Below, piece after piece: positions 1 to 64,000 of a stretch of 64,000 bases of DNA. The stretch lies in contig NZ_CP042466.1 in the NCBI RefSeq assembly GCF_008330225.1, forward strand, positions 3,156,001-3,220,000. Direction: 5' to 3'. The notes below the pieces were generated by a model. It had not been told where the DNA came from. It was given only the letters and a program-made list of their open reading frames with translations, and did no database searches. This DNA comes from Geobacter sp. FeAm09 (lineage in GTDB: Bacteria > Desulfobacterota > Desulfuromonadia > Geobacterales > Pseudopelobacteraceae). Position 1 is the stretch's first letter. Every line of letters begins with the position of its first letter. A program made the translations under genes and the position numbers.

Positions 1-1789
1 CCGTGGTTCCCCGGTTGGGCGCCGAATCGAACGCCAGGGTCCCGCCGTGGTCTTTGACGATGCCGGCCGAGATCGACAGTCCGAGACCGGTTCCGCCGCG
101 GGTCCGTTTGGTGGTGAAGAACGGATCGGTCACGTGGGGCAACTGCTCGGGGGCGATGCCGACCCCCTCGTCCCGTATCCGGACGATCACGGTCCCGGCG
201 GCGGGGTCGAAACGTGTGGCGAGGAAGATGCTCCGGCCGCTGTCGGGAAGGGCCTGGCAGGCGTTTATTATCAGGTTCACGACCACCTGCTCGATCTGCT
301 GGGCGTTGCCGGAGATGCCGGGGAGGCCGTCTGCGAAGTCAACGATGAAGGTACCGGTTGAGCTGCTGATGGTGGGCCCGACGAGTTGAATCGCCGTCCG
401 GGCCACCGCGTTGACGTCGAGGCATTCCCTGTCGCCGGCATCGTCACGCCGGGCGAAATCCTTGAGGCCGTTCACGATCCGCTTGATTCGCCGGGCCCCT
501 TCGTAGATCTCGTCGAGCACCCGGGGCAGTTCCTCCCGCAGTTCCGTATAGGGGATGCCGCCAATGGGGAAGTCACCGTGGGCGCGGTAGTGTTCTTCGA
601 GGATGCGCACCGCATCCCGGTGGGATCTCTGGATAAACGGCATGTGGAGGAGGGTCAGGCCGTTGGGGTTGTTGATCTCGTGGGCCACGCCGGAAACGAG
701 GGTCCCGAGTGCGGCCATCTTGCCGGCCTGAACCAGTTGCTGCTGGTTGAGGCGCAGCTCCTCCAGCGCCCGGGAAAGCGATTCGGTTCGCTGCCGGACC
801 TTTTCCTTCAGCGAATAGGACCAGAGGACCATCCCCCCCAGGACGACCGAGAGGACAATGATGACCGCCGAAGCCGATTTCGCTATCGCCGCCCCGGAAA
901 TCCTCCGTGGTTCCAGGACGCCGAGCCATTTGTTGTAGATCGCGTCGTACTGACCGGTCTTCTTGAGGATGGTAAGCCCCTCGTTGAAGCGCGACAACAG
1001 TTCGGTATTCCCCTTCCCGACGGCAAAGGAAAGCCGCTGGGTCACGACGTTTTTTGCAACCGGCACCAGATTGGTCAGCTTGTTTTCGCGGATGATGTAC
1101 GTGCCGGGGAGCATGGCCACGACGGCGTAATCGGCGTTCCCCGCGGCAAGCAGGCGAAGCGCCTCGGCGTGGGTATTGGTCGGTATCAGGTCGCGCGGGT
1201 CGCAGATCGGGCTCAGGTAGTCGAACATGCTGCCGTTGCGGAGCAGCAGGACCTTTTTGCCGCGCAACTCCTGCAGCGAACTCACCATCGGCGTCCCCCT
1301 GCGGGCGAAGATCGTCTGATTGACGATGGCATGGGGCGCCGAAAAGTCCATGATCCTGGATCTCTGCTCCGTGTTGTTGACCCCGGCGATCAGGTCCACC
1401 CGCCCCGTCACGAGCCAGTCCAGCACATCTGCCAGGGGCCCGACCCGGATCTCCACCTTCAGCCCCATCACGTCTGCCACGGCCCTGGCCAAGTCAATGG
1501 TGAACCCGGCCGGCTGCCCGTCCTTGTCCAAAAACTGGTACGGAGGGTAGTTGTTCATATGGCCCACGACGATCTTGTCGCGCCATTCCGCCGCTGTCGC
1601 CGGCGCGGCGGCAATGCCCGCAAGAAAAAAAGCCAGCACCGCGGCGGCCGCCAGGGGGGGTGCCGACAGGGCACGACAGCAAACGAGCGCCTGGGCGAGA
1701 CACCGCCCCGGCCAGCGGAAGAGAGTGGTTTTCCGGAGAGACGGGAGGGGCGGAGGGATGGCGGTACCGTTACATCCGGAAGGTCTCAT
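1..1789 (-). CDS. Hybrid sensor histidine kinase with SBP_bac_3-type periplasmic domain (3' end cut by window edge)
   Basis: Membrane sensor kinase, read from the reverse complement. From the only in-frame ATG (1789) come a ~45-residue N-terminus, a hydrophobic segment (~46-66), then a family 3 solute-binding fold (~70-290; VGHMNNYPPYQF, DLIAGVNNTEQR) like amino-acid-binding proteins. A second transmembrane helix (~298-321) leads through a coiled linker to the DHp domain with phospho-acceptor His ~370 (GVAHEINNPNG) and an HATPase domain (DEGVGIAP, TGLGLSISAG ~568). The last residues lie beyond base 1. No response regulator gene is adjacent in the window. Known for the family: ligand binding outside controls autophosphorylation inside; the ligand here is not identifiable. 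The long leader before the hydrophobic segment is odd, so the start is uncertain. Confidence 0.88.
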   Translation of the reverse strand, partial: MRPSGCNGTAIPPPLPSLRKTTLFRWPGRCLAQALVCCRALSAPPLAAAAVLAFFLAGIAAAPATAAEWRDKIVVGHMNNYPPYQFLDKDGQPAGFTIDLARAVADVMGLKVEIRVGPLADVLDWLVTGRVDLIAGVNNTEQRSRIMDFSAPHAIVNQTIFARRGTPMVSSLQELRGKKVLLLRNGSMFDYLSPICDPRDLIPTNTHAEALRLLAAGNADYAVVAMLPGTYIIRENKLTNLVPVAKNVVTQRLSFAVGKGNTELLSRFNEGLTILKKTGQYDAIYNKWLGVLEPRRISGAAIAKSASAVIIVLSVVLGGMVLWSYSLKEKVRQRTESLSRALEELRLNQQQLVQAGKMAALGTLVSGVAHEINNPNGLTLLHMPFIQRSHRDAVRILEEHYRAHGDFPIGGIPYTELREELPRVLDEIYEGARRIKRIVNGLKDFARRDDAGDRECLDVNAVARTAIQLVGPTISSSTGTFIVDFADGLPGISGNAQQIEQVVVNLIINACQALPDSGRSIFLATRFDPAAGTVIVRIRDEGVGIAPEQLPHVTDPFFTTKRTRGGTGLGLSISAGIVKDHGGTLAFDSAPNRGTT

Positions 1790-2012
1790 ACGGGTTGAAC
1801 ATCCTTTCGACAACTCGACGCAACGGACACAGGGAACGAGGGCTGGGGCACATGGGGAGCGTGCGGCATGGGGAGCCGGCAAGGAGCGTACCTCTGCCAC
1901 CGGAACGTGTCAACGTATACTTTTCAACGACTTAGCACTGAAACGGGCGGAAGCTCAATGGGGGGAGAACTGCCGGGTGCGCCATGGCGGGAGCAAAAAG
2001 TCCCCGGGTGCG

Positions 2013-2645
2013 CTAGCGCGAGAACTCCTGCGGGGTCGTATCCCCGGGAGCGGGTGGCGGGTTGCGCAGGGTCTGGCGGGGGACGCGCACATAGGGGACG
2101 AACTTGACGACCTTTTTTTCCGCCCTTCCCTGTTGTGCGGATTCCACCAGGTCGTTGATCTGGCCCAGCATGACCGCTTTCATGGTGCTGTCCACCGGCT
2201 GGGGCTCTTTATGGCGCTCCAGTTGCTTGAGGCGGTCGAAGACCTTCTTGGCATAGACTTCGCTTTTTCCCGGCGTTTGGCTGTTGTAGCAACCGATGGC
2301 CTTCCAGTTGTAGCCGTATTTGCTGATGCAGGTGGCCAGTATCCAGGCCCCGGTCTTCGTATTGTAACAGGCGTCTCCGAGATGTTGCCACCGTTTTTCC
2401 CCGAGCACCGGCTTCCAGATGGTGTTGATCTGCATCAGCCCGATATCGAAGGTCCCGTTGCTGTTCCTGTTGATCGTTTCCGGGGCGAAATTCGACTCGA
2501 CCTTGGCGATGGCCCGCAATACCAGCGGGTTGATGCCGTACATCTCTCCGGCCTCATCGAAGCAGAAGGAGCAGGCATCCCGCCGGGCAACGCCGACAAC
2601 GACGAGCGCCAGAAGGCACGCCATTTTCAGATGTTTCGTCGTCAT
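2013..2645 (-). CDS. Exported lytic transglycosylase (SLT domain)
   Basis: 210-residue soluble lytic transglycosylase-like protein expected to cleave the glycan strand between MurNAc and GlcNAc. Residues 1-20 form a signal-peptide-like hydrophobic stretch. The SLT domain follows: AIAKVESNF with catalytic Glu ~50, then FDIGLMQIN and a late ICYNS-like tyrosine motif (GCYNS). Four cysteines (DACSFC, GDACY, ATCIS, IGCYN) could form disulfides in the periplasm. The C-terminal ~70 residues are Pro/Arg rich and not part of the fold. Small size and domain make-up resemble the lytic transglycosylases of secretion and pilus systems (VirB1/IpgF type), but no such machinery is nearby, so a general wall-remodelling role is inferred. 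Confidence 0.85.
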   Translation of the reverse strand: MTTKHLKMACLLALVVVGVARRDACSFCFDEAGEMYGINPLVLRAIAKVESNFAPETINRNSNGTFDIGLMQINTIWKPVLGEKRWQHLGDACYNTKTGAWILATCISKYGYNWKAIGCYNSQTPGKSEVYAKKVFDRLKQLERHKEPQPVDSTMKAVMLGQINDLVESAQQGRAEKKVVKFVPYVRVPRQTLRNPPPAPGDTTPQEFSR

Positions 2646-2692
2646 GACCTCTCACCCTTCACCATCGGGGAACGCGGGGGCCGGCCGGCGCA

Positions 2693-3538
2693 TCATGCCG
2701 GAGCAGGCAGGAAAGAAACGCGGCGGGACCCATCCAGCACCTTCCCGAGTTCTGCGATCAGTTGTTCGTCCAGGCCGAGCCGGGCCGCTTCGGGGAATTC
2801 CACGAGCGGCCGGTCCGGCTCGGCGCCCAGGCTCAGGCCGCAGGTCCTGGTGGCCGCGTTCACGAGCCGGACGATGGCAAGGACCGTGTCATCGGGATCG
2901 AAATGCTCACCGGAATGCCGGTCCACGGCCGCGCGATACACGGCGGGCATGTTCCAATGCTCCATCAGGCGGGTGCCCTGCTCCACGTGCAGTTCGCCGA
3001 AGATCTCCAGGAGCAGCTCCCGCTCCAGCGCGGCCTGGGCGACCCCTGCGCCGGTTATCCGTTCCAGGGCCTTGATCAGGTACAGCTTGCCCACATCGTG
3101 GAGCAACCCCGCCAGGTAGGCCTGCTCCGCCAGGCCGCGGTTGCCGGTGTTCATGGCGACCCAGCGGCAGCCGACGGCGCAGCCGTGGGAATGGAGCCAC
3201 AACTCCTGCATGATGGCGTTGACCGTGCCGTTGTGCGAGGCGTGGAGCGCAGCCTGGGAGGCCGCCATGGCCAGGTTGGACACGTGATGCGCCCCCAGCC
3301 GGATCAGGGCGTCCTTGATCGTCTCCACCTTGACCCGCCCGCTGTAGCTGGACGAATTGGCCATATTCAGGATCTGGCCGGCAAGGGCTTGGTCGTCGTT
3401 GGCCGTGTCCGCCAGTTCGTCTATGGTGTAATCGAGGTCGGAGAGCAGGTGGATCAGCTTGAGGGCTATGGGATGGAAGACCGGCAGGTCGATGGGCTGT
3501 ATCGACAGAAGCCGCCGGATCGTCAGCGAAATGGGCAT
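2693..3538 (-). CDS. HDOD domain signalling protein
   Basis: 281-residue single-domain HDOD protein. The start at 3538 (MPISLTIRR) is chosen because AAGGA sits 8 bases upstream; the longer reading from 3577 lacks a ribosome-binding site. The HDOD core (~25-220) includes PVFHPIALKL, QILNMANSSSYSG, AIRLG-like (ALIRLGAHHVSN) and an HD-like AGLLHDVGKLYL segment, so unlike many HDOD proteins an HD pair is retained. Family members act in signalling in chemotactic, c-di-GMP-rich bacteria; a biochemical reaction is not established. Gene stands alone, divergent from the FKBP gene. Confidence 0.85.
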   Translation of the reverse strand: MPISLTIRRLLSIQPIDLPVFHPIALKLIHLLSDLDYTIDELADTANDDQALAGQILNMANSSSYSGRVKVETIKDALIRLGAHHVSNLAMAASQAALHASHNGTVNAIMQELWLHSHGCAVGCRWVAMNTGNRGLAEQAYLAGLLHDVGKLYLIKALERITGAGVAQAALERELLLEIFGELHVEQGTRLMEHWNMPAVYRAAVDRHSGEHFDPDDTVLAIVRLVNAATRTCGLSLGAEPDRPLVEFPEAARLGLDEQLIAELGKVLDGSRRVSFLPAPA

Positions 3539-3899
3539 TCGGCAATCCTTGGGAACTGGCTGGGCAAAACCGGCCATGCGGTATCACGTGTCTGCAACTG
3601 ACGGTGTCACGAAGATCCGGCGCGCGACCGGGTACTGGGTACTCCCGGAGTACCCGGCGGCCCGGTGCTCCTCCCCGGCGCCGGCAGCGTCCCGTCGCCG
3701 CGCAACCGCGCTCCGTATGCGCACGGGGGGAAATCATAGCGTCGATAGCCGAAAAAAGCAAGAAAGGTGAACGTCCCGGCCAGGGGCAAATCCCATAAAA
3801 ATTGTGGATTTGCCCAACGGCGCATCTGTTGGTTGTCTCATCCGCCAATTCTGCTAAAATAAAGCTTTCTTCAAATCCATGCCCGTTGAAAGGAACATC
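3539..3899. promoter_or_regulatory. Divergent intergenic region, HDOD gene / FKBP gene
   Basis: 361 bases without a gene. It contains a GC-rich imperfect hairpin around 3630-3659 (CCGGGTACT...AGTACCCGG), a perfect 10-bp inverted repeat (3784-3793 with 3806-3815), and a likely promoter for the FKBP gene: TTGTCT at 3833-3838, 16 bases, TAAAAT at 3855-3860. The ribosome-binding site AAAGGA precedes the ATG at 3900. Confidence 0.5.
3784..3815. repeat. Perfect 10-bp inverted repeat with 12-base A/T-rich spacer
   Basis: GGGCAAATCC at 3784-3793 is mirrored by GGATTTGCCC at 3806-3815. It lies just upstream of the predicted -35 of the FKBP gene. It could be an operator or a hairpin; no T-run follows, so it is not a standard terminator. 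Confidence 0.6.
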
Positions 3900-4562
3900 A
3901 TGCGCAGATTGCTCCTGGCCGTCCTGGCCACCCTGATTGCCATCCCGGCTTTTGCCGCCGAGGCCCCGCAAACCGAAGAACAAAAGACCCTCTATGCCAT
4001 CGGCCTCATCGTGGCCCGCCAATTGTCCGTTTTCAACCTCACCCCGGCAGAGCTCGACCTGGTGCGGCAGGGGCTGACGGACGGAACCGCAGGGACCAAA
4101 CCCCTCGTGGAAGTGGAAGCCTATCTGAAGAAGGTCCAGGAGCTGGCAACCGCGCGGCGCAATGCCAAGGGAGAAAAACTGGCTGCCGCGGCGGCGGCGT
4201 TCCTCGCCCAGGCCGGCCGGGAGAAGGGGGCCGTCACCACCAAGAGCGGCATCGTCTACCTCTCCCTGAAGGAAGGCGCCGGCGTCGCCCCCACGGCCAG
4301 CGACAAGGTCAAGGTGCATTACCGCGGCACCCTGACCGACGGGACCGAGTTCGACAGCTCCTACAAGCGGGGCGAACCGGCCGAATTCCCCCTGAAGGGG
4401 GTGATCCCCTGCTGGACCGAGGGGGTACAGCTGATGAAGGTGGGCGGCAAGGCCCGACTGGTCTGCCCCGCCGCGACCGCCTACGGCGAACAGGGCAACA
4501 GTTCCATCCCCGCCAATGCGGCGCTGGTCTTTGAGATCGAACTGCTCGGCGTGACGAAGTAG
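3900..4562 (+). CDS. Exported FKBP-type peptidyl-prolyl cis-trans isomerase (FkpA/Mip class)
   Basis: 220-residue periplasmic prolyl isomerase/chaperone. Start at 3900 (MRRLLL) has AAAGGA 6 bases upstream; an ATG 21 bases earlier lacks one. Residues 1-20 are a clear signal peptide ending AFAAEA. Residues ~25-105 match the helical FKBP_N dimerisation domain. The FKBP catalytic domain (~115-220) shows VKVHYRGTLTDGTEFDSS, GVIPCWTEGVQLM, YGEQG and ALVFEIELL. A Cys replaces the usual Gly/Ala in VIxGW. Function: folding of exported proteins. Confidence 0.93.
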   Translation: MRRLLLAVLATLIAIPAFAAEAPQTEEQKTLYAIGLIVARQLSVFNLTPAELDLVRQGLTDGTAGTKPLVEVEAYLKKVQELATARRNAKGEKLAAAAAAFLAQAGREKGAVTTKSGIVYLSLKEGAGVAPTASDKVKVHYRGTLTDGTEFDSSYKRGEPAEFPLKGVIPCWTEGVQLMKVGGKARLVCPAATAYGEQGNSSIPANAALVFEIELLGVTK

Positions 4563-4634
4563 GCCGTCCGCAGCCGGCAACGGGTGCAGCGGTTCTGTCG
4601 CATCCGTTCGCAGCCGTTGCCGGTTACGCCGAGG

Positions 4635-4871
4635 TCATGAGGGTTCTTCCCCCTCATGGTCGTCGCCGAGGAAATCCCCGAAGTCGATCACATCCCGCAC
4701 CTTGGCCAGCAGCCTCTTCGGCCACCGGTCGATGGGAATCCTGGTCAGTATCTTGACCTCCTCGAACGTCAGGTCCACGTCGCCGGGCAACTTGTCGGCA
4801 AGCTCCGAAGCCCAGCGGGTCTCTTCCGGCGTCAATGCCGCCACCAGCAGCGCCTTATCGGCCTTTGTCAT
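4635..4871 (-). CDS. Small conserved-type hypothetical protein
   Basis: 78-residue acidic soluble protein with no recognised domain. Start at 4871 (MTKADKALL) chosen because GGAGG lies 6 bases upstream; the reading frame is open further up but has no ribosome-binding site. It is rich in Asp/Glu/Leu with one Pro-Arg-Trp patch (IPIDRWPKR). The convergent FKBP gene ends 72 bases away. Function unknown. Confidence 0.6.
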   Translation of the reverse strand: MTKADKALLVAALTPEETRWASELADKLPGDVDLTFEEVKILTRIPIDRWPKRLLAKVRDVIDFGDFLGDDHEGEEPS

Positions 4872-5088
4872 AGGGTCCTCCGGGATCTCGCATGATTTTT
4901 CCGCAAGCCTACAGGGAAATTTTCGGGGACACAACCCCTATTTCCCGGCGCAGCCTCCCGCTCCGTGAGCCGTAGCCCCCTGGCGGCCGCTTGCTTTTTC
5001 CGTCATCGTGATAGACTTTCCTTCAGGGGCCGTCGGGCCTCTCAAGCCAACGCCGCACAGCTATCACATCACGTAAGAAGGAGCTATC

Positions 5089-5877
5089 ATGGACTTGCAA
5101 CTGAACGGTAAAAAGGCGCTCGTCTCCGGCTCGACCAAGGGGATCGGCCTTGCCATAGCCACCGCACTGGCGCGGGAAGGGGCGCACGTCGTCGTCAACG
5201 GGCGTGACCGCGACTCCCTGGCGGCGGCACTGAAACAGATCGCCAACGCCCTGCCGGGCGCATCGGTGGAAGGCTTCCACGGCGATCTCGCCCACGTCGA
5301 AGAGGTGGACCGGCTGCGCCGGCACCTCCCCTCCCTGGACATCCTGGTGAACAACCTGGGGATCTACGAGCCAAAGCCTTTCGAAGAGATTTCCGACGAA
5401 GAGTGGCTGCGTTTTTTCCAGGTCAACGTGTTGAGCGGCGTCCGCCTTGCCAGGGCGTACCTGCCGGGCATGAAGGAGCAAAACTGGGGGCGGGTCCTCT
5501 TCATCAGCAGCGAGAGTGCCATCCAGATCCCGGCCGAGATGATCCATTACGGCATGACCAAGACGGCGCAACTGGCGGTTTCCCGCGGCCTGGCCGAGAC
5601 CTGCGCCGGCACGGGAGTGACGGTCAATGCGCTCCTGCCGGGCCCGACCCGTACGGCGGGCGTGGACGGGTTCGTGGCGAAACTGAGCGGCGGCACATCC
5701 TTTGCCGATTTCGAGAAGGAGTTTTTCCGGACCGTGCGCCCGGCCTCGCTGCTCAAACGCTTCGCCACCCCGGAAGAGGTCGCCAGCCTGGCCGTCTACG
5801 TGTGCAGCCCCCTCTCCTCGGCCACCAACGGCGCGGCCCTGCGGGTCGATGGGGGGGTGGTGCGGGCCTGCTTCTAG
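5089..5877 (+). CDS. Short-chain dehydrogenase/reductase (SDR)
   Basis: 262-residue classical SDR oxidoreductase. The N-terminal Rossmann glycine motif is SGSTKGIGLA, followed by the NNLG motif (LVNNLGIY). The catalytic triad is visible as FISSES, then HYGMTKTA (Tyr-x3-Lys). The C-terminal ATNGAALRVDGG segment is typical of FabG-like members. Substrate cannot be told; it is similar in layout to 3-oxoacyl-ACP reductases but is not in a fatty-acid cluster. AAGGAG precedes the ATG by 6-7 bases. It ends ahead of a strong terminator. Confidence 0.9.
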   Translation: MDLQLNGKKALVSGSTKGIGLAIATALAREGAHVVVNGRDRDSLAAALKQIANALPGASVEGFHGDLAHVEEVDRLRRHLPSLDILVNNLGIYEPKPFEEISDEEWLRFFQVNVLSGVRLARAYLPGMKEQNWGRVLFISSESAIQIPAEMIHYGMTKTAQLAVSRGLAETCAGTGVTVNALLPGPTRTAGVDGFVAKLSGGTSFADFEKEFFRTVRPASLLKRFATPEEVASLAVYVCSPLSSATNGAALRVDGGVVRACF

Positions 5878-5910
5878 CGGCTCTTCGGGGATGATGCAGG
5901 CCGGAAAAAA

Positions 5911-5943
5911 AGGCCGGCACCCCACCCGGGGTGCCGGCCTTTC
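5911..5943. terminator. Bidirectional intrinsic terminator
   Basis: A 13-bp perfect GC-rich stem (5911-5923 with 5928-5940, 4-base loop) is followed by TT on the + side and preceded by seven A (5905-5911), so it has a U-run in the - direction. It lies between the convergent SDR and ABC-transporter genes. Confidence 0.8.
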
Positions 5944-6037
5944 GTCTTCGCAGCATGCCGATCATGCGTCCCCCGCCCGTTCCAGGAAGTGGAGGCCGAT
6001 CCGGGGCGGATTCAGGCGGACAACCGTGCGCTGCCAT

Positions 6038-6832
6038 TCACGGAGAGAGCAGCGCCTTGTCGTCCCCAAAGGAGGCGTGGCGGATCTCATGGAACTTTTC
6101 GATCAGCTTTTCCACCGTCAGTTCCCGTTTCGCCTCCCCCTCCACGTCGAAGATGATCTCCCCCTTGTCCATCATCAGCAGGCGGTTGCCGAACTCGATG
6201 GCATGGCTCATGTTGTGGGTGATCATCATCGAGGTGAGCTTGTACTCCCTGATGAACTTGTCGGTCAGCTCCAGGACGATCTGGGCGTTCTTGGGATCGA
6301 GCGCCGCCGTATGCTCATCCAGCAGGATGAGTTCCGGCTTGGAGAGGACCATCATCAGCAGGGTCAGGGCCTGGCGCTGCCCGCCGGAAAACATGGCGAG
6401 GTTTTCCTTCATCCGGTCCTCCAGCCCCATCTTCAACTGGACCAGCTCCGAGCGGAAGAACGCCCTCATCCTGTTGTTCAGGCTCCGTTTCAGCCACTTG
6501 AACCCCTTCCGGTAGGTGATCATCATGTTGTCTTCCAGGCTCATGTTGGAGGCGGTGCCGAGGAGCGGATTCTGGAAGATCCTGCCGATGTACCGGGCCC
6601 GCCGGTACTCCGGCTCCCGCGTGATGTCCCTGCCGTTGGCCAGGATGGCGCCGCGGCTCGGGATAATGGTGCCGGCCACGAGGTTGAAAAGCGTGGACTT
6701 CCCGGCGCCGTTGCTGCCGATGACGGTGATGAAATCCCCCTCCTTGACCTTCAGGTCGATATTGCTGATGGCCAGGTTCTCGTTCACCGTGCCGGGATTG
6801 AACAGCATGGATACGTTCTTGAGCTCGATCAT
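6038..6832 (-). CDS. ABC transporter ATP-binding protein (TrpX-type importer)
   Basis: 264-residue cytoplasmic ATPase that would energise the importer encoded with it. Walker A GSNGAGKST (~38-46), Q-loop RIFQNP, signature MFSGGQRQ, Walker B LILLDEHTAALDP and the switch His (MITHNMSHA) are all present. The ATG overlaps the permease stop by 4 bases (ATGA), indicating translational coupling. Last gene of the three-gene operon. Confidence 0.93.
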   Translation of the reverse strand: MIELKNVSMLFNPGTVNENLAISNIDLKVKEGDFITVIGSNGAGKSTLFNLVAGTIIPSRGAILANGRDITREPEYRRARYIGRIFQNPLLGTASNMSLEDNMMITYRKGFKWLKRSLNNRMRAFFRSELVQLKMGLEDRMKENLAMFSGGQRQALTLLMMVLSKPELILLDEHTAALDPKNAQIVLELTDKFIREYKLTSMMITHNMSHAIEFGNRLLMMDKGEIIFDVEGEAKRELTVEKLIEKFHEIRHASFGDDKALLSP

Positions 6833-7737
6833 TTCTCCACCACCGCCTTGATGGCAACCTTTTTCAGTTTTTTGGCCTGGGTCAGGACCAGCAGTATGAT
6901 GATCAGGATGCCCTTGATCAGGTTCAGGTCGTTGGGCGTCATGTGGATGACATAGCCGTAATACCTGCCCAGGTACAGCACCGCATGGAAAAGTATCGAA
7001 CCGAGGATGGCGCAGAGGGTCAGGACGCCGATGCGGTTGCTCTTCATGATCAGAAACTCGCCGATCATGACCGAAGCCAGGCCCGAGACGATGATCCCCT
7101 GCCCCAGCCCCACATCGGCAAACCCCAGATACTGGGCCGCAAAGGCGCCGGACACGGCCACCAGGCCGTTGGACAACCCCACGCCGATGGTCTTTAGGGT
7201 CTTGGGGTTGACCCCCTGGGAGATGACCATCTGCTCGTTGTTGCCCATGGCCCCCAGAGTCATGCCCAGGTCGGTGCGGAAGAACAGGTCGATCAGGACC
7301 TTGATCACGATGGCCACCACGATGAAGAACAGGAGCAGGATGTACTCGTCCGGGATCACGTCCGTGAAACGCTCGGAAACGTTCGTCAGGATGGTTTCAT
7401 GCTGCAGGACCGGCACATTGGCCCGGTTGCCCAGGATGCGGATATTGACGGAGTAGAGCATGGTCATGGTCAGGATGCCGGCCAGGAGGTTGGGCACCCG
7501 CAGGTGGTTGTGGATCAGCGCCGTGACCATGCCCGCCAGCACCCCGCCGGCGAATGCGATCAGGAGCGCCAGCCAGAGGTTCACATCCAGCAGGATGCAC
7601 TGCACCATGAGGGCGGCCCCCAGGGGGAACGAGCCGTCCACCGTCAAATCGGGGAAATCCAGGACCCGGAAGGTGATGAACACCCCCAGGACCATGATCC
7701 CGTAAATCAGTCCTTCTACCAGAATGCCTTCGATCAT
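6829..7737 (-). CDS. ABC transporter permease (TrpX-type importer)
   Basis: 302-residue inner-membrane permease with about eight hydrophobic helices, of the branched-chain permease-like fold (FRVLDFPDLTVDGSF, GLSNGLVAVSGA). The start at 7737 (MIEGILVEG) begins right at the first helix; the reading frame extends 99 bases further but into a repeat element and without a ribosome-binding site. It sits between substrate-binding protein (180 bases upstream, separated by an inverted-repeat element) and ATPase (overlapping). Confidence 0.92.
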   Translation of the reverse strand: MIEGILVEGLIYGIMVLGVFITFRVLDFPDLTVDGSFPLGAALMVQCILLDVNLWLALLIAFAGGVLAGMVTALIHNHLRVPNLLAGILTMTMLYSVNIRILGNRANVPVLQHETILTNVSERFTDVIPDEYILLLFFIVVAIVIKVLIDLFFRTDLGMTLGAMGNNEQMVISQGVNPKTLKTIGVGLSNGLVAVSGAFAAQYLGFADVGLGQGIIVSGLASVMIGEFLIMKSNRIGVLTLCAILGSILFHAVLYLGRYYGYVIHMTPNDLNLIKGILIIILLVLTQAKKLKKVAIKAVVEK

Positions 7738-7783
7738 AGCGATGCCGTGTACCCTTCGTGAAATGATCCTCAAAAGACAGGTT

Positions 7784-7903
7784 TGCCACGGAGACGCGGA
7801 GACACGGAGGTGAGCAAAGCCCCAAGGCCGCACCAAAACCGGGCGGCCCGGCGCCGGCTCACCATTTTAGTCAAAAAATCCCGTGTCTCCGCGGCTCCGT
7901 GAC
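7784..7903. repeat. Inverted-repeat element, degenerate copy of the CCACAGAGACACGGAG family
   Basis: GCCACGGAGACGCGGAGACACGGA (in two parts, starting 7784) is mirrored imperfectly near 7881-7903 (CGTGTCTCCGCGGCTCCGTG). About 75 bases of unremarkable sequence lie between. It occupies the spacer between the binding-protein and permease genes and shares its motif with the elements at 35256-35402 and 62799-63088. Confidence 0.65.
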
Positions 7904-7917
7904 CCAACCGCCGGTTG

Positions 7918-8913
7918 CTACTTTTTGGTCAACTTGCCGTTTTCCACGACCTTGTTGGCGCTCTTGACGATATCCTTCGGGATGGTCAGGCCGAGTTTCC
8001 TGGCCGTATCCAGATTGACCAGCAGGTCGATGTCCGAGGTCTTGGTCATGAAGCGGGTCGGCATCTGCTCCGGCTTTTTGCCCTTGAGGATCTCGACGAT
8101 CATCTTGCCGGTGGCACGCCCCATCTTGTAATAGTCGAATCCCCAGGCGGCCAGGATGGCGTGATTCTCGGCCGAACTCGGGTCGGCCGACATGATCGGC
8201 ACCCGGTTCTTCATGGCCACGTCGGCGACGGCGCTCATGGCCGACACCACCGTGTTGTCGGTGCTGACGTACAGTGCATCCACCCGGCGGACGATGGACT
8301 GGGTGGCCTCCTTCACCTCGGACGACTTGGACACCGTGGTCTCCACGTACTCGATCCCCAGATCCTTGCAGGCCTGCTTCACGACACCGGCCAGCACCAC
8401 GGCGTTCTCCTCGGAACTGGTGTAGATATGGCCGAGGCGTTTGACCTTCTTGATCTTGAGCAGCAGTTGGATCTGCTGCTTCACCGGGGTCATATCCGAA
8501 ACGCCGGTGACCGTCTTGCCCCCCTTGTGCAGGGAGGCCACCAGACCGGCCTTCACCGGATCGGTCACCGCCGAGAAGACGACCGGCGTCCCCTTCAGGG
8601 TGTTCACCAGCGACTGGGCGGTCGGCGTGGCGATCCCCACCGCCAGGGTCACCTTTTCCGACTTGAACTTGTTGGAAATGGACGAGGCGGTGCCGATATC
8701 GCCGTTGGCGTTCTGCAGGTCGTAGTCCGCCGCGATCTTCGCAGCGGCAAGCTCATCCTTGATGCCTTTTTCAACGGCATCGAGGGCGGGATGGGCCACG
8801 ATCTTGGATATGCCGATGAGCACCTTTTTCGGCGGGGCAGCGGCAAAAAGCGACGTGGCCGCCATAAGAAAGACCGCGAGGAACACCAGCAACGAACCGA
8901 GTTTCTTGTTCAT
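7918..8913 (-). CDS. ABC transporter substrate-binding protein (ABC_sub_bind / TrpX-like)
   Basis: 331-residue exported binding protein. Start at 8913 (MNKKLGS) follows GGAGG by 6 bases. A signal peptide (1-~26, SLFAAAPPKK) is followed by two Rossmann-like lobes typical of the ABC_sub_bind family (KVLIGISKIVAHPALD, VFSAVTDPVKAGLV, VTGVSDMTPV, GIEYVE, PIMSADPS, GRATGKM). Known members bind aromatic amino acids such as tryptophan; no T-box or other tryptophan signal was seen upstream, so the substrate is left open. First gene of the operon with permease and ATPase. Confidence 0.92.
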   Translation of the reverse strand: MNKKLGSLLVFLAVFLMAATSLFAAAPPKKVLIGISKIVAHPALDAVEKGIKDELAAAKIAADYDLQNANGDIGTASSISNKFKSEKVTLAVGIATPTAQSLVNTLKGTPVVFSAVTDPVKAGLVASLHKGGKTVTGVSDMTPVKQQIQLLLKIKKVKRLGHIYTSSEENAVVLAGVVKQACKDLGIEYVETTVSKSSEVKEATQSIVRRVDALYVSTDNTVVSAMSAVADVAMKNRVPIMSADPSSAENHAILAAWGFDYYKMGRATGKMIVEILKGKKPEQMPTRFMTKTSDIDLLVNLDTARKLGLTIPKDIVKSANKVVENGKLTKK

Positions 8914-9174
8914 GGAACACCTCCTGACAGGGATAGGTAACGCTTCGCATATCACCACGCACGACGACAAAGGATTTCACGATTGCGGGTGGCGAGAATA
9001 TCACTCCGCAAGATCGGTCGTCAATGTGATACTGGACTTTTCAGGCTCTTTTTTACCGGGTTACGGCGGCTGGGTGCAGTTCATGGCGTATGAGCACAGA
9101 TACCATTTGACAAATGGGCCGGTTCTGTGGCACCCGAGTAGGCTGCGAACAAAACACACCAAGGAGAACCAGAC

Positions 9175-9657
9175 ATGAACACCTGTCCCTGCGGAAGCGG
9201 CGCCGCCTATGCCGACTGTTGCGAACCGGTCATCAACGGGACGCGCCCTGCCGAAACGGCGGAACAACTCATGAGGGCCCGCTATTCGGCCTATGCCGGC
9301 GTGCAGATGGACTTCATCTTCGAAAGCACCCATCCCGACCATCGCCAGGGCTACGACCATGCCGGGACCAAGGAATGGGCGCAGAATTCCGAATGGCTGG
9401 GCCTCGACATCATCGCCACCGACAAGGGGGGGCAGGAAGACAGCATCGGCCAAGTGGAATTCGTCGCCCGGTTCAAGGACAAGGGGGGCGCCCACGAACA
9501 TCACGAGTGCGGCCAGTTCAAACGCAAAAGCGGTACGTGGTACTTCACCGAGGGGGCCATGGTGAAGCCCAAGCCGCTCACCGTCGTCAAGATCGGCCGC
9601 AACGATCCCTGCACCTGCGGCAGCGGCCTCAAGTACAAGAAGTGCTGCGGGAAGTGA
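9175..9657 (+). CDS. YchJ-family protein with SEC-C zinc motifs at both ends
   Basis: 160-residue protein. An N-terminal SEC-C-like motif ([13 protein letters not shown], residues 4-16) and a C-terminal one ([13 protein letters not shown]) flank a NTF2-like YchJ core (RARYSAYA ... FIFESTHP ... WLGLDIIA). Each motif carries a C-x-C-x8-CC pattern expected to bind zinc, as in SecA tails. Function is unknown for the family. AAGGAG precedes the ATG by 9 bases. The gene ends before a strong hairpin terminator. Confidence 0.9.
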
Positions 9658-9690
9658 CCCTTTCCCTGGCGGAAGAGCTCCACCACCTGG

Positions 9691-9715
9691 AAGGCGGCCC
9701 GATCGGCCGCCTTTT
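9691..9715 (+). terminator. Intrinsic terminator after the ychJ-like gene
   Basis: AAGGCGGCC and GGCCGCCTT pair perfectly around a 4-base loop (GATC-centred, 9691-9712) and are followed by a T5 run. One of several GGCGGCC/GGCCGCC hairpins in the window. Confidence 0.85.
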
Positions 9716-9824
9716 TCGCTCCCCCCATCCCCCAAAACCCTTTATTGACCTGCCCGAGTCTGCTAGTATGGCGCCTCATCCTGCCGCCGTCACCTGGGCG
9801 GCGCTCTTGTGGAGGAAGGAATCC

Positions 9825-10310
9825 GTGACAAAGACTACTGCCAAAAAAGTTTGTACGACGCTCTGCCCGCCGGCCGACCTGAACGGTGAGGCCGGCTGGA
9901 CCCCCTTCGACGCCCCGTCGCTGGTGGGGGAGTCCCTGCGCTTCGTCTCCGGCGAGCCGGACGGCAACCGTTTCCGGGCGCGCTATTACCGTGACGGGGA
10001 ACAGCAGTTGCAAGCCCGCATCTGGTTCGGCCCCGAGACCGAAGGCCCCCCGGGCCATGCCCATGGCGGCGCCATGGCCGCGGTGCTCGACGAGGTATTG
10101 GGATTGGCCGCCTGGGCGGCCGGGTATTCGATCGTGGTCGGCAACCTGAACGTCAGTTTCCGCAATCTGCTGCCGCTGCAACAGGTCGTGACGATCGAAA
10201 GCAGGGTCGTCTCCGCCGAGGGGCGCAAGGTGCTGGTGCATGGCCGTATCTGCAGCGGGGAAACGGTCTACGCCGAAGGGGAGTGCCTCTGCATCACCCT
10301 GAAAAAATGA
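9825..10310 (+). CDS. Hotdog-fold thioesterase (PaaI type)
   Basis: 161-residue hotdog thioesterase. The GTG at 9825 is chosen because GGAGGAAGGA lies directly upstream; an ATG at 9768 lacks one. The characteristic HGGAMAAVLDEVLG helix (~75-90; Gly-Gly plus acidic residue) and a following VVGNLNVSFRNLLPL strand identify the fold. The family hydrolyses acyl-CoA thioesters; the acyl group is not predictable. Convergent with the rhodanese gene. Confidence 0.88.
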   Translation: MTKTTAKKVCTTLCPPADLNGEAGWTPFDAPSLVGESLRFVSGEPDGNRFRARYYRDGEQQLQARIWFGPETEGPPGHAHGGAMAAVLDEVLGLAAWAAGYSIVVGNLNVSFRNLLPLQQVVTIESRVVSAEGRKVLVHGRICSGETVYAEGECLCITLKK

Positions 10311-10354
10311 GCCCGTCCCCCGGCCGTTCCCACCAGGGCCGCCATCCGGGGCAC

Positions 10355-10382
10355 GCACAGGCGGCCACACGGCCGCCTGTGC
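10355..10382. terminator. GC-rich hairpin between convergent genes
   Basis: GCACAGGCGGCC (10355-10366) pairs perfectly with GGCCGCCTGTGC (10371-10382) around ACAC. No U-run follows on either strand, so it may act as a 3'-end stabiliser or Rho-assisted stop between the thioesterase and rhodanese genes. Confidence 0.6.
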
Positions 10383-10436
10383 GCAACACCTCGCTCATCC
10401 CCCCCGTGAATCCCCGTGGAGGGGGCATCCGGGACC

Positions 10437-10841
10437 TTAGAGCAGCATGATCTTCGTTGCCGGGACGTTCCCGCCGAGACCCTCGACCGGAAGCCCGGCC
10501 TGGAGATAGGCATTGAAGCCGCCCGCCAGCGGGTGGACATCGTCCCAGCCATGCTGCCTGAGGACCTGAGCCGCCCGCACACTCGCCTCATCCCCCGGGC
10601 AGCTCGAGTACACCACAACCGTACGGTCATGGGGGATCTCGTCGAGATGCCGTTCCACCTCGTCATCAGGTATGCGTAACGCCCCCCTGGCTTTGAAGAG
10701 GCCGCTGTCCCAATCCTGATGATGGCGCACATTGACGAAGACCGGCAGAACTGCGTCATGCATATGGGCCTTGACCGTTTCCGCGCTCACTTCGAATCCT
10801 TGCAACATTTCAACCACCCCTTTCGCCAAACGGCCCTTCAT
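10437..10841 (-). CDS. Rhodanese-like domain protein
   Basis: 134-residue single rhodanese domain. The active-site loop carries the catalytic cysteine (VVYSSCPGDEAS) and the domain ends GGFNAYLQAGLPVE. These proteins transfer sulfane sulfur, acceptor unknown. GGAGG lies 5 bases before the ATG at 10841; an internal ATG (10808) is possible. On the - strand a TATAAT box at 10909-10904 is a possible -10, without a convincing -35. Confidence 0.86.
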   Translation of the reverse strand: MKGRLAKGVVEMLQGFEVSAETVKAHMHDAVLPVFVNVRHHQDWDSGLFKARGALRIPDDEVERHLDEIPHDRTVVVYSSCPGDEASVRAAQVLRQHGWDDVHPLAGGFNAYLQAGLPVEGLGGNVPATKIMLL

Positions 10842-10959
10842 CCCACCCTCCGGGCAGGCATCCCCCCCGGCGCAACGATGACGGCCATGGAGACTACACC
10901 ATAATTATAGCATGGAAGCGGCGGTGTCCGTCCCCCCTGGTCCCCGCCCCCCAAGGGCA

Positions 10960-10988
10960 TTGACCAGCTTCGGGCGGGGGCATAGAAT
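10960..10988 (+). promoter_or_regulatory. Sigma-70-type promoter
   Basis: TTGACC at 10960-10965, 17-base spacer, TAGAAT at 10983-10988. It would start transcription about 70 bases ahead of the 60-residue ORF at 11066. Confidence 0.6.
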
Positions 10989-11065
10989 ATAAGAAGGACA
11001 CCGGTACGTGGTGGCACGTTGTCCGGCCCGGAAGGGAGATCGGGCAGCAGAAAGGGGGCAGCATC

Positions 11066-11248
11066 ATGGCAGTCCTCGAATTGACGGAAAAGGAACGGAT
11101 CGTCCTGATAGATGCGCTGGAATCCTACCTCTCCGACCTGAAGACGGAGAGGAGCAAAACCGACAATCGTGCGTGGCGAGCGGATTTGCGGGAAGAGGAG
11201 GCGATCCTCAACGGGCTCCTGGGGCACCTGATCGCCAAGGCAGCCTGA
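11066..11248 (+). CDS. Small hypothetical protein, two-helix
   Basis: 60-residue soluble protein, predicted as two amphipathic helices (ELTEKERIVLIDALESYLSDL and REEEAILNGLLGHL in shape). No known domain. It has its own promoter (10960-10988) and an upstream purine-rich stretch (AAAGGGGG) before the ATG. Conserved length and clean helix pattern make it likely a real gene; role unknown. Confidence 0.65.
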   Translation: MAVLELTEKERIVLIDALESYLSDLKTERSKTDNRAWRADLREEEAILNGLLGHLIAKAA

Positions 11249-11366
11249 CGGGGGACATCAGGGGCACGGAAGAGCGGACGGCCGGGGGGCTGGCTCGTGA
11301 AGAAGCGGCGGCGTGAAGCGTCCCGGAAGCGCCGATGCCGGTCCATGGGGCGGGTTCCCCTGATGG

Positions 11367-11395
11367 TTGACGCGGGGAGATTTGTCCTCTATAAT
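11367..11395 (+). promoter_or_regulatory. Sigma-70 promoter driving the riboswitch transcript
   Basis: TTGACG at 11367-11372 and a consensus TATAAT at 11390-11395, separated by 17 bases. The transcript would start near 11402, about 25 bases before the aptamer. Confidence 0.85.
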
Positions 11396-11425
11396 GTCGC
11401 CTGTTTCAGCATCAGGCAGCAGATA

Positions 11426-11503
11426 CGCGACAAGACTAAACCACCCGCGAGGGTGGGGCGGAAAGCCCATAGGGTCTCACTGAGACAGCCGGGATGCCGA
11501 ACT
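11426..11503 (+). ncRNA. GEMM-I riboswitch aptamer, GEMM-Ib (cGAMP-type) features
   Basis: The conserved GEMM core is readable: CUAAACC (11435-11442), a hairpin capped by a GCGA tetraloop (ACCCGCGAGGGU), GGGGCGGAAAGCCC, AGGGUCUC, GAGACAGCCGGG, AUGCCGAA. Aligning on the invariant AAACC to the Vc2 c-di-GMP riboswitch puts an A at position 20, where c-di-GMP-selective aptamers have G; A20 marks the Geobacter GEMM-Ib class that prefers 3',3'-cGAMP. The 3' part of the aptamer overlaps the left arm of a terminator, so ligand binding should prevent termination (an ON switch). Class call is strong; ligand choice rests on one position plus overall similarity. Confidence 0.92.
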
Positions 11504-11532
11504 ATCACCATATTCGGCGTCCCGGCTTTTTT
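11488..11532 (+). terminator. Expression-platform terminator of the riboswitch
   Basis: GCCGGGATGCCGAA (11488-11501) pairs with TTCGGCGTCCCGGC (11513-11526; one mismatch/wobble) and is followed by T6 (11527-11532). The left arm is part of the aptamer's 3' strand, which makes the two structures mutually exclusive. Confidence 0.9.
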
Positions 11533-11585
11533 CGTGCCGGGATGCCGGAGACGCACGGCAGCTCCAATCACGAAAGGAAACGAAC

Positions 11586-11873
11586 ATGAACAGGTATGGC
11601 ATGAAAGCAATCATCGGGGCAGTGGCCGGGACAATGACGATGGCAACCGTGGCCGGCGCGGCCGACGTGGCGGTGGGAGTCGATGCCAACACCCCCAACG
11701 TGCGGGTGCAGGTCGGCACGCCGGCACCGCCGCCGCCCCCCCTTGCCCCCCGCACGGTCATTGTGGAGCGGGAGCGCGTCATCACCCACGAACGGGGAGA
11801 ACGGCACGACCGGGGCAAACACAAAGGGCACTACAAGAAACACCACCGTAAGGATAAGCACCACCGGGATTAA
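11586..11873 (+). CDS. Small exported Pro-rich, His/Lys/Arg-tailed protein under riboswitch control
   Basis: 95-residue protein of unknown function. Residues 1-25 form a signal peptide (MKAIIGAVAGTMTMATVAGA). The mature part begins ADVAVGVDANTPNVRVQVGTPA, has a run of five prolines, then a highly basic tail of alternating His, Lys, Arg and Asp (HHRKDKHHRD end). The tail could bind metal, haem, nucleic acid or polyanions; none is shown. GAAAGGAAACGAAC supplies the ribosome-binding site. It is the only gene downstream of the riboswitch before the convergent gene at 11940, so it is the likely regulated product. Confidence 0.85.
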   Translation: MNRYGMKAIIGAVAGTMTMATVAGAADVAVGVDANTPNVRVQVGTPAPPPPPLAPRTVIVERERVITHERGERHDRGKHKGHYKKHHRKDKHHRD

Positions 11874-11939
11874 TCCCCGTCACGGGGCCGGGCTGCAGCG
11901 GGAACGCAGCCCGGTCCGCGCACAACGCCGGCCGGCGCC

Positions 11940-13172
11940 TCAGACCGGCCGCAGGGTGGTCACGACCCGCACCCCTGCCGTCAAGGTGCGGTGCACCGGG
12001 CAGCGCCCGGCGATCTCCAGCAGACGCTGCCGCTGCGCCTCGTCCAATTCCCCCCGCAGTTCCACTTCCCGTTCGAAGGTATCCAACCGGCGTTCCTTCT
12101 CGTCGCAGTCACGGCAATCATCGGCGTGGACCTTGCGGTGCGACAGCCGCACCACCACCTCTTCCAGCGGCCACCCCTTGCTGCGCGCATACATCCGGAG
12201 CGTCATCCCCGTACAGGCGCCCAGGGCGACCAGCAGGTAATCGTAGGGGGAAGGCCCCTCGTTGCCGCCGCCGTCCGCCACCGGTTCGTCGGCCACCAGG
12301 GAAAAACCGTCGGCAAACAGCTCGGTGCGAAACCCCGCCGCCCCGGTGCGGGCCGTCACCCGGCTGTCGGCTGCCTCCGGCGGGGCCTGGGAGGGGACCG
12401 GCGTCTCGGGCACCCCCAGGTAACGGCCAGCCCAGGCGGCGATGATCCCGCCGGCGTAGCGGGAATCCCGGCTGTCGGACAGCAGATGGTCGGCCGAGTC
12501 GAGGGAGACGAAGCTCTTGGGGTGGGGGGCGGCCCGGTAGATGTCGGTGGCGTTGTCGATCCCCACCACCTGGTCCCCGGGGGCGTGCATCACCAGCAGC
12601 GCCGCCCTGAGCCGGCGCAGCGTATCCTCCGGGTGATGGGCATCCAGGTCGTCCAGCAGGCTCTTGCGGATGGTGAACGTGCGGCCGGCGATGGTGACGG
12701 TGCCCTGCCCGGTTTCCTCGATCCGCTCCGCCGCCTCTCCCAGCAGATCCCACACCTGGACCGGCCGGAACGGGGCGGCGATGGCCACCACGGCGGCGGT
12801 CGTGGGGATCTCGGCCGCCGCCGCCAGCACGGCCGCCCCCCCCAGGGAATGGCCGATGAGCAGCCGCGGGGCCTCATACTCCTGTTCCAGGAAACGGGCC
12901 GCCGCCACCAGGTCGCTCACCTCGGAGGAAAAGGTGGTGGCGGCAAACTCCCCCTCGCTCTCGCCCAGGCCGGTGAAGTCGAAGCGCAGCACGGCGATGC
13001 GCCGGCTGCTCAGGGCGCGGGCGATGTGCACCGCCGCCGTGAGATCCTTGGAGCAGGTGAAGCAGTGGGCAAACAGGGCGTAGGCCAGGGGCTGCTCGTC
13101 CTCGGGGAGTTCCAGCCGGGCGGCGAGCCGTTCCCCCCGGCTGTTGGCAAAGGTTATCCTCTTGGTGTTCAT
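11940..13172 (-). CDS. Alpha/beta hydrolase fused to OsmC-type peroxidase domain
   Basis: 410-residue two-domain protein. Start at 13172 (MNTKRITF) has GAGGTG 6-8 bases upstream. Residues ~1-250 are an alpha/beta hydrolase: GLGESEG loop, nucleophile elbow GHSLGG, HAPGDQVV and late His (SADHLL). Residues ~265-410 are an OsmC/Ohr-like domain with both redox cysteines (LGACTGMTL and GRCPVHRTL). OsmC proteins reduce organic hydroperoxides via these cysteines. Such fusions are known in several bacteria, suggesting ester hydrolysis and peroxide removal on one chain. It lies 29 bases after the ADP-ribosylglycohydrolase-like gene, probably co-transcribed. Confidence 0.92.
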   Translation of the reverse strand: MNTKRITFANSRGERLAARLELPEDEQPLAYALFAHCFTCSKDLTAAVHIARALSSRRIAVLRFDFTGLGESEGEFAATTFSSEVSDLVAAARFLEQEYEAPRLLIGHSLGGAAVLAAAAEIPTTAAVVAIAAPFRPVQVWDLLGEAAERIEETGQGTVTIAGRTFTIRKSLLDDLDAHHPEDTLRRLRAALLVMHAPGDQVVGIDNATDIYRAAPHPKSFVSLDSADHLLSDSRDSRYAGGIIAAWAGRYLGVPETPVPSQAPPEAADSRVTARTGAAGFRTELFADGFSLVADEPVADGGGNEGPSPYDYLLVALGACTGMTLRMYARSKGWPLEEVVVRLSHRKVHADDCRDCDEKERRLDTFEREVELRGELDEAQRQRLLEIAGRCPVHRTLTAGVRVVTTLRPV

Positions 13173-13201
13173 CCGCATCACCTCGTTTTTTCTCTGCGAC
13201 G

Positions 13202-14284
13202 TTATGGTGTGCCGATACCCGCGGCCAGGTCGGCGGCCAGCCGGCACAGGGCGGCGGAATCCTCCAGGCCGTCCAGAAAGCGCTGCGGGATCCGGGAGAG
13301 GCCGACCTGGGCACCCACCAGGGCCCCGGTCAGGATGGCCCGCGCCTGGTTCTGCCCGCCGCCGTTGACGGCATGCAGCAGGGCCGCTTCGAAATCGTCG
13401 GGGAAACGGGCCGCCAGGTAGTAGGCCGCCGGCAGTTGGTGGTAGATCGCGCAAGGCATGCCGTAGACGATGGACACCTTCCAGGCCGGTTCGATGCGGA
13501 TATCCGGGTCGGCGGCCGCGCTGGCCATGTACGACGGGGTCAGCAGGGCGTCGGGGGAGGCGAACCTCCCGGCCCGGGGCGGATCGGGGTCGCCGGGCCG
13601 TGGCGGCTGCAGGTTGTCGCCGGTGACGGCGTGGAAGGGGAGCGCCCCGCTATGCACCAGCTTCATCAGCCGGCCCGACAGCCGGGCATCCAGGGGGTGC
13701 CCCTGCACCAGTTGCCCCAGCACCGCACCGTAGGCCACGGTCATGGACACCACCGTATCGTCCGACTGGGTGAGGACGGCATTGCCGGCAATGGCGCCGG
13801 CCAGCCGGGCGGGGTCCTGGGCGTAGCGCACCCCCAGGGCCAGGGTGCGTTCGATGGCCTCCGTCGTGTCGGCATGGCCGCCGGTCTCGCCCCAGGGACG
13901 CCCCTGCTCCACGCGCCGCCGCCACAACTCGCGGATCGACTGGCTGGTGTACCCCCCCGGCCCGCTGATGGGGGTGCCGTCCAGGAGCGGCAGCAGTTCT
14001 CCGTCCATGCGGCGGCAGAAATCAGCCTCGTCGTACCCGCCCCGCTCCACCAGCGACGCGACCAGCAGCCTGAGGATGAAGCCGGCCTGGGAGAGCTGGC
14101 CGGCCGTGCAGCCGTCGTGGTAGCGGCCGGGCCGGGGATCGGTGTAGCCGCTGATCCATTCGCCGTAGTCGCGGCGCAGTTCGGCAAGGTCGTAATACCA
14201 GTGCGGCCCGAGCCCCAGGGCGTCGCCGATGAAAGCGCCCATGACGGCCCCGGCCCCACGGTCCTGTATGGTGGCGGCGGACAT
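13202..14284 (-). CDS. ADP-ribosylglycohydrolase-family protein with altered metal motif
   Basis: 360-residue protein of the DraG/ARH fold. Start at 14284 (MSAATIQDR) has AGGAGG 6 bases upstream. The N-terminal GAFIGDALGLG motif and a central DDTVVS motif are kept, but the C-terminal motif that usually reads GGD-[ST]-D (magnesium ligands) reads GGQNQ (VNGGGQNQARA), followed by a normal GALVGAQVG. Classic members remove ADP-ribose from proteins using two metal ions; loss of the acidic pair suggests a different reaction or an inactive binder. First gene of a two-gene unit with the hydrolase-OsmC fusion. Confidence 0.82.
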   Translation of the reverse strand: MSAATIQDRGAGAVMGAFIGDALGLGPHWYYDLAELRRDYGEWISGYTDPRPGRYHDGCTAGQLSQAGFILRLLVASLVERGGYDEADFCRRMDGELLPLLDGTPISGPGGYTSQSIRELWRRRVEQGRPWGETGGHADTTEAIERTLALGVRYAQDPARLAGAIAGNAVLTQSDDTVVSMTVAYGAVLGQLVQGHPLDARLSGRLMKLVHSGALPFHAVTGDNLQPPRPGDPDPPRAGRFASPDALLTPSYMASAAADPDIRIEPAWKVSIVYGMPCAIYHQLPAAYYLAARFPDDFEAALLHAVNGGGQNQARAILTGALVGAQVGLSRIPQRFLDGLEDSAALCRLAADLAAGIGTP

Positions 14285-14409
14285 GATGACCTCCTGGTGG
14301 TGCTCCCCGGCGGCCCGGTTGCGGGGCGCCGGAGAGCAGCGCATCGTTTGTTTATTTGATTATATCCCGTTATTTCGAAGTGCCAAGGCTTGTTTTCGGG
14401 GGCGGAAAC

Positions 14410-15582
14410 GTGGTACGACGGCGTATGTTCGCCGCTCACCAGAAACCCATGTTCCGTTTCCTGGCCGTCCTGACCGCCGCCTCCATGGTGGGGATGCAGG
14501 GTTACGGCATCCTTTTCAACAACTTTGCCGTGGAAACCGTGCACCTGGAGGGGCAGCACATCGGCCTGACCCAGTCGGTGCGCGAGATCCCCGGCTTCCT
14601 CGCCCTGACCGCCGTGTACGCCATGATGGTCATCCGCGAGCACCGCCTGGCGGCCCTCTCCATCGTCCTGCTCGGCATCGGCGTCGGCCTGACCGGATTT
14701 TTCCCCAGCTTTGCCGGCGTGGCGCTGACCACCCTGGTCATGAGCTTCGGGTTCCACTACTATGAAACCGCCAACCAGTCCCTGACCCTCCAGTACTTCT
14801 CCACCCACCTCTCCCCGCTGGTGATGGGCCGGCTGCGCAGCCTGGCGGCCGTCTCCAGCATCGTTTCGGCAGGGATCATCTGGGTTCTCGGGGGCTACGT
14901 GGGCTATCGGGGGATGTTTCTCATCCTGGGGGGCGTGGTGGTCTGCCTGGGGGTCTGGGCCATGTTTCAGGACCCGACCCACGAGAGCATCCCGCCCCAG
15001 CGGTTGCGCATGTTCCTGAAAAGGCGCTACTGGCTCTACTACGCCCTGACCTTCATGTCCGGGGCCAGACGCCAGGTATTCATGGTTTTCTCCATGTTCC
15101 TGCTGGTCAAGATGTTCCACTTCTCGGTGCGGGAGATGACCCTGCTCTTCATCATCAACAACGCCATCAACTGGTTCATCAACCCGCTCATCGGCCGGGC
15201 CATCAACGCCTTCGGCGAGCGCCTGCTCTGCAGCATCGAGTACATCGGCGTCATCGCGGTGTTTCTCACCTACGCCTACGCCTCGTCCAAGGGGATGGTG
15301 GCCGCCATGTACATCATCGACTGCATCCTCTACAACTTTGCCGTGGCCATCCGCACCTACTTCCAGAAGATCGCCGATCCCCAGGATATCGCCCCCACCT
15401 CGGCCGTGGGCTTCACCATCAACCACGTCGCCGCCGTCTTCCTGCCGGCCCTGGGGGGCTACCTCTGGATGATCGACTACCGCATCCCCTTCCTCGGCGG
15501 CGCCGCCCTCGGGGTGATCTCCCTCGCCCTGGCGCAGTTCATCCGCATCCCGGCCCACGGCGGCACCGCCGCCGCCCGCTGA
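14410..15582 (+). CDS. MFS transporter
   Basis: About 390 residues with roughly 12 hydrophobic segments and short loops, as expected for a major facilitator superfamily permease; a middle cytoplasmic loop (DPTHESIPPQRLRMFLKRR) separates two six-helix halves. Substrate unknown. The frame opens at 14356, but that lies in A/T-rich sequence between divergent genes that more likely holds the promoter; GTG 14410 follows GGGGGCGG, and ATG 14425 is another option. Divergent from the ADP-ribosylglycohydrolase-like gene. Confidence 0.85.
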   Translation: MVRRRMFAAHQKPMFRFLAVLTAASMVGMQGYGILFNNFAVETVHLEGQHIGLTQSVREIPGFLALTAVYAMMVIREHRLAALSIVLLGIGVGLTGFFPSFAGVALTTLVMSFGFHYYETANQSLTLQYFSTHLSPLVMGRLRSLAAVSSIVSAGIIWVLGGYVGYRGMFLILGGVVVCLGVWAMFQDPTHESIPPQRLRMFLKRRYWLYYALTFMSGARRQVFMVFSMFLLVKMFHFSVREMTLLFIINNAINWFINPLIGRAINAFGERLLCSIEYIGVIAVFLTYAYASSKGMVAAMYIIDCILYNFAVAIRTYFQKIADPQDIAPTSAVGFTINHVAAVFLPALGGYLWMIDYRIPFLGGAALGVISLALAQFIRIPAHGGTAAAR

Positions 15583-15604
15583 CCGGGAGCTATCCCCAAA
15601 CGGA

Positions 15605-15628
15605 CAAGGCGGCCATGCGGCCGCCTTG
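15605..15628 (+). terminator. GC-rich hairpin after the MFS gene
   Basis: CAAGGCGGCC (15605-15614) pairs with GGCCGCCTTG (15619-15628) around ATGC. No clear U-run follows. Member of the GGCGGCC/GGCCGCC hairpin family. Confidence 0.6.
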
Positions 15629-15697
15629 CGCTGTGGGTCATCCCCCCGGGACCGATCCCGGAGAAGATCTCATTCCCCGCCTTCGGGAGTGTTCCGA

Positions 15698-15937
15698 TTA
15701 ATGTTTGATGGTGGCGATTGTTTCGCACCAACGATGCTGGGTCTCCTTGAGCCCGAACGTGAAGCAGCCGATTTCATACAGGGCCGCCACACCGACAACG
15801 GCGTAGATGAGCCTGGTGATCGCCCCCGCCTCGCCAAACAAGGCGGCCACGAGGTTGAAGCCGAAGAAACCTACCAGGCCCCAGTTAAGGGCCCCGATAA
15901 GCAGTAATACCGTTACGATGACATCCAAGACTTTCAT
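15698..15937 (-). CDS. DUF378 small membrane protein
   Basis: 79-residue inner-membrane protein with two hydrophobic helices. The DUF378 hallmark LNWGLVGFFGFNLVAALFG and the second helix with VGVAALYEI are clear. Family function unknown. AGGTACG lies just before the ATG at 15937 on the - strand. Confidence 0.85.
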   Translation of the reverse strand: MKVLDVIVTVLLLIGALNWGLVGFFGFNLVAALFGEAGAITRLIYAVVGVAALYEIGCFTFGLKETQHRWCETIATIKH

Positions 15938-16026
15938 GACGTACCTCCCGACTTGTTCCGAAGGCGGCGTGCCCTTCCAGACTATTATACACCCGTAGCG
16001 AGCACCCCGGCATAGGGAATATGAAC

Positions 16027-16065
16027 GGCAACGGGCCCTCTGCCGATGACAGGGGGCCCGTTGCC
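16027..16065. terminator. Hairpin downstream of the DUF3553-like gene
   Basis: GGCAACGGGCCC (16027-16038) and GGGCCCGTTGCC (16054-16065) form a long stem. It lies just past the stop of the - strand gene ending at 16088; no U-run is seen. Confidence 0.5.
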
Positions 16066-16087
16066 GCTGCAGGTTTTCCTGACGGTT

Positions 16088-16342
16088 TTACAGTTTCTTT
16101 CTGGGTGCCTTGGATGTCTTGGGAGCCCGGACCGCCTTCATCACGACAGGTACTTCGGGAGCGGGTAAAAAGGAGCCCGGAGCGGCCGGTTGCAGGGTGG
16201 GAAAGTGGGATACGGCGATTTTTCTGTTTTTGCCGTCGCTGAACTGGATCAGCGCCGAGGAGGACGTTATTTCCATAACCTTGCCGGCGCCCCATTCAAG
16301 CGCGCCCGTGTGACTTACAATGTTACCGACTTTGATTACCAT
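16088..16342 (-). CDS. DUF3553-like small protein
   Basis: 84-residue protein. The first ~50 residues match the DUF3553 pattern (VGNIVSHTGALEWGAGKVMEI ... ALIQFSDGKNRKI), a small beta-barrel, SH3-like fold also found at ends of UvrD-type helicases. The remaining 35 residues are Pro/Lys rich and basic (APKTSKAPRKKL), which could contact nucleic acid. Function unknown. Confidence 0.75.
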   Translation of the reverse strand: MVIKVGNIVSHTGALEWGAGKVMEITSSSALIQFSDGKNRKIAVSHFPTLQPAAPGSFLPAPEVPVVMKAVRAPKTSKAPRKKL

Positions 16343-16743
16343 GGTGTCATATCGCTTTCTTTTTAGAAATGATTGAAATCACCATTTCCGGTCTGCCCCC
16401 ATTACAAGTATCGCCCGTTCAAATTCAGTAATATTATTAATAATACGCCTCAATACATATATTAGCAAGGTTATTTATAATATTTACCGTTTGTACTCGG
16501 TAGTAAGTTCAGTATAACTTCCGGCAACAATCACGGTTAGCATCATTCAGACACAATATTCACAACGTAATGTTATAATTGTTTTTATTATCTAAAAGTC
16601 CACATTTCAACAGGTATATTATTGTATCTGGCAAAATATTATGTTTTTTAGCTTGACTTGCCTCATTCAAAGCTGATAGGGTCACACTACGTTCGGAATA
16701 TTTCCCGACGAAATTTAGAGCAGTATCAGGAGAAAGCAAGAAA
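16343..16743. promoter_or_regulatory. AT-rich leader region of the cold-shock gene
   Basis: About 400 bases without a gene, much richer in A/T than the flanks. Toward its 3' end TTGACT (16653-16658) and a weak -10 (GATAGG, 16675-16680) could drive the cold-shock gene, and AGGAG precedes its ATG by 8-9 bases. Long, structured leaders are known for cold-shock genes; where transcription starts here is not clear. A short - strand reading frame (16560-16781) overlaps it but has no supporting signal. Confidence 0.5.
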
Positions 16744-16944
16744 ATGGTAAACGGAACAGTAAAATGGTTTAATGACAGCAAGGGGTTTGGTTTTATCGAG
16801 CAGGAAAATGGGGAAGACGTTTTTTGTCATTTTTCCGCAATCGAAGGCAACGGCTTCAAATCCCTTGCTGAAGGCGATAGCGTAACGTTTGAAATCACCA
16901 AGGGTCCGAAAGGGCTTCAGGCCGCCAACGTACAGAGAGCCTAA
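16744..16944 (+). CDS. Cold-shock protein (CspA family)
   Basis: 66-residue single cold-shock domain. RNP1 (KGFGFIEQ) and RNP2 (DVFCHFSAI) single-stranded nucleic-acid-binding motifs are present, and the length is that of the family. It acts as an RNA chaperone. Followed by an intrinsic terminator. A cysteine replaces the usual Val/His just before HFSAI. Confidence 0.95.
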
Positions 16945-16964
16945 TCAGCGCCGTAATTGGCCTC

Positions 16965-16996
16965 AAAAGCCCCGGGGAATACTCGGGGCTTTTTTT
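16965..16996 (+). terminator. Intrinsic terminator of the cold-shock gene
   Basis: AAAAGCCCCG (16965-16974) pairs with CGGGGCTTTT (16984-16993), continuing into a T7 run. Confidence 0.9.
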
Positions 16997-17027
16997 GTTG
17001 AAAATCACCTCGTCAGGGAGTGACACG

Positions 17028-17183
17028 ATGGCCAAACCTAATTTCCAGTTTCAGAAAAAGCAGAAGGAACTGGAGCGGAAGAAAAAGAACGAGGAAAAGC
17101 AGCAGCGCAAGCTGGCGGCCAGGAACAGCGCCTCAAGCGACGAAAACCGCGAAGAGGCCCCTGCCGGGGAGGAAACAGCCTAA
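17028..17183 (+). CDS. Small Lys/Glu-rich hypothetical protein
   Basis: 51-residue hydrophilic protein, probably one long charged helix (QKKQKELERKKKNEEKQQRK). Start at 17028 (MAKPNFQF) has GGGAG 8 bases upstream. Similar short basic proteins often sit beside cold-shock genes in proteobacteria; no function is known. Confidence 0.65.
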   Translation: MAKPNFQFQKKQKELERKKKNEEKQQRKLAARNSASSDENREEAPAGEETA

Positions 17184-17220
17184 ATCCGGGCGCAAAGGCG
17201 GCGCGGGGCGGCACAAGCCG

Positions 17221-18114
17221 TCAGCGGCCGAGCCATTGCTGAAGGAACTCCACACAGACCCGCACCTTTGCCGATTCGGTCAGGCGCAGCGGATAGACCG
17301 CTGCGATGTGCGCCTCCTGCTGGTAATCGGGGAGCACCCTGACCAGAAGCCCTTCCCGCACCCGGGAAGCCACGTCCCATGTGGAACGCAGCATGATTCC
17401 ATGCCCATCAAGAGCCCACTGCCGGGTAATCTCGCCGTTGTTGCACGATAGCGGCCCCGATACGTGGACCGTCTCCACCCCGTGGGGTCCCTTCAGCCTC
17501 CATACCCCGAAACTCTGGTCGCGCTCGCGGATGACGAGGCAATCGTGCCGCTCCAGGTCGGAGACCCGCGCGGGCACGCCGCGCCGTTCCAGATAGGCGG
17601 GCGCAGCGCACAGAATGCGCGAATTGGCGGCGATGCGCCGGGCGATCAGATTCGGTTCGGACGTGCCGCCGATCCTGATGTCGATGTCGAACCCTTCCCC
17701 GATCAGGTCAACCGGGCGGGCAAGCAGTTCGAGCTGTATGCGCAACTGGGGATACAGCTCGACAAGCTCTGAAAGCGCCGGGGCAATGCGCTTTCTGCCG
17801 AAACCGGCGCTGGCGCTGATCCGCAGGAGCCCCCGCGGGGTCGTCTTTGCCGTCGTGACCGACTCGGCCATCTGCTCCACGTCCTCGATAATCCGCTGGG
17901 CCCACCGATACACCAGTTCCCCGTCTTCGGACACGCTCACGCGCCGGGTTGTCCGGTGCAGCAGGCGCACATGCAGCACATCCTCCAGCAGGGCAATCCT
18001 TTTGCTGACATAGGCCGGGGACACCCCCAGTTCCGTGGCGGTGGCAACGAAACTCCTGTTGCGCACCACGGCGCACAACAGTCGCAGATCTTCGAGCGGC
18101 GGCAGATTATTCAC
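17221..18114 (-). CDS. dmlR: LysR-family regulator, DmlR-like
   Basis: 297-residue LysR regulator. N-terminal winged helix-turn-helix (DLRLLCAVVRNRSFVAT ... VSPAYVSKRIALLE), followed by the periplasmic-binding-like effector domain (DIDIRIGGTSEPNLIARR, SCNNGEITRQWAL). Divergently placed 110 bases from a D-malate dehydrogenase-like gene, the same arrangement as E. coli dmlR-dmlA, where DmlR activates dmlA in response to D-malate. The gene name is inferred from this context and sequence style. Confidence 0.85.
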   Translation of the reverse strand: MNNLPPLEDLRLLCAVVRNRSFVATATELGVSPAYVSKRIALLEDVLHVRLLHRTTRRVSVSEDGELVYRWAQRIIEDVEQMAESVTTAKTTPRGLLRISASAGFGRKRIAPALSELVELYPQLRIQLELLARPVDLIGEGFDIDIRIGGTSEPNLIARRIAANSRILCAAPAYLERRGVPARVSDLERHDCLVIRERDQSFGVWRLKGPHGVETVHVSGPLSCNNGEITRQWALDGHGIMLRSTWDVASRVREGLLVRVLPDYQQEAHIAAVYPLRLTESAKVRVCVEFLQQWLGR

Positions 18115-18224
18115 TATTCGTGTCCTTTATATTCACATATTAGCTGATTATTTCACGGAATTGAAATGATAAAGTGGTTTTGACTCGCATGAGCCGCAAA
18201 AATCACGCAGCACGGGAGCGAAGG

Positions 18225-19301
18225 ATGAAATCTCACAAAATCGCGGTTATTCCAGGGGACGGCATCGGCAGGGAAGTGATGCCGGAAGGGCTCAGGGTAC
18301 TCGAAGCCGCCGCCCGCAGGTTCGGCATCGAGCTTGACTGCACGCATTTTGACTGGGCGTGCGCCGACTATTACCTGCGGCATGGCCGGATGATGCCAGC
18401 CGATTGGTTCGAGACGCTCAAGACGTACGACGCCATCTATTTCGGCGCGGTCGGATGGCCGGAGGTGGTACCCGATCACATCTCCCTCTGGGGGTCGCTG
18501 CTCAAGTTCCGCCGGGATTTCGACCAATACGCGAACCTGCGGCCGGTACGGCTGATGCGGGGGGTGCCCTGCCCCTTGGCCGGCAAAAAACAGGGTGATA
18601 TCGACTTCTATGTGGTGCGTGAAAATACCGAGGGCGAGTACTCCAACGTCGGCGGCAGGATGTTCGAAGGCACCGAGCGGGAACTGGTCCTGCAGGAGTC
18701 GATTTTCACGCGCAAAGGGGTGGACCGGATACTGAAATTCGGCTTCGACCTGGCCCAAAGCCGGCCCAAACGGCATCTGACCGCCGCCACCAAGTCGAAC
18801 GGCATCGCCATCAGCATGCCCTACTGGGATGAGCGGCTGGCATTGGTGGCCCGGCAGTACCCGGAGGTCGCCTGGGACAAGTACCATATCGACATTCTTG
18901 CCGCGCGCTTCGTCCTCAGCCCGGAACGTTTCGACGTGGTGGTGGCCTCCAACCTCTTCGGCGACATCCTCTCCGACCTTGGCCCCGCCTGTGTCGGCAC
19001 CATCGGCATCGCGCCATCGGCCAACCTCAACCCCGAGCGCACCTTTCCTTCCCTGTTCGAACCGGTGCACGGTTCCGCCCCCGACATTGCCGGCCAAAAC
19101 ATCGCCAACCCCACTGCCATGATCTGGTCCGGAGCGATGATGCTCGACTTCCTGGGCAATGGCGAACCACGGTACCGAGCCGCGCACGACGCCATCGTCA
19201 ACGCCATGGAAAGCGTACTCGGCGAAGGACCGCGAACACCCGACATGGGCGGCAATGCCGACACCAGCCAGGTAGGCGCAGCCATCGCGGCGGCACTCTA
19301 G
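18225..19301 (+). CDS. dmlA: D-malate/tartrate dehydrogenase (decarboxylating)
   Basis: 358-residue member of the isocitrate/isopropylmalate dehydrogenase family, expected to oxidise D-malate to pyruvate and CO2 with NAD. Start at 18225 (MKSHKIAVI) follows GGAGCGAAGG. Motifs: IPGDGIGREVMPEGL, DFYVVRENTEGEYSN, the catalytic Lys/Asp region (TAATKSNG, NLFGDILSDLG), and the NAD-binding FEPVHGSAPDIAGQNIANP. The RENTEGEYS substrate motif is of the tartrate/D-malate type rather than isopropylmalate type, and no leu genes are near. An IS element sits just downstream. Confidence 0.9.
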   Translation: MKSHKIAVIPGDGIGREVMPEGLRVLEAAARRFGIELDCTHFDWACADYYLRHGRMMPADWFETLKTYDAIYFGAVGWPEVVPDHISLWGSLLKFRRDFDQYANLRPVRLMRGVPCPLAGKKQGDIDFYVVRENTEGEYSNVGGRMFEGTERELVLQESIFTRKGVDRILKFGFDLAQSRPKRHLTAATKSNGIAISMPYWDERLALVARQYPEVAWDKYHIDILAARFVLSPERFDVVVASNLFGDILSDLGPACVGTIGIAPSANLNPERTFPSLFEPVHGSAPDIAGQNIANPTAMIWSGAMMLDFLGNGEPRYRAAHDAIVNAMESVLGEGPRTPDMGGNADTSQVGAAIAAAL

Positions 19302-19349
19302 CCGGGAAGGAGCAGTAAAAGCCATGACCAGCGTTATGGCCAGATTTAC

Positions 19350-19480
19350 CGATCATACCGGAAAACATCTCCCGGATGAATCCAGAATTCAACGCGTTGC
19401 CGCAGGTGGTCAGAAGGTACCAATTCCTCGCTACTCACGGATTCCTGGGGAATCTGGCGGGGCTCTCTGTCCATAAGATC
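19350..19480 (-). pseudogene. Decayed 5' fragment of an IS1182-type transposase, inverted
   Basis: On the - strand, starting ATG at about 19468, the reading REPRQIPQESVSSEELVPSD parallels the start of the intact transposase (NDTRQISMEFVSIEELVPSD) and continues DHLRQR before decaying (FWIHPGD). It is roughly 70 % identical at the DNA level by eye. It shares the hairpin-rich end of the intact IS in opposite orientation, so two related elements sit head to head with most of this one lost. Confidence 0.7.
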
Positions 19481-19528
19481 ATAAAAAAAGTCCCCGCCAA
19501 TGGCGGGGACTTTCAGACTGCTGACAAA

Positions 19529-19556
19529 GTCCTCGCCTCTGGCGGGGACTTTTTTT
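19529..19556 (+). terminator. Terminator-like hairpin just inside the IS, ahead of the transposase
   Basis: GTCCTCGCC (19529-19537) pairs with GGCGGGGAC (19541-19549; one G-U type pair) and is followed by T7. It ends 11 bases before the transposase ATG and would stop transcripts entering from the flank. Confidence 0.7.
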
Positions 19557-19567
19557 ATAATGCTTGC

Positions 19568-21067
19568 ATGCTTATCGAGAACGACACCCGTCAGATTTCC
19601 ATGGAGTTTGTGAGTATTGAGGAACTGGTTCCTTCTGATCATCTGCTGCGCAAAATTGACAAGGCTATCGACTTCGGGTTTATCCGTGAGCGAGTAAAGA
19701 GCCTCTACTGCGCCGACAACGGTCGTCCGGCAATTGATCCAGTAGTCCTGTTCAAGATGCTCTTTATCGGCTACCTGTTCGGCATTCGCAGTGAGCGGCA
19801 GTTAGTCCGGGACATTCAGGTCAACGTGGCCTATCGCTGGTTTCTGGGCTTTGGCCTGACCAACAAGGTGCCCGATGCTTCAACTATCAGCCAGAACCGC
19901 CGCCGGCGTTTTTCCGAGAGCACGATCTATCAGGACATCTTTGACGAGATCGTGGTCCAGGCTGCCAATCGCAAGATGGTGGATGGCAGTGTTCTTTACA
20001 GCGATTCAACTCACCTCAAGGCCAATGCCAACAAGCACAAGTTCGAAGTCCTCGATGTTCAGAAATCGACTCGCGACTATATGGCACGACTGGAAGAGGA
20101 CATTGACCAGGACCGAGAAGCCCACGGTAAGAAACCGCTAAAAGCCAAAGAGATTGCCCCGGAAGTCAAGGCAACCAAGGTAAGCACCACCGATCCCGAT
20201 AGCGGCTATATGGTGCGTGAAGGCAAACCGGAAGGGTTCTTCTATCTAGACCACCGCACGGTTGACAGTCGTCACAGCATCATCACCGATACCTTTGTCA
20301 CCCCTGGCAACGTCCATGACAGCATTCCCTATCTTGCTCGCCTCGACCGTCAGCGGGAACGCTTCGGCTTCGATGTGGAGGCGGTAGGTCTCGATGCCGG
20401 CTACTTCACCGCCGGCATCTGCAAAGGGCTTGAAGAGAGGGATATCTACGGCGCCATTGCCTATCGCCGCCCCACCCATATCAAAGGCTATCTGCGTAAG
20501 AGCGACTACCGCTACGATGCGGCAACCGACGTCTATAGCTGCCCTCAAGGCCACCTTCTTCGTTACCGAACCACCGATCGCATAGGCTATCGTCATTACG
20601 CTTCAGATTCATCCCAATGCAAGTCCTGCCCTCTTCAGCCCCAATGTACCAAATCTGCCAACTTCACCAAGATAGTTACCCGGCACATCTGGCAGGACCA
20701 TAAAGACCGGATCAATGAGCATCGCTACACGGAACAGGGTAAAGAGATCTATCGCAGACGAAAGGAAACGGTCGAGCGGAGCTTTGCCGATTCCAAACAA
20801 CTGCACGGTCATCGTTATGCGCGACTACGTGGGATCGGCAAGGTCTTTGAGCAGTGTCTGTTATGCGCAGCGGTCCAAAACATGAAAAAGATCGCCTTGG
20901 TGGTAGACCGGGACGACTTATTGCGCTTATTGGGGCTGTTACAGACGTTTAGAAAGCCATGGAAGCTCTATAAATGGATTGCCAAGGACCTCTATTCGCT
21001 AATAACAACACTCAGGCAAATTACACTCGAACCGTTCATAACCCTGAAAATAGAAAACCCCGCCTGA
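19568..21067 (+). CDS. IS1182-family DDE transposase
   Basis: 499-residue transposase. Start at 19568 (MLIENDTRQ); the open frame runs 192 bases further upstream through the terminal repeat, which is not expected to be coding. N-terminal domain of IS1182/IS5-like type (DHLLRKIDKAIDF, RPAIDPVVLFKMLFIGYLFGIRSERQL), catalytic DDE residues in YSDSTHLKAN, GLDAGYF and the late RKETVERSFADSKQLHG, plus a zinc-like C-x2-C-x5-C segment (QCKSCPLQPQC). Full length, no frameshift seen, so probably active or recently so. Confidence 0.93.
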   Translation: MLIENDTRQISMEFVSIEELVPSDHLLRKIDKAIDFGFIRERVKSLYCADNGRPAIDPVVLFKMLFIGYLFGIRSERQLVRDIQVNVAYRWFLGFGLTNKVPDASTISQNRRRRFSESTIYQDIFDEIVVQAANRKMVDGSVLYSDSTHLKANANKHKFEVLDVQKSTRDYMARLEEDIDQDREAHGKKPLKAKEIAPEVKATKVSTTDPDSGYMVREGKPEGFFYLDHRTVDSRHSIITDTFVTPGNVHDSIPYLARLDRQRERFGFDVEAVGLDAGYFTAGICKGLEERDIYGAIAYRRPTHIKGYLRKSDYRYDAATDVYSCPQGHLLRYRTTDRIGYRHYASDSSQCKSCPLQPQCTKSANFTKIVTRHIWQDHKDRINEHRYTEQGKEIYRRRKETVERSFADSKQLHGHRYARLRGIGKVFEQCLLCAAVQNMKKIALVVDRDDLLRLLGLLQTFRKPWKLYKWIAKDLYSLITTLRQITLEPFITLKIENPA

Positions 21068-21080
21068 AAAGACGGGGTTT
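21055..21080 (+). terminator. Terminator at the IS transposase 3' end
   Basis: AAACCCCG and CGGGGTTT pair around a short loop, overlapping the transposase stop codon. The same hairpin recurs in the relic at 57033. Confidence 0.7.
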
Positions 21081-21185
21081 GTCAATGGTCTGAAAGTCCC
21101 CGCCAATGGCGGGGACTTTCTTGGTAGCACGCCGGGGTGGGCCATCGCCCTCCCCCTTTTCTGCATGATGGGTAAACCGGTGTGC

Positions 21186-22076
21186 CTATATACGGATGCC
21201 GGCGATGCGGAAGAGCGCCTCGCGGTACTTCTCGGCGGTCTTTTCGACGATCTCCGCCGGCAGGGGCGGGGCCGGGGCGGTCTTGCCCCAATCGAGGGTT
21301 TCCAGATAATCCCTCAGGAACTGCTTGTCGAAGCTGGGTTGCTGCCCACCCGGTTTGTACAGGTCTTTGGGCCAGAAACGGCTGGAGTCCGGGGTCAGGC
21401 ACTCGTCGATGATGATCAGCTCCCCCTCGTACACGCCGAACTCGAATTTGGTGTCGGCAATGATGATCCCCTTCTGGGCGGCCAGGTCCCGGGCCCGGGT
21501 GTAGATCCTGATGGTATAGTCGCGGGCCTGCTCGGCCAGTTCGCGGCCGCAGATGTCAGCCATCTTCTCGAAGGAGATGTTTTCGTCGTGGGTGCCCAGT
21601 TCCGCCTTGGTGGAAGGGGTGAAGATCGGCTCCGGCAACCGGTCCGACTCCAGGAGCCCGGCCGGGAGCGTGATGCCGCAAATGGAGCCGCTGGCCTTGT
21701 AGTCCTTCCAGCCGGAGCCGGAGACATAGCCGCGCACGATACACTCCGCCGGCAGCGGTTTGGCCTTTTTCACCAGCATGGACCGTCCCGCGAGCACATC
21801 GGCGTAGGGCTGGCACGCCGCCGGGTAATCGGCCACATCGGTGGAGATGATGTGGTTCTTGACGATGTCCTCCATCTGGCGGAACCAGAAGGCGGATATC
21901 TGGGTCAGCACGAACCCCTTGTCCGGGATCGGCTCGTTCATGATGACATCAAAGGCCGAGATACGGTCCGATGTGACCAGCAGCAGGGTGTCTCCCAGGT
22001 CGTAGATGTCGCGCACCTTGCCCCGGGCCATGAGATTCAGGCCGGGAAAATCGGTCTGCAAAACGGGTTGTGACAT
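21186..22076 (-). CDS. purC: Phosphoribosylaminoimidazole-succinocarboxamide (SAICAR) synthase
   Basis: 296-residue purine biosynthesis enzyme that joins aspartate to CAIR with ATP. Start at 22076 (MSQPVLQTD) follows AGGAGAGAG. Motifs: [11 protein letters not shown] (ATP loop), [54 protein letters not shown] and [12 protein letters not shown]. Length and motifs match the longer, yeast-like form of PurC. It begins 10 bases after ppiD and is probably co-transcribed; an IS lies just beyond its 3' end. Confidence 0.95.
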
Positions 22077-22086
22077 GATCTCTCTC

Positions 22087-23673
22087 CTATTTTTCAGCAA
22101 TAAGCGTCTGGTTGATCTCGATCTTGGCCTTGCTCCTGAGGCCCTTTGTCCAGGCAGCCAAGGCTTCTTCCTGTTTCTTGGGCAGCATCTTCAGCTTGAG
22201 TTGCTGCTTGGTCTTCTCGAAGTCCGCTTTCGGGGCCTCGATGCGTTGCTTGAGGCGCGCCACATACCAGCGGTTGCCTACCTTGAACGGTTCTTTGGTC
22301 ACCGGCGCTGCTGCGGTCAGCTTGAAAGCCGCCTCCATCAGGTCGGGGGCGTTGCCGATCGCCGGGATGTCGCCCTTGTCCGAGAAGCCGAAGGTACCGG
22401 TGGCCTGGGTCCTGAGCGTCCCTTTGGCGGCAAGTTGCCGGGCCGCGTCGGCAGCCTTTTTCTTGGCGAGTTCCACCGCCATGGCTCCCTTGACCTTTGA
22501 TTCCACAGCCCCCCTGATCTCGTTGAGCGGCGGGACGGATGCGGCCTTGCGCTCCCTGGCCTTGATGATGTAGATCCCCTTGGCGGTCTCGACCGGGCCG
22601 CCCACTTCGCCTTCCTTGAGTTCAAAGGCCTTTTTGATGACGGCCGTCTCACCGTTCAGGACGGCTGCCGGGGCATTTGCGTCGAACAGCGGCGTTTCCT
22701 GCACCTTGAGGTTCAATTGCCCGGCGATCTGTTTCAGATCATTGGATTTGGCATTTTTGTAGAGGGTATCGGCCGCCAGCTCAAAGGCCTGTTTGGCCGC
22801 CTTCTGCCTGAGGGCGTCGGCCTTGACCTTCTCTTTGACCTCCTTGAGGGGGAGGATGCCGTCTTTGCCCTGCCAGCGGTCGATATTTTTCTGGTAGAAG
22901 GTTTGGATCTCTTCTTCGGAAACCGTCACCTTTGCCGCCTGGGAGGCCGGGTCGAGCAGGATATAGGAGAGGGCCGTCTTTTCAGGCGTCTTGAACTCGT
23001 TCTGGTTTCTCTGCAGATAGTCGTTGAGCTCCCCGTCGGTCGGCTTCACCTCGGCGATCACCTCGTTCGGCGCATAGGACACATACTCCAGATCGATCTT
23101 GTCGTTTTCCTTCTTGTACTGGGCCAGGGCCTCGTCGTCGCTGACCGTAGCCTTGTCCTTGATGGCCTGGCGGGTCTTGGAAAGGAGCAGCTCCTGTTTC
23201 TGTCCCTCCTCGAAGTCCTTGGGGGTCAGGCGGTTGCTCCGCAAAAGCTGCTGGTACAGGTCGAAATTGAACTTTCCGTCCTTCTGGAAGGTGGGCAGCG
23301 CTTCAATGGAGTTTGCCACCTCTTCCTTGGACACCTTGATTCCCATGGACTTGGCTTCCCTGGCGATCAGGACGTTGTCGATCAGACTGTCCAGGGCCAC
23401 CTTTTTCAGGCCCAGCGTCTTTTCCATGTCCGGCGTGATGGATTGGCCATAGATCTGCTGGTAGATGTTGCGGATGCGCTGATAGGCGTTCTGGTATTCT
23501 TCCAGGGATATCTTGGTGCCGTTGACCTTGGCCGCGTACCCCCCGCGCCCGCCGATTCCCTCGCTCCCCTTGCCCCATACCAGGAACATGGTGCCGATAA
23601 AGGAAAGCACGATGACGACGAAGACGATCTTGATGATGATGGATTCCTTCTTCCTGCGCATGAAGTCCAGCAT
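22087..23673 (-). CDS. ppiD: PpiD-type peptidyl-prolyl isomerase/chaperone
   Basis: 528-residue membrane-anchored periplasmic folding factor. A single N-terminal helix (~12-33, [19 protein letters not shown]) is followed by a SurA_N-like chaperone domain (~45-200; [16 protein letters not shown]) and a parvulin-like domain (~240-370; [24 protein letters not shown]). The parvulin core looks degenerate, as in E. coli PpiD. It works at the Sec exit helping exported proteins fold. First gene of the ppiD-purC pair. Confidence 0.9.
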
Positions 23674-23891
23674 GGCCGAAACACTCCTTGAATTGATTGG
23701 TTTTCGTGGATAAGTGCCCTAGTGGCGGAAGAAAAAGAGAGCAAATAGTACTATACGTCCCACCTGAATGCAAGATGGTTGTTTGGCGCCATGACCGGGC
23801 GGTCAAGCTCTGTCGGTGGCGTTTGATTTGCGCCCTGACCTGTGGTAGGGTGCATCTGGTCATCTCCCCAATCCATCGCAAGGATGTGGTA

Positions 23892-24920
23892 ATGGAACTC
23901 AGCTTTTCACGACCCAACGCCGAAATCGACCAGGTGATCAACCGGCTGGTGGAGGCGGCCGGCGGCATCCACCACGCCGAGATCATCCGCGAGATGATCC
24001 TGTCAACCCTCAAGATCGGTCAGGAGGTCGATTATCCGGCGGATCTCAAGCTGATCAACCGCACGCTGCGCGAGATGCGGTTCACGGCCCGGGTCTTCGG
24101 CCCGTATCGCGACCGCAAGAAGGTCACCATCTTCGGCTCGGCCCGCACCGGGCGGGATGAGGAGATGTACCGCAAGTGCGTCAGCTTCAGCCGCCTTCTG
24201 GCGGATAAGGGCTATATGATCATCACCGGCGGTGGCCCCGGCATCATGCAGGCCGGCAACGAGGGGGCGGGCAGCGAAAATTCCTTTGCCGTCAATATCC
24301 GGCTCCCCTTCGAACAGCAGCCGAACCCGGTCATGTACCGCAACCCGCGCCTGATCACCTACAAATACTTCTTCAATCGCAAAGTGGCTTTCGTCAAGGA
24401 GGCCGACGCCATTGTGGTCTTCCCCGGCGGTTTCGGCACCCTGGACGAGGCCATGGAGGTGTTCACCCTCATCCAGACCGGCAAGACCTCGCCCAAACCG
24501 CTGATCCTGGTGGACGACGAGGGGGGCTACTGGGAGCAGTTCTTCGCCTTTGTCAAACGGAGCCTGCTGGTGAAAGGCTTCATTTCCGGGGAGGATTTTT
24601 CCCTGTTCACCATCACCAGGGACGAGCGGGAGGCGGCCGAAGTCATCGAGACCTTTTACCGCATCTACCACTCCATGCGCTTCATCGACCACCGCCTCGT
24701 CATCCGGTTGAACAAAGCGCTCGACCCGGATCAGGTCCGCACCCTGGAGGAAGAGTTCCCCGAGCTGCTCCAGAATGGGGAGCGCATCGTCTGCTGCGGG
24801 GCAATGCCCGAAGAGGCGGACCAGCCGGACCTGATCGACCTGCCGCGCATAACCATGAAGTTCGACCACCACCACTACGGCCTGCTGTTGGCCTTTATAC
24901 ACCGGATCAACACCTTCTGA
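23892..24920 (+). CDS. LOG-family protein (possible lysine decarboxylase/nucleotide hydrolase)
   Basis: 342-residue protein. Start at 23892 (MELSFSRPN) has AAGGA 8 bases upstream; the longer frame from 23697 has none. The LOG Rossmann core (~95-270) has GSARTGRDEEMY, ITGGGPGIMQAGNEGA and PGGFGTLDEAMEV. In plants and several bacteria LOG enzymes release the base from cytokinin-type nucleoside monophosphates; the older label lysine decarboxylase is not supported biochemically. A ~75-residue N-terminal and an 80-residue C-terminal extension are extra to the core. Confidence 0.88.
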   Translation: MELSFSRPNAEIDQVINRLVEAAGGIHHAEIIREMILSTLKIGQEVDYPADLKLINRTLREMRFTARVFGPYRDRKKVTIFGSARTGRDEEMYRKCVSFSRLLADKGYMIITGGGPGIMQAGNEGAGSENSFAVNIRLPFEQQPNPVMYRNPRLITYKYFFNRKVAFVKEADAIVVFPGGFGTLDEAMEVFTLIQTGKTSPKPLILVDDEGGYWEQFFAFVKRSLLVKGFISGEDFSLFTITRDEREAAEVIETFYRIYHSMRFIDHRLVIRLNKALDPDQVRTLEEEFPELLQNGERIVCCGAMPEEADQPDLIDLPRITMKFDHHHYGLLLAFIHRINTF

Positions 24921-24954
24921 GGCCGGACGTTCTCATCGACGCGCCCGGCATTCG

Positions 24955-24984
24955 TTGACAAAGACCGCCAATTGACGGTATAGT
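24955..24984 (+). promoter_or_regulatory. Sigma-70 promoter of the transpeptidase gene
   Basis: Consensus TTGACA at 24955-24960, 18-base spacer, TATAGT at 24979-24984, about 32 bases ahead of the ATG. Confidence 0.8.
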
Positions 24985-25022
24985 CTCATTATCTTACTTG
25001 GACTCACTATTCCCGGAATGCC

Positions 25023-26411
25023 ATGCAGGACCTTAAACATCTATCCAGAAAAAAGCAGTTTTCCGGCTTCCGTTTTTTCGGCTTCTATCGCAGCAACAGG
25101 AGAATCAAGGACTCTGGCGAGCGCACGGTCTTGCGGCTACCCATCCCGGTAGGCAAACAACGCGAACGGCTGAAGCACCTCCTCCTGTTCCTGGCCATCG
25201 TGCTGGCGCTGACGCCGGTCTGCGCCCTTGTGTACCAGAAGTCACCCCATGCGGTGCGGGCGATGACGCTATGGCTCCATTCCCACTCCACCCCCGACAT
25301 CAAGGCGGCCGAGGCGGCGAAGCCCCCGGCCAACGGCAGTTTCGAGGCGGCGGTGCGCCTGTTCGATACGGCGGTTGCGACCGATGGACAGCTCACGGCC
25401 CGCAGCACGGGCGGCGACACCCTGCACTACAGCATCAGGGACGATCTGCAGAGGCGGGTTCATGATTTCATGGCCCAAAAACAGGTGCCCTTCGGGGTGT
25501 TTGTGGCCATTGAACCCTCAACAGGCCGGATCCTGGCCATGACGTCCTACTCTTCCGTCGATCCCCAGTGGGTGCAGTCCGCGTTCTTCGATCTCTATCC
25601 CATGGCGTCGCTATTCAAGATCATCACCGCTTCCGCCGCCCTGGAAAACAAGAAGATCACCCCCCAGACGGTGGTCGAATTTCGGGGTGCGCCCTATTCG
25701 GAGAATCCCCGCTACTGGGATATCAGCCCCCGGGGCAACAACAATCGCATGGATGTGGGCTATGCCATGGGCAAGTCCATCAACCCGGTCTACGGACGGG
25801 TCGCCAATGATATTGCCGGCAAGGCGTCGGTCATGGAGTATGTGCATAAATTCGGCTTCAATCAGGCGCTTTTTCCCGGCGTTCCGGTCAAGGTAAGCAA
25901 GGCCGGCGACCCCCAACCGGGTCACGCGTTGATGCTGATGGGTGCGGGTCTCGACCACGAGGTCAAGATATCGCCCCTGCACGCGGCGGTGATCATGGGA
26001 GCCATCGCCAATCAGGGGCGGATGATGGCCCCGACCCTGACCGACAAGGTGGTCAGCGCCACCGGGGCGGAAAAAGAGGGGCATAAGCCCCGTGAGTTGC
26101 GCCGGCTCGTCTCGCCCGAAACGGCGGCATCCCTCACCCAGATGCTCTCCAATACCGTTACCCGGGGCACCTCCCGGCGCGCTTTCCATGATCGCCGGGG
26201 ACGGCCGATGCTGGCCGGGATCGATATCGCCGCCAAGACCGGCTCCATCGACGGGACCTCCCCCAAGGGGCATTATTCCTGGTTTGCCGCGTACGCGCCG
26301 GCCCATGAGCCGCGCATAGCGCTGGTGGCGCTGGTCATCAATCAGGACCGGTGGAAGATCAAGTCGTCCCAGGTGGGGGAACAGGCGCTGGAGGAGTTTT
26401 TCAGGCGGTAG
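25023..26411 (+). CDS. Penicillin-binding transpeptidase (monofunctional, short)
   Basis: 462-residue membrane-anchored transpeptidase. One transmembrane helix (~56-73), then a linker and a transpeptidase domain (~150-462) with the three active-site motifs: SLFK (MASLFKI), SIN (GKSINPV) and KTG (AAKTGSIDG). It lacks the N-terminal dimerisation domain of FtsI/PBP2 and any glycosyltransferase domain, so it is smaller than either class. It cross-links peptidoglycan or acts in a special wall process; which is unknown. Confidence 0.9.
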   Translation: MQDLKHLSRKKQFSGFRFFGFYRSNRRIKDSGERTVLRLPIPVGKQRERLKHLLLFLAIVLALTPVCALVYQKSPHAVRAMTLWLHSHSTPDIKAAEAAKPPANGSFEAAVRLFDTAVATDGQLTARSTGGDTLHYSIRDDLQRRVHDFMAQKQVPFGVFVAIEPSTGRILAMTSYSSVDPQWVQSAFFDLYPMASLFKIITASAALENKKITPQTVVEFRGAPYSENPRYWDISPRGNNNRMDVGYAMGKSINPVYGRVANDIAGKASVMEYVHKFGFNQALFPGVPVKVSKAGDPQPGHALMLMGAGLDHEVKISPLHAAVIMGAIANQGRMMAPTLTDKVVSATGAEKEGHKPRELRRLVSPETAASLTQMLSNTVTRGTSRRAFHDRRGRPMLAGIDIAAKTGSIDGTSPKGHYSWFAAYAPAHEPRIALVALVINQDRWKIKSSQVGEQALEEFFRR

Positions 26412-26436
26412 GGGGCTTCGGGCGGACGAAGGGCTG

Positions 26437-27159
26437 TTATGGCCGGTAGGCACACAGGTGCAGCTCCCCGCCCCGCATCTCGCCGTAGGTGAGCTGTTCC
26501 ATCCAGTCCCCCAGGGAAAGGACGGTAAAGGACGGGAGGGACAACTCCTCGCGAAACGCCAGGTGAAAATGGCCGGTAACGAGCCCATCGTACCCCTGTC
26601 GTTGCATTGAGCGGGCAAAGGCGAGGATGATCTCCCGGTAGTTCCAGCGTTCCCGTTTGACCTGGTAGCCGGACTGACTGGTGCGTTGCAGATGCTCCTT
26701 GACCTTCAGCGCCAGGGATGGCGGGAAATGCCGGACGGCGGAGGCGACCAGACGGTTGTGCAGCACAAGGCGCAGCAGGCGGTAGCCGCGGTCTTCCCGG
26801 TTGATCTGGTCCCCATGGCAGAGAAAAAGCCGCTTCCCCTGTACCGTCACAGCGGCCGGGCCGCTGTGGATTTCGGCTTTCAACTGCTTGCTGAAGATGG
26901 TGCCCAGATGGAAGTCGTGGTTGCCTTCGAAGTACACGATGCGGCAGCCGCTGCGGGCCAGATCCCCAAGTGCTTCCAGGACGGCGTCGTACTGGCGGAA
27001 CGGGTGGGAGGGAAAGCCCAGCCAGAAGTCGAACAGGTCACCCATGATGAACAGGGTTTCCGTGCTCCCCTTCAGGGAATCGAGGAAGCGGAGCAGCAGG
27101 CGGTAATTCGGGTCCGTCGGCGCTTTCAGGTGGGCATCGGCCAGGAAGATGGTTCGCAT
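26437..27159 (-). CDS. lpxH: UDP-2,3-diacylglucosamine diphosphatase (LpxH)
   Basis: 240-residue metallophosphatase of lipid A synthesis, hydrolysing UDP-2,3-diacylglucosamine to lipid X and UMP. Start at 27159 (MRTIFLADAHL). Metal motifs: LADAHL, MGDLFDFWLG, FEGNHDFHLG, CHGDQIN, and GHFHLAF. In E. coli LpxH the first motif is D-x-H, matched here. No ribosome-binding site is obvious at this start; the frame continues upstream without a better one. Confidence 0.88.
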   Translation of the reverse strand: MRTIFLADAHLKAPTDPNYRLLLRFLDSLKGSTETLFIMGDLFDFWLGFPSHPFRQYDAVLEALGDLARSGCRIVYFEGNHDFHLGTIFSKQLKAEIHSGPAAVTVQGKRLFLCHGDQINREDRGYRLLRLVLHNRLVASAVRHFPPSLALKVKEHLQRTSQSGYQVKRERWNYREIILAFARSMQRQGYDGLVTGHFHLAFREELSLPSFTVLSLGDWMEQLTYGEMRGGELHLCAYRP

Positions 27160-27217
27160 GCCGGAGATTGTGCTGTCACTTGCATGATATGTCAACAGGA
27201 TAAGAGGAACGAGCGTC

Positions 27218-27673
27218 ATGGCTGTTATACATAATGTGGAAATTGTCTGGGATGAACTGATGGATGCCTTCACCAGCGGGCAGAGCGACCGGGTCTACTT
27301 TCTCGACCGCTATACCGGCGAGGTCTTTTTCATCCCCACCACACTGGAGGACGAAGACGTCTGGCAGCAGATGGACAACGGCCGGGACCGTTTTCTGGAG
27401 ATTCCCCGCTTCGATTACGGCGTCGAGCGGCAGCTTATGTCCGGCTTCATCGGGGCCATCCAGGATACGGGCCTGCGCAGCATCCTGAACGGCTCCCTGG
27501 CCGGCAGAAAGCCCTATGGCGACATCAAGGAGATCCTCTCGTTCTTTCCCGAAGAGGAGGAACGGCTTATGGCAATGAAGGACGATTTCCTTGCCAGCAG
27601 GGTCAAAACCTGGCTCGACGAGAACAACCTGTTCACGGTCGATTCGGAAACGCTGCTTTCATCGCGTATGTAA
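27218..27673 (+). CDS. UPF0158 family protein
   Basis: 151-residue acidic protein. It fits the UPF0158 pattern: VEIVWDELMDAF, YFLDRYTGEVFFIP, then RFLEIP and the late RVKTWLDENNL segment. No function is known for the family. AGAGGAAC lies 8 bases before the ATG. Followed 11 bases later by the AI-2E permease gene, likely an operon. Confidence 0.85.
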   Translation: MAVIHNVEIVWDELMDAFTSGQSDRVYFLDRYTGEVFFIPTTLEDEDVWQQMDNGRDRFLEIPRFDYGVERQLMSGFIGAIQDTGLRSILNGSLAGRKPYGDIKEILSFFPEEEERLMAMKDDFLASRVKTWLDENNLFTVDSETLLSSRM

Positions 27674-27684
27674 GGAAGGCGGCC

Positions 27685-28746
27685 ATGGAACACCATAGCG
27701 AACACCAGGGGGTCCACCGGAGCGATTACGGCCGGCTGATCGCCATCATTTTGCTGCTCTGCCTGCTGGCCGCCGCCGGATACGCCCTTCAGCACACCAT
27801 TTCCTGTTTTCTCCTCTCGTGGATAATCGCCTATCTCCTCGATCCGCTGCTCGTGCAGGCCGAACGGCGCGGCATGAAACGGCTCGTTGCCCTGGGGCTG
27901 CTCTACGTCGCCCTCAGTATCCTGATCGTCTTCTTTTTTGCCTTCATGCTCCCCAAGCTCACCATCAGTTGGAACGGTATCCTCGCGGAACTACCCACCT
28001 ATATCCAGAGGATCAAGCAGGCCGCTCTGGAATGGAAGTCGCGGCTTCCCGACCGTTACGGTTCGGAAGAGATCCAGTGGCTGCTGGACAAGGTTTCGGC
28101 CAATGTGGATACGGCGGCAGAAAAGGCCGGTGCCTGGGTGTACGTCTTCGGTACCCGGATATTTTTCAACATATTCAATATCGTCCTCTCCCCGATCCTG
28201 GTCTTTTTCATGCTCTACTACAAACAGACCATCATCGATACCGCTGCCTCCTGGGTGCCGGAACAGCGCCGCGAGATCCTCCTTCATATCGGCCGCGAGG
28301 TCAATACCAGCATAGGCGGGTATCTGCGGGGGCAGGCCATCGTCTCCATCATCGTGGCGGTCCTGTCCCTGACGGCGCTTTTCATACTGGACATCCCCCA
28401 CCCCATCATCAGCGGCATCTTTGCCGGCGCCGCTTCGGTGCTCCCCTTTATCGGGGTGTTTATCGCCGCATTGCCGGCACTGTTCTTCGCCTGGTTCAAA
28501 TACCAGACCATGTCCAGCCTGGCCCAGACCGCCGCCGCCTTCGGAGTGATCTACTTCCTGGAAGGGTACGTGATCAAACCGCTGGTATTCAAGGGTTCCA
28601 TGAATCTTAATCCCCTGGTGACCATCATCATGGTCATGGCGCTGGGCGAGTTGCTCGGCTTCTGGGGTATCCTGCTGGCCCTGCCCATCGCCGCCGCCAT
28701 AAAGATAACCTGGGGGCACCTGCATAACGGCGATTTCAGGGATTGA
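27685..28746 (+). CDS. AI-2E (TqsA/YdiK-type) family membrane transporter
   Basis: 353-residue membrane protein with about seven to eight helices. Family features: the N-terminal hairpin of helices, a large extracytoplasmic/soluble segment (~90-150) and the GYLRGQAIVSIIVA, GAASVLPFIGVFIAALPALFF, NPLVTIIMVMALGELLGFWGILLALPIAA segments near the end (given here as separate pieces). Known members export autoinducer-2 or exchange Na+/H+; the substrate here is open. GGAAGG precedes the ATG by 5 bases. Confidence 0.88.
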   Translation: MEHHSEHQGVHRSDYGRLIAIILLLCLLAAAGYALQHTISCFLLSWIIAYLLDPLLVQAERRGMKRLVALGLLYVALSILIVFFFAFMLPKLTISWNGILAELPTYIQRIKQAALEWKSRLPDRYGSEEIQWLLDKVSANVDTAAEKAGAWVYVFGTRIFFNIFNIVLSPILVFFMLYYKQTIIDTAASWVPEQRREILLHIGREVNTSIGGYLRGQAIVSIIVAVLSLTALFILDIPHPIISGIFAGAASVLPFIGVFIAALPALFFAWFKYQTMSSLAQTAAAFGVIYFLEGYVIKPLVFKGSMNLNPLVTIIMVMALGELLGFWGILLALPIAAAIKITWGHLHNGDFRD

Positions 28747-28821
28747 TTCTCACGGGACGTTCCCACCTCCACCCGGTTTCCTTGACCAAGGGTGAAGGGC
28801 GAACCTCCGGAAAGTCCGCCT

Positions 28822-31209
28822 ATGACTACGATCAGCATGAAAATCACCGGCATGTCCTGTGCCAATTGCGCCGCCCGGATCGAGAAGGAAATCGGAAAAC
28901 AGCCCGGCATCTCCACGGCAGCGGTCAACTTTGCCATGGAAGAGTTGACCGTCGGCTTCGATGAAACGGCCGTTTCACTGGAGGAGATCGCCGGTCGCGT
29001 CGAAAAACTCGGCTACGGCGTTGTCCGCCCCGAACCAGCCGATGAGTTGACCTTCGGCGTCCAGGGACTGCACTGCGCCTCCTGCGTCAACCGACTGGAA
29101 AAGAAACTGCTGGAGAACCCGGCCGTCAGTGCCGCCATCGTCAACCTGGCGGCCGAGACCGGGTTTGTACGCTTCGATCCGCACCGCCTCGGCATGGCGG
29201 ATATTTTCGCCATGGTCCACGAGGCCGGCTACACCCCGGTCGAGTTGCGCGGCGCCGAAGCTTCGGCCGACGATGCGCTCCGCCGGCAACGCAACTGGTT
29301 CCTCTTCTCCCTTGCGGCTTCATTGCCGATCATGCTGACCATGGGGGTCCATGCCAACCGGGCCGTGATGCAGCTCAACCTGCTTTTGGCCACGGCGGTC
29401 CAGTTCTCGGCCGGACTGACCTTTTACCGCGGCGCCTGGAGCGCCCTGAAAAGCCGCAGCGCCAACATGGATGTGCTGGTGGCCCTAGGGACCTCGGCCG
29501 CCTATTTTTATTCGCTCCTTGCCTATGCCGGACTGTTGGGACCCCACCGGGAGGTGTTCTTCGAAACCTCGGCCATGCTCATCGCCTTCATCCGCCTGGG
29601 CAAGTACCTTGAGGCCCGGGCCCGGGGCAAGGCCGGCGAGGCGCTGAAGAAGCTGCTCCGCCTCCAGGCCGACAAGGCCCGCCTGGTGACGGAGGAGGGG
29701 GAGCGGGAAGTGCCGGCCTCCCTCATCCGCGTGGGGGACGTGGTGCTGGTGCGGCCCGGCCAGGCGATCCCGGTGGACGGCGAGGTTATCGAGGGGAACG
29801 GCGCGGTGGACGAGTCCATGGTGACCGGCGAGTCCCTGCCGGTGGAAAAGAAGGCCGGCGATACGGTGACCGGAGCCACCATCAATAAAAACGGGGTCCT
29901 GCGGGTCCGGGCCACCCGTGTCGGGGAGGCCACCCTCCTCTCCCAGATCGTCCGCATGGTCCGGGAGGCCCAGGGGGACAAGGCCCCCATCCAGCGGTTT
30001 GCCGACGCGGTTTCCGGCTGGTTCGTACCGGTGGTGCTCCTCCTCTCCCTTGCGACGTTTTCCGTCTGGTTCTATACCCTCCACGCCGGTTTCCTGGCCG
30101 CCTTCCGCTTTGCCATCGCCGTGGTGGTGATCGCCTGCCCCTGCGCCATGGGGCTGGCCACACCGACCGCCATCATGGTAGGGAGCGGCGTGGCCCTGGC
30201 CCGCGGCATCCTCATCAAGAAAGGCTCGGCCCTGGAGGCCATTTCCCGCATGCAGGTGCTGCTGTTGGACAAAACCGGTACCCTGACCATCGGTACGCCG
30301 GCCATGACCGATCTGGCGGCCGTGGCGGGGGTTGATCCGGCGCGGCTCTTGGAGTGCCTGATAACGGCCGAGATCCATTCGACCCACCCCCTGGCTCAGG
30401 CCGCGGTGCGGGCGGCCGAGGAGGCGGGCATCAAGCCGGGGGCGGCGACGGACTTCGAGGAGCGGGGAGGATTCGGCATCACCTGCATTCATGAAGGGTT
30501 CCGCCTGGCGGTGGGCAACGAACGGCTGATGGAGGATGAGGGGGTCAGCCTCAAGGCGTTGGCCGACAAGGCCAAGGAACTTGCCGGCGCCGGCAAGTCG
30601 CTGATCTACGTTGCGGCCGGCTCGACCTTGGTGGGGGTGGCTGCTTTCGCCGATACGCTCAAACCCGGTTCCGCCAAGGCGGTGGCCGAATTCCGGCGTA
30701 TGGGCATTCAGACCTGCATGATCACCGGCGACCATGCCGATGTGGCCGGGATCGTTGCCGGACAGGCCGGTGTGGACAGTTTCGAGGCCGAGGTGCTGCC
30801 GGACCGCAAGCAGGAGGTGGTCAGGGAATATCAGCAGCGCGGCATGATCACCGGCATGGTGGGGGACGGCATCAACGACGCCCCGGCCCTGGCCCGGGCC
30901 GATATCGGCATTGCCATCGGCGGCGGCACGGACGTGGCCAAGGAGACCGGCGATATCGTCCTGATGCGCAACGACCTGACGGATGTGGTGCGGGCCATCG
31001 CCATCGGCCGCGCCACCCTGGCCAAGGTCAAGCAGAACCTGTTTTGGGCGCTGTTCTACAACATCCTCGGCATCCCGGTGGCGGCCGGCATGCTCTCCCG
31101 CTACGGCATAACCCTCAAGCCCGAGTACGCCGGCCTGGCCATGGCCTTTTCCTCGGTCTCGGTGGTGCTCAATTCCATCCTGCTGAAGCGGGTGGAAAAA
31201 CGGCTGTAG
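28822..31209 (+). CDS. copA: Copper-translocating P1B-type ATPase
   Basis: 795-residue heavy-metal ATPase. Two N-terminal metal-binding domains have GMSCANC (~12-18) and GLHCASC (~80-86). Eight membrane helices follow, with CPC ([13 protein letters not shown]) in helix 6. The actuator has TGESLPV, the P-domain DKTGTLTIG and [10 protein letters not shown], the N-domain HP motif (STHPLAQA). CPC with N-terminal CxxC domains points to Cu(I) export. Start: ATG 28822 preferred; GTG 28792 and ATG 28837 are alternatives. No copper regulator gene is adjacent. Confidence 0.94.
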
Positions 31210-31225
31210 CGGCCGCCGCCCGTCG

Positions 31226-31504
31226 ATGATGTCGAAATTGGAGGAAATTGTCCTCGAATGGGTGTGCCTCGACTATGAACGGTTGCCCGCTATCCTCGAC
31301 AATGTCTCGGCCGATCTCGGCCGTCCGGTCACCGGCCGTGAGGTGTGGGGGACACTGCTTGTCCATTGCAAGCGTGGCCTGGTGAAGGCATATCTCTACC
31401 GGGAAGACACGAAACGGTTCACGCCGCTCTTGCACCCTGCCGCCCATGATCCGCAAGAGGTGTGGTGGTACATCACCGAGACCGGGAAGAGGGCGCTGGT
31501 CTGA
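31226..31504 (+). CDS. Small hypothetical protein after copA
   Basis: 92-residue soluble protein without a known domain. Leading MMSKLEEIVLEWVCLDYE and the ending YITETGKRALV suggest a winged-helix-like fold (basic helix EVWGTLLVHCKRGLVKAYL), but this is an impression only. It begins 16 bases after copA and is probably in the same transcript. No strong ribosome-binding site is seen. Confidence 0.6.
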   Translation: MMSKLEEIVLEWVCLDYERLPAILDNVSADLGRPVTGREVWGTLLVHCKRGLVKAYLYREDTKRFTPLLHPAAHDPQEVWWYITETGKRALV

Positions 31505-31693
31505 ACCCCATTCTGGTAAAGGTTCGTCGCATTCGACGGCAATCCCCGCAACGAGGACGCTACCCCGTTGCTCACCAAACATGTCTTCAGGGGAATCGGG
31601 GTGGAACCTGGCGTGGCTGCTAAAGAGGATGGAGGGGTGATGGGTGGTGCGGGGCGGCCCTTCCCGGACCACCCCGCCGGAACCTGAAACGGC

Positions 31694-32209
31694 CTACAGC
31701 AGCGCTTTGGCCGCCGCAATGGCGGCGGCGTAGTCCGGCTCGCTGGTCACTTCGGGCACGATCTGGACGTAACGGACGGTATCGTCGGCATCCACCACGA
31801 AGACCGCCCTGGCAAGCAGTACCAGCTCTTCGATCAGGACGCCGTAGTTTTTGCCGAAGGAACGGTTGCGGTAGTCAGACAGGGTGACCACCCGGTCGAT
31901 GCCCGCCGCGCCGCACCAGCGTTTCTGGGCAAAGGGGAGATCCTGGCTGACGGTCAGCACCACCACGTTGCCCGGCAGAGCGGCGGCTTCCTGGTTGAAG
32001 CGGCGGGTTTCCGTGTCGCACACCGGCGTGTCCAGGGACGGCACGGCGCTGATGATCTTGATCTTGCCGGCGTAGGTCGCCAGGGTTGCTGTCGCCAGGC
32101 CGTTATCCGCAACGGTAAAATCGGGTGCCTTGTCGCCGACCTTTACCTCCGGGCCGACCAGGGTCATGGGGTTACCCTTGAAAGTGATGATTCCTTTGCG
32201 TTCGCTCAT
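31694..32209 (-). CDS. tpx: Thiol peroxidase (Tpx, atypical 2-Cys peroxiredoxin)
   Basis: 171-residue peroxiredoxin reducing H2O2 and alkyl hydroperoxides with thioredoxin. Peroxidatic cysteine in [16 protein letters not shown] (~61-64), resolving cysteine in [11 protein letters not shown] (~95-98), and the typical [17 protein letters not shown] start. GGAGGAGAC lies 5-8 bases before the ATG. Confidence 0.95.
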
Positions 32210-32292
32210 GAAGGTCTCCTCCTCTTGATTGGCTGCATATCTGTTTTCCGGACAATTTTACTCCCAAACCGAAAAAATGCAACCCTTCCCCG

Positions 32293-32868
32293 TCACAGCA
32301 AGCCATGCAGGTGGAGAAACTGCATCACCAGCCGGTAGGTGATGCCCCACAATACCGGCTTGCCCGGCTGCGGCAGGCGAATGGCCGGGATCTCCATCGA
32401 CTTGCCGCGAAAGTGGACCGTGGTGGTGATGTGCCGCCGGCGATCCGCAAGGTCGGCCAGGCAGACCCAGAATGCATCCCGCGATTCGTGGTTGATGGCC
32501 ACAGCCGGGAAGGCTCCGAAGCCGTATGCGAAACAGGCGATCCGCACCGGCAGATGGGCGCCGACGCAGTCGTTCAGCCTGCCCAGGTGGCTGGCCGCGG
32601 TCAGGTCGATGGCAGCTTCTTCGCGGGTTTCCCGCTCGGCGGCCTGACGCAGTGTCTCCCCCGTTTCGACCCGTCCCCCGGGAAAGGCCAGATTGCCTGA
32701 CCAGGGATCGCGGTCGTCGGTTGCCCGCTCCAGGAACAACAGGCGCAGGCCGGCGGAGTCTTTGGTCAGAATCATGGCCACCGCGGCCCGGCTGCGTCCG
32801 TCGGCGGGCGCAGCGTCGTGCTGCAACCGGGAAAGGTTCGTGCGTATGGCGTCAAATGAGAGGGACAT
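32293..32868 (-). CDS. Nudix hydrolase, CoA-pyrophosphatase-like
   Basis: 191-residue Nudix enzyme. The Nudix box reads GGRVETGETLRQAAERETREEA, split as G-x5-E-x7-RE-x2-EE, and is preceded by an LLFLERA strand and the PWSGNLAFPGG segment typical of the NudL/CoAse group. Those enzymes cleave CoA to 4'-phosphopantetheine; substrate here is inferred. Start at 32868 (MSLSFDAIR) is preferred over 32883 or 32961, none with a strong ribosome-binding site. Confidence 0.85.
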   Translation of the reverse strand: MSLSFDAIRTNLSRLQHDAAPADGRSRAAVAMILTKDSAGLRLLFLERATDDRDPWSGNLAFPGGRVETGETLRQAAERETREEAAIDLTAASHLGRLNDCVGAHLPVRIACFAYGFGAFPAVAINHESRDAFWVCLADLADRRRHITTTVHFRGKSMEIPAIRLPQPGKPVLWGITYRLVMQFLHLHGLL

Positions 32869-32977
32869 GCCGGAGCCTGTCATTGTTTTATTTTCCGCAG
32901 CGGTAAGCGGCGAGCGGGAGGGAGTCACTGCCATTTCCCGCCGGCCGGAATAACGGACCAAACCGCTCCCATACTTT

Positions 32978-33006
32978 TTGACTTTTCATGCTCCCCATGT
33001 TATAAA
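32978..33006 (+). promoter_or_regulatory. Sigma-70 promoter of the lysine cluster
   Basis: TTGACT at 32978-32983, 17-base spacer, TATAAA at 33001-33006. It would give a leader of about 65 bases before lysA. Confidence 0.75.
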
Positions 33007-33079
33007 TATCCACTTTTTCCTGAATTTTTCACCTGAATTGTTTACGGAATCATTATATAGTTCCTACAGGAGGCATGCA

Positions 33080-34333
33080 ATGAACCACTTTCAGTACAAA
33101 GCCAGCGAACTCTATGCGGAAGGTGTGCGGCTTGCGGATATCGTCGCCAAGGTCGGCTCGCCGGTCTACGTCTATTCCCACGCCACCCTGGAACGGCACT
33201 TCAAGGCCTTTGACGATGCCTTTGCCCCGGTGCCCCATACCGTCTGCTATTCGGTCAAGGCCAACTCTACTCAGTCGGTGCTCAAAACCTTCATCAACCT
33301 GGGGGGCGGGGTGGACATCGTCTCCGGCGGCGAACTGTACCGGGCGCTCAAGGCCGGCGTTGACCCGAAGAAGGTGGTCTACTCCGGCGTGGGCAAAAAG
33401 GACGACGAGATCGAATACGCCCTGAATACCGGCATCCTGATGTTCAACGTGGAGTCTGAGCAGGAACTGACCAGGATCAGCGAGATCGCCTCTCGCATGG
33501 GGAAGAAGGCCGGCATCGCCATCCGGGTCAATCCGGACGTGGACCCCGGCACCCATCCCTATATCACCACCGGCCTGAAAAACGCCAAATTCGGCATCAC
33601 CATCGACCGGGCCATGGAGGAGTATAAACGCGCCGCCGGCCTGCCGGGCATCGAGGTGATCGGCATCGACATGCACATCGGCTCCCAGTTGACCAAGGTC
33701 AACCCCTTCGTGGATTCCATCGAAAAGCTGAAGGTCATGATCGGCAAGCTGAAGGAGATGGGCATCAGCCTGCAATACCTGGACTGCGGCGGCGGCCTGG
33801 GCATCCAGTACAATAACGAGGAACCGCCCCTGCCGGCCGACTACGGCAAGGAGATCATCGCCGCCACCAAGGATCTGGGCCTGCACCTGGTGTTCGAGCC
33901 GGGGCGCAACATCGTCGGCAATGCCGGCATCCTGGTGGCCCGCTGTCTCTACACCAAGGAGCGGGACGAAAAGAACTTCATCATGATCGACGCCGGCATG
34001 AACGATCTGGCCCGGCCGGCCCTGTACGGATCCTTCCACAGTGTGCAGGCGGTGAAGAAGGACCAGGACGGCGTGATCACCGCCGACATCGTTGGGCCGA
34101 TCTGCGAGTCGGGCGACTTCCTGGTCAAGGACCGGGAGGTGCCCATGTTCAAGCAGGGAGACCTGATGGCCTTCATGTCGGCCGGCGCCTACGGTTTTGC
34201 CATGAGCAGCTCCTACAACAGCCGCCCCCGCGTGGCCGAGGTAATGGTCAAAGGAGACGTATTCGAGGTCGTCCGCGAGCGCGAGACGATCGAAGACCTG
34301 GTCAAGGGCGAGAAGGTCGCCACATTCCTGTAG
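33080..34333 (+). CDS. lysA: Diaminopimelate decarboxylase
   Basis: 417-residue PLP enzyme converting meso-diaminopimelate to lysine. Start at 33080 (MNHFQYKAS) has AGGAGG 7 bases upstream. PLP lysine in CYSVKANS (~55), the DIHIGSQL-like GIDMHIGSQL motif, GGGLGIQY, FEPGRNIVGNAG, and the substrate loop CESGDFL before GAYGFAMSS. First gene of the lysine/meso-DAP cluster. Confidence 0.96.
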   Translation: MNHFQYKASELYAEGVRLADIVAKVGSPVYVYSHATLERHFKAFDDAFAPVPHTVCYSVKANSTQSVLKTFINLGGGVDIVSGGELYRALKAGVDPKKVVYSGVGKKDDEIEYALNTGILMFNVESEQELTRISEIASRMGKKAGIAIRVNPDVDPGTHPYITTGLKNAKFGITIDRAMEEYKRAAGLPGIEVIGIDMHIGSQLTKVNPFVDSIEKLKVMIGKLKEMGISLQYLDCGGGLGIQYNNEEPPLPADYGKEIIAATKDLGLHLVFEPGRNIVGNAGILVARCLYTKERDEKNFIMIDAGMNDLARPALYGSFHSVQAVKKDQDGVITADIVGPICESGDFLVKDREVPMFKQGDLMAFMSAGAYGFAMSSSYNSRPRVAEVMVKGDVFEVVRERETIEDLVKGEKVATFL

Positions 34334-34372
34334 CCGAGATCGCAAGAGCCCACCCGCAAGGAGGAAAAGGGT

Positions 34373-35245
34373 ATGTTTAGAGGAAGCATTGTCGCCATCG
34401 TGACGCCATTCAAAAATGGTGCGGTTGACGAAGAGAAGTTGCGTGAACTGGTGGAATTCCAGATTGCGGGCGGTACCGATGCCATCGTGCCCTGCGGCAC
34501 CACCGGCGAGTCGTCCACTCTGGATTACGAAGAACACGACCGGGTGATCGAGGTCGTCGTGCATCAGGTCAACAAACGGGTCCCGGTCATCGCCGGCACC
34601 GGCTCCAACTCGACCCGCGAGGCGATCGAGATGACGGCCCATGCCAAGAAGATCGGCGCCGACGGCGCCCTGCTGGTCACCCCCTACTACAACAAGCCGA
34701 CCCAGGAAGGGCTTTATCGCCACTACACGGCCGTTGCCGACGCCGTCGAACTGCCCCTGGTCCTCTACAACGTGCCCGGCCGCACCGGCGTGAACCTGCT
34801 GCCCGAGACCGTGGCCCGTCTGGCGCCCCACCGGAACATCGTGGCCATCAAGGAGGCCACCGGTTCCCTGCAGCAGGCGTCCGAGATCCTGGCCCTGTGC
34901 GGCGACCAGATCGACGTGCTCTCCGGCGACGACTTCATCACCTTCCCGCTGATGGCCTGCGGCGGCAAGGGGATCATCTCGGTGACCGCCAACATCATGC
35001 CCGCGGAGGTTGCCGCCCTGGTGGACGCCTTCGAGGCCGGCAACATGGATGAGGCCCGCCGCCTGCACCTGAAACTGCTCAAGATCAGCAACGCCATGTT
35101 CCTGGAAAGCAACCCGATTCCGGTCAAGACCGCCCTGGGACTGATGGGCAAATGCAGCGACGAGATGCGCCTGCCGCTCTGCCCCATGGGGGAGGCCAAC
35201 AAGGCCAAGCTGGCTGCCATCATGCAAGAGTACAACCTGATTTAG
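34373..35245 (+). CDS. dapA: 4-hydroxy-tetrahydrodipicolinate synthase
   Basis: 290-residue class I aldolase condensing pyruvate with aspartate semialdehyde. Schiff-base lysine in AIKEATGS (~161-162). Other signatures: IVTPF, GTTGES, the tyrosine pair in TPYYNKPTQEGLY and GRTGVNL. Starts 40 bases after lysA with GGAGGAAAAGG upstream. Confidence 0.96.
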   Translation: MFRGSIVAIVTPFKNGAVDEEKLRELVEFQIAGGTDAIVPCGTTGESSTLDYEEHDRVIEVVVHQVNKRVPVIAGTGSNSTREAIEMTAHAKKIGADGALLVTPYYNKPTQEGLYRHYTAVADAVELPLVLYNVPGRTGVNLLPETVARLAPHRNIVAIKEATGSLQQASEILALCGDQIDVLSGDDFITFPLMACGGKGIISVTANIMPAEVAALVDAFEAGNMDEARRLHLKLLKISNAMFLESNPIPVKTALGLMGKCSDEMRLPLCPMGEANKAKLAAIMQEYNLI

Positions 35246-35255
35246 ACGCTCATTA

Positions 35256-35402
35256 ATCTGCCACAGAGGCACAGAGATAGGCGGGAGAAACGCGTAGATG
35301 CCGAGGTAGATCCCGTTTGGGTTTGCAGCAGGGTTGTCGCTCTCTGATTCCTGTTTCTGCCGTCCTCTGTGAACCTCCGTGTCTCTGTGTCTCCGTGGCG
35401 GA
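35256..35402. repeat. Inverted-repeat element in the dapA-dapB spacer
   Basis: ATCTGCCACAGAGGCACAGAG (split: begins 35256) is mirrored by CTCTGTGTCTCCGTGGCGGA (35383-35402), about 19 of 22 matching. A third arm, CCTCTGTGAACCTCCGTG, lies at 35364-35381. The element fills the spacer, so it would be transcribed as a hairpin between two lysine genes. Same family as 7784-7903 and 62799-63088. Confidence 0.7.
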
Positions 35403-35419
35403 AGTTAAAGGACTTTACC

Positions 35420-36223
35420 ATGATCAATATCGCCGTTTGCGGCGCTGCCGGCCGTATGGGGCAGCGCATCATCAATGCCATTGTCGAATCCGAAGGGGTC
35501 CGGTTTTCCGGCGCGCTGGAGCGCCCGGGACACCCGCTGGTGGGCCAGGATGTGGGCCTGATCGCCGGCTGCGGCGCATTGGGAGTCGCCGTTTCCGACG
35601 ACTTGAACGGCGTGATCGCCGCCTGCGACGTGCTGATCGATTTTACCGCCCCCAAGGTATCCCTCAAGAACCTGGAGGCATGCGGCCTGCAGAAGAAGGC
35701 CATCGTGATCGGCTCAACCGGTTTCACCCCCGAGGAGCGCGCCCTGGCTGCGGAACTGGCCAAGAGCACCCCGGTGGTGCTGGCGCCCAACATGTCGGTG
35801 GGGGTGAATGTCTGCTTCAAGATCTTGAAGGACATCGCCGCCACCCTGGGAGATGATTTCGACGTGGAGATCGTGGAGGCGCACCATCGCCTGAAAAAGG
35901 ACGCCCCTTCCGGCACGGCCGTGCGCATGGGCGAGGTGGTGGCCGAGGCCCTGGGACGCGATTACAACAAGGTGGCCACCTTTCATCGCGAAGGAATCAC
36001 CGGCGAGCGCACCAGGGAAGAGATCGGCATGCAGACCATCCGCGGCGGGGACATCATCGGCGAGCACACGGTCTACTTCATCGGCATGGGCGAGCGTATC
36101 GAACTGTCCCACCGCGCCATGACCCGCGACATGTTTTCCCGCGGCTCGGTTCGCGCCGCCAAGTGGGTCGTGTCCCAGAAGCCGGGTTTGTACGATATGC
36201 AGGATGTCCTGGGGCTGCGGTAG
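35420..36223 (+). CDS. dapB: 4-hydroxy-tetrahydrodipicolinate reductase
   Basis: 267-residue NAD(P)H enzyme of meso-DAP synthesis. Start at 35420 (MINIAVCGAAG) has AAAGGA 7 bases upstream; the frame runs further up through the repeat. Motifs: GAAGRMGQRI dinucleotide site, STGFTPEE, the active-site HHRLKKDAPSGTA (catalytic His and Lys), and late FSRGSVRAAKW. Confidence 0.95.
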   Translation: MINIAVCGAAGRMGQRIINAIVESEGVRFSGALERPGHPLVGQDVGLIAGCGALGVAVSDDLNGVIAACDVLIDFTAPKVSLKNLEACGLQKKAIVIGSTGFTPEERALAAELAKSTPVVLAPNMSVGVNVCFKILKDIAATLGDDFDVEIVEAHHRLKKDAPSGTAVRMGEVVAEALGRDYNKVATFHREGITGERTREEIGMQTIRGGDIIGEHTVYFIGMGERIELSHRAMTRDMFSRGSVRAAKWVVSQKPGLYDMQDVLGLR

Positions 36224-36281
36224 GCCCAGACAGAGCGCAGCGGCCACAGCACGCCCATTACAACGGGGAGTTTTCTGACCA

Positions 36282-37874
36282 ATGAATGCCGGGGTTCCGT
36301 TCAGGCGACACAGCATCACCGTAAGGATGACCGTGGCGGTTTGCACCTTCGTCATCCTCTTCTCGTCGCTTTTGGCGGTCGCCTCCCTGCACTATTTCAA
36401 GCAGGAACTCAAGGAAACGATCTCCAGCCAGCAGATGACCCTGCTGACTGTCGTGGCCCAAGGCATCGACCAGAAGCTGACGGCCGCCCAAAAGACGGTC
36501 GTCGAGGCGTCCCGCGACGTCACTGCCGACATGGTCGCCGACCCGGATGCGGCACAACGGTTCCTCGACGGCCTGCACAGCGTCAAGAGCCTCTTCGACA
36601 ACGGCATCTACCTGTTCTCGAAAGACGGGCGGATCATCGCCGAATCCCCTTTTCTGCCCGGCCGCCGCGGCAAGGACGTGTCGTTCCGGCAATTTTACCG
36701 GCAGACCATTGCCACGGGAAAACCGACTATCTCCACCCCCTTCATCTCGACCCACTCCCCCGGGACACCGGCGCTCAACATCACCGCTCCGGTGAGGGAC
36801 AAGAGCGGTGCCGTGGTCGCCATACTGGGGGGCGGCATAAACCTGCTCCAGGACAATTTCCTCGGGGATCTGTCCCATACCCGCATCGCACAGAACGGGT
36901 ATCTTTTTCTGGTGTCCGGCGACCGGACCGTCATCATGCACCCGGACAGGTCGAAGATCATCTCCGCCAAGATCGCGCCGGGCACCAACAAACTGCTGGA
37001 CAAGGCACTGGACGGCTTCGAGGGGGTGGCGGAGAACACCAACTCCCAAGGGGTGCACGTCCTCTCCTCCTTCAGGCGCCTCCAAACCACCGACTGGGTC
37101 GTGGGGGGAGACTATCCGCTGGACGAGGCCTATCGATCGGTCTACCGGCTGGAGAGGTATTTCGCCGTGGCGGTGGTGGTCAGCGCCTTCCTGATCATCC
37201 TGATCATCAGGCTGATCATGGGCAGCTACACCAGTTCCCTGGTGCGTTTTGCCGAGCACGTCAAGCAGATTTCGTCCAAGAACGGCGCGGACCGGCTGTT
37301 CAAGCTCGAGAGCAGGGACGAGGTCGGGTTCGTCGTGCAGACCTTCAACGCCATGATTGAGGAGCAGGACAAGAAGAACGAGGAGCTGTTCTACATCAGT
37401 ACCCACGACGCCCTGTCGGGGCTCTACAACCGCGCCTATTTCGACGACCAGATGGACCGCCTCTCCGCCGGCCGCATCGCACCGATTTCCGTGGTGATGG
37501 CCGACATCGACGACCTCAAGGTCTTTAACGACAGCCACGGCCACTCGGCCGGGGACGTGCTGATCACCACGGTCGCCATGATCCTGCTGGAATCGTTTCG
37601 CGCCGAAGACGTGGTCGCCCGCATCGGCGGCGACGAGTTCGCCATCCTGCTGCCGGGCGTGGATGCCCCCCATGCGGAGGTCGCCCTGAAGCGGGTCAGG
37701 AGCGTGGCCGACAAGTATGCCGCCCAGGCAAACGGCCTTTCCCTCTCCATCTCCCTGGGGTGTGCCACGGTGGAGGACCCGGCCAGGCTCGACGAGGCCC
37801 TGCAGCAGGCCGACCAGCAGATGTACCTGGATAAGGTGAGCCGCAAGCTGGTGGAAAAGGAAGCGGAACTGTAG
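36282..37874 (+). CDS. Diguanylate cyclase with dCache sensor and HAMP (canonical GGDEF)
   Basis: 530-residue membrane receptor. Helix ~14-35, a periplasmic dCache-like sensor (~40-285; YLFSKDGRIIAESPF, ISTPFISTHSPG, DYPLDEAYRSV), helix ~288-311, HAMP (~312-365) and a GGDEF domain (~370-530). The active motif GGDEF (ARIGGDEFAIL) and an inhibitory I-site RAED five residues before it are both kept. The guanine-contacting residues NDSHGHSAGD keep Asp where cGAMP-making Hypr enzymes have Ser, so c-di-GMP is the predicted product. It sits inside the lysine cluster between dapB and dapL without known functional link. Confidence 0.9.
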   Translation: MNAGVPFRRHSITVRMTVAVCTFVILFSSLLAVASLHYFKQELKETISSQQMTLLTVVAQGIDQKLTAAQKTVVEASRDVTADMVADPDAAQRFLDGLHSVKSLFDNGIYLFSKDGRIIAESPFLPGRRGKDVSFRQFYRQTIATGKPTISTPFISTHSPGTPALNITAPVRDKSGAVVAILGGGINLLQDNFLGDLSHTRIAQNGYLFLVSGDRTVIMHPDRSKIISAKIAPGTNKLLDKALDGFEGVAENTNSQGVHVLSSFRRLQTTDWVVGGDYPLDEAYRSVYRLERYFAVAVVVSAFLIILIIRLIMGSYTSSLVRFAEHVKQISSKNGADRLFKLESRDEVGFVVQTFNAMIEEQDKKNEELFYISTHDALSGLYNRAYFDDQMDRLSAGRIAPISVVMADIDDLKVFNDSHGHSAGDVLITTVAMILLESFRAEDVVARIGGDEFAILLPGVDAPHAEVALKRVRSVADKYAAQANGLSLSISLGCATVEDPARLDEALQQADQQMYLDKVSRKLVEKEAEL

Positions 37875-38036
37875 GAGGTTGTTGAAAAACAGCCATCAGG
37901 CCTTCGTCCTCGAAGACCCTTTCGTGCGGCGTAGCGCCCGGCCTTCGCAGCCAAAGCTGCTTCGGCGGAGTAGGCCTGCTACGCCTCCTCAGGGCATTCT
38001 GTGGGTGCGACGATCTGACAATTTTTGAACAACCTC
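37875..38036. mobile_element. 162-bp MITE-like element with terminal inverted repeats
   Basis: GAGGTTGTTGAAAAA at 37875-37889 is mirrored by TTTTTGAACAACCTC at 38022-38036 (one mismatch in 15). The interior is non-coding and holds further short palindromes (for example GGCGGAGTA/TGCTACGCC). It begins directly after the cyclase stop codon and ends 70 bases before dapL. Confidence 0.65.
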
Positions 38037-38105
38037 AGTTTTCACCAGTCAGTTGTAGCTTTCCGTTACGTTATATCCCTATCTTCAAGGAGGATTGAGG
38101 CACCA

Positions 38106-39338
38106 ATGGCAAAAATCAACGACAACTACCTGAAACTCAAAGCGGGCTACCTGTTCCCGGAGATCGGCCGCCGCGTGCGCGCCTTTAGCGAGGCCAACCC
38201 GAGCGCCAAGGTGATCCGCCTGGGTATCGGCGACGTCACCCGCCCCCTGGCCCCGGCCGTGATCAAGGCCTTCCACGACGCCGTGGACGACCTGGCGACC
38301 ACCGACAAATTCGCCGGCTACGGCCCGGAGCAGGGCTACGACTGGCTGATCGACGCCGTCATCGAAAAATCCTACAAGCCGCTGGGGGTCAGCCTCAAGA
38401 CGGACGAGATGTTCATCTCCGACGGCTCCAAGTGCGACTGCGCCAACATCCTGGACATCTTCGCCCTGGACAACGTGGTGGCCATCGGCGACCCGGTCTA
38501 CCCGGTGTACAACGACACCAACGTCATGATCGGCCGCACCGGCGAGGCCGACGACAAGGGGTACTACAAGAACATCGTCTACCTGCCGTGCAACGAGGCC
38601 AACGGCTTCATCCCGGCCCTGCCGGACCGGAAGGTGGACATCATCTACCTCTGCTTCCCCAACAATCCCACCGGCGTGGTGGCATCCAGGGCCGAACTGA
38701 AGAAGTGGGTCGATTACGCCCTGGCCAACGACGCGGTGATCTTCTTCGACGCCGCCTACGAGGCATTTATCACCGATCCCGCCATCCCCCACTCCATCTA
38801 CGAGATCGAAGGGGCCAAGAAGTGCGCCATCGAATTCCGCTCCTTCTCCAAGACCGCCGGCTTCACCGGCGTGCGCTGCGGCCTGGTGGTGGTGCCGGAA
38901 GAGGTCATGGGCACGACCCCGGGCGGCGAGCGCTACAGCTTCAACAAGCTCTGGCTGCGCCGCACCACCACCAAGTTCAACGGCGCCTCCTACCCGGTGC
39001 AGCGGGCCGCCGCGGCGGTCTACAGCGACGAGGGGTGGCCCCAGATCAGGGAGATCATCGACTACTACATGGAGAACGCCCGCATCATCCACGAAGGGCT
39101 GGCGGCGGCGGGGCTCACGGTCTACGGCGGGGTCAACGCCCCCTACATCTGGCTCAAGGTGCCGGCCGGCATGACGAGCTGGGACTTCTTCGACAAGCTC
39201 CTGCACGAGGCCAACGTGGTCGGGACCCCCGGCTCCGGCTTCGGCCCCAGCGGGGAAGGATTCTTCCGGCTGTCGGCCTTCGGGAACCGGGAGAACGTGA
39301 TCGAGGCGGTGGAGCGGATCAGGAAGAATTTGAAATAG
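38106..39338 (+). CDS. dapL: LL-diaminopimelate aminotransferase
   Basis: 410-residue class I/II PLP aminotransferase making LL-DAP directly from tetrahydrodipicolinate and glutamate. Start at 38106 (MAKINDNYL) has AAGGAGG upstream. DapL-specific signatures: [14 protein letters not shown] start, [30 protein letters not shown] and PLP lysine in [10 protein letters not shown]. With lysA, dapA and dapB nearby and no dapC/dapD/dapE in the window, the one-step DapL route is likely used. Confidence 0.95.
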
Positions 39339-39344
39339 ATTGAG

Positions 39345-39379
39345 GAAGGGCGGCCGATTGGCTGCCCTTCTTGCTTTTT
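39345..39379 (+). terminator. Intrinsic terminator of dapL
   Basis: GAAGGGCGGCC (39345-39355) pairs with GGCTGCCCTTC (39360-39370), one mismatch, loop GATT, followed by TTGCTTTTT. It overlaps the -35 of the next promoter. Confidence 0.8.
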
Positions 39380-39399
39380 AGCCCGGGCATCAGTATACT
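39371..39399 (+). promoter_or_regulatory. Sigma-70 promoter of the nucleotidyltransferase/BrnA-like pair
   Basis: TTGCTT at 39371-39376, 17-base spacer, TATACT at 39394-39399. Confidence 0.7.
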
Positions 39400-39427
39400 T
39401 CCCTTAAGAAACATCAAGGGGTTATGC

Positions 39428-39763
39428 ATGTTCAAGAACCTGAATGAGAGAGAAGAACAGGCCTTGCGGGATTTTCTGGCCAAGGTTGCCCAGCGCTTCG
39501 GGGGCAACTACCTCTACAGCCTCATGTTCGGTTCCAAGGCCCGCGGTGACGCCCACCCCGGCTCGGACATCGATGTGGCCGTGGTCATGCAGACGGCTGA
39601 TTTCGATACCAAGCGCGCCATCTACGCCATTGCCTACGATGAACTGTTGAAAAACGAGGTGGATATCTCGCCGGTAATCTTTTCGCGGGAGGCTTTCGAA
39701 TGTCAGAAGGCCGCTCACTTTCCGCTGCTTCGTGAGATCGAACGGGATATGGTGGCGTTGTGA
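39428..39763 (+). CDS. MNT-type nucleotidyltransferase (minimal, antitoxin-like)
   Basis: 111-residue minimal nucleotidyltransferase. Start at 39428 (MFKNLNERE) has AAGGGG about 8 bases upstream. Motif GSKARGDAHPGSDIDVAVV matches GS-x10-DxD, with the third Asp in EVDISPVIF. In MNT/HEPN toxin-antitoxin modules such a protein AMPylates and silences its HEPN partner, but no HEPN gene is adjacent. It overlaps the next gene by 4 bases (GTGA). Confidence 0.85.
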   Translation: MFKNLNEREEQALRDFLAKVAQRFGGNYLYSLMFGSKARGDAHPGSDIDVAVVMQTADFDTKRAIYAIAYDELLKNEVDISPVIFSREAFECQKAAHFPLLREIERDMVAL

Positions 39764-39993
39764 ATGATGCCATTCCCTCCGACGATCCGATGGCCCTATC
39801 CGGTATTCCGAAAATTACCGATTGGAGCGGGGCGGTTGTCGGCAAGTTCTATCGTCCCGTGAAAGAGGCGGTTACCGTCAGGCTGGATGCGGATGTGATT
39901 CATTGGCTCAAGCGCGATGGCAAAGGATATCAAACCCGCCTCAATGCGATTTTGCGCCGGGAGATGGAACGGAGCGGCCGTAAGGCGGCTTGA
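39760..39993 (+). CDS. BrnA-like antitoxin
   Basis: 77-residue protein, GTG start in the GTGA overlap with the nucleotidyltransferase. The C-terminal half has the BrnA ribbon-helix-helix pattern (VTVRLDADVIHWLKRDGKGYQTRLNAIL given in pieces: VTVRLDADVI, KGYQTRLNAILR). BrnA normally pairs with BrnT RNase toxin and represses its own promoter; no BrnT is here. Tight coupling to an MNT gene is unusual. Confidence 0.8.
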   Translation: MNDAIPSDDPMALSGIPKITDWSGAVVGKFYRPVKEAVTVRLDADVIHWLKRDGKGYQTRLNAILRREMERSGRKAA

Positions 39994-40158
39994 GAAGCTT
40001 TTTTGTTTTGTCGAGCTTGATGAAATATCGAAAGGATTCCGCATTCCTATTATCTTGTGCCCAGGGTGACGGGCGCGTTACAGGGAAGTGCCCCCGATTT
40101 TGCCGGAGCAGCGGGTTTCCTGTTGCCACCTCCTTGCACTTGCGCTAGCATTCCCGCC

Positions 40159-40677
40159 ATGCTCCACATCCCCCAATTCACCTATCGTCCCATCGGCATC
40201 CTGCGCTCCCCCTATGCCCGCCGTATCGACGCCCCCCATCAGGGTACGGTGGTGGCAGGCACCGAAGCCGGAGAGGCCGCCACCGCCACACTGGAACTTG
40301 CGGAATGGCTGGACGGGAAGGTCATCCGGGATATGAACGGCTTTGACCGGGTGTGGCTGATCTTTGCCTTCCACCGGAGCGAAGGGTGGACCGCCAGCGT
40401 CAAGCCGCCGCGGGGCGGTCCGAAGCGGGGCGTGCTGGCCACCCGCTCCCCCCACCGTCCCAATGCCATCGGCCTGTCGGCGGTGGAACTGGTCGCGATC
40501 ACGGGACGGACGCTCCATCTGCGCGGCGTTGATCTTCTGGACGGCACGCCGGTTCTCGACATCAAGCCATACGTACCCTATGCGGACGCCTTTCCCGACG
40601 CCAAGGCCGGCTGGATCGACGAGTTGGACGCCAAGCTCGGGTGCAAGTCGGCACCGGGTCCGCGTAGGCCGAGGTAA
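40159..40677 (+). CDS. tsaA: TrmO-like tRNA (N6-threonylcarbamoyladenosine37) methyltransferase
   Basis: 172-residue TsaA/TrmO barrel that methylates t6A37 of tRNA using S-adenosylmethionine. Start at 40159 (MLHIPQFTY). Family marks: PIGILRSPY, RDMNGFDRVWLIFAFHRS, the SAM site TRSPHRPNAIGLS, and LDGTPVLDIKPYVPYAD. C-terminal extension of E. coli TrmO is lacking. The ribosome-binding site is weak. Confidence 0.88.
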   Translation: MLHIPQFTYRPIGILRSPYARRIDAPHQGTVVAGTEAGEAATATLELAEWLDGKVIRDMNGFDRVWLIFAFHRSEGWTASVKPPRGGPKRGVLATRSPHRPNAIGLSAVELVAITGRTLHLRGVDLLDGTPVLDIKPYVPYADAFPDAKAGWIDELDAKLGCKSAPGPRRPR

Positions 40678-40828
40678 TGGGGGCGCAAAGAGACATGCGT
40701 AACGCCGCCACTGCCGGCATCGTGCCCTCGGCTGCTGCGATGATGGTGCTGCGCGTCTGCGCCATTCACGGCAACTGGGCATTGCCGCGGGACCAGGGGC
40801 GCCCGGCGCCGCCTTTACGCGCCAACCG

Positions 40829-40858
40829 TTGACAAAAGCACCACAGCCGTGCCATAAG
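40829..40858 (+). promoter_or_regulatory. Sigma-70 promoter ahead of the DUF445 gene
   Basis: TTGACA at 40829-40834, 18-base spacer, CATAAG at 40853-40858. Transcription would begin about 10 bases before a terminator-like hairpin. Confidence 0.65.
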
Positions 40859-40873
40859 ATACGCCGCGCCGCC

Positions 40874-40909
40874 AAAAGCCGCTTTCATCCAACGAAGCGG
40901 CTTTTGCTT
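40874..40909 (+). terminator. Leader hairpin, attenuator-like, ahead of the DUF445 gene
   Basis: AAAAGCCGCTT (40874-40884) and AAGCGGCTTTT (40895-40905) form a perfect 11-bp stem with a 10-base loop, followed by GCTTG. It lies between promoter and start codon, so it may terminate early transcripts or act as a 5' stabiliser. Confidence 0.6.
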
Positions 40910-40935
40910 GTCGGTGCGCGAGAAATGACCTGGAG

Positions 40936-42204
40936 ATGTGTGTGGACAACAGAAAACAACTTTTGATCAAAAACAAGACGATAGCAACGGGATTGATGAT
41001 CGGCGCGGCCCTTTTGTTCGTGGTGGCCCGCCTGCACAAGGGGCAAGGGGGCTGGGAGTGGGCCGCCGCTTTCGCGGAGGCGGCCATGGTCGGCGCCCTG
41101 GCCGACTGGTTTGCCGTGGTGGCGCTGTTCCGCCACCCCCTGGGGGTACCCATACCCCATACGGCCATCATCAAGAACAAGAAGGACGCCATGGCCGGGA
41201 ACCTGGCCGGTTTCATCCGCGACAAGTTCCTGGCCGGCGACACCCTGATCGCCAGGGTGCGGGAGTACAATCCGGCCGAGCATCTTGCCGTGTACCTCAT
41301 GTCCCGAGACAACGCCGCCGGGCTGGCCAAAGGGGTGACCCGCGTGCTGGCCGACTCCCTGGATTTTATCCATGACGAGCGGGTACAGTCGCTGGTGCGG
41401 GCCGCCCTGGGCAACCGACTGGAAAGCTTCGACCTCTCCGCCTCCGCCGGGTCGCTGCTCGATGCCCTCAGAAAGGACAACCGCCACCAGATCGTGCTCG
41501 ACGACCTGCTGCGCCGCTGCGCCGCCTGGCTGGCGACCGAGGAGGCGCAGGCCAGACTGGCCGGCGCCATCGACACGTTTTGCACGAAAGAGTATCCGCT
41601 CCTGAGCGCCTTCATCCCCAACCGGGACCAGTTTGCCAAAGGGGTGGGGGAAAAGGTCGCACACCGGGTCAACGCGTTTATCCAGGAGGTCAATGCCGAT
41701 CCGGTCCACGAGGTCCGGTACCGGTTCGACACCACCGTGACCGAGTTCATTGCCCGGCTGAAATCCGACCCGGCGCTACGCGCCAAGGTGGAGACGATCA
41801 AGGGTGAGGTCGTCCATAACCAGGCCATCGCCGATTATGCCCGGAGCATCGGCGACGATCTGAAGAGCTGGCTGAACAACGATCTGCACCAACCCGAGTC
41901 GAAGGTGCAGGAGAAGATCGGCGCGGCGGTTGCGGGCCTGGGCGCCGCCCTTCTGCGCAACCGGGGGCTGCAGGAGTCGTTGAACGCATACCTGGAACGG
42001 CTGATACTGCACCACGGGGATACGCTGCGGGCCGCGGTTGCCGGACATATCTCCGGCACCATGCAACAATGGGAAAGCGACGACTATACCAGCGAGATCG
42101 AACTGAGCATCGGTTCCGACCTGCAGTTCATCAGGATGAACGGCACCCTGGTGGGGGGCGTGATCGGCCTTTTGCTCCACGCCGCCTCCCTGTTGCTGGG
42201 GTAG
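40936..42204 (+). CDS. DUF445 family membrane protein (YjiN-like)
   Basis: 422-residue protein. Two helices near the N-terminus (~17-30 and ~44-62), with family motif MVGALADWFAVVALFRHPLG in two pieces, a long helical cytoplasmic/periplasmic middle, and a final helix (GTLVGGVIGLLLHAASLLL). DUF445 function is unknown. GGAG lies too close to ATG 40936, so GTG 40942 (VDNRKQ) may be the true start. Confidence 0.88.
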   Translation: MCVDNRKQLLIKNKTIATGLMIGAALLFVVARLHKGQGGWEWAAAFAEAAMVGALADWFAVVALFRHPLGVPIPHTAIIKNKKDAMAGNLAGFIRDKFLAGDTLIARVREYNPAEHLAVYLMSRDNAAGLAKGVTRVLADSLDFIHDERVQSLVRAALGNRLESFDLSASAGSLLDALRKDNRHQIVLDDLLRRCAAWLATEEAQARLAGAIDTFCTKEYPLLSAFIPNRDQFAKGVGEKVAHRVNAFIQEVNADPVHEVRYRFDTTVTEFIARLKSDPALRAKVETIKGEVVHNQAIADYARSIGDDLKSWLNNDLHQPESKVQEKIGAAVAGLGAALLRNRGLQESLNAYLERLILHHGDTLRAAVAGHISGTMQQWESDDYTSEIELSIGSDLQFIRMNGTLVGGVIGLLLHAASLLLG

Positions 42205-42221
42205 CGGTTTCCGGAGGTACG

Positions 42222-42743
42222 ATGAAAATACAAACCGTGACCATGGAACACCGGCCCAAGGTCTACGCCCTGCTGCGCCGCGCCTTTCCCGGCAGCGACC
42301 ATGAAGCCACGCTGGTGGAGAAACTCCACGCGCATGGCAGGACCGTGCACGAATGGGTCTGCATCCATACCAACAAGGTTATCGCCTACGTCGCCTTTAC
42401 CTCTGCCTATCACGGCAATGAAATCTGCGGCCTGCACCTGGCCCCTCTGGCCGTGGCGCCCGATTTCCAAAAGCAGGGGGTGGGTTCGGAGCTGCTCAGG
42501 TTCGCCCTGCGCCAGGAGGCGGTCAAAAGCCGGCCCCTGTTTGTCCTGGGCGAGCCGGGCTACTACAGCCGGTTCGGCTTCGAGCCGTGTAATATGCCCA
42601 TCTGCCCGTTCGATACCGGCAACGCCCATTTCCTGAGCATGCGGAATAACGCCGCCACCAGTTTTGTGGTGGGCTACGAGCCCGAGTTCAGCGTCGCCGC
42701 CGTACCGCCCCGTCTCCACGGGAAGAAGCGCCGGACACGGTGA
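42222..42743 (+). CDS. GNAT-family N-acetyltransferase
   Basis: 173-residue acetyltransferase. Start at 42222 (MKIQTVTME) has GGAGG 5 bases upstream. Acetyl-CoA motif A LAVAPDFQKQGVGSELL and the GEPGYYSRFGFEP segment place it with YhbS-type enzymes that act on small molecules; substrate unknown. It follows the DUF445 gene by 17 bases, probably co-transcribed. Confidence 0.88.
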   Translation: MKIQTVTMEHRPKVYALLRRAFPGSDHEATLVEKLHAHGRTVHEWVCIHTNKVIAYVAFTSAYHGNEICGLHLAPLAVAPDFQKQGVGSELLRFALRQEAVKSRPLFVLGEPGYYSRFGFEPCNMPICPFDTGNAHFLSMRNNAATSFVVGYEPEFSVAAVPPRLHGKKRRTR

Positions 42744-42752
42744 GCCGGGGAA

Positions 42753-43601
42753 TCAGGGAGGGGGATTCAGGAAACGGACGTCGCGGCGGGGAACCGGGGT
42801 CTCGATCTTCTTCTCCCGGAAGGCTTCGATGACGGTCTGGTAGATCACCGCCTGGGCGGGAACGAAATCCTCGACCTTCACCCACGGCTTGATGGCCAGG
42901 ACGACGGACGATTCAGTGAGGGCGGCCACGCCGACAACGGGGGCGGGCTCCCGCAGGACGCCGGGATGCTGCCGGAGGATGGCGTCCACGAGCGAAAGCG
43001 CCAGGGTAATGTCCGCACCGTACCCTACGGCCACCGTCAGATCAAGCTGGCGAATCGTGCCGTAGTTGTGGAGGATCTCCCCCACGATCTTCCGGTTGGG
43101 GACGATGACGCGGGAATGGTCCGTATGGAGCAGGGTGGTGGAAAACAGGGCGATGTCGGTTACCTGGCCGTAGACCCCCAGCAGCTCGATATAGTCGCCG
43201 ATGGTGAACGGCTTCGCGAAGATGATCGTCAGCCCGGCCACAAGGTTCCCCAGGAGCCCCTGCATGGCAAGGCTGACGCCGACCCCGGCCACGCCGATCC
43301 CGGCGATGAGCGGCGTTACCTGCACCCCCATCTGGCCAAGGGACATAATCCCTATTAACCCTATGATCAGGAGCTTGACCACCTTGACGATGAGGTTGCT
43401 CACCGGCTCGTCATAGGCCCTTGACTTCAGCCAACGGTGGATGAGGTTGCCTGCCCAGCGGGCGATAAACACGCCGACGCCCATGAGGGCGATGGCGGTG
43501 AGGATCTGCATCCCGTGGTCGACGAAATAGAAAATCACCTTGTCGGTCAGTTCCGGCGAGGTCGCCACGGCCGCCTTTTTTACCAGTGTGCTGTCTGTCA
43601 T
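42753..43601 (-). CDS. Small-conductance mechanosensitive channel (MscS family)
   Basis: 282-residue MscS channel that releases solutes on osmotic downshock. Three membrane helices: ~25-50, ~70-92, and pore helix with the Gly/Ala-rich pattern GIGVAGVGVSLAMQGLLGNLVAG (here in pieces: GVAGVGVSLAMQ, GLLGNLVAG). The beta domain follows (FTIGDYIEL, IVPNRKIVG), ending with a C-terminal alpha/beta part. Start at 43601 (MTDSTLVKK) lacks a clear ribosome-binding site. Confidence 0.9.
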   Translation of the reverse strand: MTDSTLVKKAAVATSPELTDKVIFYFVDHGMQILTAIALMGVGVFIARWAGNLIHRWLKSRAYDEPVSNLIVKVVKLLIIGLIGIMSLGQMGVQVTPLIAGIGVAGVGVSLAMQGLLGNLVAGLTIIFAKPFTIGDYIELLGVYGQVTDIALFSTTLLHTDHSRVIVPNRKIVGEILHNYGTIRQLDLTVAVGYGADITLALSLVDAILRQHPGVLREPAPVVGVAALTESSVVLAIKPWVKVEDFVPAQAVIYQTVIEAFREKKIETPVPRRDVRFLNPPP

Positions 43602-43783
43602 GGGAGGAAGGGTATCACGGGATGGCGCGGCACGCAAGGGAGTCCGGGCAATTGTGTGGTGAATACGCACCGCATGGCGATTGAGGGTGGAAGTTCTGCG
43701 TACGATAGTGCATACTGGCAAAAAAGACCCCGCGCGGGAGGCCGCCTGAGGGCGCACGCGGTAATCCTGCTGGAGCGTAATGA

Positions 43784-43999
43784 ATGAAAGTTGACCTGGA
43801 TTCGATGAAAAACCTGCTGAGCAGGCGGGGCGACGAGATTGAAAAGAGTGTCGCCGGCACCGGCTACCTGGCAAAGACCGTCATGGGCGTCGGCACCTTT
43901 CTGCTCGATAACGAAGGTGACGTGGACCTGCTGACCGCCAAGCAGAAGGCCACGTTTGAAAGATTCCTGCTGCCGCTGCTGGGAAAACCGCCCCGCTAG
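43784..43999 (+). CDS. Small hypothetical protein
   Basis: 71-residue soluble protein with no recognised domain (MKVDLDSMKNLLS ... TVMGVGTFLLDNEGD ... FERFLLPLLG). GGAG 9 bases before the ATG. It is followed by a hairpin terminator. Divergent from the MscS gene. Confidence 0.6.
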   Translation: MKVDLDSMKNLLSRRGDEIEKSVAGTGYLAKTVMGVGTFLLDNEGDVDLLTAKQKATFERFLLPLLGKPPR

Positions 44000-44039
44000 C
44001 CGTTTGGGTGCCCCGAACCGGATGCAGATTCGACGACAG

Positions 44040-44070
44040 AGGCGGCCCATCGGCCGCCTTCCGTTTCTTC
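44040..44070 (+). terminator. Hairpin terminator of the GGCGGCC family
   Basis: AGGCGGCC (44040-44047) pairs with GGCCGCCT (44052-44059) around CATC; T-rich CCGTTTCTTC follows. Confidence 0.6.
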
Positions 44071-44170
44071 GGGATACCGGTGCCGGGGCGGCGCATGCCT
44101 CCGGGAGGAGGCAGCGCGGCGGCGCAGAGGAACGGACACGTTTGAGAAAATACCGACTGAAGGTGAAATC

Positions 44171-44350
44171 ATGAGTCTATTCAACCTGTGGAACCCCGTG
44201 AAGGTTTGCCGCACCCGCATGATCAGCAAGGATTTTTTCGAGTGCAAGGTGAAACGCCCCGACCCCGAATTCTGCGAGCACTCCCTCCGCATGGGGGGAA
44301 GCTACATCTGCAACCATCTGGACCGCCTCGAATTCTCCAACAGGAAATAG
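44171..44350 (+). CDS. Small four-cysteine protein
   Basis: 59-residue ORF (MSLFNLWNPVKVCRTRM start, LDRLEFSNRK end). It has four Cys at positions 13, 25, 35 and 47, spaced 12, 10 and 12, which could form a metal site or two disulfides. GAAGGTG lies 6-8 bases before the ATG. No known domain. Coding potential rests on the start signal and even amino-acid composition. Confidence 0.55.
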   Translation: MSLFNLWNPVKVCRTRMISKDFFECKVKRPDPEFCEHSLRMGGSYICNHLDRLEFSNRK

Positions 44351-44420
44351 CGGGGCGGCGCCGTTTCCCGTGCGCCCTGAAACCGCCTGAACGCCACCCC
44401 GTGGCGATCGAGGAGACCCT

Positions 44421-45302
44421 ATGGGGATTTCCACACATCCTTCCGTCGTGACCATGCCGCCGGCCGAGAGGCCGTATCCCTCCATCCTCGCTTTCCTGTG
44501 CGGGAGATTCCCCGCTATCCCCCGGGAGGTCTGGGAAGAGCGGATCAGGGAAGGCAAGGTCATCGGCGAAGGGGGGCACCCCATAACCCTGGACGCGGAA
44601 TACGCCCCCCTGCGGCGGATCTTCTATTTTCGCGAGGTCGCCGCCGAGCCGGTCATCCCCTTTGCCGAAAAGATCCTGTTTCGGGACGACCATCTCCTGG
44701 TCGCCTGCAAGCCCCATTTCCTGCCCGTGACCCCCGGTGGACGGTATGTGGACGAATGCCTGCTGAACCGCCTGCGCAAAAGCACCGGGATCGAGGAGTT
44801 GGCGCCGCTGCACCGCATCGACCGGGAAACGGCCGGCCTGGTGCTTTTTTCCGTCAACCGGGAGAGCAGGGGGCTCTATAGCCGGCTGTTCCCGAATGGC
44901 CTCGTCGAAAAGAGCTACCAGGCCCTGGCGGTGTGCCCGCCGCTCCAGGAGCCGGGGACGTGGGACGTGGTGAACAGGATCGAACGGGGTGAGCCGTGGT
45001 TTCGGATGAAGACGGTGCCCGGCACCGCCAATGCCCGCTCCGTCATCCATCTGGTGGAGGTCAGGGGGGGCGTGGCCCGCTTCGTCCTGCACCCGCACAC
45101 CGGCAAGACCCATCAGTTGCGGCTCCATATGAGCGGTCTCGGTTTCGGGATCCTCAACGACCGGTACTACCCCGAGCTGCAGCCCGAGGGAGAGGACAAC
45201 TTCGCCACCCCGCTCCAGCTTGTCGCCCGAAGGCTGCGCTTCAGGGACCCCCTCAGCGGCCGGGACCGGGAATTCGTCTCCGGACGCACGCTGTCGTGGT
45301 AG
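44421..45302 (+). CDS. RluA-family pseudouridine synthase
   Basis: 293-residue RNA pseudouridine synthase. Catalytic Asp in PLHRIDRETAGLVLF (~131), with KPHFLPVTPGG and the late HPHTGKTHQLRLHM motif. An S4-like N-terminal segment is weak or absent. Target is rRNA or tRNA, unresolved. The ATG has AGGAGACC 6 bases upstream. Confidence 0.9.
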   Translation: MGISTHPSVVTMPPAERPYPSILAFLCGRFPAIPREVWEERIREGKVIGEGGHPITLDAEYAPLRRIFYFREVAAEPVIPFAEKILFRDDHLLVACKPHFLPVTPGGRYVDECLLNRLRKSTGIEELAPLHRIDRETAGLVLFSVNRESRGLYSRLFPNGLVEKSYQALAVCPPLQEPGTWDVVNRIERGEPWFRMKTVPGTANARSVIHLVEVRGGVARFVLHPHTGKTHQLRLHMSGLGFGILNDRYYPELQPEGEDNFATPLQLVARRLRFRDPLSGRDREFVSGRTLSW

Positions 45303-45463
45303 CCCGGCAGGGCCGCCCCGTGGGGATGGCCCCGATTCGCGTGACCGGCATCACAACATTTGCATCCGTTCCCATGTTATGGTAATCACTGGAGTGTCAT
45401 AGCCGCCCCGGATAATCGCCCGGACACCTGCGATCAACAGCCTGTACCCCGTAAAGGTCTATC

Positions 45464-46797
45464 GTGCGTCTCTTTTGCTGCCTCATTTCCTGCTGCCTGT
45501 TTTTTTCCGCGTCGCCCCTCTTCGCATCGGACGACCTCCTTGATTACGGGCGTATGGCCACCATCGACCTTCTCATGGAGCGGGCCATTGCCGGCAACCT
45601 CATCGCCGGCGGCGTCGTGGTGGTCGGAGACCACAACGGCATCCTCTCCAGCACCGCCCGCGGACGGCTGAGCGCCCGCCCGGACGCGCCGCCGCTCGAC
45701 GGGCGGACCATCTTCGACCTCGCCTCCCTGACCAAGGTCATCGCCACGGCGCCGGCGGTGATGAAACTGCTGGACGAGGGACGGATCTCCCTGACGGACC
45801 CCCTGCCCCTCTGGTTTCCCGAATTCAAGGGGTCCGAGCTGGAAAACGTCGCCATCATCCACCTGCTGACCCACACGTCAGGGCTCGCCGATTTCGACAT
45901 GGGTACGGAAGAGGCCATGAAAAACGCCATCCTCAGGGCGGCGGCGGAGAAAAACCGGCCGCGGCCGGGCAGCAGCTTCCACTATGCGGACATCAACTTC
46001 ATCCTGCTGGGCGAGCTGGTCCACCGGGTTTCAGGCAAGCCCCTGAACGCCTTCTGCCATGACGAGATCTTCGCGCCGCTTGCCGCTGCCGAGACCATGT
46101 TCCTGCCCCCCAGGACCTCGCGGGTCGGATCGCCCCCACGGTGGGGGGGGACGGCGGCATCGTGCAGGACCGGAATGCGCGCCGCCTCGGCAGCGTTGCG
46201 GGCCATGCCGGCCTGTTCAGCTCCGCCCAGGACCTTGCCCGGTTTGCCCGGCTGATGCTCGCCGGAGGGGCGCTTGACGGCAGGCGCATCCTGTCCGAGC
46301 AGACGGTGAAACAGATGACCACCCCGTTCTCCTGCCGCAACGGCACGGTCGTGCGCGGCCTGGGCTGGGACATGGCTTCTCCCTTTTCCGCGCCGAAAGG
46401 GAAACTCTTCTCGGAGGCATCCTTCGGCCACACCGGTTACAGCGGCTCTTCCATCTGGATCGACCCGAAGCAGGACCTGTTCGTGATTCTCCTGACCAAT
46501 CGCCTGGACTACCAGAATATCAGGCAGTTCAACAAACTGCGCAGCGACATCTCCACCCTTGCCGTGGCCGAGTTCCGCAAACCGGGCGATGGCCACGACC
46601 CGGCGGCGGCGCCGGAGGTTGCACGGATCGCCCCGGACCCGCACCAGAAGGTGGTTGAGCGGAAGCCTGCAACCGTTTCACACCGCGTCAGACTGGTGGC
46701 GGCGGCCTCCAAGCACGCCAAGGCGTACCGTCAGTACGCCAAAAAGAGCGGCAAAAACCATCGGCACAAACCCTATGGCCGGACCCGCCGGGCGTAG
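45464..46797 (+). pseudogene. Serine hydrolase (beta-lactamase/esterase family), frameshifted
   Basis: A class C-like serine hydrolase read in two frames. Part one (45464-~46110) has a signal peptide and the S-x-x-K nucleophile ASLTKVI, the second motif YADINF and LTHTSGLAD. Part two (from ~46112, frame +1) continues APTVGGDGGIVQD, GHAGLFSSAQDLARF and the late HTGYSG motif, then a basic His/Lys/Arg tail. The break lies in a C6 run at 46106-46111; one extra C would restore FLPPQDLAGRIAPT. Either a real mutation, a phase-variable tract, or a sequence error. Confidence 0.85.
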
Positions 46798-46841
46798 AGC
46801 CCCGGAGGGGCCCCCGCAGCGCAGGGAACAGGTGACGGCAG

Positions 46842-46880
46842 AACGGCAAAGGGCGGCCCCACGGCAGCCCTTTGCCGTTT
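46842..46880 (+). terminator. Intrinsic terminator after the serine hydrolase
   Basis: AACGGCAAAGGGC (46842-46854) pairs with GCCCTTTGCCGTT (46866-46878) around GGCCCCACGGCA and is followed by TTTCC. Confidence 0.75.
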
Positions 46881-47062
46881 TCCGTGGGTGCGGCGTTTTC
46901 CATCTCCCCGGAGCAGCCGCTGGACGGCGGAACTGCGCCGTTCTTGACGGGGAAGCGGCATGGCGGCACAAGGCGCCCATTGCAGTGTACCCCCTTTTGT
47001 GCTATTCCCAGAACCTGGCGGCACAAAGGTATTTCACACGCGCCGCTGCAGGAGTCTGATGG

Positions 47063-47599
47063 ATGGAACCGTTTTCCGTAGCCCAATGCGTCGGGTATGT
47101 TGCCTTCGTTCTCGGGGTGACGGCCTTTTTTCAAAAGATCGATCACCGCCTGAAGTTCTTCAACGGAGCGGAATGCCTCGCTTACGCGGTGCATTTCACG
47201 CTTCTGGGAAACCTCCCCGGCGCGGCCAGCGCCCTCATATCCAGCGGGCGCTCGTTCCTCGCCATAAAGATCCGTTCCCCCCTGCTGGCCGTGGTGATCA
47301 TCGGCCTCAACATGGCCGTCGGGCTCACCCTGGCCAAAAGCGGGGTCGGCTGGTTTCCCGTGGGCGCCTCGAGCATCGCCACCCTGGCGGTCTTCACCAT
47401 GCGGGGAATCCCCATGCGCCTGGCCCTGCTGGTCAGCACGTTCCTCTGGCTGGCCAACAACATCATCTGCGGCTCCATCGGCGGCACGCTCCTGGAAACG
47501 ATCATCGCCATCGTCAACGGTTCGACCATGGTCCGCATTCTCAGGTCGCCCGAACGGGACCTTGCCGGGGCCGGCGGCGCGGTGGGCAGGGCGGAATGA
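47063..47599 (+). CDS. YgjV-family inner-membrane protein
   Basis: 178-residue membrane protein with about six short hydrophobic helices. YgjV family marks: VGYVAFVLGVTAFFQ, ECLAYAVHFTLLG, GASSIATLAVF, WLANNIICGSIGG. Function unknown. AGGAG lies about 9 bases before the ATG. Confidence 0.8.
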   Translation: MEPFSVAQCVGYVAFVLGVTAFFQKIDHRLKFFNGAECLAYAVHFTLLGNLPGAASALISSGRSFLAIKIRSPLLAVVIIGLNMAVGLTLAKSGVGWFPVGASSIATLAVFTMRGIPMRLALLVSTFLWLANNIICGSIGGTLLETIIAIVNGSTMVRILRSPERDLAGAGGAVGRAE

Positions 47600-47648
47600 C
47601 GACAGGGTACGGCACCATGCGTAAAGCGTTTTTCGACACCTTGATAGT

Positions 47649-49637
47649 GTGGGACAGACTATTTTGAATCTCCTCAGCGACATCCGTGGTAAAAGGCTGC
47701 TGCATGCCGCCCTCCTGGCATTGTCCCTGGTCCTGGCCCTGACCGGCCGGGCCGCTGCCCAGGGCGGCTTTGCCGCCTACCCCCCCCTGGCGCCCGACTA
47801 TAGCTCCATCAAGGTTTTCGACAACCAGGGGCGGTATGTCGGTCGCCTCCTGTCGGAGAAACGGTACTGGGCAACCATCGACCGCATCCCCTCCTTTCTG
47901 CAGAAAGCGGTGGTGGCGGTTGAAGACGCCCGCTTTTACGAACATGGCGGGATCGATATCCGCGGCATCGCCCGGGCCCTGGTGAAGGATGTGGTCAAGG
48001 GGAAAATGGTCGAGGGGGGCTCGACCATCACCCAGCAGTTGATCAAGAACAAGTACCTGTCCGGCGCGAAGACCATCGAGCGCAAGCTGGACGAAGCCCG
48101 CCTGGCCATGGATTTCGAAAAGAAATATACCAAGAAGCAGATTCTGGAGATGTATTTCAACGAGATCTATTATGGCAACGGGGCCTGGGGCATCGTCCAG
48201 GCGGCCCGCATCTATTTCGACAAGAACCCGGAGGACCTGACCGAGGCCGAGTGCGCCCTCCTGGCCGGCGTGCCCAAGAATCCGGGCCGTTACAATCCGC
48301 TGGGCAAGGGGGCCAACGTCACGCGGCGGCGGGATGTGGTCCTCAAACGGATGGTGGACCTGAATATCATCACCCCCCGCCAGAAACAGCGGTTGAGGAC
48401 CCAGCGGGTTACCTTCATGCCGTCGGGACAGGCCCCCCAGTATCTGGCCCATATCCGGGCCAAACTCATGGAGCGGTACGGTGCGGAGGTTATCGAACAG
48501 GGGGGGCTGGAGGTGACCGCGGCCCTGGACTTGAACCTGCAGAAACAGGCGGAACAGGCGCTGGCCGAGGGGGTGAAACGCATCTCCCCCCACCTGCAGG
48601 GGGCCTTGGTGTGCCTTGATCCCGCCACGGGGGACGTGCTGGCGGCCGTGGGGGGCGTCGGCGTTACCAAGGGCTCCTATAACCGGGCCTTTTCCGCCAA
48701 ACGCCAGCCCGGGTCGGCCATCAAGCCGCTGATCTACGCCGCGGCCCTGGAAAAGGGGATTACCGCCGGCAGCATCTGGAGCGATGCGCCGGTGGCCTAC
48801 GACCGGGGCAACAATCAGGTCTGGAAACCGCAGAACTACGGGAGGGAGCAGTACGGCGAGCTTTCCCTGAGGCGAGCCCTGGCATATTCCAGCAACGTCG
48901 TCACGGTCAAGGTGCTCGAGGCCATCGGGGTGCCGTATTTTGCCGATTTCGCCGGGAAAATGGGGCTGCCGTTGCGGGCCCAGAACGGCCTTTCCCTGGC
49001 CCTGGGGACGGATGAGGTCACCCTGAACGACCTGGTCCAGGCGTATACCCCCCTGGCCACCGGGGGCATGCACTCCGAAGGGCGGACCATTATCCGGATC
49101 TATGACCACCGGCGCCACGCCTGGACGGAGAATCCCCCGATCGTCGCCCCGACCCTGGCGCCCGCCACCGCCTTTGTCACCACCCAGATGCTGAAGGACG
49201 TCATGACCTACGGCACCGCGAAATCCCTCAGAAAATTCAGCCAGCAGCACCCGGCCGCCGGGAAGACCGGCACCACGGACGACTACCGGGATGCCTGGTT
49301 CGTCGGCTATACCCCCCAGGTAATAACCGGCGTCTGGGTGGGGTACGACAAGCCCCGGCCCGGCGGGAGGGGCTTTACCGGAGGCGCGGTCGCCGCCCCC
49401 ATCTGGGAGCGGTTCATGCGCCGGGCCGTGGCCGCGAGGCCGGCTGTCGATTTTCCCAGGCCGGATGCGGTGGTTTCCGTTGCCATCGACCCGGTCACGG
49501 GCTACCTGGCGACGGCGGAGTGCCCCAAGAAGCACGATGAATTCTATATCGCCGGAACCGAGCCCACCCGCTACTGCCCCAAACATGGCGGAGGCGAGGC
49601 CGTGCCCGTGCCGGCCCCGCCGGCACCACAACAGTGA
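47649..49637 (+). CDS. Bifunctional penicillin-binding protein (PBP1-type)
   Basis: 662-residue peptidoglycan synthase. Signal-anchor helix (~17-37), GT51 glycosyltransferase (~65-235) with EDARFYEHGGID and EGGSTITQQLIKN, then transpeptidase (~310-600) with SAIKPL (SxxK), SSN (AYSSNVV) and KTGTTDD. C-terminal Pro-rich tail with two Cys pairs (AECPKK, RYCPKH). Start: GTG 47649 or nearby TTG; no strong ribosome-binding site. Confidence 0.92.
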   Translation: MGQTILNLLSDIRGKRLLHAALLALSLVLALTGRAAAQGGFAAYPPLAPDYSSIKVFDNQGRYVGRLLSEKRYWATIDRIPSFLQKAVVAVEDARFYEHGGIDIRGIARALVKDVVKGKMVEGGSTITQQLIKNKYLSGAKTIERKLDEARLAMDFEKKYTKKQILEMYFNEIYYGNGAWGIVQAARIYFDKNPEDLTEAECALLAGVPKNPGRYNPLGKGANVTRRRDVVLKRMVDLNIITPRQKQRLRTQRVTFMPSGQAPQYLAHIRAKLMERYGAEVIEQGGLEVTAALDLNLQKQAEQALAEGVKRISPHLQGALVCLDPATGDVLAAVGGVGVTKGSYNRAFSAKRQPGSAIKPLIYAAALEKGITAGSIWSDAPVAYDRGNNQVWKPQNYGREQYGELSLRRALAYSSNVVTVKVLEAIGVPYFADFAGKMGLPLRAQNGLSLALGTDEVTLNDLVQAYTPLATGGMHSEGRTIIRIYDHRRHAWTENPPIVAPTLAPATAFVTTQMLKDVMTYGTAKSLRKFSQQHPAAGKTGTTDDYRDAWFVGYTPQVITGVWVGYDKPRPGGRGFTGGAVAAPIWERFMRRAVAARPAVDFPRPDAVVSVAIDPVTGYLATAECPKKHDEFYIAGTEPTRYCPKHGGGEAVPVPAPPAPQQ

Positions 49638-49651
49638 AAAGGAGAAGGAAT

Positions 49652-50515
49652 ATGCCCCAGTTCGGTTTTCTCGGTCTCGGCATCATGGGTAACGCCATGG
49701 CGGCCAATCTGGTGCGGGCCGGTTTCCCGGTCACGGTCTGGAACCGCAACCCGGCAAAATGCGCCCCCCTGGTGGCCCTGGGGGCACGCCAGGGGGGAAG
49801 CCCCCGGGAGGTGGCGGCAGCCTGCGACATTACCTTTGCCATGCTCGCCGACCCCGCCGCCGCCACGGAGGTCTGCTTCGGCCCGGATGGGGTGCTGGAG
49901 GGGATCGGCGCCGGGCGCGGCTACATCGACATGTCCACCGTGGACGACGTAACCGCCCGCGCCGTCGCCGGGGCGGTGGCCGACCGCGGCGGCCGCTTCC
50001 TCGAGGCGCCGGTTTCCGGCACGAAAAAGCCGGCCGAGGACGGCACCCTGATCATCCTGGCCGCAGGCGACCGGGGGTTGTACGACGAGGCCGCCCCGGC
50101 CCTGGACAGGATGGGGAAGAAGCGCCTCTACCTGGGGGCGGTCGGCCAGGGGGCGCGCATGAAGCTGGTGGTGAACGCGATCATGGGAGGAATGGTGACG
50201 GCCCTCTGCGAGGGGGTGGCCCTTGGCCAGAAAGGGGGACTCGACGGTGCCGAGATCCTGGAGGCCCTCGATGCCGGCGCGCTCGCCAACCCGCTCTTCA
50301 AGGGCAAGGGACCGATGCTGCTCAAGGGCGAATACCCCACCAGCTTTCCGCTCAAGCACATGCAGAAGGACTTGCGCCTTGCCGTGGCCCTGGGGGATGA
50401 ACTGGGGCAGCCGCTCCACTGCATCGCCGCGGTCAACGAGACCTTCAAGCGGGCGCGCATGGCAGGGCACGCCGACGAGGACCTTGCCGCGGTCTTCCAG
50501 GTCATCAAACAATAG
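49652..50515 (+). CDS. Beta-hydroxyacid dehydrogenase (glyoxylate/succinic semialdehyde reductase type)
   Basis: 287-residue NAD(P)-dependent reductase. Start at 49652 (MPQFGFLGLG) has AAGGAGAAGG upstream. Dinucleotide site GFLGLGIMGNAMA, substrate loop FLEAPVSGTKKPAEDG, catalytic Lys in KLVVNAIMGG, and the C-terminal KHMQKDLRLA. Structures of close Geobacter homologues act on succinic semialdehyde and glyoxylate; 3-hydroxyisobutyrate is an alternative. Confidence 0.9.
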   Translation: MPQFGFLGLGIMGNAMAANLVRAGFPVTVWNRNPAKCAPLVALGARQGGSPREVAAACDITFAMLADPAAATEVCFGPDGVLEGIGAGRGYIDMSTVDDVTARAVAGAVADRGGRFLEAPVSGTKKPAEDGTLIILAAGDRGLYDEAAPALDRMGKKRLYLGAVGQGARMKLVVNAIMGGMVTALCEGVALGQKGGLDGAEILEALDAGALANPLFKGKGPMLLKGEYPTSFPLKHMQKDLRLAVALGDELGQPLHCIAAVNETFKRARMAGHADEDLAAVFQVIKQ

Positions 50516-50605
50516 GACGGAACCGGCGGGAGTGCGGCGGGGGAGAGGCATCGGCATGAACAAGAGGTCGCGGGTCACCGGGAGGATGGGCGGAGGGGGC
50601 ATGAC

Positions 50606-51100
50606 ATGAAGTTTACCCTCCTGACCCATTCCAAGGAGTTCGGCAAACGTTCCAATACCGGGAAACTGGTGCTGGAGGTCCTGGGAGACGCGGCCGAGCA
50701 GGTCCGCTGGGACCGGCTGAACCCGCCCGCCGGACTCATGGAGGACATCGAGGCGGGCGGCGTGGCCCTGGTCTATCCCGGCGCACCGGACGAGAGTGAC
50801 GACGACCTGACCGGTATCGATCATTTCGTCCTCATCGACGGCACCTGGCACGAGGCGCGCAAGATCCACCAGCGAAGCCCCTATCTCCTGAAACTCCGCC
50901 GGGTCTGCCTCAAGCCGGCCGGCACCTCCCGCTACAACCTCCGGAAGAACCAGAAAGAGGCCTGTCTCTGCACCGCGGAGTGCGTGATGGAAATCCTGCG
51001 CGGTACGGGGAGGAACGAAGAGGCGGAGCAGCTGCTGGAGCGCTTCCTGGCATTCATCAGGCCCCCCGGAGCCATGCGGGGAGCGGTGCCGGGACACTGA
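50606..51100 (+). CDS. DTW-domain tRNA-uridine aminocarboxypropyltransferase, short form
   Basis: 164-residue DTW protein, expected to make acp3U in tRNA. The DTW motif LIDGTWHEARKIHQR and the SAM-side SRYNLRKNQKEACLCTAE are present. The N-terminal cysteine cluster of longer members (for example YfiP) is absent, so this is the short architecture. GGAGG is upstream of ATG 50606. Confidence 0.85.
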   Translation: MKFTLLTHSKEFGKRSNTGKLVLEVLGDAAEQVRWDRLNPPAGLMEDIEAGGVALVYPGAPDESDDDLTGIDHFVLIDGTWHEARKIHQRSPYLLKLRRVCLKPAGTSRYNLRKNQKEACLCTAECVMEILRGTGRNEEAEQLLERFLAFIRPPGAMRGAVPGH

Positions 51101-51129
51101 GACGGCGACGGCGAGCCTCGAAGCTCACA

Positions 51130-51534
51130 TCATCCCCCCGGCCGGCTCTCGCCGCCTCTGAGGGCATCGACGCTCCAGATCCCGCCCCCCTGGGTGGCGA
51201 TACACAGGAACACGAAACAGTAGATCACCGCCAGCTCGCCGTTGTTCTGGATCGGCAGCAGCGCCTTCGTTCCGTGGGCCATCCAGTACGCCACGGCCAT
51301 CTGCCCGCTGGTGATGAAAGCCGCCCAGCGGGTGAAGAGCCCGATCATGACCAGAATGCCGCCAATCAACTCGATCGGGCCGGCGACGTAGGTAATGAAT
51401 GGGGGAACCCCCGGCGGCATGGGGACCGGGATGCCGAAAAGCTTCTGGACGCCGTGCCAGAGAAAGAGAAAGCCGACGACGATCCGCATCAGGGCGTACC
51501 CTTGGGCGTTGTAGGGCGACAAAAAGGACTTCAT
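51130..51534 (-). CDS. DoxX family membrane protein
   Basis: 134-residue protein with four hydrophobic helices. DoxX pattern MRIVVGFLFLWHGVQKLFG, GPIELIGGILVMIGLFTRWAAF and GQMAVAYWMAH. The family includes quinone-linked oxidases and small stress membrane proteins; function here unknown. AGGAGG is 6-9 bases before the ATG. Confidence 0.88.
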   Translation of the reverse strand: MKSFLSPYNAQGYALMRIVVGFLFLWHGVQKLFGIPVPMPPGVPPFITYVAGPIELIGGILVMIGLFTRWAAFITSGQMAVAYWMAHGTKALLPIQNNGELAVIYCFVFLCIATQGGGIWSVDALRGGESRPGG

Positions 51535-51570
51535 GGCAGCACCTCCTGGTGATGGTGGCCGGTTACGGGG

Positions 51571-52041
51571 TCATTTCGCGGCACAGAGGGCCGCGGCGCG
51601 CGCACCGATCTCTTCCGGCGCCACGTCTTCCGTATGGGTGGCAATCGACCATTTGTGCCCGAACGGGTCGGCGACCGTGCCCATGCGGTCACCCCAGAAC
51701 TGGTCCGCAACCGGCATCAGCAGCGTGGCGCCTGCCGCGACCGCACGGTTCACCACCTCGTCCACATCGGCAACGTACAGGACAATGGATACGGCGGTGC
51801 CCCCCAGGGTCTGCGGGCTGAGGGCATGCCACTCGGGCGATTCATCGCACAGCATGACCGGCGAATCGCCGATCACGATTTCGGCGTGCATCAATTTGCC
51901 GTCGGGTTTTGGCAGGCGCATGCACTCCGTGGCGCCGAACGCCTCTTTATAGAATTCAATGGCTTTGGCGGCGTTGGTGATGATCAGGTAGGGGGTCGCC
52001 GTGTGATAGCCGTCAGGGATCGGTTTTACCGTGGTGCCCAT
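51571..52041 (-). CDS. VOC-family (glyoxalase/PhnB-like) protein
   Basis: 156-residue vicinal oxygen chelate protein. Start at 52041 (MGTTVKPIP) follows GGGAGGAA. The paired beta-alpha-beta units read PYLIITNAAKAIEFYKEAFG and VSIVLYVADVDEVVNRAVAAGA (two pieces each), ending DPFGHKWSIATH. PhnB-like members are often of unknown reaction. It follows the DoxX gene closely, perhaps an operon. Confidence 0.85.
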   Translation of the reverse strand: MGTTVKPIPDGYHTATPYLIITNAAKAIEFYKEAFGATECMRLPKPDGKLMHAEIVIGDSPVMLCDESPEWHALSPQTLGGTAVSIVLYVADVDEVVNRAVAAGATLLMPVADQFWGDRMGTVADPFGHKWSIATHTEDVAPEEIGARAAALCAAK

Positions 52042-52386
52042 GATGTTCCTCCCTTCTGGAGCGTCACGCGAACGGGACTGTTTCTCCGCGCTCATGGGAA
52101 TCGCCCCTTTATAAAGATTATTTTAGTCCCTTGCCGAAAAAAGGCAATACGCCGTTGTATGGCCGGGCGACCGGCAGGGGGAGCTGCGGAAAACCGGCCG
52201 CACGCGGGCCGGCCTTGCAGCGTTGCCGGGGCGTTCCGGCGCTTCTCGCGGCTTCAGCCGCTGATGGCCGCATGAAGACGGTTGAAATTTTTTGGCTCAT
52301 CCCCAATACTTGTGCAGAAGGTTACAGACCACCCAAACCTCTGCGCCGGGACACGACCCGGCAGAGGAGCGAGGATATCACCACAC

Positions 52387-52929
52387 ATGGCACTGCCGTC
52401 CAAAGTCTACAAAGCGGCCCTCCAACTCTCGGACGTGGACCATGGCGTCTACGAAACCCTGCAGGCAACGGTCGCCCAGCATCCTTCGGAAACCGAGGAA
52501 CGGCTTGTCTCCCGGTTGCTGGCCTACGCGATCTTCCATGAAGCCGAGCTGACGTTCACCAAGGGGATCAGCGCCACGGACGAACCGGACCTTTGGGTGA
52601 AACGGGGCGACGACAGGGTGCGGCTCTGGGTCGAGGTCGGCCTGCCGGAGGCGGACCGTGTCATCAAGGCGAGCCGCCACTCGGAACGGGTCGCCCTGCT
52701 CGCCTGCGGCAGGCAACTCGCCACATGGGACCAGCAGCAGTTGCCCAAACTGGAGAAGCTGGCCAATCTCACCATCGTCAGCATCGACCCGGCCATGATC
52801 GCCCGGCTGGTCGCGCTGCTGGACCGCTCCATCGCCTGGTCGGTCACCATCACCGAAGGCACGCTCTATCTGACCTGCGGCGCAGAAACCGTGGAGAGCC
52901 CCCTCCTGGTAAAGGTGGGCAGCCGGTGA
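52387..52929 (+). CDS. YaeQ family protein
   Basis: 180-residue protein with a PD-(D/E)xK-like fold. YaeQ marks: KAALQLSDVDHGVY, ERLVSRLLAYAIFH, DEPDLWVK, LWVEVGLPEADRV and the C-terminal ITEGTLYLT. Function unknown. Start at 52387 (MALPSKVYK). Confidence 0.88.
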   Translation: MALPSKVYKAALQLSDVDHGVYETLQATVAQHPSETEERLVSRLLAYAIFHEAELTFTKGISATDEPDLWVKRGDDRVRLWVEVGLPEADRVIKASRHSERVALLACGRQLATWDQQQLPKLEKLANLTIVSIDPAMIARLVALLDRSIAWSVTITEGTLYLTCGAETVESPLLVKVGSR

Positions 52930-53008
52930 GCCCGGCGGGCGGAACCAGCCGCATCGCCGCTCCATGTGCGACAGCCACACCCATCACGACCGTCACGAAG
53001 GGAACACC

Positions 53009-53479
53009 ATGACCACGAACGATCTTCTCCGCGGCCTGCGGTACGCCCTGAAACTGAATGGCGAGGCCATCGCCGAACTGTGTGCGTTGGGCGGGCATGA
53101 AATCAAACCGATAGAGGTGCTGAAACTGCTGAAAAAGGAAGAGGAGACCGGTTTTATGGCCTGCGACGAGGCGGTGATGCGGGCCTTTCTGGACGGCCTG
53201 ATCGTTTCCCGGCGCGGCGCGCAGGAGCCGAAACCCGGTGCGCCCACGGCGCCGGACGCGGCGTTGAACAACAACCTCATCCTGCGCAAGCTCAGAATCG
53301 CGTTGGAGCTGAACGACGAGGGGATGCTCGCGGTCCTGGCAAAGGCCGGGGTCCAGCTTTCCAAATCCGAATTGTCCGCCATGTTCCGGGCAAAAGGGCA
53401 CAGGAACTACAAGCCCTGCGGCGACCAGGTCCTCCGCAACTTCATCCGCGGCCTGGCGCTTGGCGGGGGCAACACCTAG
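53009..53479 (+). CDS. DUF1456 family protein (YehS-like)
   Basis: 156-residue protein made of two similar ~65-residue repeats, each with the NNDLL/NNNLILRKLRIAL and late C-G-D-x-V-L-R-x-F segments (DLLRGLRYALKLN ... CDEAVMRAFLDGL, and LILRKLRIALELN ... CGDQVLRNFIRGL). Family function unknown. GAAGGG is 7 bases before ATG 53009. Confidence 0.88.
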   Translation: MTTNDLLRGLRYALKLNGEAIAELCALGGHEIKPIEVLKLLKKEEETGFMACDEAVMRAFLDGLIVSRRGAQEPKPGAPTAPDAALNNNLILRKLRIALELNDEGMLAVLAKAGVQLSKSELSAMFRAKGHRNYKPCGDQVLRNFIRGLALGGGNT

Positions 53480-53587
53480 CCGGCAGCGGCATGTGCCCGG
53501 AATTTCGGGGGGCGGTCCGCTTGATGGCATGCGGTCCGCCCCCTTTTTTACGCCAGCGTTACCGAAACAGCCGGAGAGGTGCGAGCC

Positions 53588-54070
53588 ATGACGAAGGAAC
53601 AGATGATTCAGGAGATAACCGCACGGCTTGCCGCCGACCTTGCGGTGCTGGCCAGCGCCGCGCGGGCGGCCCACGAAGCGGCCACCCACGAGGAGTGCCT
53701 CCCCGACAACAAGTACGACACCACCGCCCTGGAGGCGTCATACATCGCCCAGGGGCAGGCCAACCGCGCCCAGGAGATCAGGATCGCCCTGGAGAGTTAC
53801 CGCACCCTGACGCTGTCCGGCTTCGACGACGCCGCGCCGATCCGGCTGACGGCCCTGGTTACCCTCGAAAGCGAGCTGGGGGAGGTGCGGCGGCTTTTTC
53901 TCGGCCCCCAGGCCGGAGGCATGAAGATCGCTGACCGTGGCGGCGAGATCGTAGTCATCACCCCCCGCTCCCCCCTGGGGCGTTCCCTGCTGGGGCTGAG
54001 AACCGGCGACGAGGTGCAGATGGGCGAGGGGGCCGCGGCCCAGACCTTCACCGTTGTGGAGGTCTGCTGA
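53588..54070 (+). CDS. GreA/GreB-family transcription factor-like protein
   Basis: 160-residue Gre-type protein. A helical N-terminal part (EECLPDNKYDTTALEASYIAQ) replaces the full coiled coil, and a C-terminal FKBP-like GreA domain follows (VITPRSPLGRSLLGLRTGDEVQM). The shortened coiled coil suggests it is a divergent RNA-polymerase secondary-channel factor rather than GreA itself. Start at 53588 (MTKEQMIQE). Confidence 0.8.
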   Translation: MTKEQMIQEITARLAADLAVLASAARAAHEAATHEECLPDNKYDTTALEASYIAQGQANRAQEIRIALESYRTLTLSGFDDAAPIRLTALVTLESELGEVRRLFLGPQAGGMKIADRGGEIVVITPRSPLGRSLLGLRTGDEVQMGEGAAAQTFTVVEVC

Positions 54071-54140
54071 TGCGCCCCTGACCGGGAAGAACGGAATTTT
54101 CTGGTATACTGGAAGAAAAATGCCGGCACGAGGTGATGCC

Positions 54141-54653
54141 ATGGCCGAAACGACCTTAAGCGGCGAGGAGACCCCCCGCATCCGCGAGATGGAAATCGAC
54201 GATTTTCCCGAGGTGTTCCATATCGGCGAGGAGGTCTTCACCGTCGAATACTCCCAGAGCCTCTACCGTACTTGGGACGAATTCGAGATCACCACCCTCT
54301 TCAATTCGGACACCGAACTGTGCCTGGTGGCGGAAATGGGGGGGCGCATCGTCGGGTTTGCCCTGGGGACCACAGTCAAGAAGCATAACTCACCCTGGAT
54401 GTACGGCTACCTGGTCTGGCTGGGGGTCCGGCGGGACACCCAGAAGGGGCGCGTGGGGAGCAGGCTGTTCCATGAGATCAGGCGCCGCATGGTGGAGCAG
54501 GGGGTGCGGATGATCATCATCGATACCTCTGCCGATAATCTGGCCGCCATCAACTTCTTCAAGAAGCAGGGCTTCGACGATATCCAGGAACATGTCTACA
54601 TGTCCCTCAACCTGACGCGCAAGGCCAGGAAAAAGGCGGTGAAGAAACCATGA
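54141..54653 (+). CDS. GNAT-family N-acetyltransferase
   Basis: 170-residue acetyltransferase of RimI-like style. Start at 54141 (MAETTLSGE) has GAGGTGA upstream. Motif A LGVRRDTQKGRVGSRLF lacks the usual Q/RxxGxG/A spacing by one residue but keeps the pattern; NLAAINFFKKQGF is the motif B region. Overlaps the M20 peptidase start by 4 bases. Confidence 0.85.
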   Translation: MAETTLSGEETPRIREMEIDDFPEVFHIGEEVFTVEYSQSLYRTWDEFEITTLFNSDTELCLVAEMGGRIVGFALGTTVKKHNSPWMYGYLVWLGVRRDTQKGRVGSRLFHEIRRRMVEQGVRMIIIDTSADNLAAINFFKKQGFDDIQEHVYMSLNLTRKARKKAVKKP

Positions 54654-55780
54654 ACGCCCGCCTGGACGAGGTTTGGCAGGCCATTGACCCAACGCGGCTG
54701 CGCAGAACCCTGCTCCAGATGCTGGACATCTACTCCCCCTCCGGCAAGGAGGAGGACATCCAGCTCTACCTGGAGGAGGTTCTCAGCCGCGCCGGCTTCC
54801 GGGTGGAGCGTCAGGAGGTGGAGCGCGAACGCTACAACCTGCGGGTCACCATGGGGAGCGGCGCGCCGGCACTCTACCTGGTGGGGCACGTGGACACGGT
54901 CCCGGCCTGGGACCTGGAGGAATTCGGCGCGCGCGAGGAGGAAAACCTCATCCGCGGCCTGGGGAGCGCCGACATGAAGGGGGGGTGCGCCGCCATGGTG
55001 GAGGCGTGGCTGGCCATCTCCGACGCCCTGGGGCCGGAGGAACGGCCATCCTTGGGCCTGCTGCTGGTGGTGGGGGAGGAGGAGAACGGCGACGGCAGCG
55101 CCGCCTTCCTGCAACAGTGCCATCCCCCCTGGGTGGTGATCGGCGAGCCAACCGGGCTGGCGCCCTGCTTCGCCCATTACGGCTACCTGGAGGCGGGGTT
55201 CGTCACCCGCGGCCTGCGCCGCCACTCCTCGTTGCCCGAGCTGGGACACAACGCGGTGGAGTCCATGCTGCGCCTGCTGCTGCATCTGGGCAAGGCGCCG
55301 CTCTTCGACCGGGAGCGAGGGGAGATCGTCTACTCGATCCGGGAATTGAGTTCGTCCCGGGCCGGCTTTGTCGTCCCGGACCGGTGCGAAGCGTGGATCG
55401 ATCTGCACCTGCCCCCCGGCATGGACCCCGCGGCCCTCCAGGGGGCGATCCGCGGCATCGCCGCCGAAGCGGAGCGTTTCATCCCGGGTCTGGACATGGA
55501 GGTGAGCTTCGACTTCGCCTCACCCGGCTACGACTTGGGCGATGACAGCCGACCGGCCCGGCTGGTCGAGGAAATCTACACCCGCTTGGGGCGCACGCCC
55601 CGCTTGAGCGCCTTCCGCTCCCACTCGGACGGCAACCTCTTCCATGGGGCCGGCACCCGGCCCATCATCCTGGGGCCCGGCTCCCTGGAGAGCGCCCATA
55701 CGGCCGACGAGCAGGTCCCCTTCCACGAGGTGGCTGAGGCCGCCCGCATCTATGCCGCCCTGGCCCTGGGGATGGGGTGA
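54650..55780 (+). CDS. M20-family metallopeptidase/deacylase
   Basis: 376-residue zinc hydrolase of the M20 (ArgE/DapE/CPG2) family. Metal ligands in LVGHVDTVP, GSADMKGG, the catalytic VGEEENGDGS and late SHSDGNLFHG, SAHTADEQV. Residues ~170-280 are the dimerisation domain. Substrate not predictable. ATGA overlap with the acetyltransferase gene implies coupling, possibly removal of the acyl group that gene adds. Confidence 0.88.
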   Translation: MNARLDEVWQAIDPTRLRRTLLQMLDIYSPSGKEEDIQLYLEEVLSRAGFRVERQEVERERYNLRVTMGSGAPALYLVGHVDTVPAWDLEEFGAREEENLIRGLGSADMKGGCAAMVEAWLAISDALGPEERPSLGLLLVVGEEENGDGSAAFLQQCHPPWVVIGEPTGLAPCFAHYGYLEAGFVTRGLRRHSSLPELGHNAVESMLRLLLHLGKAPLFDRERGEIVYSIRELSSSRAGFVVPDRCEAWIDLHLPPGMDPAALQGAIRGIAAEAERFIPGLDMEVSFDFASPGYDLGDDSRPARLVEEIYTRLGRTPRLSAFRSHSDGNLFHGAGTRPIILGPGSLESAHTADEQVPFHEVAEAARIYAALALGMG

Positions 55781-55914
55781 TCCGAAACATCGGGGCGCCT
55801 CCCGGTGCGCCATGCCGTCCCTACCCCATGTGTCCCCCTCTCCCGAGATACCATCGGATCATCTTTCTTCCGCAATGTTACAAAAAAGATACTACGTACC
55901 CAAATAGTCCGTTA

Positions 55915-55943
55915 TTGACGAATGAGCGCCTATGGCAGAATAT
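55915..55943 (+). promoter_or_regulatory. Possible promoter of the Fe-S flavoprotein gene
   Basis: TTGACG at 55915-55920, 17-base spacer, GAATAT at 55938-55943. Confidence 0.5.
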
Positions 55944-56008
55944 GGCGCACACCATTTAACAAGAGAAGCGCGGCGGTGAAACCCGCGCGAAAACAGGAGG
56001 ACGAATCG

Positions 56009-56644
56009 ATGAACGTTGTCGCCATCAACGGCAGCCCCAAAAAAGAGGGCAATACCTACCATGCCATCAGGATGGTTGCCGCCGAGCTTGAAAAGGAAGG
56101 TGTGGAAACCGAGATCATCCACATCGGCAACAAGGTGATCCAGGGCTGCATCGCCTGCGGCCAGTGCGCCAACAACCGGAACGAACGCTGCATCCTGCCG
56201 GGCGACGAACTCAACGACGCCCTCCAGAAGATGAAACAGGCGGATGGGATCATCCTGGGGACCCCCGTCCATTACGCCGCCATAGGCGGCACCATGAAGT
56301 CGTTTCTGGACCGGGCCTTTTACGTCGCCGGCTCCAACGGCGGGATGTTCCGGCACAAGGTCGGCGCCGCGGTGGTTGCGGTGCGGCGTTCCGGCGGCGT
56401 GCCCACCTTCGACCAGCTGAACAATTTTTTGCACTATGCCGAGATGCTGGTGCCAAGCACCAATTACTGGAACGTCATCCACGGCACCCGCCCGGGAGAG
56501 GTGGCACAGGACGACGAGGGGCAGCAGATCATGCGCGTGCTGGGCAAAAACATGGCATGGCTGATGAAACTGGTGGAACACGGCAAAGGGTCTGTTGCGG
56601 AGCCTGAGGCGGAAGCCAAAACCTTCATGAATTTCATCCGGTAA
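56009..56644 (+). CDS. Iron-sulfur flavoprotein / NADPH-dependent FMN reductase
   Basis: 211-residue flavodoxin-fold protein. Start at 56009 (MNVVAINGSP) has AGGAGG 8 bases upstream. FMN loop NGSPKKEGNT, then a compact cysteine set C-x2-C-x2-C-x7-C (GCIACGQCANNRNERC), as in Isf proteins that hold a 4Fe-4S cluster next to FMN, and GTPVHYAAIGG. It would pass electrons or reduce small substrates such as oxygen, quinones or metals; partner unknown. Confidence 0.9.
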   Translation: MNVVAINGSPKKEGNTYHAIRMVAAELEKEGVETEIIHIGNKVIQGCIACGQCANNRNERCILPGDELNDALQKMKQADGIILGTPVHYAAIGGTMKSFLDRAFYVAGSNGGMFRHKVGAAVVAVRRSGGVPTFDQLNNFLHYAEMLVPSTNYWNVIHGTRPGEVAQDDEGQQIMRVLGKNMAWLMKLVEHGKGSVAEPEAEAKTFMNFIR

Positions 56645-56709
56645 ATGGCGTCGGGCGTGCGGAACGCTTTCCGCAACCCCGGCAAAAACACAGCGAGAGA
56701 GGACTACCC

Positions 56710-57003
56710 ATGTCGAGATTAACCGTTGTCGCCAGGATACTGGCGAAGAAAGAGGCGGCCGATGCGGTCAGGGCCGAACTGCTCACCCTGATTGCGCCGA
56801 CCAGAAACGAAGAGGGGTGCATCGAATACCGGCTGCACCAGGATAATGAGGACCCGGCGCTGTTCTTCTTCTACGAAACCTGGGAGAACGGAGCCTTTCT
56901 GGAAAAACACAAGGAGACGGCCCATTACCGGACCTGCTTCACCGCCATAGAGGGCATGATCCGGGAACGGTCCGTGAATAAATTGACCAAGATTGAGCCG
57001 TAA
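56710..57003 (+). CDS. Antibiotic biosynthesis monooxygenase (ABM)-domain protein
   Basis: 97-residue dimeric ferredoxin-like protein, YgiN type. Pattern LTVVARILAKKEAADAVR, RNEEGCIEYRLHQ and FFFYETWENGAFLEKH. Family members are quinol monooxygenases or haem-degrading enzymes; reaction here unknown. GAGAGAGGA lies before the ATG. Probably co-transcribed with the Fe-S flavoprotein. Confidence 0.88.
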   Translation: MSRLTVVARILAKKEAADAVRAELLTLIAPTRNEEGCIEYRLHQDNEDPALFFFYETWENGAFLEKHKETAHYRTCFTAIEGMIRERSVNKLTKIEP

Positions 57004-57032
57004 CCAGGCCTCGACCGCTGCGGACCATCCAT

Positions 57033-57062
57033 AAACCCCGTCTTTTCAGGCGGGGTTTTCCA
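57033..57062 (+). terminator. Terminator inherited from an IS relic
   Basis: AAACCCCG (57033-57040) pairs with CGGGGTTT (57051-57058), followed by TTCC. The sequence is nearly identical to the IS transposase terminator at 21055-21080 read on the other strand, and it now follows the ABM gene. Confidence 0.75.
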
Positions 57063-57122
57063 TTTTCAGGGCTATGGGCGGTTCAAGAGCCGTTTGCCCG
57101 AGTGGTGGGATGAGTGATTTTT
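57034..57122 (-). pseudogene. Relic of an IS1182-type transposase 3' end
   Basis: The - strand reads SLIPPLGQTALEPPIALKM then ENPA stop, against SLITTLRQITLEPFITLKI then ENPA stop at the end of the intact transposase. About 26 codons are alignable in frame; upstream (toward 57122) and downstream similarity stops. No terminal repeat is kept beyond the terminator. Confidence 0.8.
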
Positions 57123-57213
57123 TACGAATTGTTACGCAACCGTTGTGGAAATTCCGGCAGGCTGCGCTATGATGTTACGGGATGTCATCACCGATATGAT
57201 GGGAGAACGCGTC

Positions 57214-57393
57214 ATGAAGCTTGATGAAATCAGGGAACGGGCGAAGCAGCTCAATATCAGGGCCGGCAAGATGAAAAAGGCCGATCTGGTGCGCGCCATC
57301 CAGCAGGCCGAAGGGAACGAGTCGTGCTTCGATTCCGGCAAAGCCGCCACCTGCGGCCAGGACAACTGTCTCTGGCGGGAGGATTGCGACTGA
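57214..57393 (+). CDS. Small SAP-like protein with a C-terminal Cys motif
   Basis: 59-residue protein. Start at 57214 (MKLDEIRERAK) has GGGAGA upstream. The first ~35 residues fit a SAP/Rho-N helix-extended-helix (LNIRAGKMKKADLVRAIQQAEG), expected to bind nucleic acid; the tail holds four Cys (ESCFDSG, TCGQDNC, DC) that may bind metal. Function unknown. Confidence 0.75.
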   Translation: MKLDEIRERAKQLNIRAGKMKKADLVRAIQQAEGNESCFDSGKAATCGQDNCLWREDCD

Positions 57394-57441
57394 GAACCGG
57401 GACCGGGCAGAGGGATACCCCCCTACCCCGGCCCGTTCCTC

Positions 57442-57852
57442 CTATGGCGCCCCGGTGGCCCGCAGGTATTTGCCCAGTTCCGCGTCAACCTTGGAGATGT
57501 GGTTTATCAGCCACTTGAGCAGCATGTTGTTGGTTTCCGTCACATGATGGACGGCCACCCCTTCCGATTTTATCTCGTCCTTCAACGCCTTGACCCGGAC
57601 GATGAATCCGTCGTGCTCCTGTTTATGGGCGGCATAGGCGGGATAACGGCTGCTTCTCTGGATGGCCTCCTCGTCGCTGAAGTGGCTGATCACATATTCA
57701 TCGAGAAATCCCAAAAGCCGCCGCAACTCGTCCATTCCCTTGCCCGTCTCGCAGGCCTTGAGCAGGCTGTCGAAACGCGACAGCAGCTCCTTATGCTGAT
57801 TGTCGATCTCCGGCACGCCGATTGCCAGCGATTCTCTCCACGCGATTCCCAT
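57442..57852 (-). CDS. Bacteriohemerythrin
   Basis: 136-residue non-haem di-iron oxygen-binding protein. Iron ligands in WRESLAIGV, IDNQHKEL, HFSDEE, YPAYAAHKQEH, and the late HISKVDAELG. Common in Geobacter-type bacteria with many oxygen sensors and scavengers. Confidence 0.93.
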   Translation of the reverse strand: MGIAWRESLAIGVPEIDNQHKELLSRFDSLLKACETGKGMDELRRLLGFLDEYVISHFSDEEAIQRSSRYPAYAAHKQEHDGFIVRVKALKDEIKSEGVAVHHVTETNNMLLKWLINHISKVDAELGKYLRATGAP

Positions 57853-57902
57853 ACCCGATACCCCTCTTTGACAGTCTTAAATAACAGGCCGGTCAACCCG
57901 AC

Positions 57903-60320
57903 TCATTTTCTGGTTTTTCTTTTACCTTTTTCTTCGTGCCTTTGCAACAGTTCCGCCATCCGCCGCAGGTGGACATCCACCAGGTGGTACAGCGTCCCCT
58001 TGGGAAAGGCGCCGTTCTTGGCGCGTGCGCCGGCGGCCATGCCGGTCAGGATCTCGATCCCCTGCTCGATGGTTTCCACACTCCAGATGTGGAATTGGCC
58101 CGCTGCGACCGCCGCCACCACATCATCGCGCAGCATCAGATTCCGCTCATTGGCCTTGGGGATCATGACCCCCTGCCGCCCGGTCAGCCCCTTGGACTTG
58201 CAGACGGCAAAGAAGCCCTCGATCTTGTAGTTGACCCCGCCGATGGGCTGGATGATACCCCGCTGGTTGACGCTGCCGGTCACCGCGATCCCCTGTTTGA
58301 TGGGAACGCCGGACAGGGCCGACAGGAGGGCGTACAGCTCGGTGGAGGAGGCGCTGTCCCCCTCGACGCCGTCGTAGGACTGTTCGAAACAGATGGAGGA
58401 CGAGAGCGACAAGGGGTACGTGGCGGCAAAGGTCCCCCCCAGATACCCGGTCAGGATCAGGACCCCCTTGTCATGGATCGGCCCGGAGAGCTTGACCTCC
58501 CGCTCCACGTTGACCATGCCGGCCTGGCCGGTGTAGACCCGGGCGGTAATGCGCGAGGGGCGGCCAAAGGTGTGATCGCCCAGGGACATGACCGACAGGC
58601 CGTTGATCTGGCCGATCACCTCCCCGTCCGTATCCACCATGATGGTGCCGTCGTCGTACAACTCCTGCAGACGTTCTTCGATGCGGTTCACCCGGTAGAG
58701 CTTCTCTTCGGCGGCGCGCTGCACGTCGGCGCCGTTCACGATGGCATGCCCGTCTTTTTGGGCCCAGAAGCCCGCCTCCCGGATGAAGTCGGCGATCTCC
58801 ATGAACTGGGAGGAGAGCTTCTCCTGGTCCTCCACCATGCGGGCGGTGTACTCCAGCAGGCGGGCGACCCCGCTGCGGTCGAAATGCAACAGCTTTTCGC
58901 ACCGGCAGTGGGTGGCCACGAACAGGGCGTAGTCCCGCATGATCTCCGGTGTGCGTGCGACCCGGTTGTCGAACTCGGCCTTGACCTTGAAGAACTTGCG
59001 GTAATCCGGGTCCAGGTGGAACAGCAGATAGTAGATCCAGGGAGAGCCGACCAGGATGATCTTGGCCTGCAGCGGCACCGGCTCCGGCTTCAGGGATACC
59101 ATGGTCATGAAGCGGTACTGTTCCAGCACATCCTCGATCCTGATCTCGCCGGTCCGGATGCAGCGCTTGAGCGAATCCCACACAAAGGGGTTGATCAGCA
59201 CCTCCCGGGCGTCGATCACCAGGTAGCCGCCATTGGCCCGGTGGAGCGCTCCGGGCCTGATCATGGTGAAATCGGTCACCGCCACGCCGCCGTACTGCAT
59301 GACGTGCTCGATGCGGCCGAAGAGATTGTTGTAGGTGGGGTTGGACTCGAAGATGACCGGCGCGCCCGCGGCCTCCCGGTTATCCACCAGCACATTGACC
59401 TCGTAGCGCTCGAAGGTCGGCTCCTGGCGGGGCATCCTCAGGCCGGGGATCTGGGGCTGGGCCGTCTGGGGCTTGAAGTCCTCAAGATTATTGAGGACAT
59501 CCTCCTGCACCGCCTCCAGGTAGGCCAGTACCTTCGGAAACTCGCCATACTTCTGGCGTATCGGGTCGAGATGATGGCCCAGGCACGACATGCCCAAATC
59601 CCGGTCGGCCTGGGAAAGCGCATCCTTGGTCGCCTTTTCGTTCTCCCGCACCTGGCGCAGCACCTCGTTCAACCGCTCCGTCAGCTCCTTGCCGTCCTTC
59701 TCCAGCTTTTCGCGTTTTTTCTGGGGCAGCCCCTCGTACTCCTCCTGGGTGTAGTTGCGCCCCTCCTTCTGGGGCACGACCACCAGCCCGGAGACCGTGC
59801 GCTGCAAGGTAAAGCCGCGCTTCCCGCACGCCTTCTCGAGCACCTGGAACAGCTCGCTGTTGGTGGCCTGGTAGGTTTCCAGGATCTCGGTGCGGCGGTT
59901 CTCGTACTCCCTGCTTTCCAGGGCCTTGGGGATATCCTGTTTGAAGGACTCGATCAACTCCTTCATGTCCGCCGCCAGCCCGCCGCCCATGCCGGCCGGC
60001 AGCGACAGGGACACCGCCGCGTCGTGATCCTTGAAGTTGTGGACATAGAGCCAGTCGCAGGGCTGCGGCTCGGTTGCGGTCCGTTTCCTGAGGATGCTGC
60101 GGATGGTGGAGGCCCGGCCGGTGCCGGTCTCGCCCGAGATGTAGAGGTTGAAACCGGTGCCCTCCATGCCGAGACCGAACTCGATGGAGCGCAGGGCCCG
60201 CTCCTGCCCGATGGCGTCTTCCAGGTCGGGGAGCTCCTCGGTGGTCTCGAAATCGAGGCTGTGGGGGTCGCATTGCCAGCGGAGCTTTTCAGCGGGGATG
60301 AGCAGTTTGGTGGATGACAT
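57903..60320 (-). CDS. Lon-related ATP-dependent protease (LonB/AAA_32 type)
   Basis: 805-residue protease. Start at 60320 (MSSTKLLIP) has AGGAGC 6 bases upstream. An AAA+ region has a P-loop GETGTGRAST, with Arg in place of the usual Lys, as in other members of this subfamily. A helical insert (~130-300) follows, then S16 protease domain with catalytic Ser in EGDSASSTELY and Lys in GVNYKIEGF. It lies 56 bases after pdhC and may be co-transcribed. Distinct from housekeeping Lon, lacking its N-domain. Confidence 0.92.
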   Translation of the reverse strand: MSSTKLLIPAEKLRWQCDPHSLDFETTEELPDLEDAIGQERALRSIEFGLGMEGTGFNLYISGETGTGRASTIRSILRKRTATEPQPCDWLYVHNFKDHDAAVSLSLPAGMGGGLAADMKELIESFKQDIPKALESREYENRRTEILETYQATNSELFQVLEKACGKRGFTLQRTVSGLVVVPQKEGRNYTQEEYEGLPQKKREKLEKDGKELTERLNEVLRQVRENEKATKDALSQADRDLGMSCLGHHLDPIRQKYGEFPKVLAYLEAVQEDVLNNLEDFKPQTAQPQIPGLRMPRQEPTFERYEVNVLVDNREAAGAPVIFESNPTYNNLFGRIEHVMQYGGVAVTDFTMIRPGALHRANGGYLVIDAREVLINPFVWDSLKRCIRTGEIRIEDVLEQYRFMTMVSLKPEPVPLQAKIILVGSPWIYYLLFHLDPDYRKFFKVKAEFDNRVARTPEIMRDYALFVATHCRCEKLLHFDRSGVARLLEYTARMVEDQEKLSSQFMEIADFIREAGFWAQKDGHAIVNGADVQRAAEEKLYRVNRIEERLQELYDDGTIMVDTDGEVIGQINGLSVMSLGDHTFGRPSRITARVYTGQAGMVNVEREVKLSGPIHDKGVLILTGYLGGTFAATYPLSLSSSICFEQSYDGVEGDSASSTELYALLSALSGVPIKQGIAVTGSVNQRGIIQPIGGVNYKIEGFFAVCKSKGLTGRQGVMIPKANERNLMLRDDVVAAVAAGQFHIWSVETIEQGIEILTGMAAGARAKNGAFPKGTLYHLVDVHLRRMAELLQRHEEKGKRKTRK

Positions 60321-60376
60321 GGGACGCTCCTGCGCAAGGGAAAAATAGGAAGCAAACTCCGTGGCCGGAAACTGCG

Positions 60377-61633
60377 TCACGGCGAATCATGGGCGGCCAG
60401 CAGCAAAACCGGGTGCTCCAGGACGCGGCGCACCTCGGCCAGGAACCTGGCGGCGTAGGCGCCGTCCACCACCCGGTGGTCGCTCGACAGGGTGACCCGC
60501 ATGGTGGGGGCCACGCCGAGTTGGCCGTTTCTGACCACGGGCCGCTCGGCCACGGTACCCGCCGCCAGGACGGCAACCTGTCCCGGCAGGATCAGGGCGT
60601 GGAATTCGTCCACCCCGTACATGCCCAGGTTGGAGAGGGAGAACCCCCCGCCCGACATCTCTTCCGAGGCGAGCCGCCCGCTTCTGGCCCTGTCCGCCAG
60701 GCGGGCGGCCTCCCGTTCGATCTCCGCTGCCGGCAGGTGCGCACAATCCCTGACCACCGGCATCAACAGGCCGTCCGGCAGGGCCACGGCGAAGCTGATG
60801 TTGACCGGTCCGCCGGCACCGCCGGCAATGAGCAGCGGAAACCCCGTGAGGGCAACGCCGCATGCCTTGAGCAGCAGGGCATGGTAGCCGACCTGCCCGG
60901 CGCTCCCCTTCAGTTCGCTGACCACTTCGCGACAGGCATCCATCCCCACCTCCACCGTGGCGGTGAAAAAGGGGATCTCCTGCCAGGAACGGCTGACCGT
61001 GGCGGCAATGGCCTGGCGCATGGCGCTCGGCGCCGGCGGGACGGCAGGCGAGGCGACCTCCGCCGGGCCAGGGGGTACAACAGCCGGACCTGTGGCGTCC
61101 GGTGCCGCCGGGGCCTCTGCCGGTTGTGCCGCCAGGTCTTCCTGAAGGATCCTCCCCTCGGGGCCGCTGCCGCGCACCCGGGAGAGATCGACGCCCATCT
61201 CCCGCGCCATGCGGCGCACCAGGGGCGACGCCTTTTCGTGGTCGTCACCGTCGTGCCCCGGGGGGGCGGAGGGAGGCGGCGCCAGCGGCGGCGGAGGTGC
61301 CGCCTCCTGGGCGAGAGGTGCCGGCGGTTTCGCGGGAGCGGGTGTGACGGCGGCAGCCTCGTGGGAAGGCGCTTCCGTCCCGGCCGCAACCTCGCCCGGC
61401 TCGCCGATCAGTCCGAGCACCGTGCCGACCGGGACGTTTTCGCCCTCTTTCGCCATGATTTTGAGCAGGACCCCCGAGGTAAACGCCTCCAGTTCCATGA
61501 CCGCCTTGTCGGTTTCCACCTCGGCGATCACCTCGCCCCGCTCCACCCGCTCACCCACCTGTTTGCGCCAGCCGATGAAACTCCCCTCGGTCATGGTATC
61601 CGACAGCTTGGGCATGGTGATTTCAGTTGCCAT
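60377..61633 (-). CDS. pdhC: Pyruvate dehydrogenase E2 (dihydrolipoamide acetyltransferase)
   Basis: 418-residue E2 of the pyruvate dehydrogenase complex. One lipoyl domain (~1-77; lipoyl Lys in ETDKAVMELEAF), a long Ala/Pro linker, peripheral subunit-binding domain (~133-168; ASPLVRRMAREMGVDLSRVRG split, GRILQEDL), then the catalytic acyltransferase (~200-418) with HRVVDGAYAARFL. A single lipoyl domain is at the small end for the family. Third gene of pdhA-pdhB-pdhC. Confidence 0.95.
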   Translation of the reverse strand: MATEITMPKLSDTMTEGSFIGWRKQVGERVERGEVIAEVETDKAVMELEAFTSGVLLKIMAKEGENVPVGTVLGLIGEPGEVAAGTEAPSHEAAAVTPAPAKPPAPLAQEAAPPPPLAPPPSAPPGHDGDDHEKASPLVRRMAREMGVDLSRVRGSGPEGRILQEDLAAQPAEAPAAPDATGPAVVPPGPAEVASPAVPPAPSAMRQAIAATVSRSWQEIPFFTATVEVGMDACREVVSELKGSAGQVGYHALLLKACGVALTGFPLLIAGGAGGPVNISFAVALPDGLLMPVVRDCAHLPAAEIEREAARLADRARSGRLASEEMSGGGFSLSNLGMYGVDEFHALILPGQVAVLAAGTVAERPVVRNGQLGVAPTMRVTLSSDHRVVDGAYAARFLAEVRRVLEHPVLLLAAHDSP

Positions 61634-61732
61634 GGTGCGATGCCCCCTTCTTCTCCGCCGGCGCGCAGGGCGGGCCGGTCGGGCGGTTTCATTTCAAGTC
61701 GCAATCAGTATGCTGCTACTCATATCAACCAC

Positions 61733-61771
61733 GCCCGCCCCCCTGGGGCCTAAAGGGCCAGGGGGGCGGGC
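61733..61771 (-). repeat. Perfect 14-bp GC hairpin in the pdhB-pdhC spacer
   Basis: GCCCGCCCCCCTGG (61733-61746) and CCAGGGGGGCGGGC (61758-61771) pair fully around an 11-base loop. No U-run follows on the transcribed strand, so it is more likely an mRNA processing or stability element than a terminator. Confidence 0.75.
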
Positions 61772-61792
61772 AAGGCAGGCCCTGGGCTTGAA

Positions 61793-62779
61793 TCAATAGC
61801 GGCCGCCCGCCACGTCCTTCACGGCCTGGACGATGGTTTCCACCTGGGGGATGCAGAGTTTCTCGATCTTGCGCGAGTAGGGCATGGGCACGTCCAGCCC
61901 CGAAACGCGCCTGACCGGCGCCTGCAGGACATCGAAGCAGTTTTCGAAGATCCGGCTGGCGATCTCGGCCCCCAGGCCGCAGGTGCGCCAGCACTCCTCC
62001 ACCACCACCGCCCGGCCGGTCTTTTTCACCGAGGCCATGACGGTATCGTCGTCCAGGGGCGCCAGGCTGCGCAGATCCACCACCTCGCAGGAAATCCCCT
62101 CCCGGGCCAACTCCTCGGCCGCCTGGAGGGCCAGCACGGTCATGCGGGCATAGGCCACGATGGTGACCCGCTCCCCCGGCCTCTTGACGGCGGCCTTGCC
62201 GATGGGAATCAGGTATTCCGGGTCTTCCGGCACCTCCCCCTTGCTGTTGTAGAGCAGTTCATGCTCCAGGAAGACGACCGGGTTGTTGTCGCGGATGGCG
62301 CTCTTCAGGAGCCCCTTGGCATCTCCCGGCGTGGCGGGATAGAGCACCCGCATCCCGGGGCAGTGCATGAAAAAGGTCTCCAGGCTCTGGGAGTGCTGGG
62401 CCCCCAACTGGCTCCCCCCGCCGCCCGGCATGCGGATCGTCATGGGCACCGACGCCTGGCCGCCGAACATGTAACGGATCTTGGTCATGTGGTTGACGAT
62501 CTGGTCCATGGCCAGCAGGGCGAAGTTCACCGTCATCAGCTCGGCCACCGGGCGCAGGCCCCCCATGGCCGCCCCCACGGCCACGCCGATGATGGTATTC
62601 TCCGAGATGGGCGTATCCTTGACCCGCTCCTCGCCGAATTCGGCCAACAGCCCGCGGGTCACCTTGAAGGAGCCCTCGTACAGCGCCACATCCTCGCCCC
62701 AGACCACCACCGACGGGTCGCGGCGCATCTCTTCCCTGAGGGCCAGGTTGATGGCATCGCGATAGGTCATTTCCGCCAT
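61793..62779 (-). CDS. pdhB: Pyruvate dehydrogenase E1 beta subunit
   Basis: 328-residue transketolase-like subunit. Start at 62779 (MAEMTYRDA) has GGAGG 5 bases upstream; an in-frame TTG at 62791 is less likely. Motifs: ALREEMRRDPSVVVWGEDVA (in parts), KDTPISENTIIGVAVGAAMGG (in parts), MPGGGGSQLGAQHSQS and LRSLAPLDDDTV. Binds TPP with E1 alpha. Confidence 0.95.
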   Translation of the reverse strand: MAEMTYRDAINLALREEMRRDPSVVVWGEDVALYEGSFKVTRGLLAEFGEERVKDTPISENTIIGVAVGAAMGGLRPVAELMTVNFALLAMDQIVNHMTKIRYMFGGQASVPMTIRMPGGGGSQLGAQHSQSLETFFMHCPGMRVLYPATPGDAKGLLKSAIRDNNPVVFLEHELLYNSKGEVPEDPEYLIPIGKAAVKRPGERVTIVAYARMTVLALQAAEELAREGISCEVVDLRSLAPLDDDTVMASVKKTGRAVVVEECWRTCGLGAEIASRIFENCFDVLQAPVRRVSGLDVPMPYSRKIEKLCIPQVETIVQAVKDVAGGRY

Positions 62780-62798
62780 AAAAACCTCCAAAAGCTAT

Positions 62799-63088
62799 AC
62801 ATCTGCCACAGAGACACGGATACACAGAGGTACACAGAGAAAACTCTAGTGGCTTCGACATCCCTTGAAATTGCATCCAGACTTAGGGCCTTGTTTAGGC
62901 CGCGCACAACCAAAATAGAGTTCTTGAGTCTTTCGGGATCGTCTTGCAACGACCACCTCGAAACCACGCTTAGGGCATGGTCCTGTAGTTTCTTTCCAAA
63001 CGTCAGGACGATCCATCGGATCTTTTTTCATCTCTTTTCCCGTTTTTCTCTGTGTACCTCTGTGTATCCGTGTCTCTGTGGCAGATGT
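62799..63088. repeat. Perfect 45-bp inverted repeat enclosing a 200-bp core
   Basis: Bases 62799-62843 (ACATCTGCCACAGAGACACG then GATACACAGAGGTACACAGA then GAAAA) are the exact reverse complement of 63044-63088. The 200 bases between (62844-63043) carry one short ORF on the - strand. It fills the pdhA-pdhB spacer and would form a very strong stem in the operon mRNA. No target duplication was called. Family of 7784-7903 and 35256-35402. Confidence 0.92.
62846..63031 (-). CDS. Small zinc-ribbon-like ORF inside the inverted-repeat element
   Basis: 61-residue ORF lying wholly inside the 200-bp core. GGGAAAAGAG precedes the ATG. The sequence GPCPKRGFEVVVARRSRKTQ and LYFGCARPKQGPKSGCNFKG resembles the C-terminal zinc fingers of topoisomerase I, but the second Cys of the expected C-P-K-C pair is Arg. 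Whether it is translated is unproven. Confidence 0.5.
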   Translation of the reverse strand: MKKDPMDRPDVWKETTGPCPKRGFEVVVARRSRKTQELYFGCARPKQGPKSGCNFKGCRSH

Positions 63089-63109
63089 TCAGATGCTAAA
63101 GTTTAAAAA

Positions 63110-64000
63110 TCAGACATAGATATCGCTGTACACCTCGCCATCCTCCGGCCAGGGCGATTCCTCGGCAAAGGCCACCGCCTCCGCCACCTGCGCCCGGCAC
63201 CCCGCCTCGATGGCGTCCAGGGCCTCCCGGGTGGCGATCCCCTCCTCCAGCAGACGTTTGGCAAAATTGGGCAGCGGGTCGCGGGACTTCCACAATTCGT
63301 GCTCGGCGGCCGAGCGGTATTTGCCCGGATCGGCCATGGAATGCCCCCGGAAACGGTAGGTGGTGGCCTCGATGAAGTAGGGCCGCCCGGCTTCCCGCAC
63401 CTTTTCGGCGGCGTGCTTCACCGCCTTGTAGACCGCGATCACGTCCATGCCGTCAACCTTTTCCGAGGGGATGTCATAGCCGCAGGTGCGGCGGTGGATG
63501 GAGGCCAGGGCCGAGGAGCGGTGCACCTCGGTGCCGATGCCGTAGAAGTTGTTCTCGCAGATGAAGAGTACCGGCAGTTCCCACAACTGGGCCCAGTTGA
63601 GGGATTCGTGGAAGGTGCCCTGGTTGACCGCGCCGTCGCCGAAGAAGCAGGCGGCGATGCGGTCCTCGCCCCGGTACTTGGCGCTGAAGGCCAGCCCGGC
63701 GGAGAGGGGGAACTGGCCGCCGACGATGGCGTAGCCCCCCATGAAGTTGAGAGACGGATCGAAGAGGTGCATGGAGCCCCCCTTCCCCTTGCAGAGGCCG
63801 GTGGCCTTGCCGAACAGTTCGGCCATGACCCGCTTCGGGTCGGCGCCCCGCACGATGGCCTGGGCATGTTCACGATAGGCCGACAGGATATAATCGTCCT
63901 TGTGCAGGCCGGCCGTCGCCCCCACCGCCACGGCCTCCTGGCCGCTGTACAGATGGAGGAATCCGGTGATATTCCCCTTGGCGTACTGTTCGGCGCAATG
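63110..64000 (-). CDS. pdhA: Pyruvate dehydrogenase E1 alpha subunit (5' end beyond window)
   Basis: Partial; the N-terminus lies past base 64000. The visible part starts GNITGFLHLYSGQEAVAVG and has the TPP motif GDGAVNQGTFHESLNWA ... LFICENNFYGIG, followed by EATTYRFRGHSMADPGKYR. First visible gene of the pdhA-pdhB-pdhC operon on the - strand. Confidence 0.95.
   Translation of the reverse strand, partial: HCAEQYAKGNITGFLHLYSGQEAVAVGATAGLHKDDYILSAYREHAQAIVRGADPKRVMAELFGKATGLCKGKGGSMHLFDPSLNFMGGYAIVGGQFPLSAGLAFSAKYRGEDRIAACFFGDGAVNQGTFHESLNWAQLWELPVLFICENNFYGIGTEVHRSSALASIHRRTCGYDIPSEKVDGMDVIAVYKAVKHAAEKVREAGRPYFIEATTYRFRGHSMADPGKYRSAAEHELWKSRDPLPNFAKRLLEEGIATREALDAIEAGCRAQVAEAVAFAEESPWPEDGEVYSDIYV

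Follow-up and report, generated by a model that had tools for sequence, protein, structure and literature searches.

A GEMM-Ib-type riboswitch upstream of a gene for a small, probably exported cationic protein in an Oryzomonas-like genome

Results

Organization of the locus

The window analysed here is a stretch of 64,000 nucleotides from the genome deposited as Geobacter sp. FeAm09 (contig NZ_CP042466.1, positions 3,156,001 to 3,220,000). The features located in it, all on the forward strand and numbered from the first letter of the window, were the following:

11367..11395, + strand: sigma-70-type promoter, with -35 TTGACG (11367-11372) and -10 TATAAT (11390-11395) separated by a 17-base spacer
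11425..11501, + strand: GEMM-I aptamer (RF01051), located by Rfam at 42.3 bits; in model R1 the span is 11413-11511, including outer P1
11435, + strand: A at the G20 equivalent, the mark of GEMM-Ib, from the Rfam alignment (consensus column G)
11487..11532, + strand: intrinsic terminator, a 15-pair stem (11487-11501 / 11513-11527) with a T run, whose left arm is the 3' strand of the aptamer
11573..11578, + strand: candidate ribosome-binding site AAAGGA, 7 bases 5' of the ATG, read from the sequence
11586..11873, + strand: ORF of 95 amino acids (aa), a small cationic protein with a Pro5 run and a His/Lys/Arg tail, called from sequence, alignment and pN/pS
11586-11660, + strand: putative Sec signal peptide, the first 25 residues

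Promoter, aptamer, overlapping terminator and one short ORF, all of which a preliminary description of this DNA had called intact, were each located within 11367-11873. The promoter agrees with the consensus at 11 of 12 bases, and one such element was found compared to a mean of 0.1 in shuffled sequences; a similar promoter precedes the orthologous switches, the pattern being present at 18 of the 20 loci examined. The next ORF (OsmC/hydrolase, 11940-13454) is on the strand opposite to that of the 95-codon ORF and runs the other way, and a single gene is therefore the most likely target of the switch. This bears out the earlier claim of a single short target, the export of which is predicted. 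A strong GC-rich hairpin that lacks a T run is found 3' of the stop codon of the 95-aa ORF (window 11871-11945).

The aptamer and its position 20

The aptamer matched RF01051 (c-di-GMP-I) with a score of 42.3 bits against a cut-off of 35 (E 6.7e-5), and this was the sole Rfam match at gathering score within the 64-kb window. Model R1 also returned one aptamer site in the window, a site that belonged to its own training set. Comparison with the Rfam GEMM models, which the preliminary description had proposed as a check, placed RF01051 above its cut-off and confirmed the A claimed for the position-20 equivalent, read at 11435 in the alignment. We take the alignment column at 11435 to be position 20 in the numbering of Vc2. 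This call agrees with the report that an A20G change in Gmet_0970 switches selectivity from cGAMP to c-di-GMP (PMC6456294, in excerpt).

The nine A20-type aptamers of this genome were aligned with eight others that precede genes for relatives of the 95-aa protein, 17 in all. A at position 20 was invariant (17/17). The written consensus structure had 96.6% of cells paired, compared to 35-51% when it was slid, a figure favoured by the structure having been read in part from the same 17 aptamers; pairs changed on both sides numbered 5, against 0-3 when slid. The weakest helix was the outer P1, kept in 83.8% of cells. Both the covariance score, which exceeds the curated cut-off, and the retention of the consensus helices in relatives place the RNA in GEMM-I. 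Its assignment to the GEMM-Ib (cGAMP) type by the A20 mark is well supported by the sequence, and the ligand would very probably be cGAMP.

Terminator and folding

The terminator stem is unbroken over its 15 pairs, and the T run reaches 11532; a generic terminator scan with a loop limit of 8 did not list this stem. The region 11367-11540 folded with a z of -5.41, and none of 200 shuffled sequences was equally stable. Energy folding without ligand does not pick the aptamer, and forcing the written pair list costs 12-39 kcal/mol; as such folding includes neither ligand nor tertiary contacts, this cost is a caution and not a test of the aptamer. A rival helix was also seen, in which the 5' leader (11405-11417) can pair with the aptamer 3' strand (11487-11501) and so compete with both aptamer and terminator; it is not kept at locus L022.

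The 95-aa protein

Nineteen of the 30 C-terminal residues of the 95-aa protein are His, Lys or Arg, and if cleavage occurs after residue 25 the mature part has a pI of 10.3 and no Cys; a CxxCH motif, sought in the protein as a sign of a c-type cytochrome, was not found. Comparison of the ORF with five relatives gave pN/pS values of 0.21-0.38, which indicate purifying selection. An alignment with 18 relatives displayed a core VGVDVxTPNVRVQVG, a Pro run, ERERVIV and a DxGKHKGHYKKHKKH tail.

Searches of Pfam and NCBIfam with the protein gave no match up to E 1; the 19 aligned family members gave scattered weak matches in the same databases and fell in no named family. A PDB sequence search gave one weak match (E 0.66). 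AlphaFold2, run with a 21-row alignment, returned an unusable model (pLDDT 58.5, pTM 0.17) with a single helix at residues 3-23; a disordered chain behind a signal peptide would be expected to give such an output, while a poor model in itself proves nothing. We regard the product as probably disordered, cationic and rich in histidine, and located in the periplasm or at the cell surface. Our best guess for its function is the binding of an anionic surface, polymer or metal, as a surface- or mineral-binding polycation.

Distribution of the protein and its switches

In a first search, the 95-aa protein was compared with 57 genomes at E ≤0.01, and 31 of them (its own included) were matched, some of the weak matches being non-homologous; L045, L047 and L048, which look unrelated or cut, were rejected as relatives. 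An Rfam GEMM match was found near eight of the 29 loci from other genomes, and these eight, like the one in the window, all have A at position 20.

A second search used the 19-row alignment at E ≤0.001 against 112 genomes of the order that are at least 90% complete, again including the genome of origin. Sixty of the 112 were matched, giving 70 rows at 69 places (one gene gave two rows), and a protein peculiar to the host genome is thereby ruled out. When the 69 places were scanned with R1, 19 had a same-strand match no more than about 110 bases before the ORF. The other 50 genes have no adjacent switch (one place begins at a contig edge); the family is therefore wider than the switch, and the protein can work without it. 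The 19 switch-bearing places comprise 13 of a close form and six of a divergent form, the latter recognized by GYxPAPPGVHIYY and GRPYYVEN followed by a His/Lys tail. A search with one divergent-form protein matched 57 of the 112 genomes (68 rows); in 17 of the 30 of these loci that were scanned R1 matched within 220 bases upstream, six of them being already among the 19. A20 aptamers thus lie directly upstream of 30 distinct genes of this protein type (19 + 11), and position 20 was A in all 33 aptamers read near family genes, three distant ones included. Since the relatives share ancestry, the 30 genes are not independent events; the divergent form also occurs in a different family of the order, which suggests more than a single event.

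R1 also matches G20 aptamers (11 matches in the host genome), and it matched in 106 of the 112 genomes, about ten times per typical genome. At that density, we calculate that chance would place a match in the 250 bases before any one gene in well under one case per thousand. Four loci were not counted as switch-bearing: L161, where another ORF intervenes and the R1 match lies about 1.1 kb upstream, and L210, L215 and L217, where the distance is at least 484 bases. In the named genomes, relatives are encoded at 28 loci. A switch is present at nine of these, including the loci of Oryzomonas japonica Red96 and Pelotalea chapellei, and at least five of the nine are the same DNA as loci already counted.

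The overlapping terminator stem, with 11-15 paired positions and a T-rich tail, was present in all 13 switches that precede the close form. Near the divergent form, an ungapped terminator test found only 7-8 paired positions in 18 of 20 switches; at one such locus, L137, a longer bulged stem is readable by eye. A lipoprotein-like gene (SGCGGGGSS, ITDKQSDDF), which we take to resemble DUF4382, was seen 3' of the switch-bearing small gene at L137 and between the R1 match and the small gene at L161. At L196, L197, L199, L200, L202 and L203 R1 gave a further match, a cut one, some 1.5 kb past the small gene.

The tail was also found outside the family. Four exported-looking proteins (L100, L102, L104 and L106, near 1926-2264), from an Aliarcobacter MAG, a Thiobacillus MAG, Crenothrix and a gammaproteobacterial MAG, have a D-N/R-GKHKGHYK tail in common with it, although their N-terminal parts are quite different, which gives the tail the look of a module. 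An R1 scan of these four loci found no switch.

GEMM-I RNAs and cyclases in the host genome

The genome at hand (G000; 4,099,068 bases) is Oryzomonas-like and not Geobacter in the strict sense, because the DNA at this locus in G002, a genome placed in the same genus, is that of O. japonica Red96. It has 18 RF01051 matches over the cut-off, with A at position 20 in nine (L010-L018, the one in the window being L015) and G in the other nine (L001-L009). The remaining A20 aptamers score 35.3 to 49.2 bits, and these eight precede six genes:

fibronectin-III lipoprotein, behind tandem aptamers (lipoprotein call by eye from the N-terminal sequence)
L,D-transpeptidase lipoprotein, behind tandem A20 aptamers (lipoprotein call by eye from the N-terminal sequence)
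exported protein with CxxCH motifs (export call by eye)
OmpW-like barrel
117-aa exported-looking protein with no Pfam family, behind L010 (G000:C1:1279400-1279475; export call by eye)
ORF of at least 465 aa with no family

The products of five of the six look exported or envelope-bound. Two of the G20 aptamers (L001 and L004) stand in tandem at G000:C1:2391292-2391521, the nearer one above the cut-off of RF03168 (c-di-GMP-I-UAU), and L002 and L003 fit RF03167; several GEMM-I subclasses are thus present within one genome.

GGDEF matches number 30 in this genome, L075 and L078 being pieces of one gene. Three loci (L061, L063 and L067) have Ser in the GHxxGS motif, which we take to be the Hypr selectivity site, and these three proteins are candidate Hypr cyclases by that residue; no motif was found at six of the 30 loci. 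The best PDB match of L061 was 6d9m (236 bits), presumably the structure of GacA. This GacA-like, Ser-bearing sequence makes it likely that the genome encodes a Hypr cyclase that makes cGAMP. In L073 the residue read as the selectivity site is Thr, and in both L063 and L073 the motif ends GGDEY.

Discussion

The explanation that we consider probable, as a whole, is that the locus carries a GEMM-Ib transcriptional ON switch, responsive to cGAMP, which controls one gene for an exported cationic protein. When no ligand is bound, RNA polymerase would complete the terminator at 11487-11532 and transcription would stop. Once a Hypr GGDEF cyclase, for which the GacA-like protein of the host genome is a candidate, had supplied cGAMP, this ligand would bind during transcription, the aptamer would retain its 3' strand, and the terminator could not form; read-through would then allow the 95-aa protein to be made and exported, possibly for use by cells attached to Fe(III) minerals. 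We infer the direction of switching from a known case: for G. metallireducens pilM, formation of the terminator is reported to preclude the cGAMP-bound aptamer and vice versa, the ligand turning transcription on (PMC9262584, in excerpt), and the layout is the same here, as the left arm of the terminator is the 3' strand of the aptamer. In G. sulfurreducens, deletion of gacA is reported to lower the genes behind GEMM-Ib switches (PMC6456294, in excerpt).

The GEMM-Ib class was reportedly defined in 2015. With the Geobacter switches of pgcA (GSU1761), Gmet_0970 and pilM the present one shares the common GEMM-I fold, A20, a terminator stem that takes in the aptamer 3' strand and a probable Hypr cyclase in the genome; it differs from them in its single small, probably exported target, which has no haem or pilin features, in its Oryzomonas-like host and in that its ligand is deduced. 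GEMM-Ia (c-di-GMP-I) switches, including those of RF03167 and RF03168, are alike in overall architecture and have nine G20 members in the host genome, but theirs is G at position 20 where the window aptamer has A, and the latter passes the cut-off of RF01051 alone. The switches of the relatives fit RF03167 best, yet at 36.7-49.6 bits they remain under its cut-off of 59.

Other readings of the locus were weighed against a cGAMP-responsive switch. The mechanics of the ON switch could be the same with an aptamer that is bispecific, or mainly responsive to c-di-GMP in the cell. Both cGAMP and c-di-GMP are reported as ligands of the OmcST switch (PMC6456294, in excerpt), and A20 alone therefore does not settle selectivity; moreover, in a G. 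metallireducens strain with high c-di-GMP and less cGAMP several predicted cGAMP targets are reported to have risen (PMC12285248, in excerpt), and among the 30 GGDEF matches of the present genome (two of them one gene) only three have Ser in the motif searched. Against this, all 33 aptamers read near family genes have A, while nine of the 18 aptamers of the host genome have G, and so lasting a choice of A by this type of gene speaks for a distinct ligand. We consider a bispecific or c-di-GMP-led aptamer unlikely.

Far less probable, in our judgment, is an aptamer that no longer switches, the terminator always winning or the leader helix deciding, with the gene regulated otherwise. Computed folding strongly favours the terminator, and before that the leader helix, and the Rfam score is just 7 bits above the cut-off; but the other A20 aptamers of the genome score likewise (35.3 to 49.2 bits), relatives inside and outside the genus retain both aptamer and terminator, and the leader helix is absent from L022. 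That the ORF is not a gene, or that the switch serves another gene, is scarcely credible: the product is small, of low complexity and outside any Pfam family, but the pN/pS values reject a chance ORF on grounds of selection, protein matches occur in 60 of 112 genomes, and the next ORF (OsmC/hydrolase) is oppositely oriented.

The preliminary description had also called the protein an unusual product for this class of switch, and this holds in part. The target is indeed neither a cytochrome nor a pilus gene. However, five of the six genes behind the other A20 switches of the genome have exported- or envelope-looking products, this type of protein stands behind A20 switches at 30 genes, and hypothetical genes are known as targets in G. 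sulfurreducens, where those reported for cGAMP include transpeptidase lipoproteins and "multiple hypothetical genes" (PMC6456294, in excerpt). Such targets are non-cytochrome and envelope-related, and the host genome has a counterpart in the L,D-transpeptidase lipoprotein behind its A20 aptamers. As far as checked, a small exported target is in character for A20 switches, and what is new is the recurrent cationic family without a name. A literature search for Oryzomonas together with riboswitch found no paper, the GEMM-Ib target lists of 2015 being outside the comparison.

cGAMP signalling in Geobacter and its relatives is treated mainly by way of cytochromes, pili and polysaccharides in the excerpted reports (PMC6456294, PMC9262584, PMC12285248). 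A broader idea, which we offer tentatively and regard as rather doubtful, is that the His/Lys-tailed exported proteins form a dedicated non-cytochrome output of cGAMP across the Geobacterales. They would be disordered polycations, either displayed on the cell surface or released as cells settle on minerals, and their genes would have come under A20 switches in at least two lineages. A small target of one gene, found repeatedly behind A20 switches in the order, would make a clean reporter of the cGAMP pathway. It also draws attention to a protein family that has gone unstudied and that may assist life on minerals.
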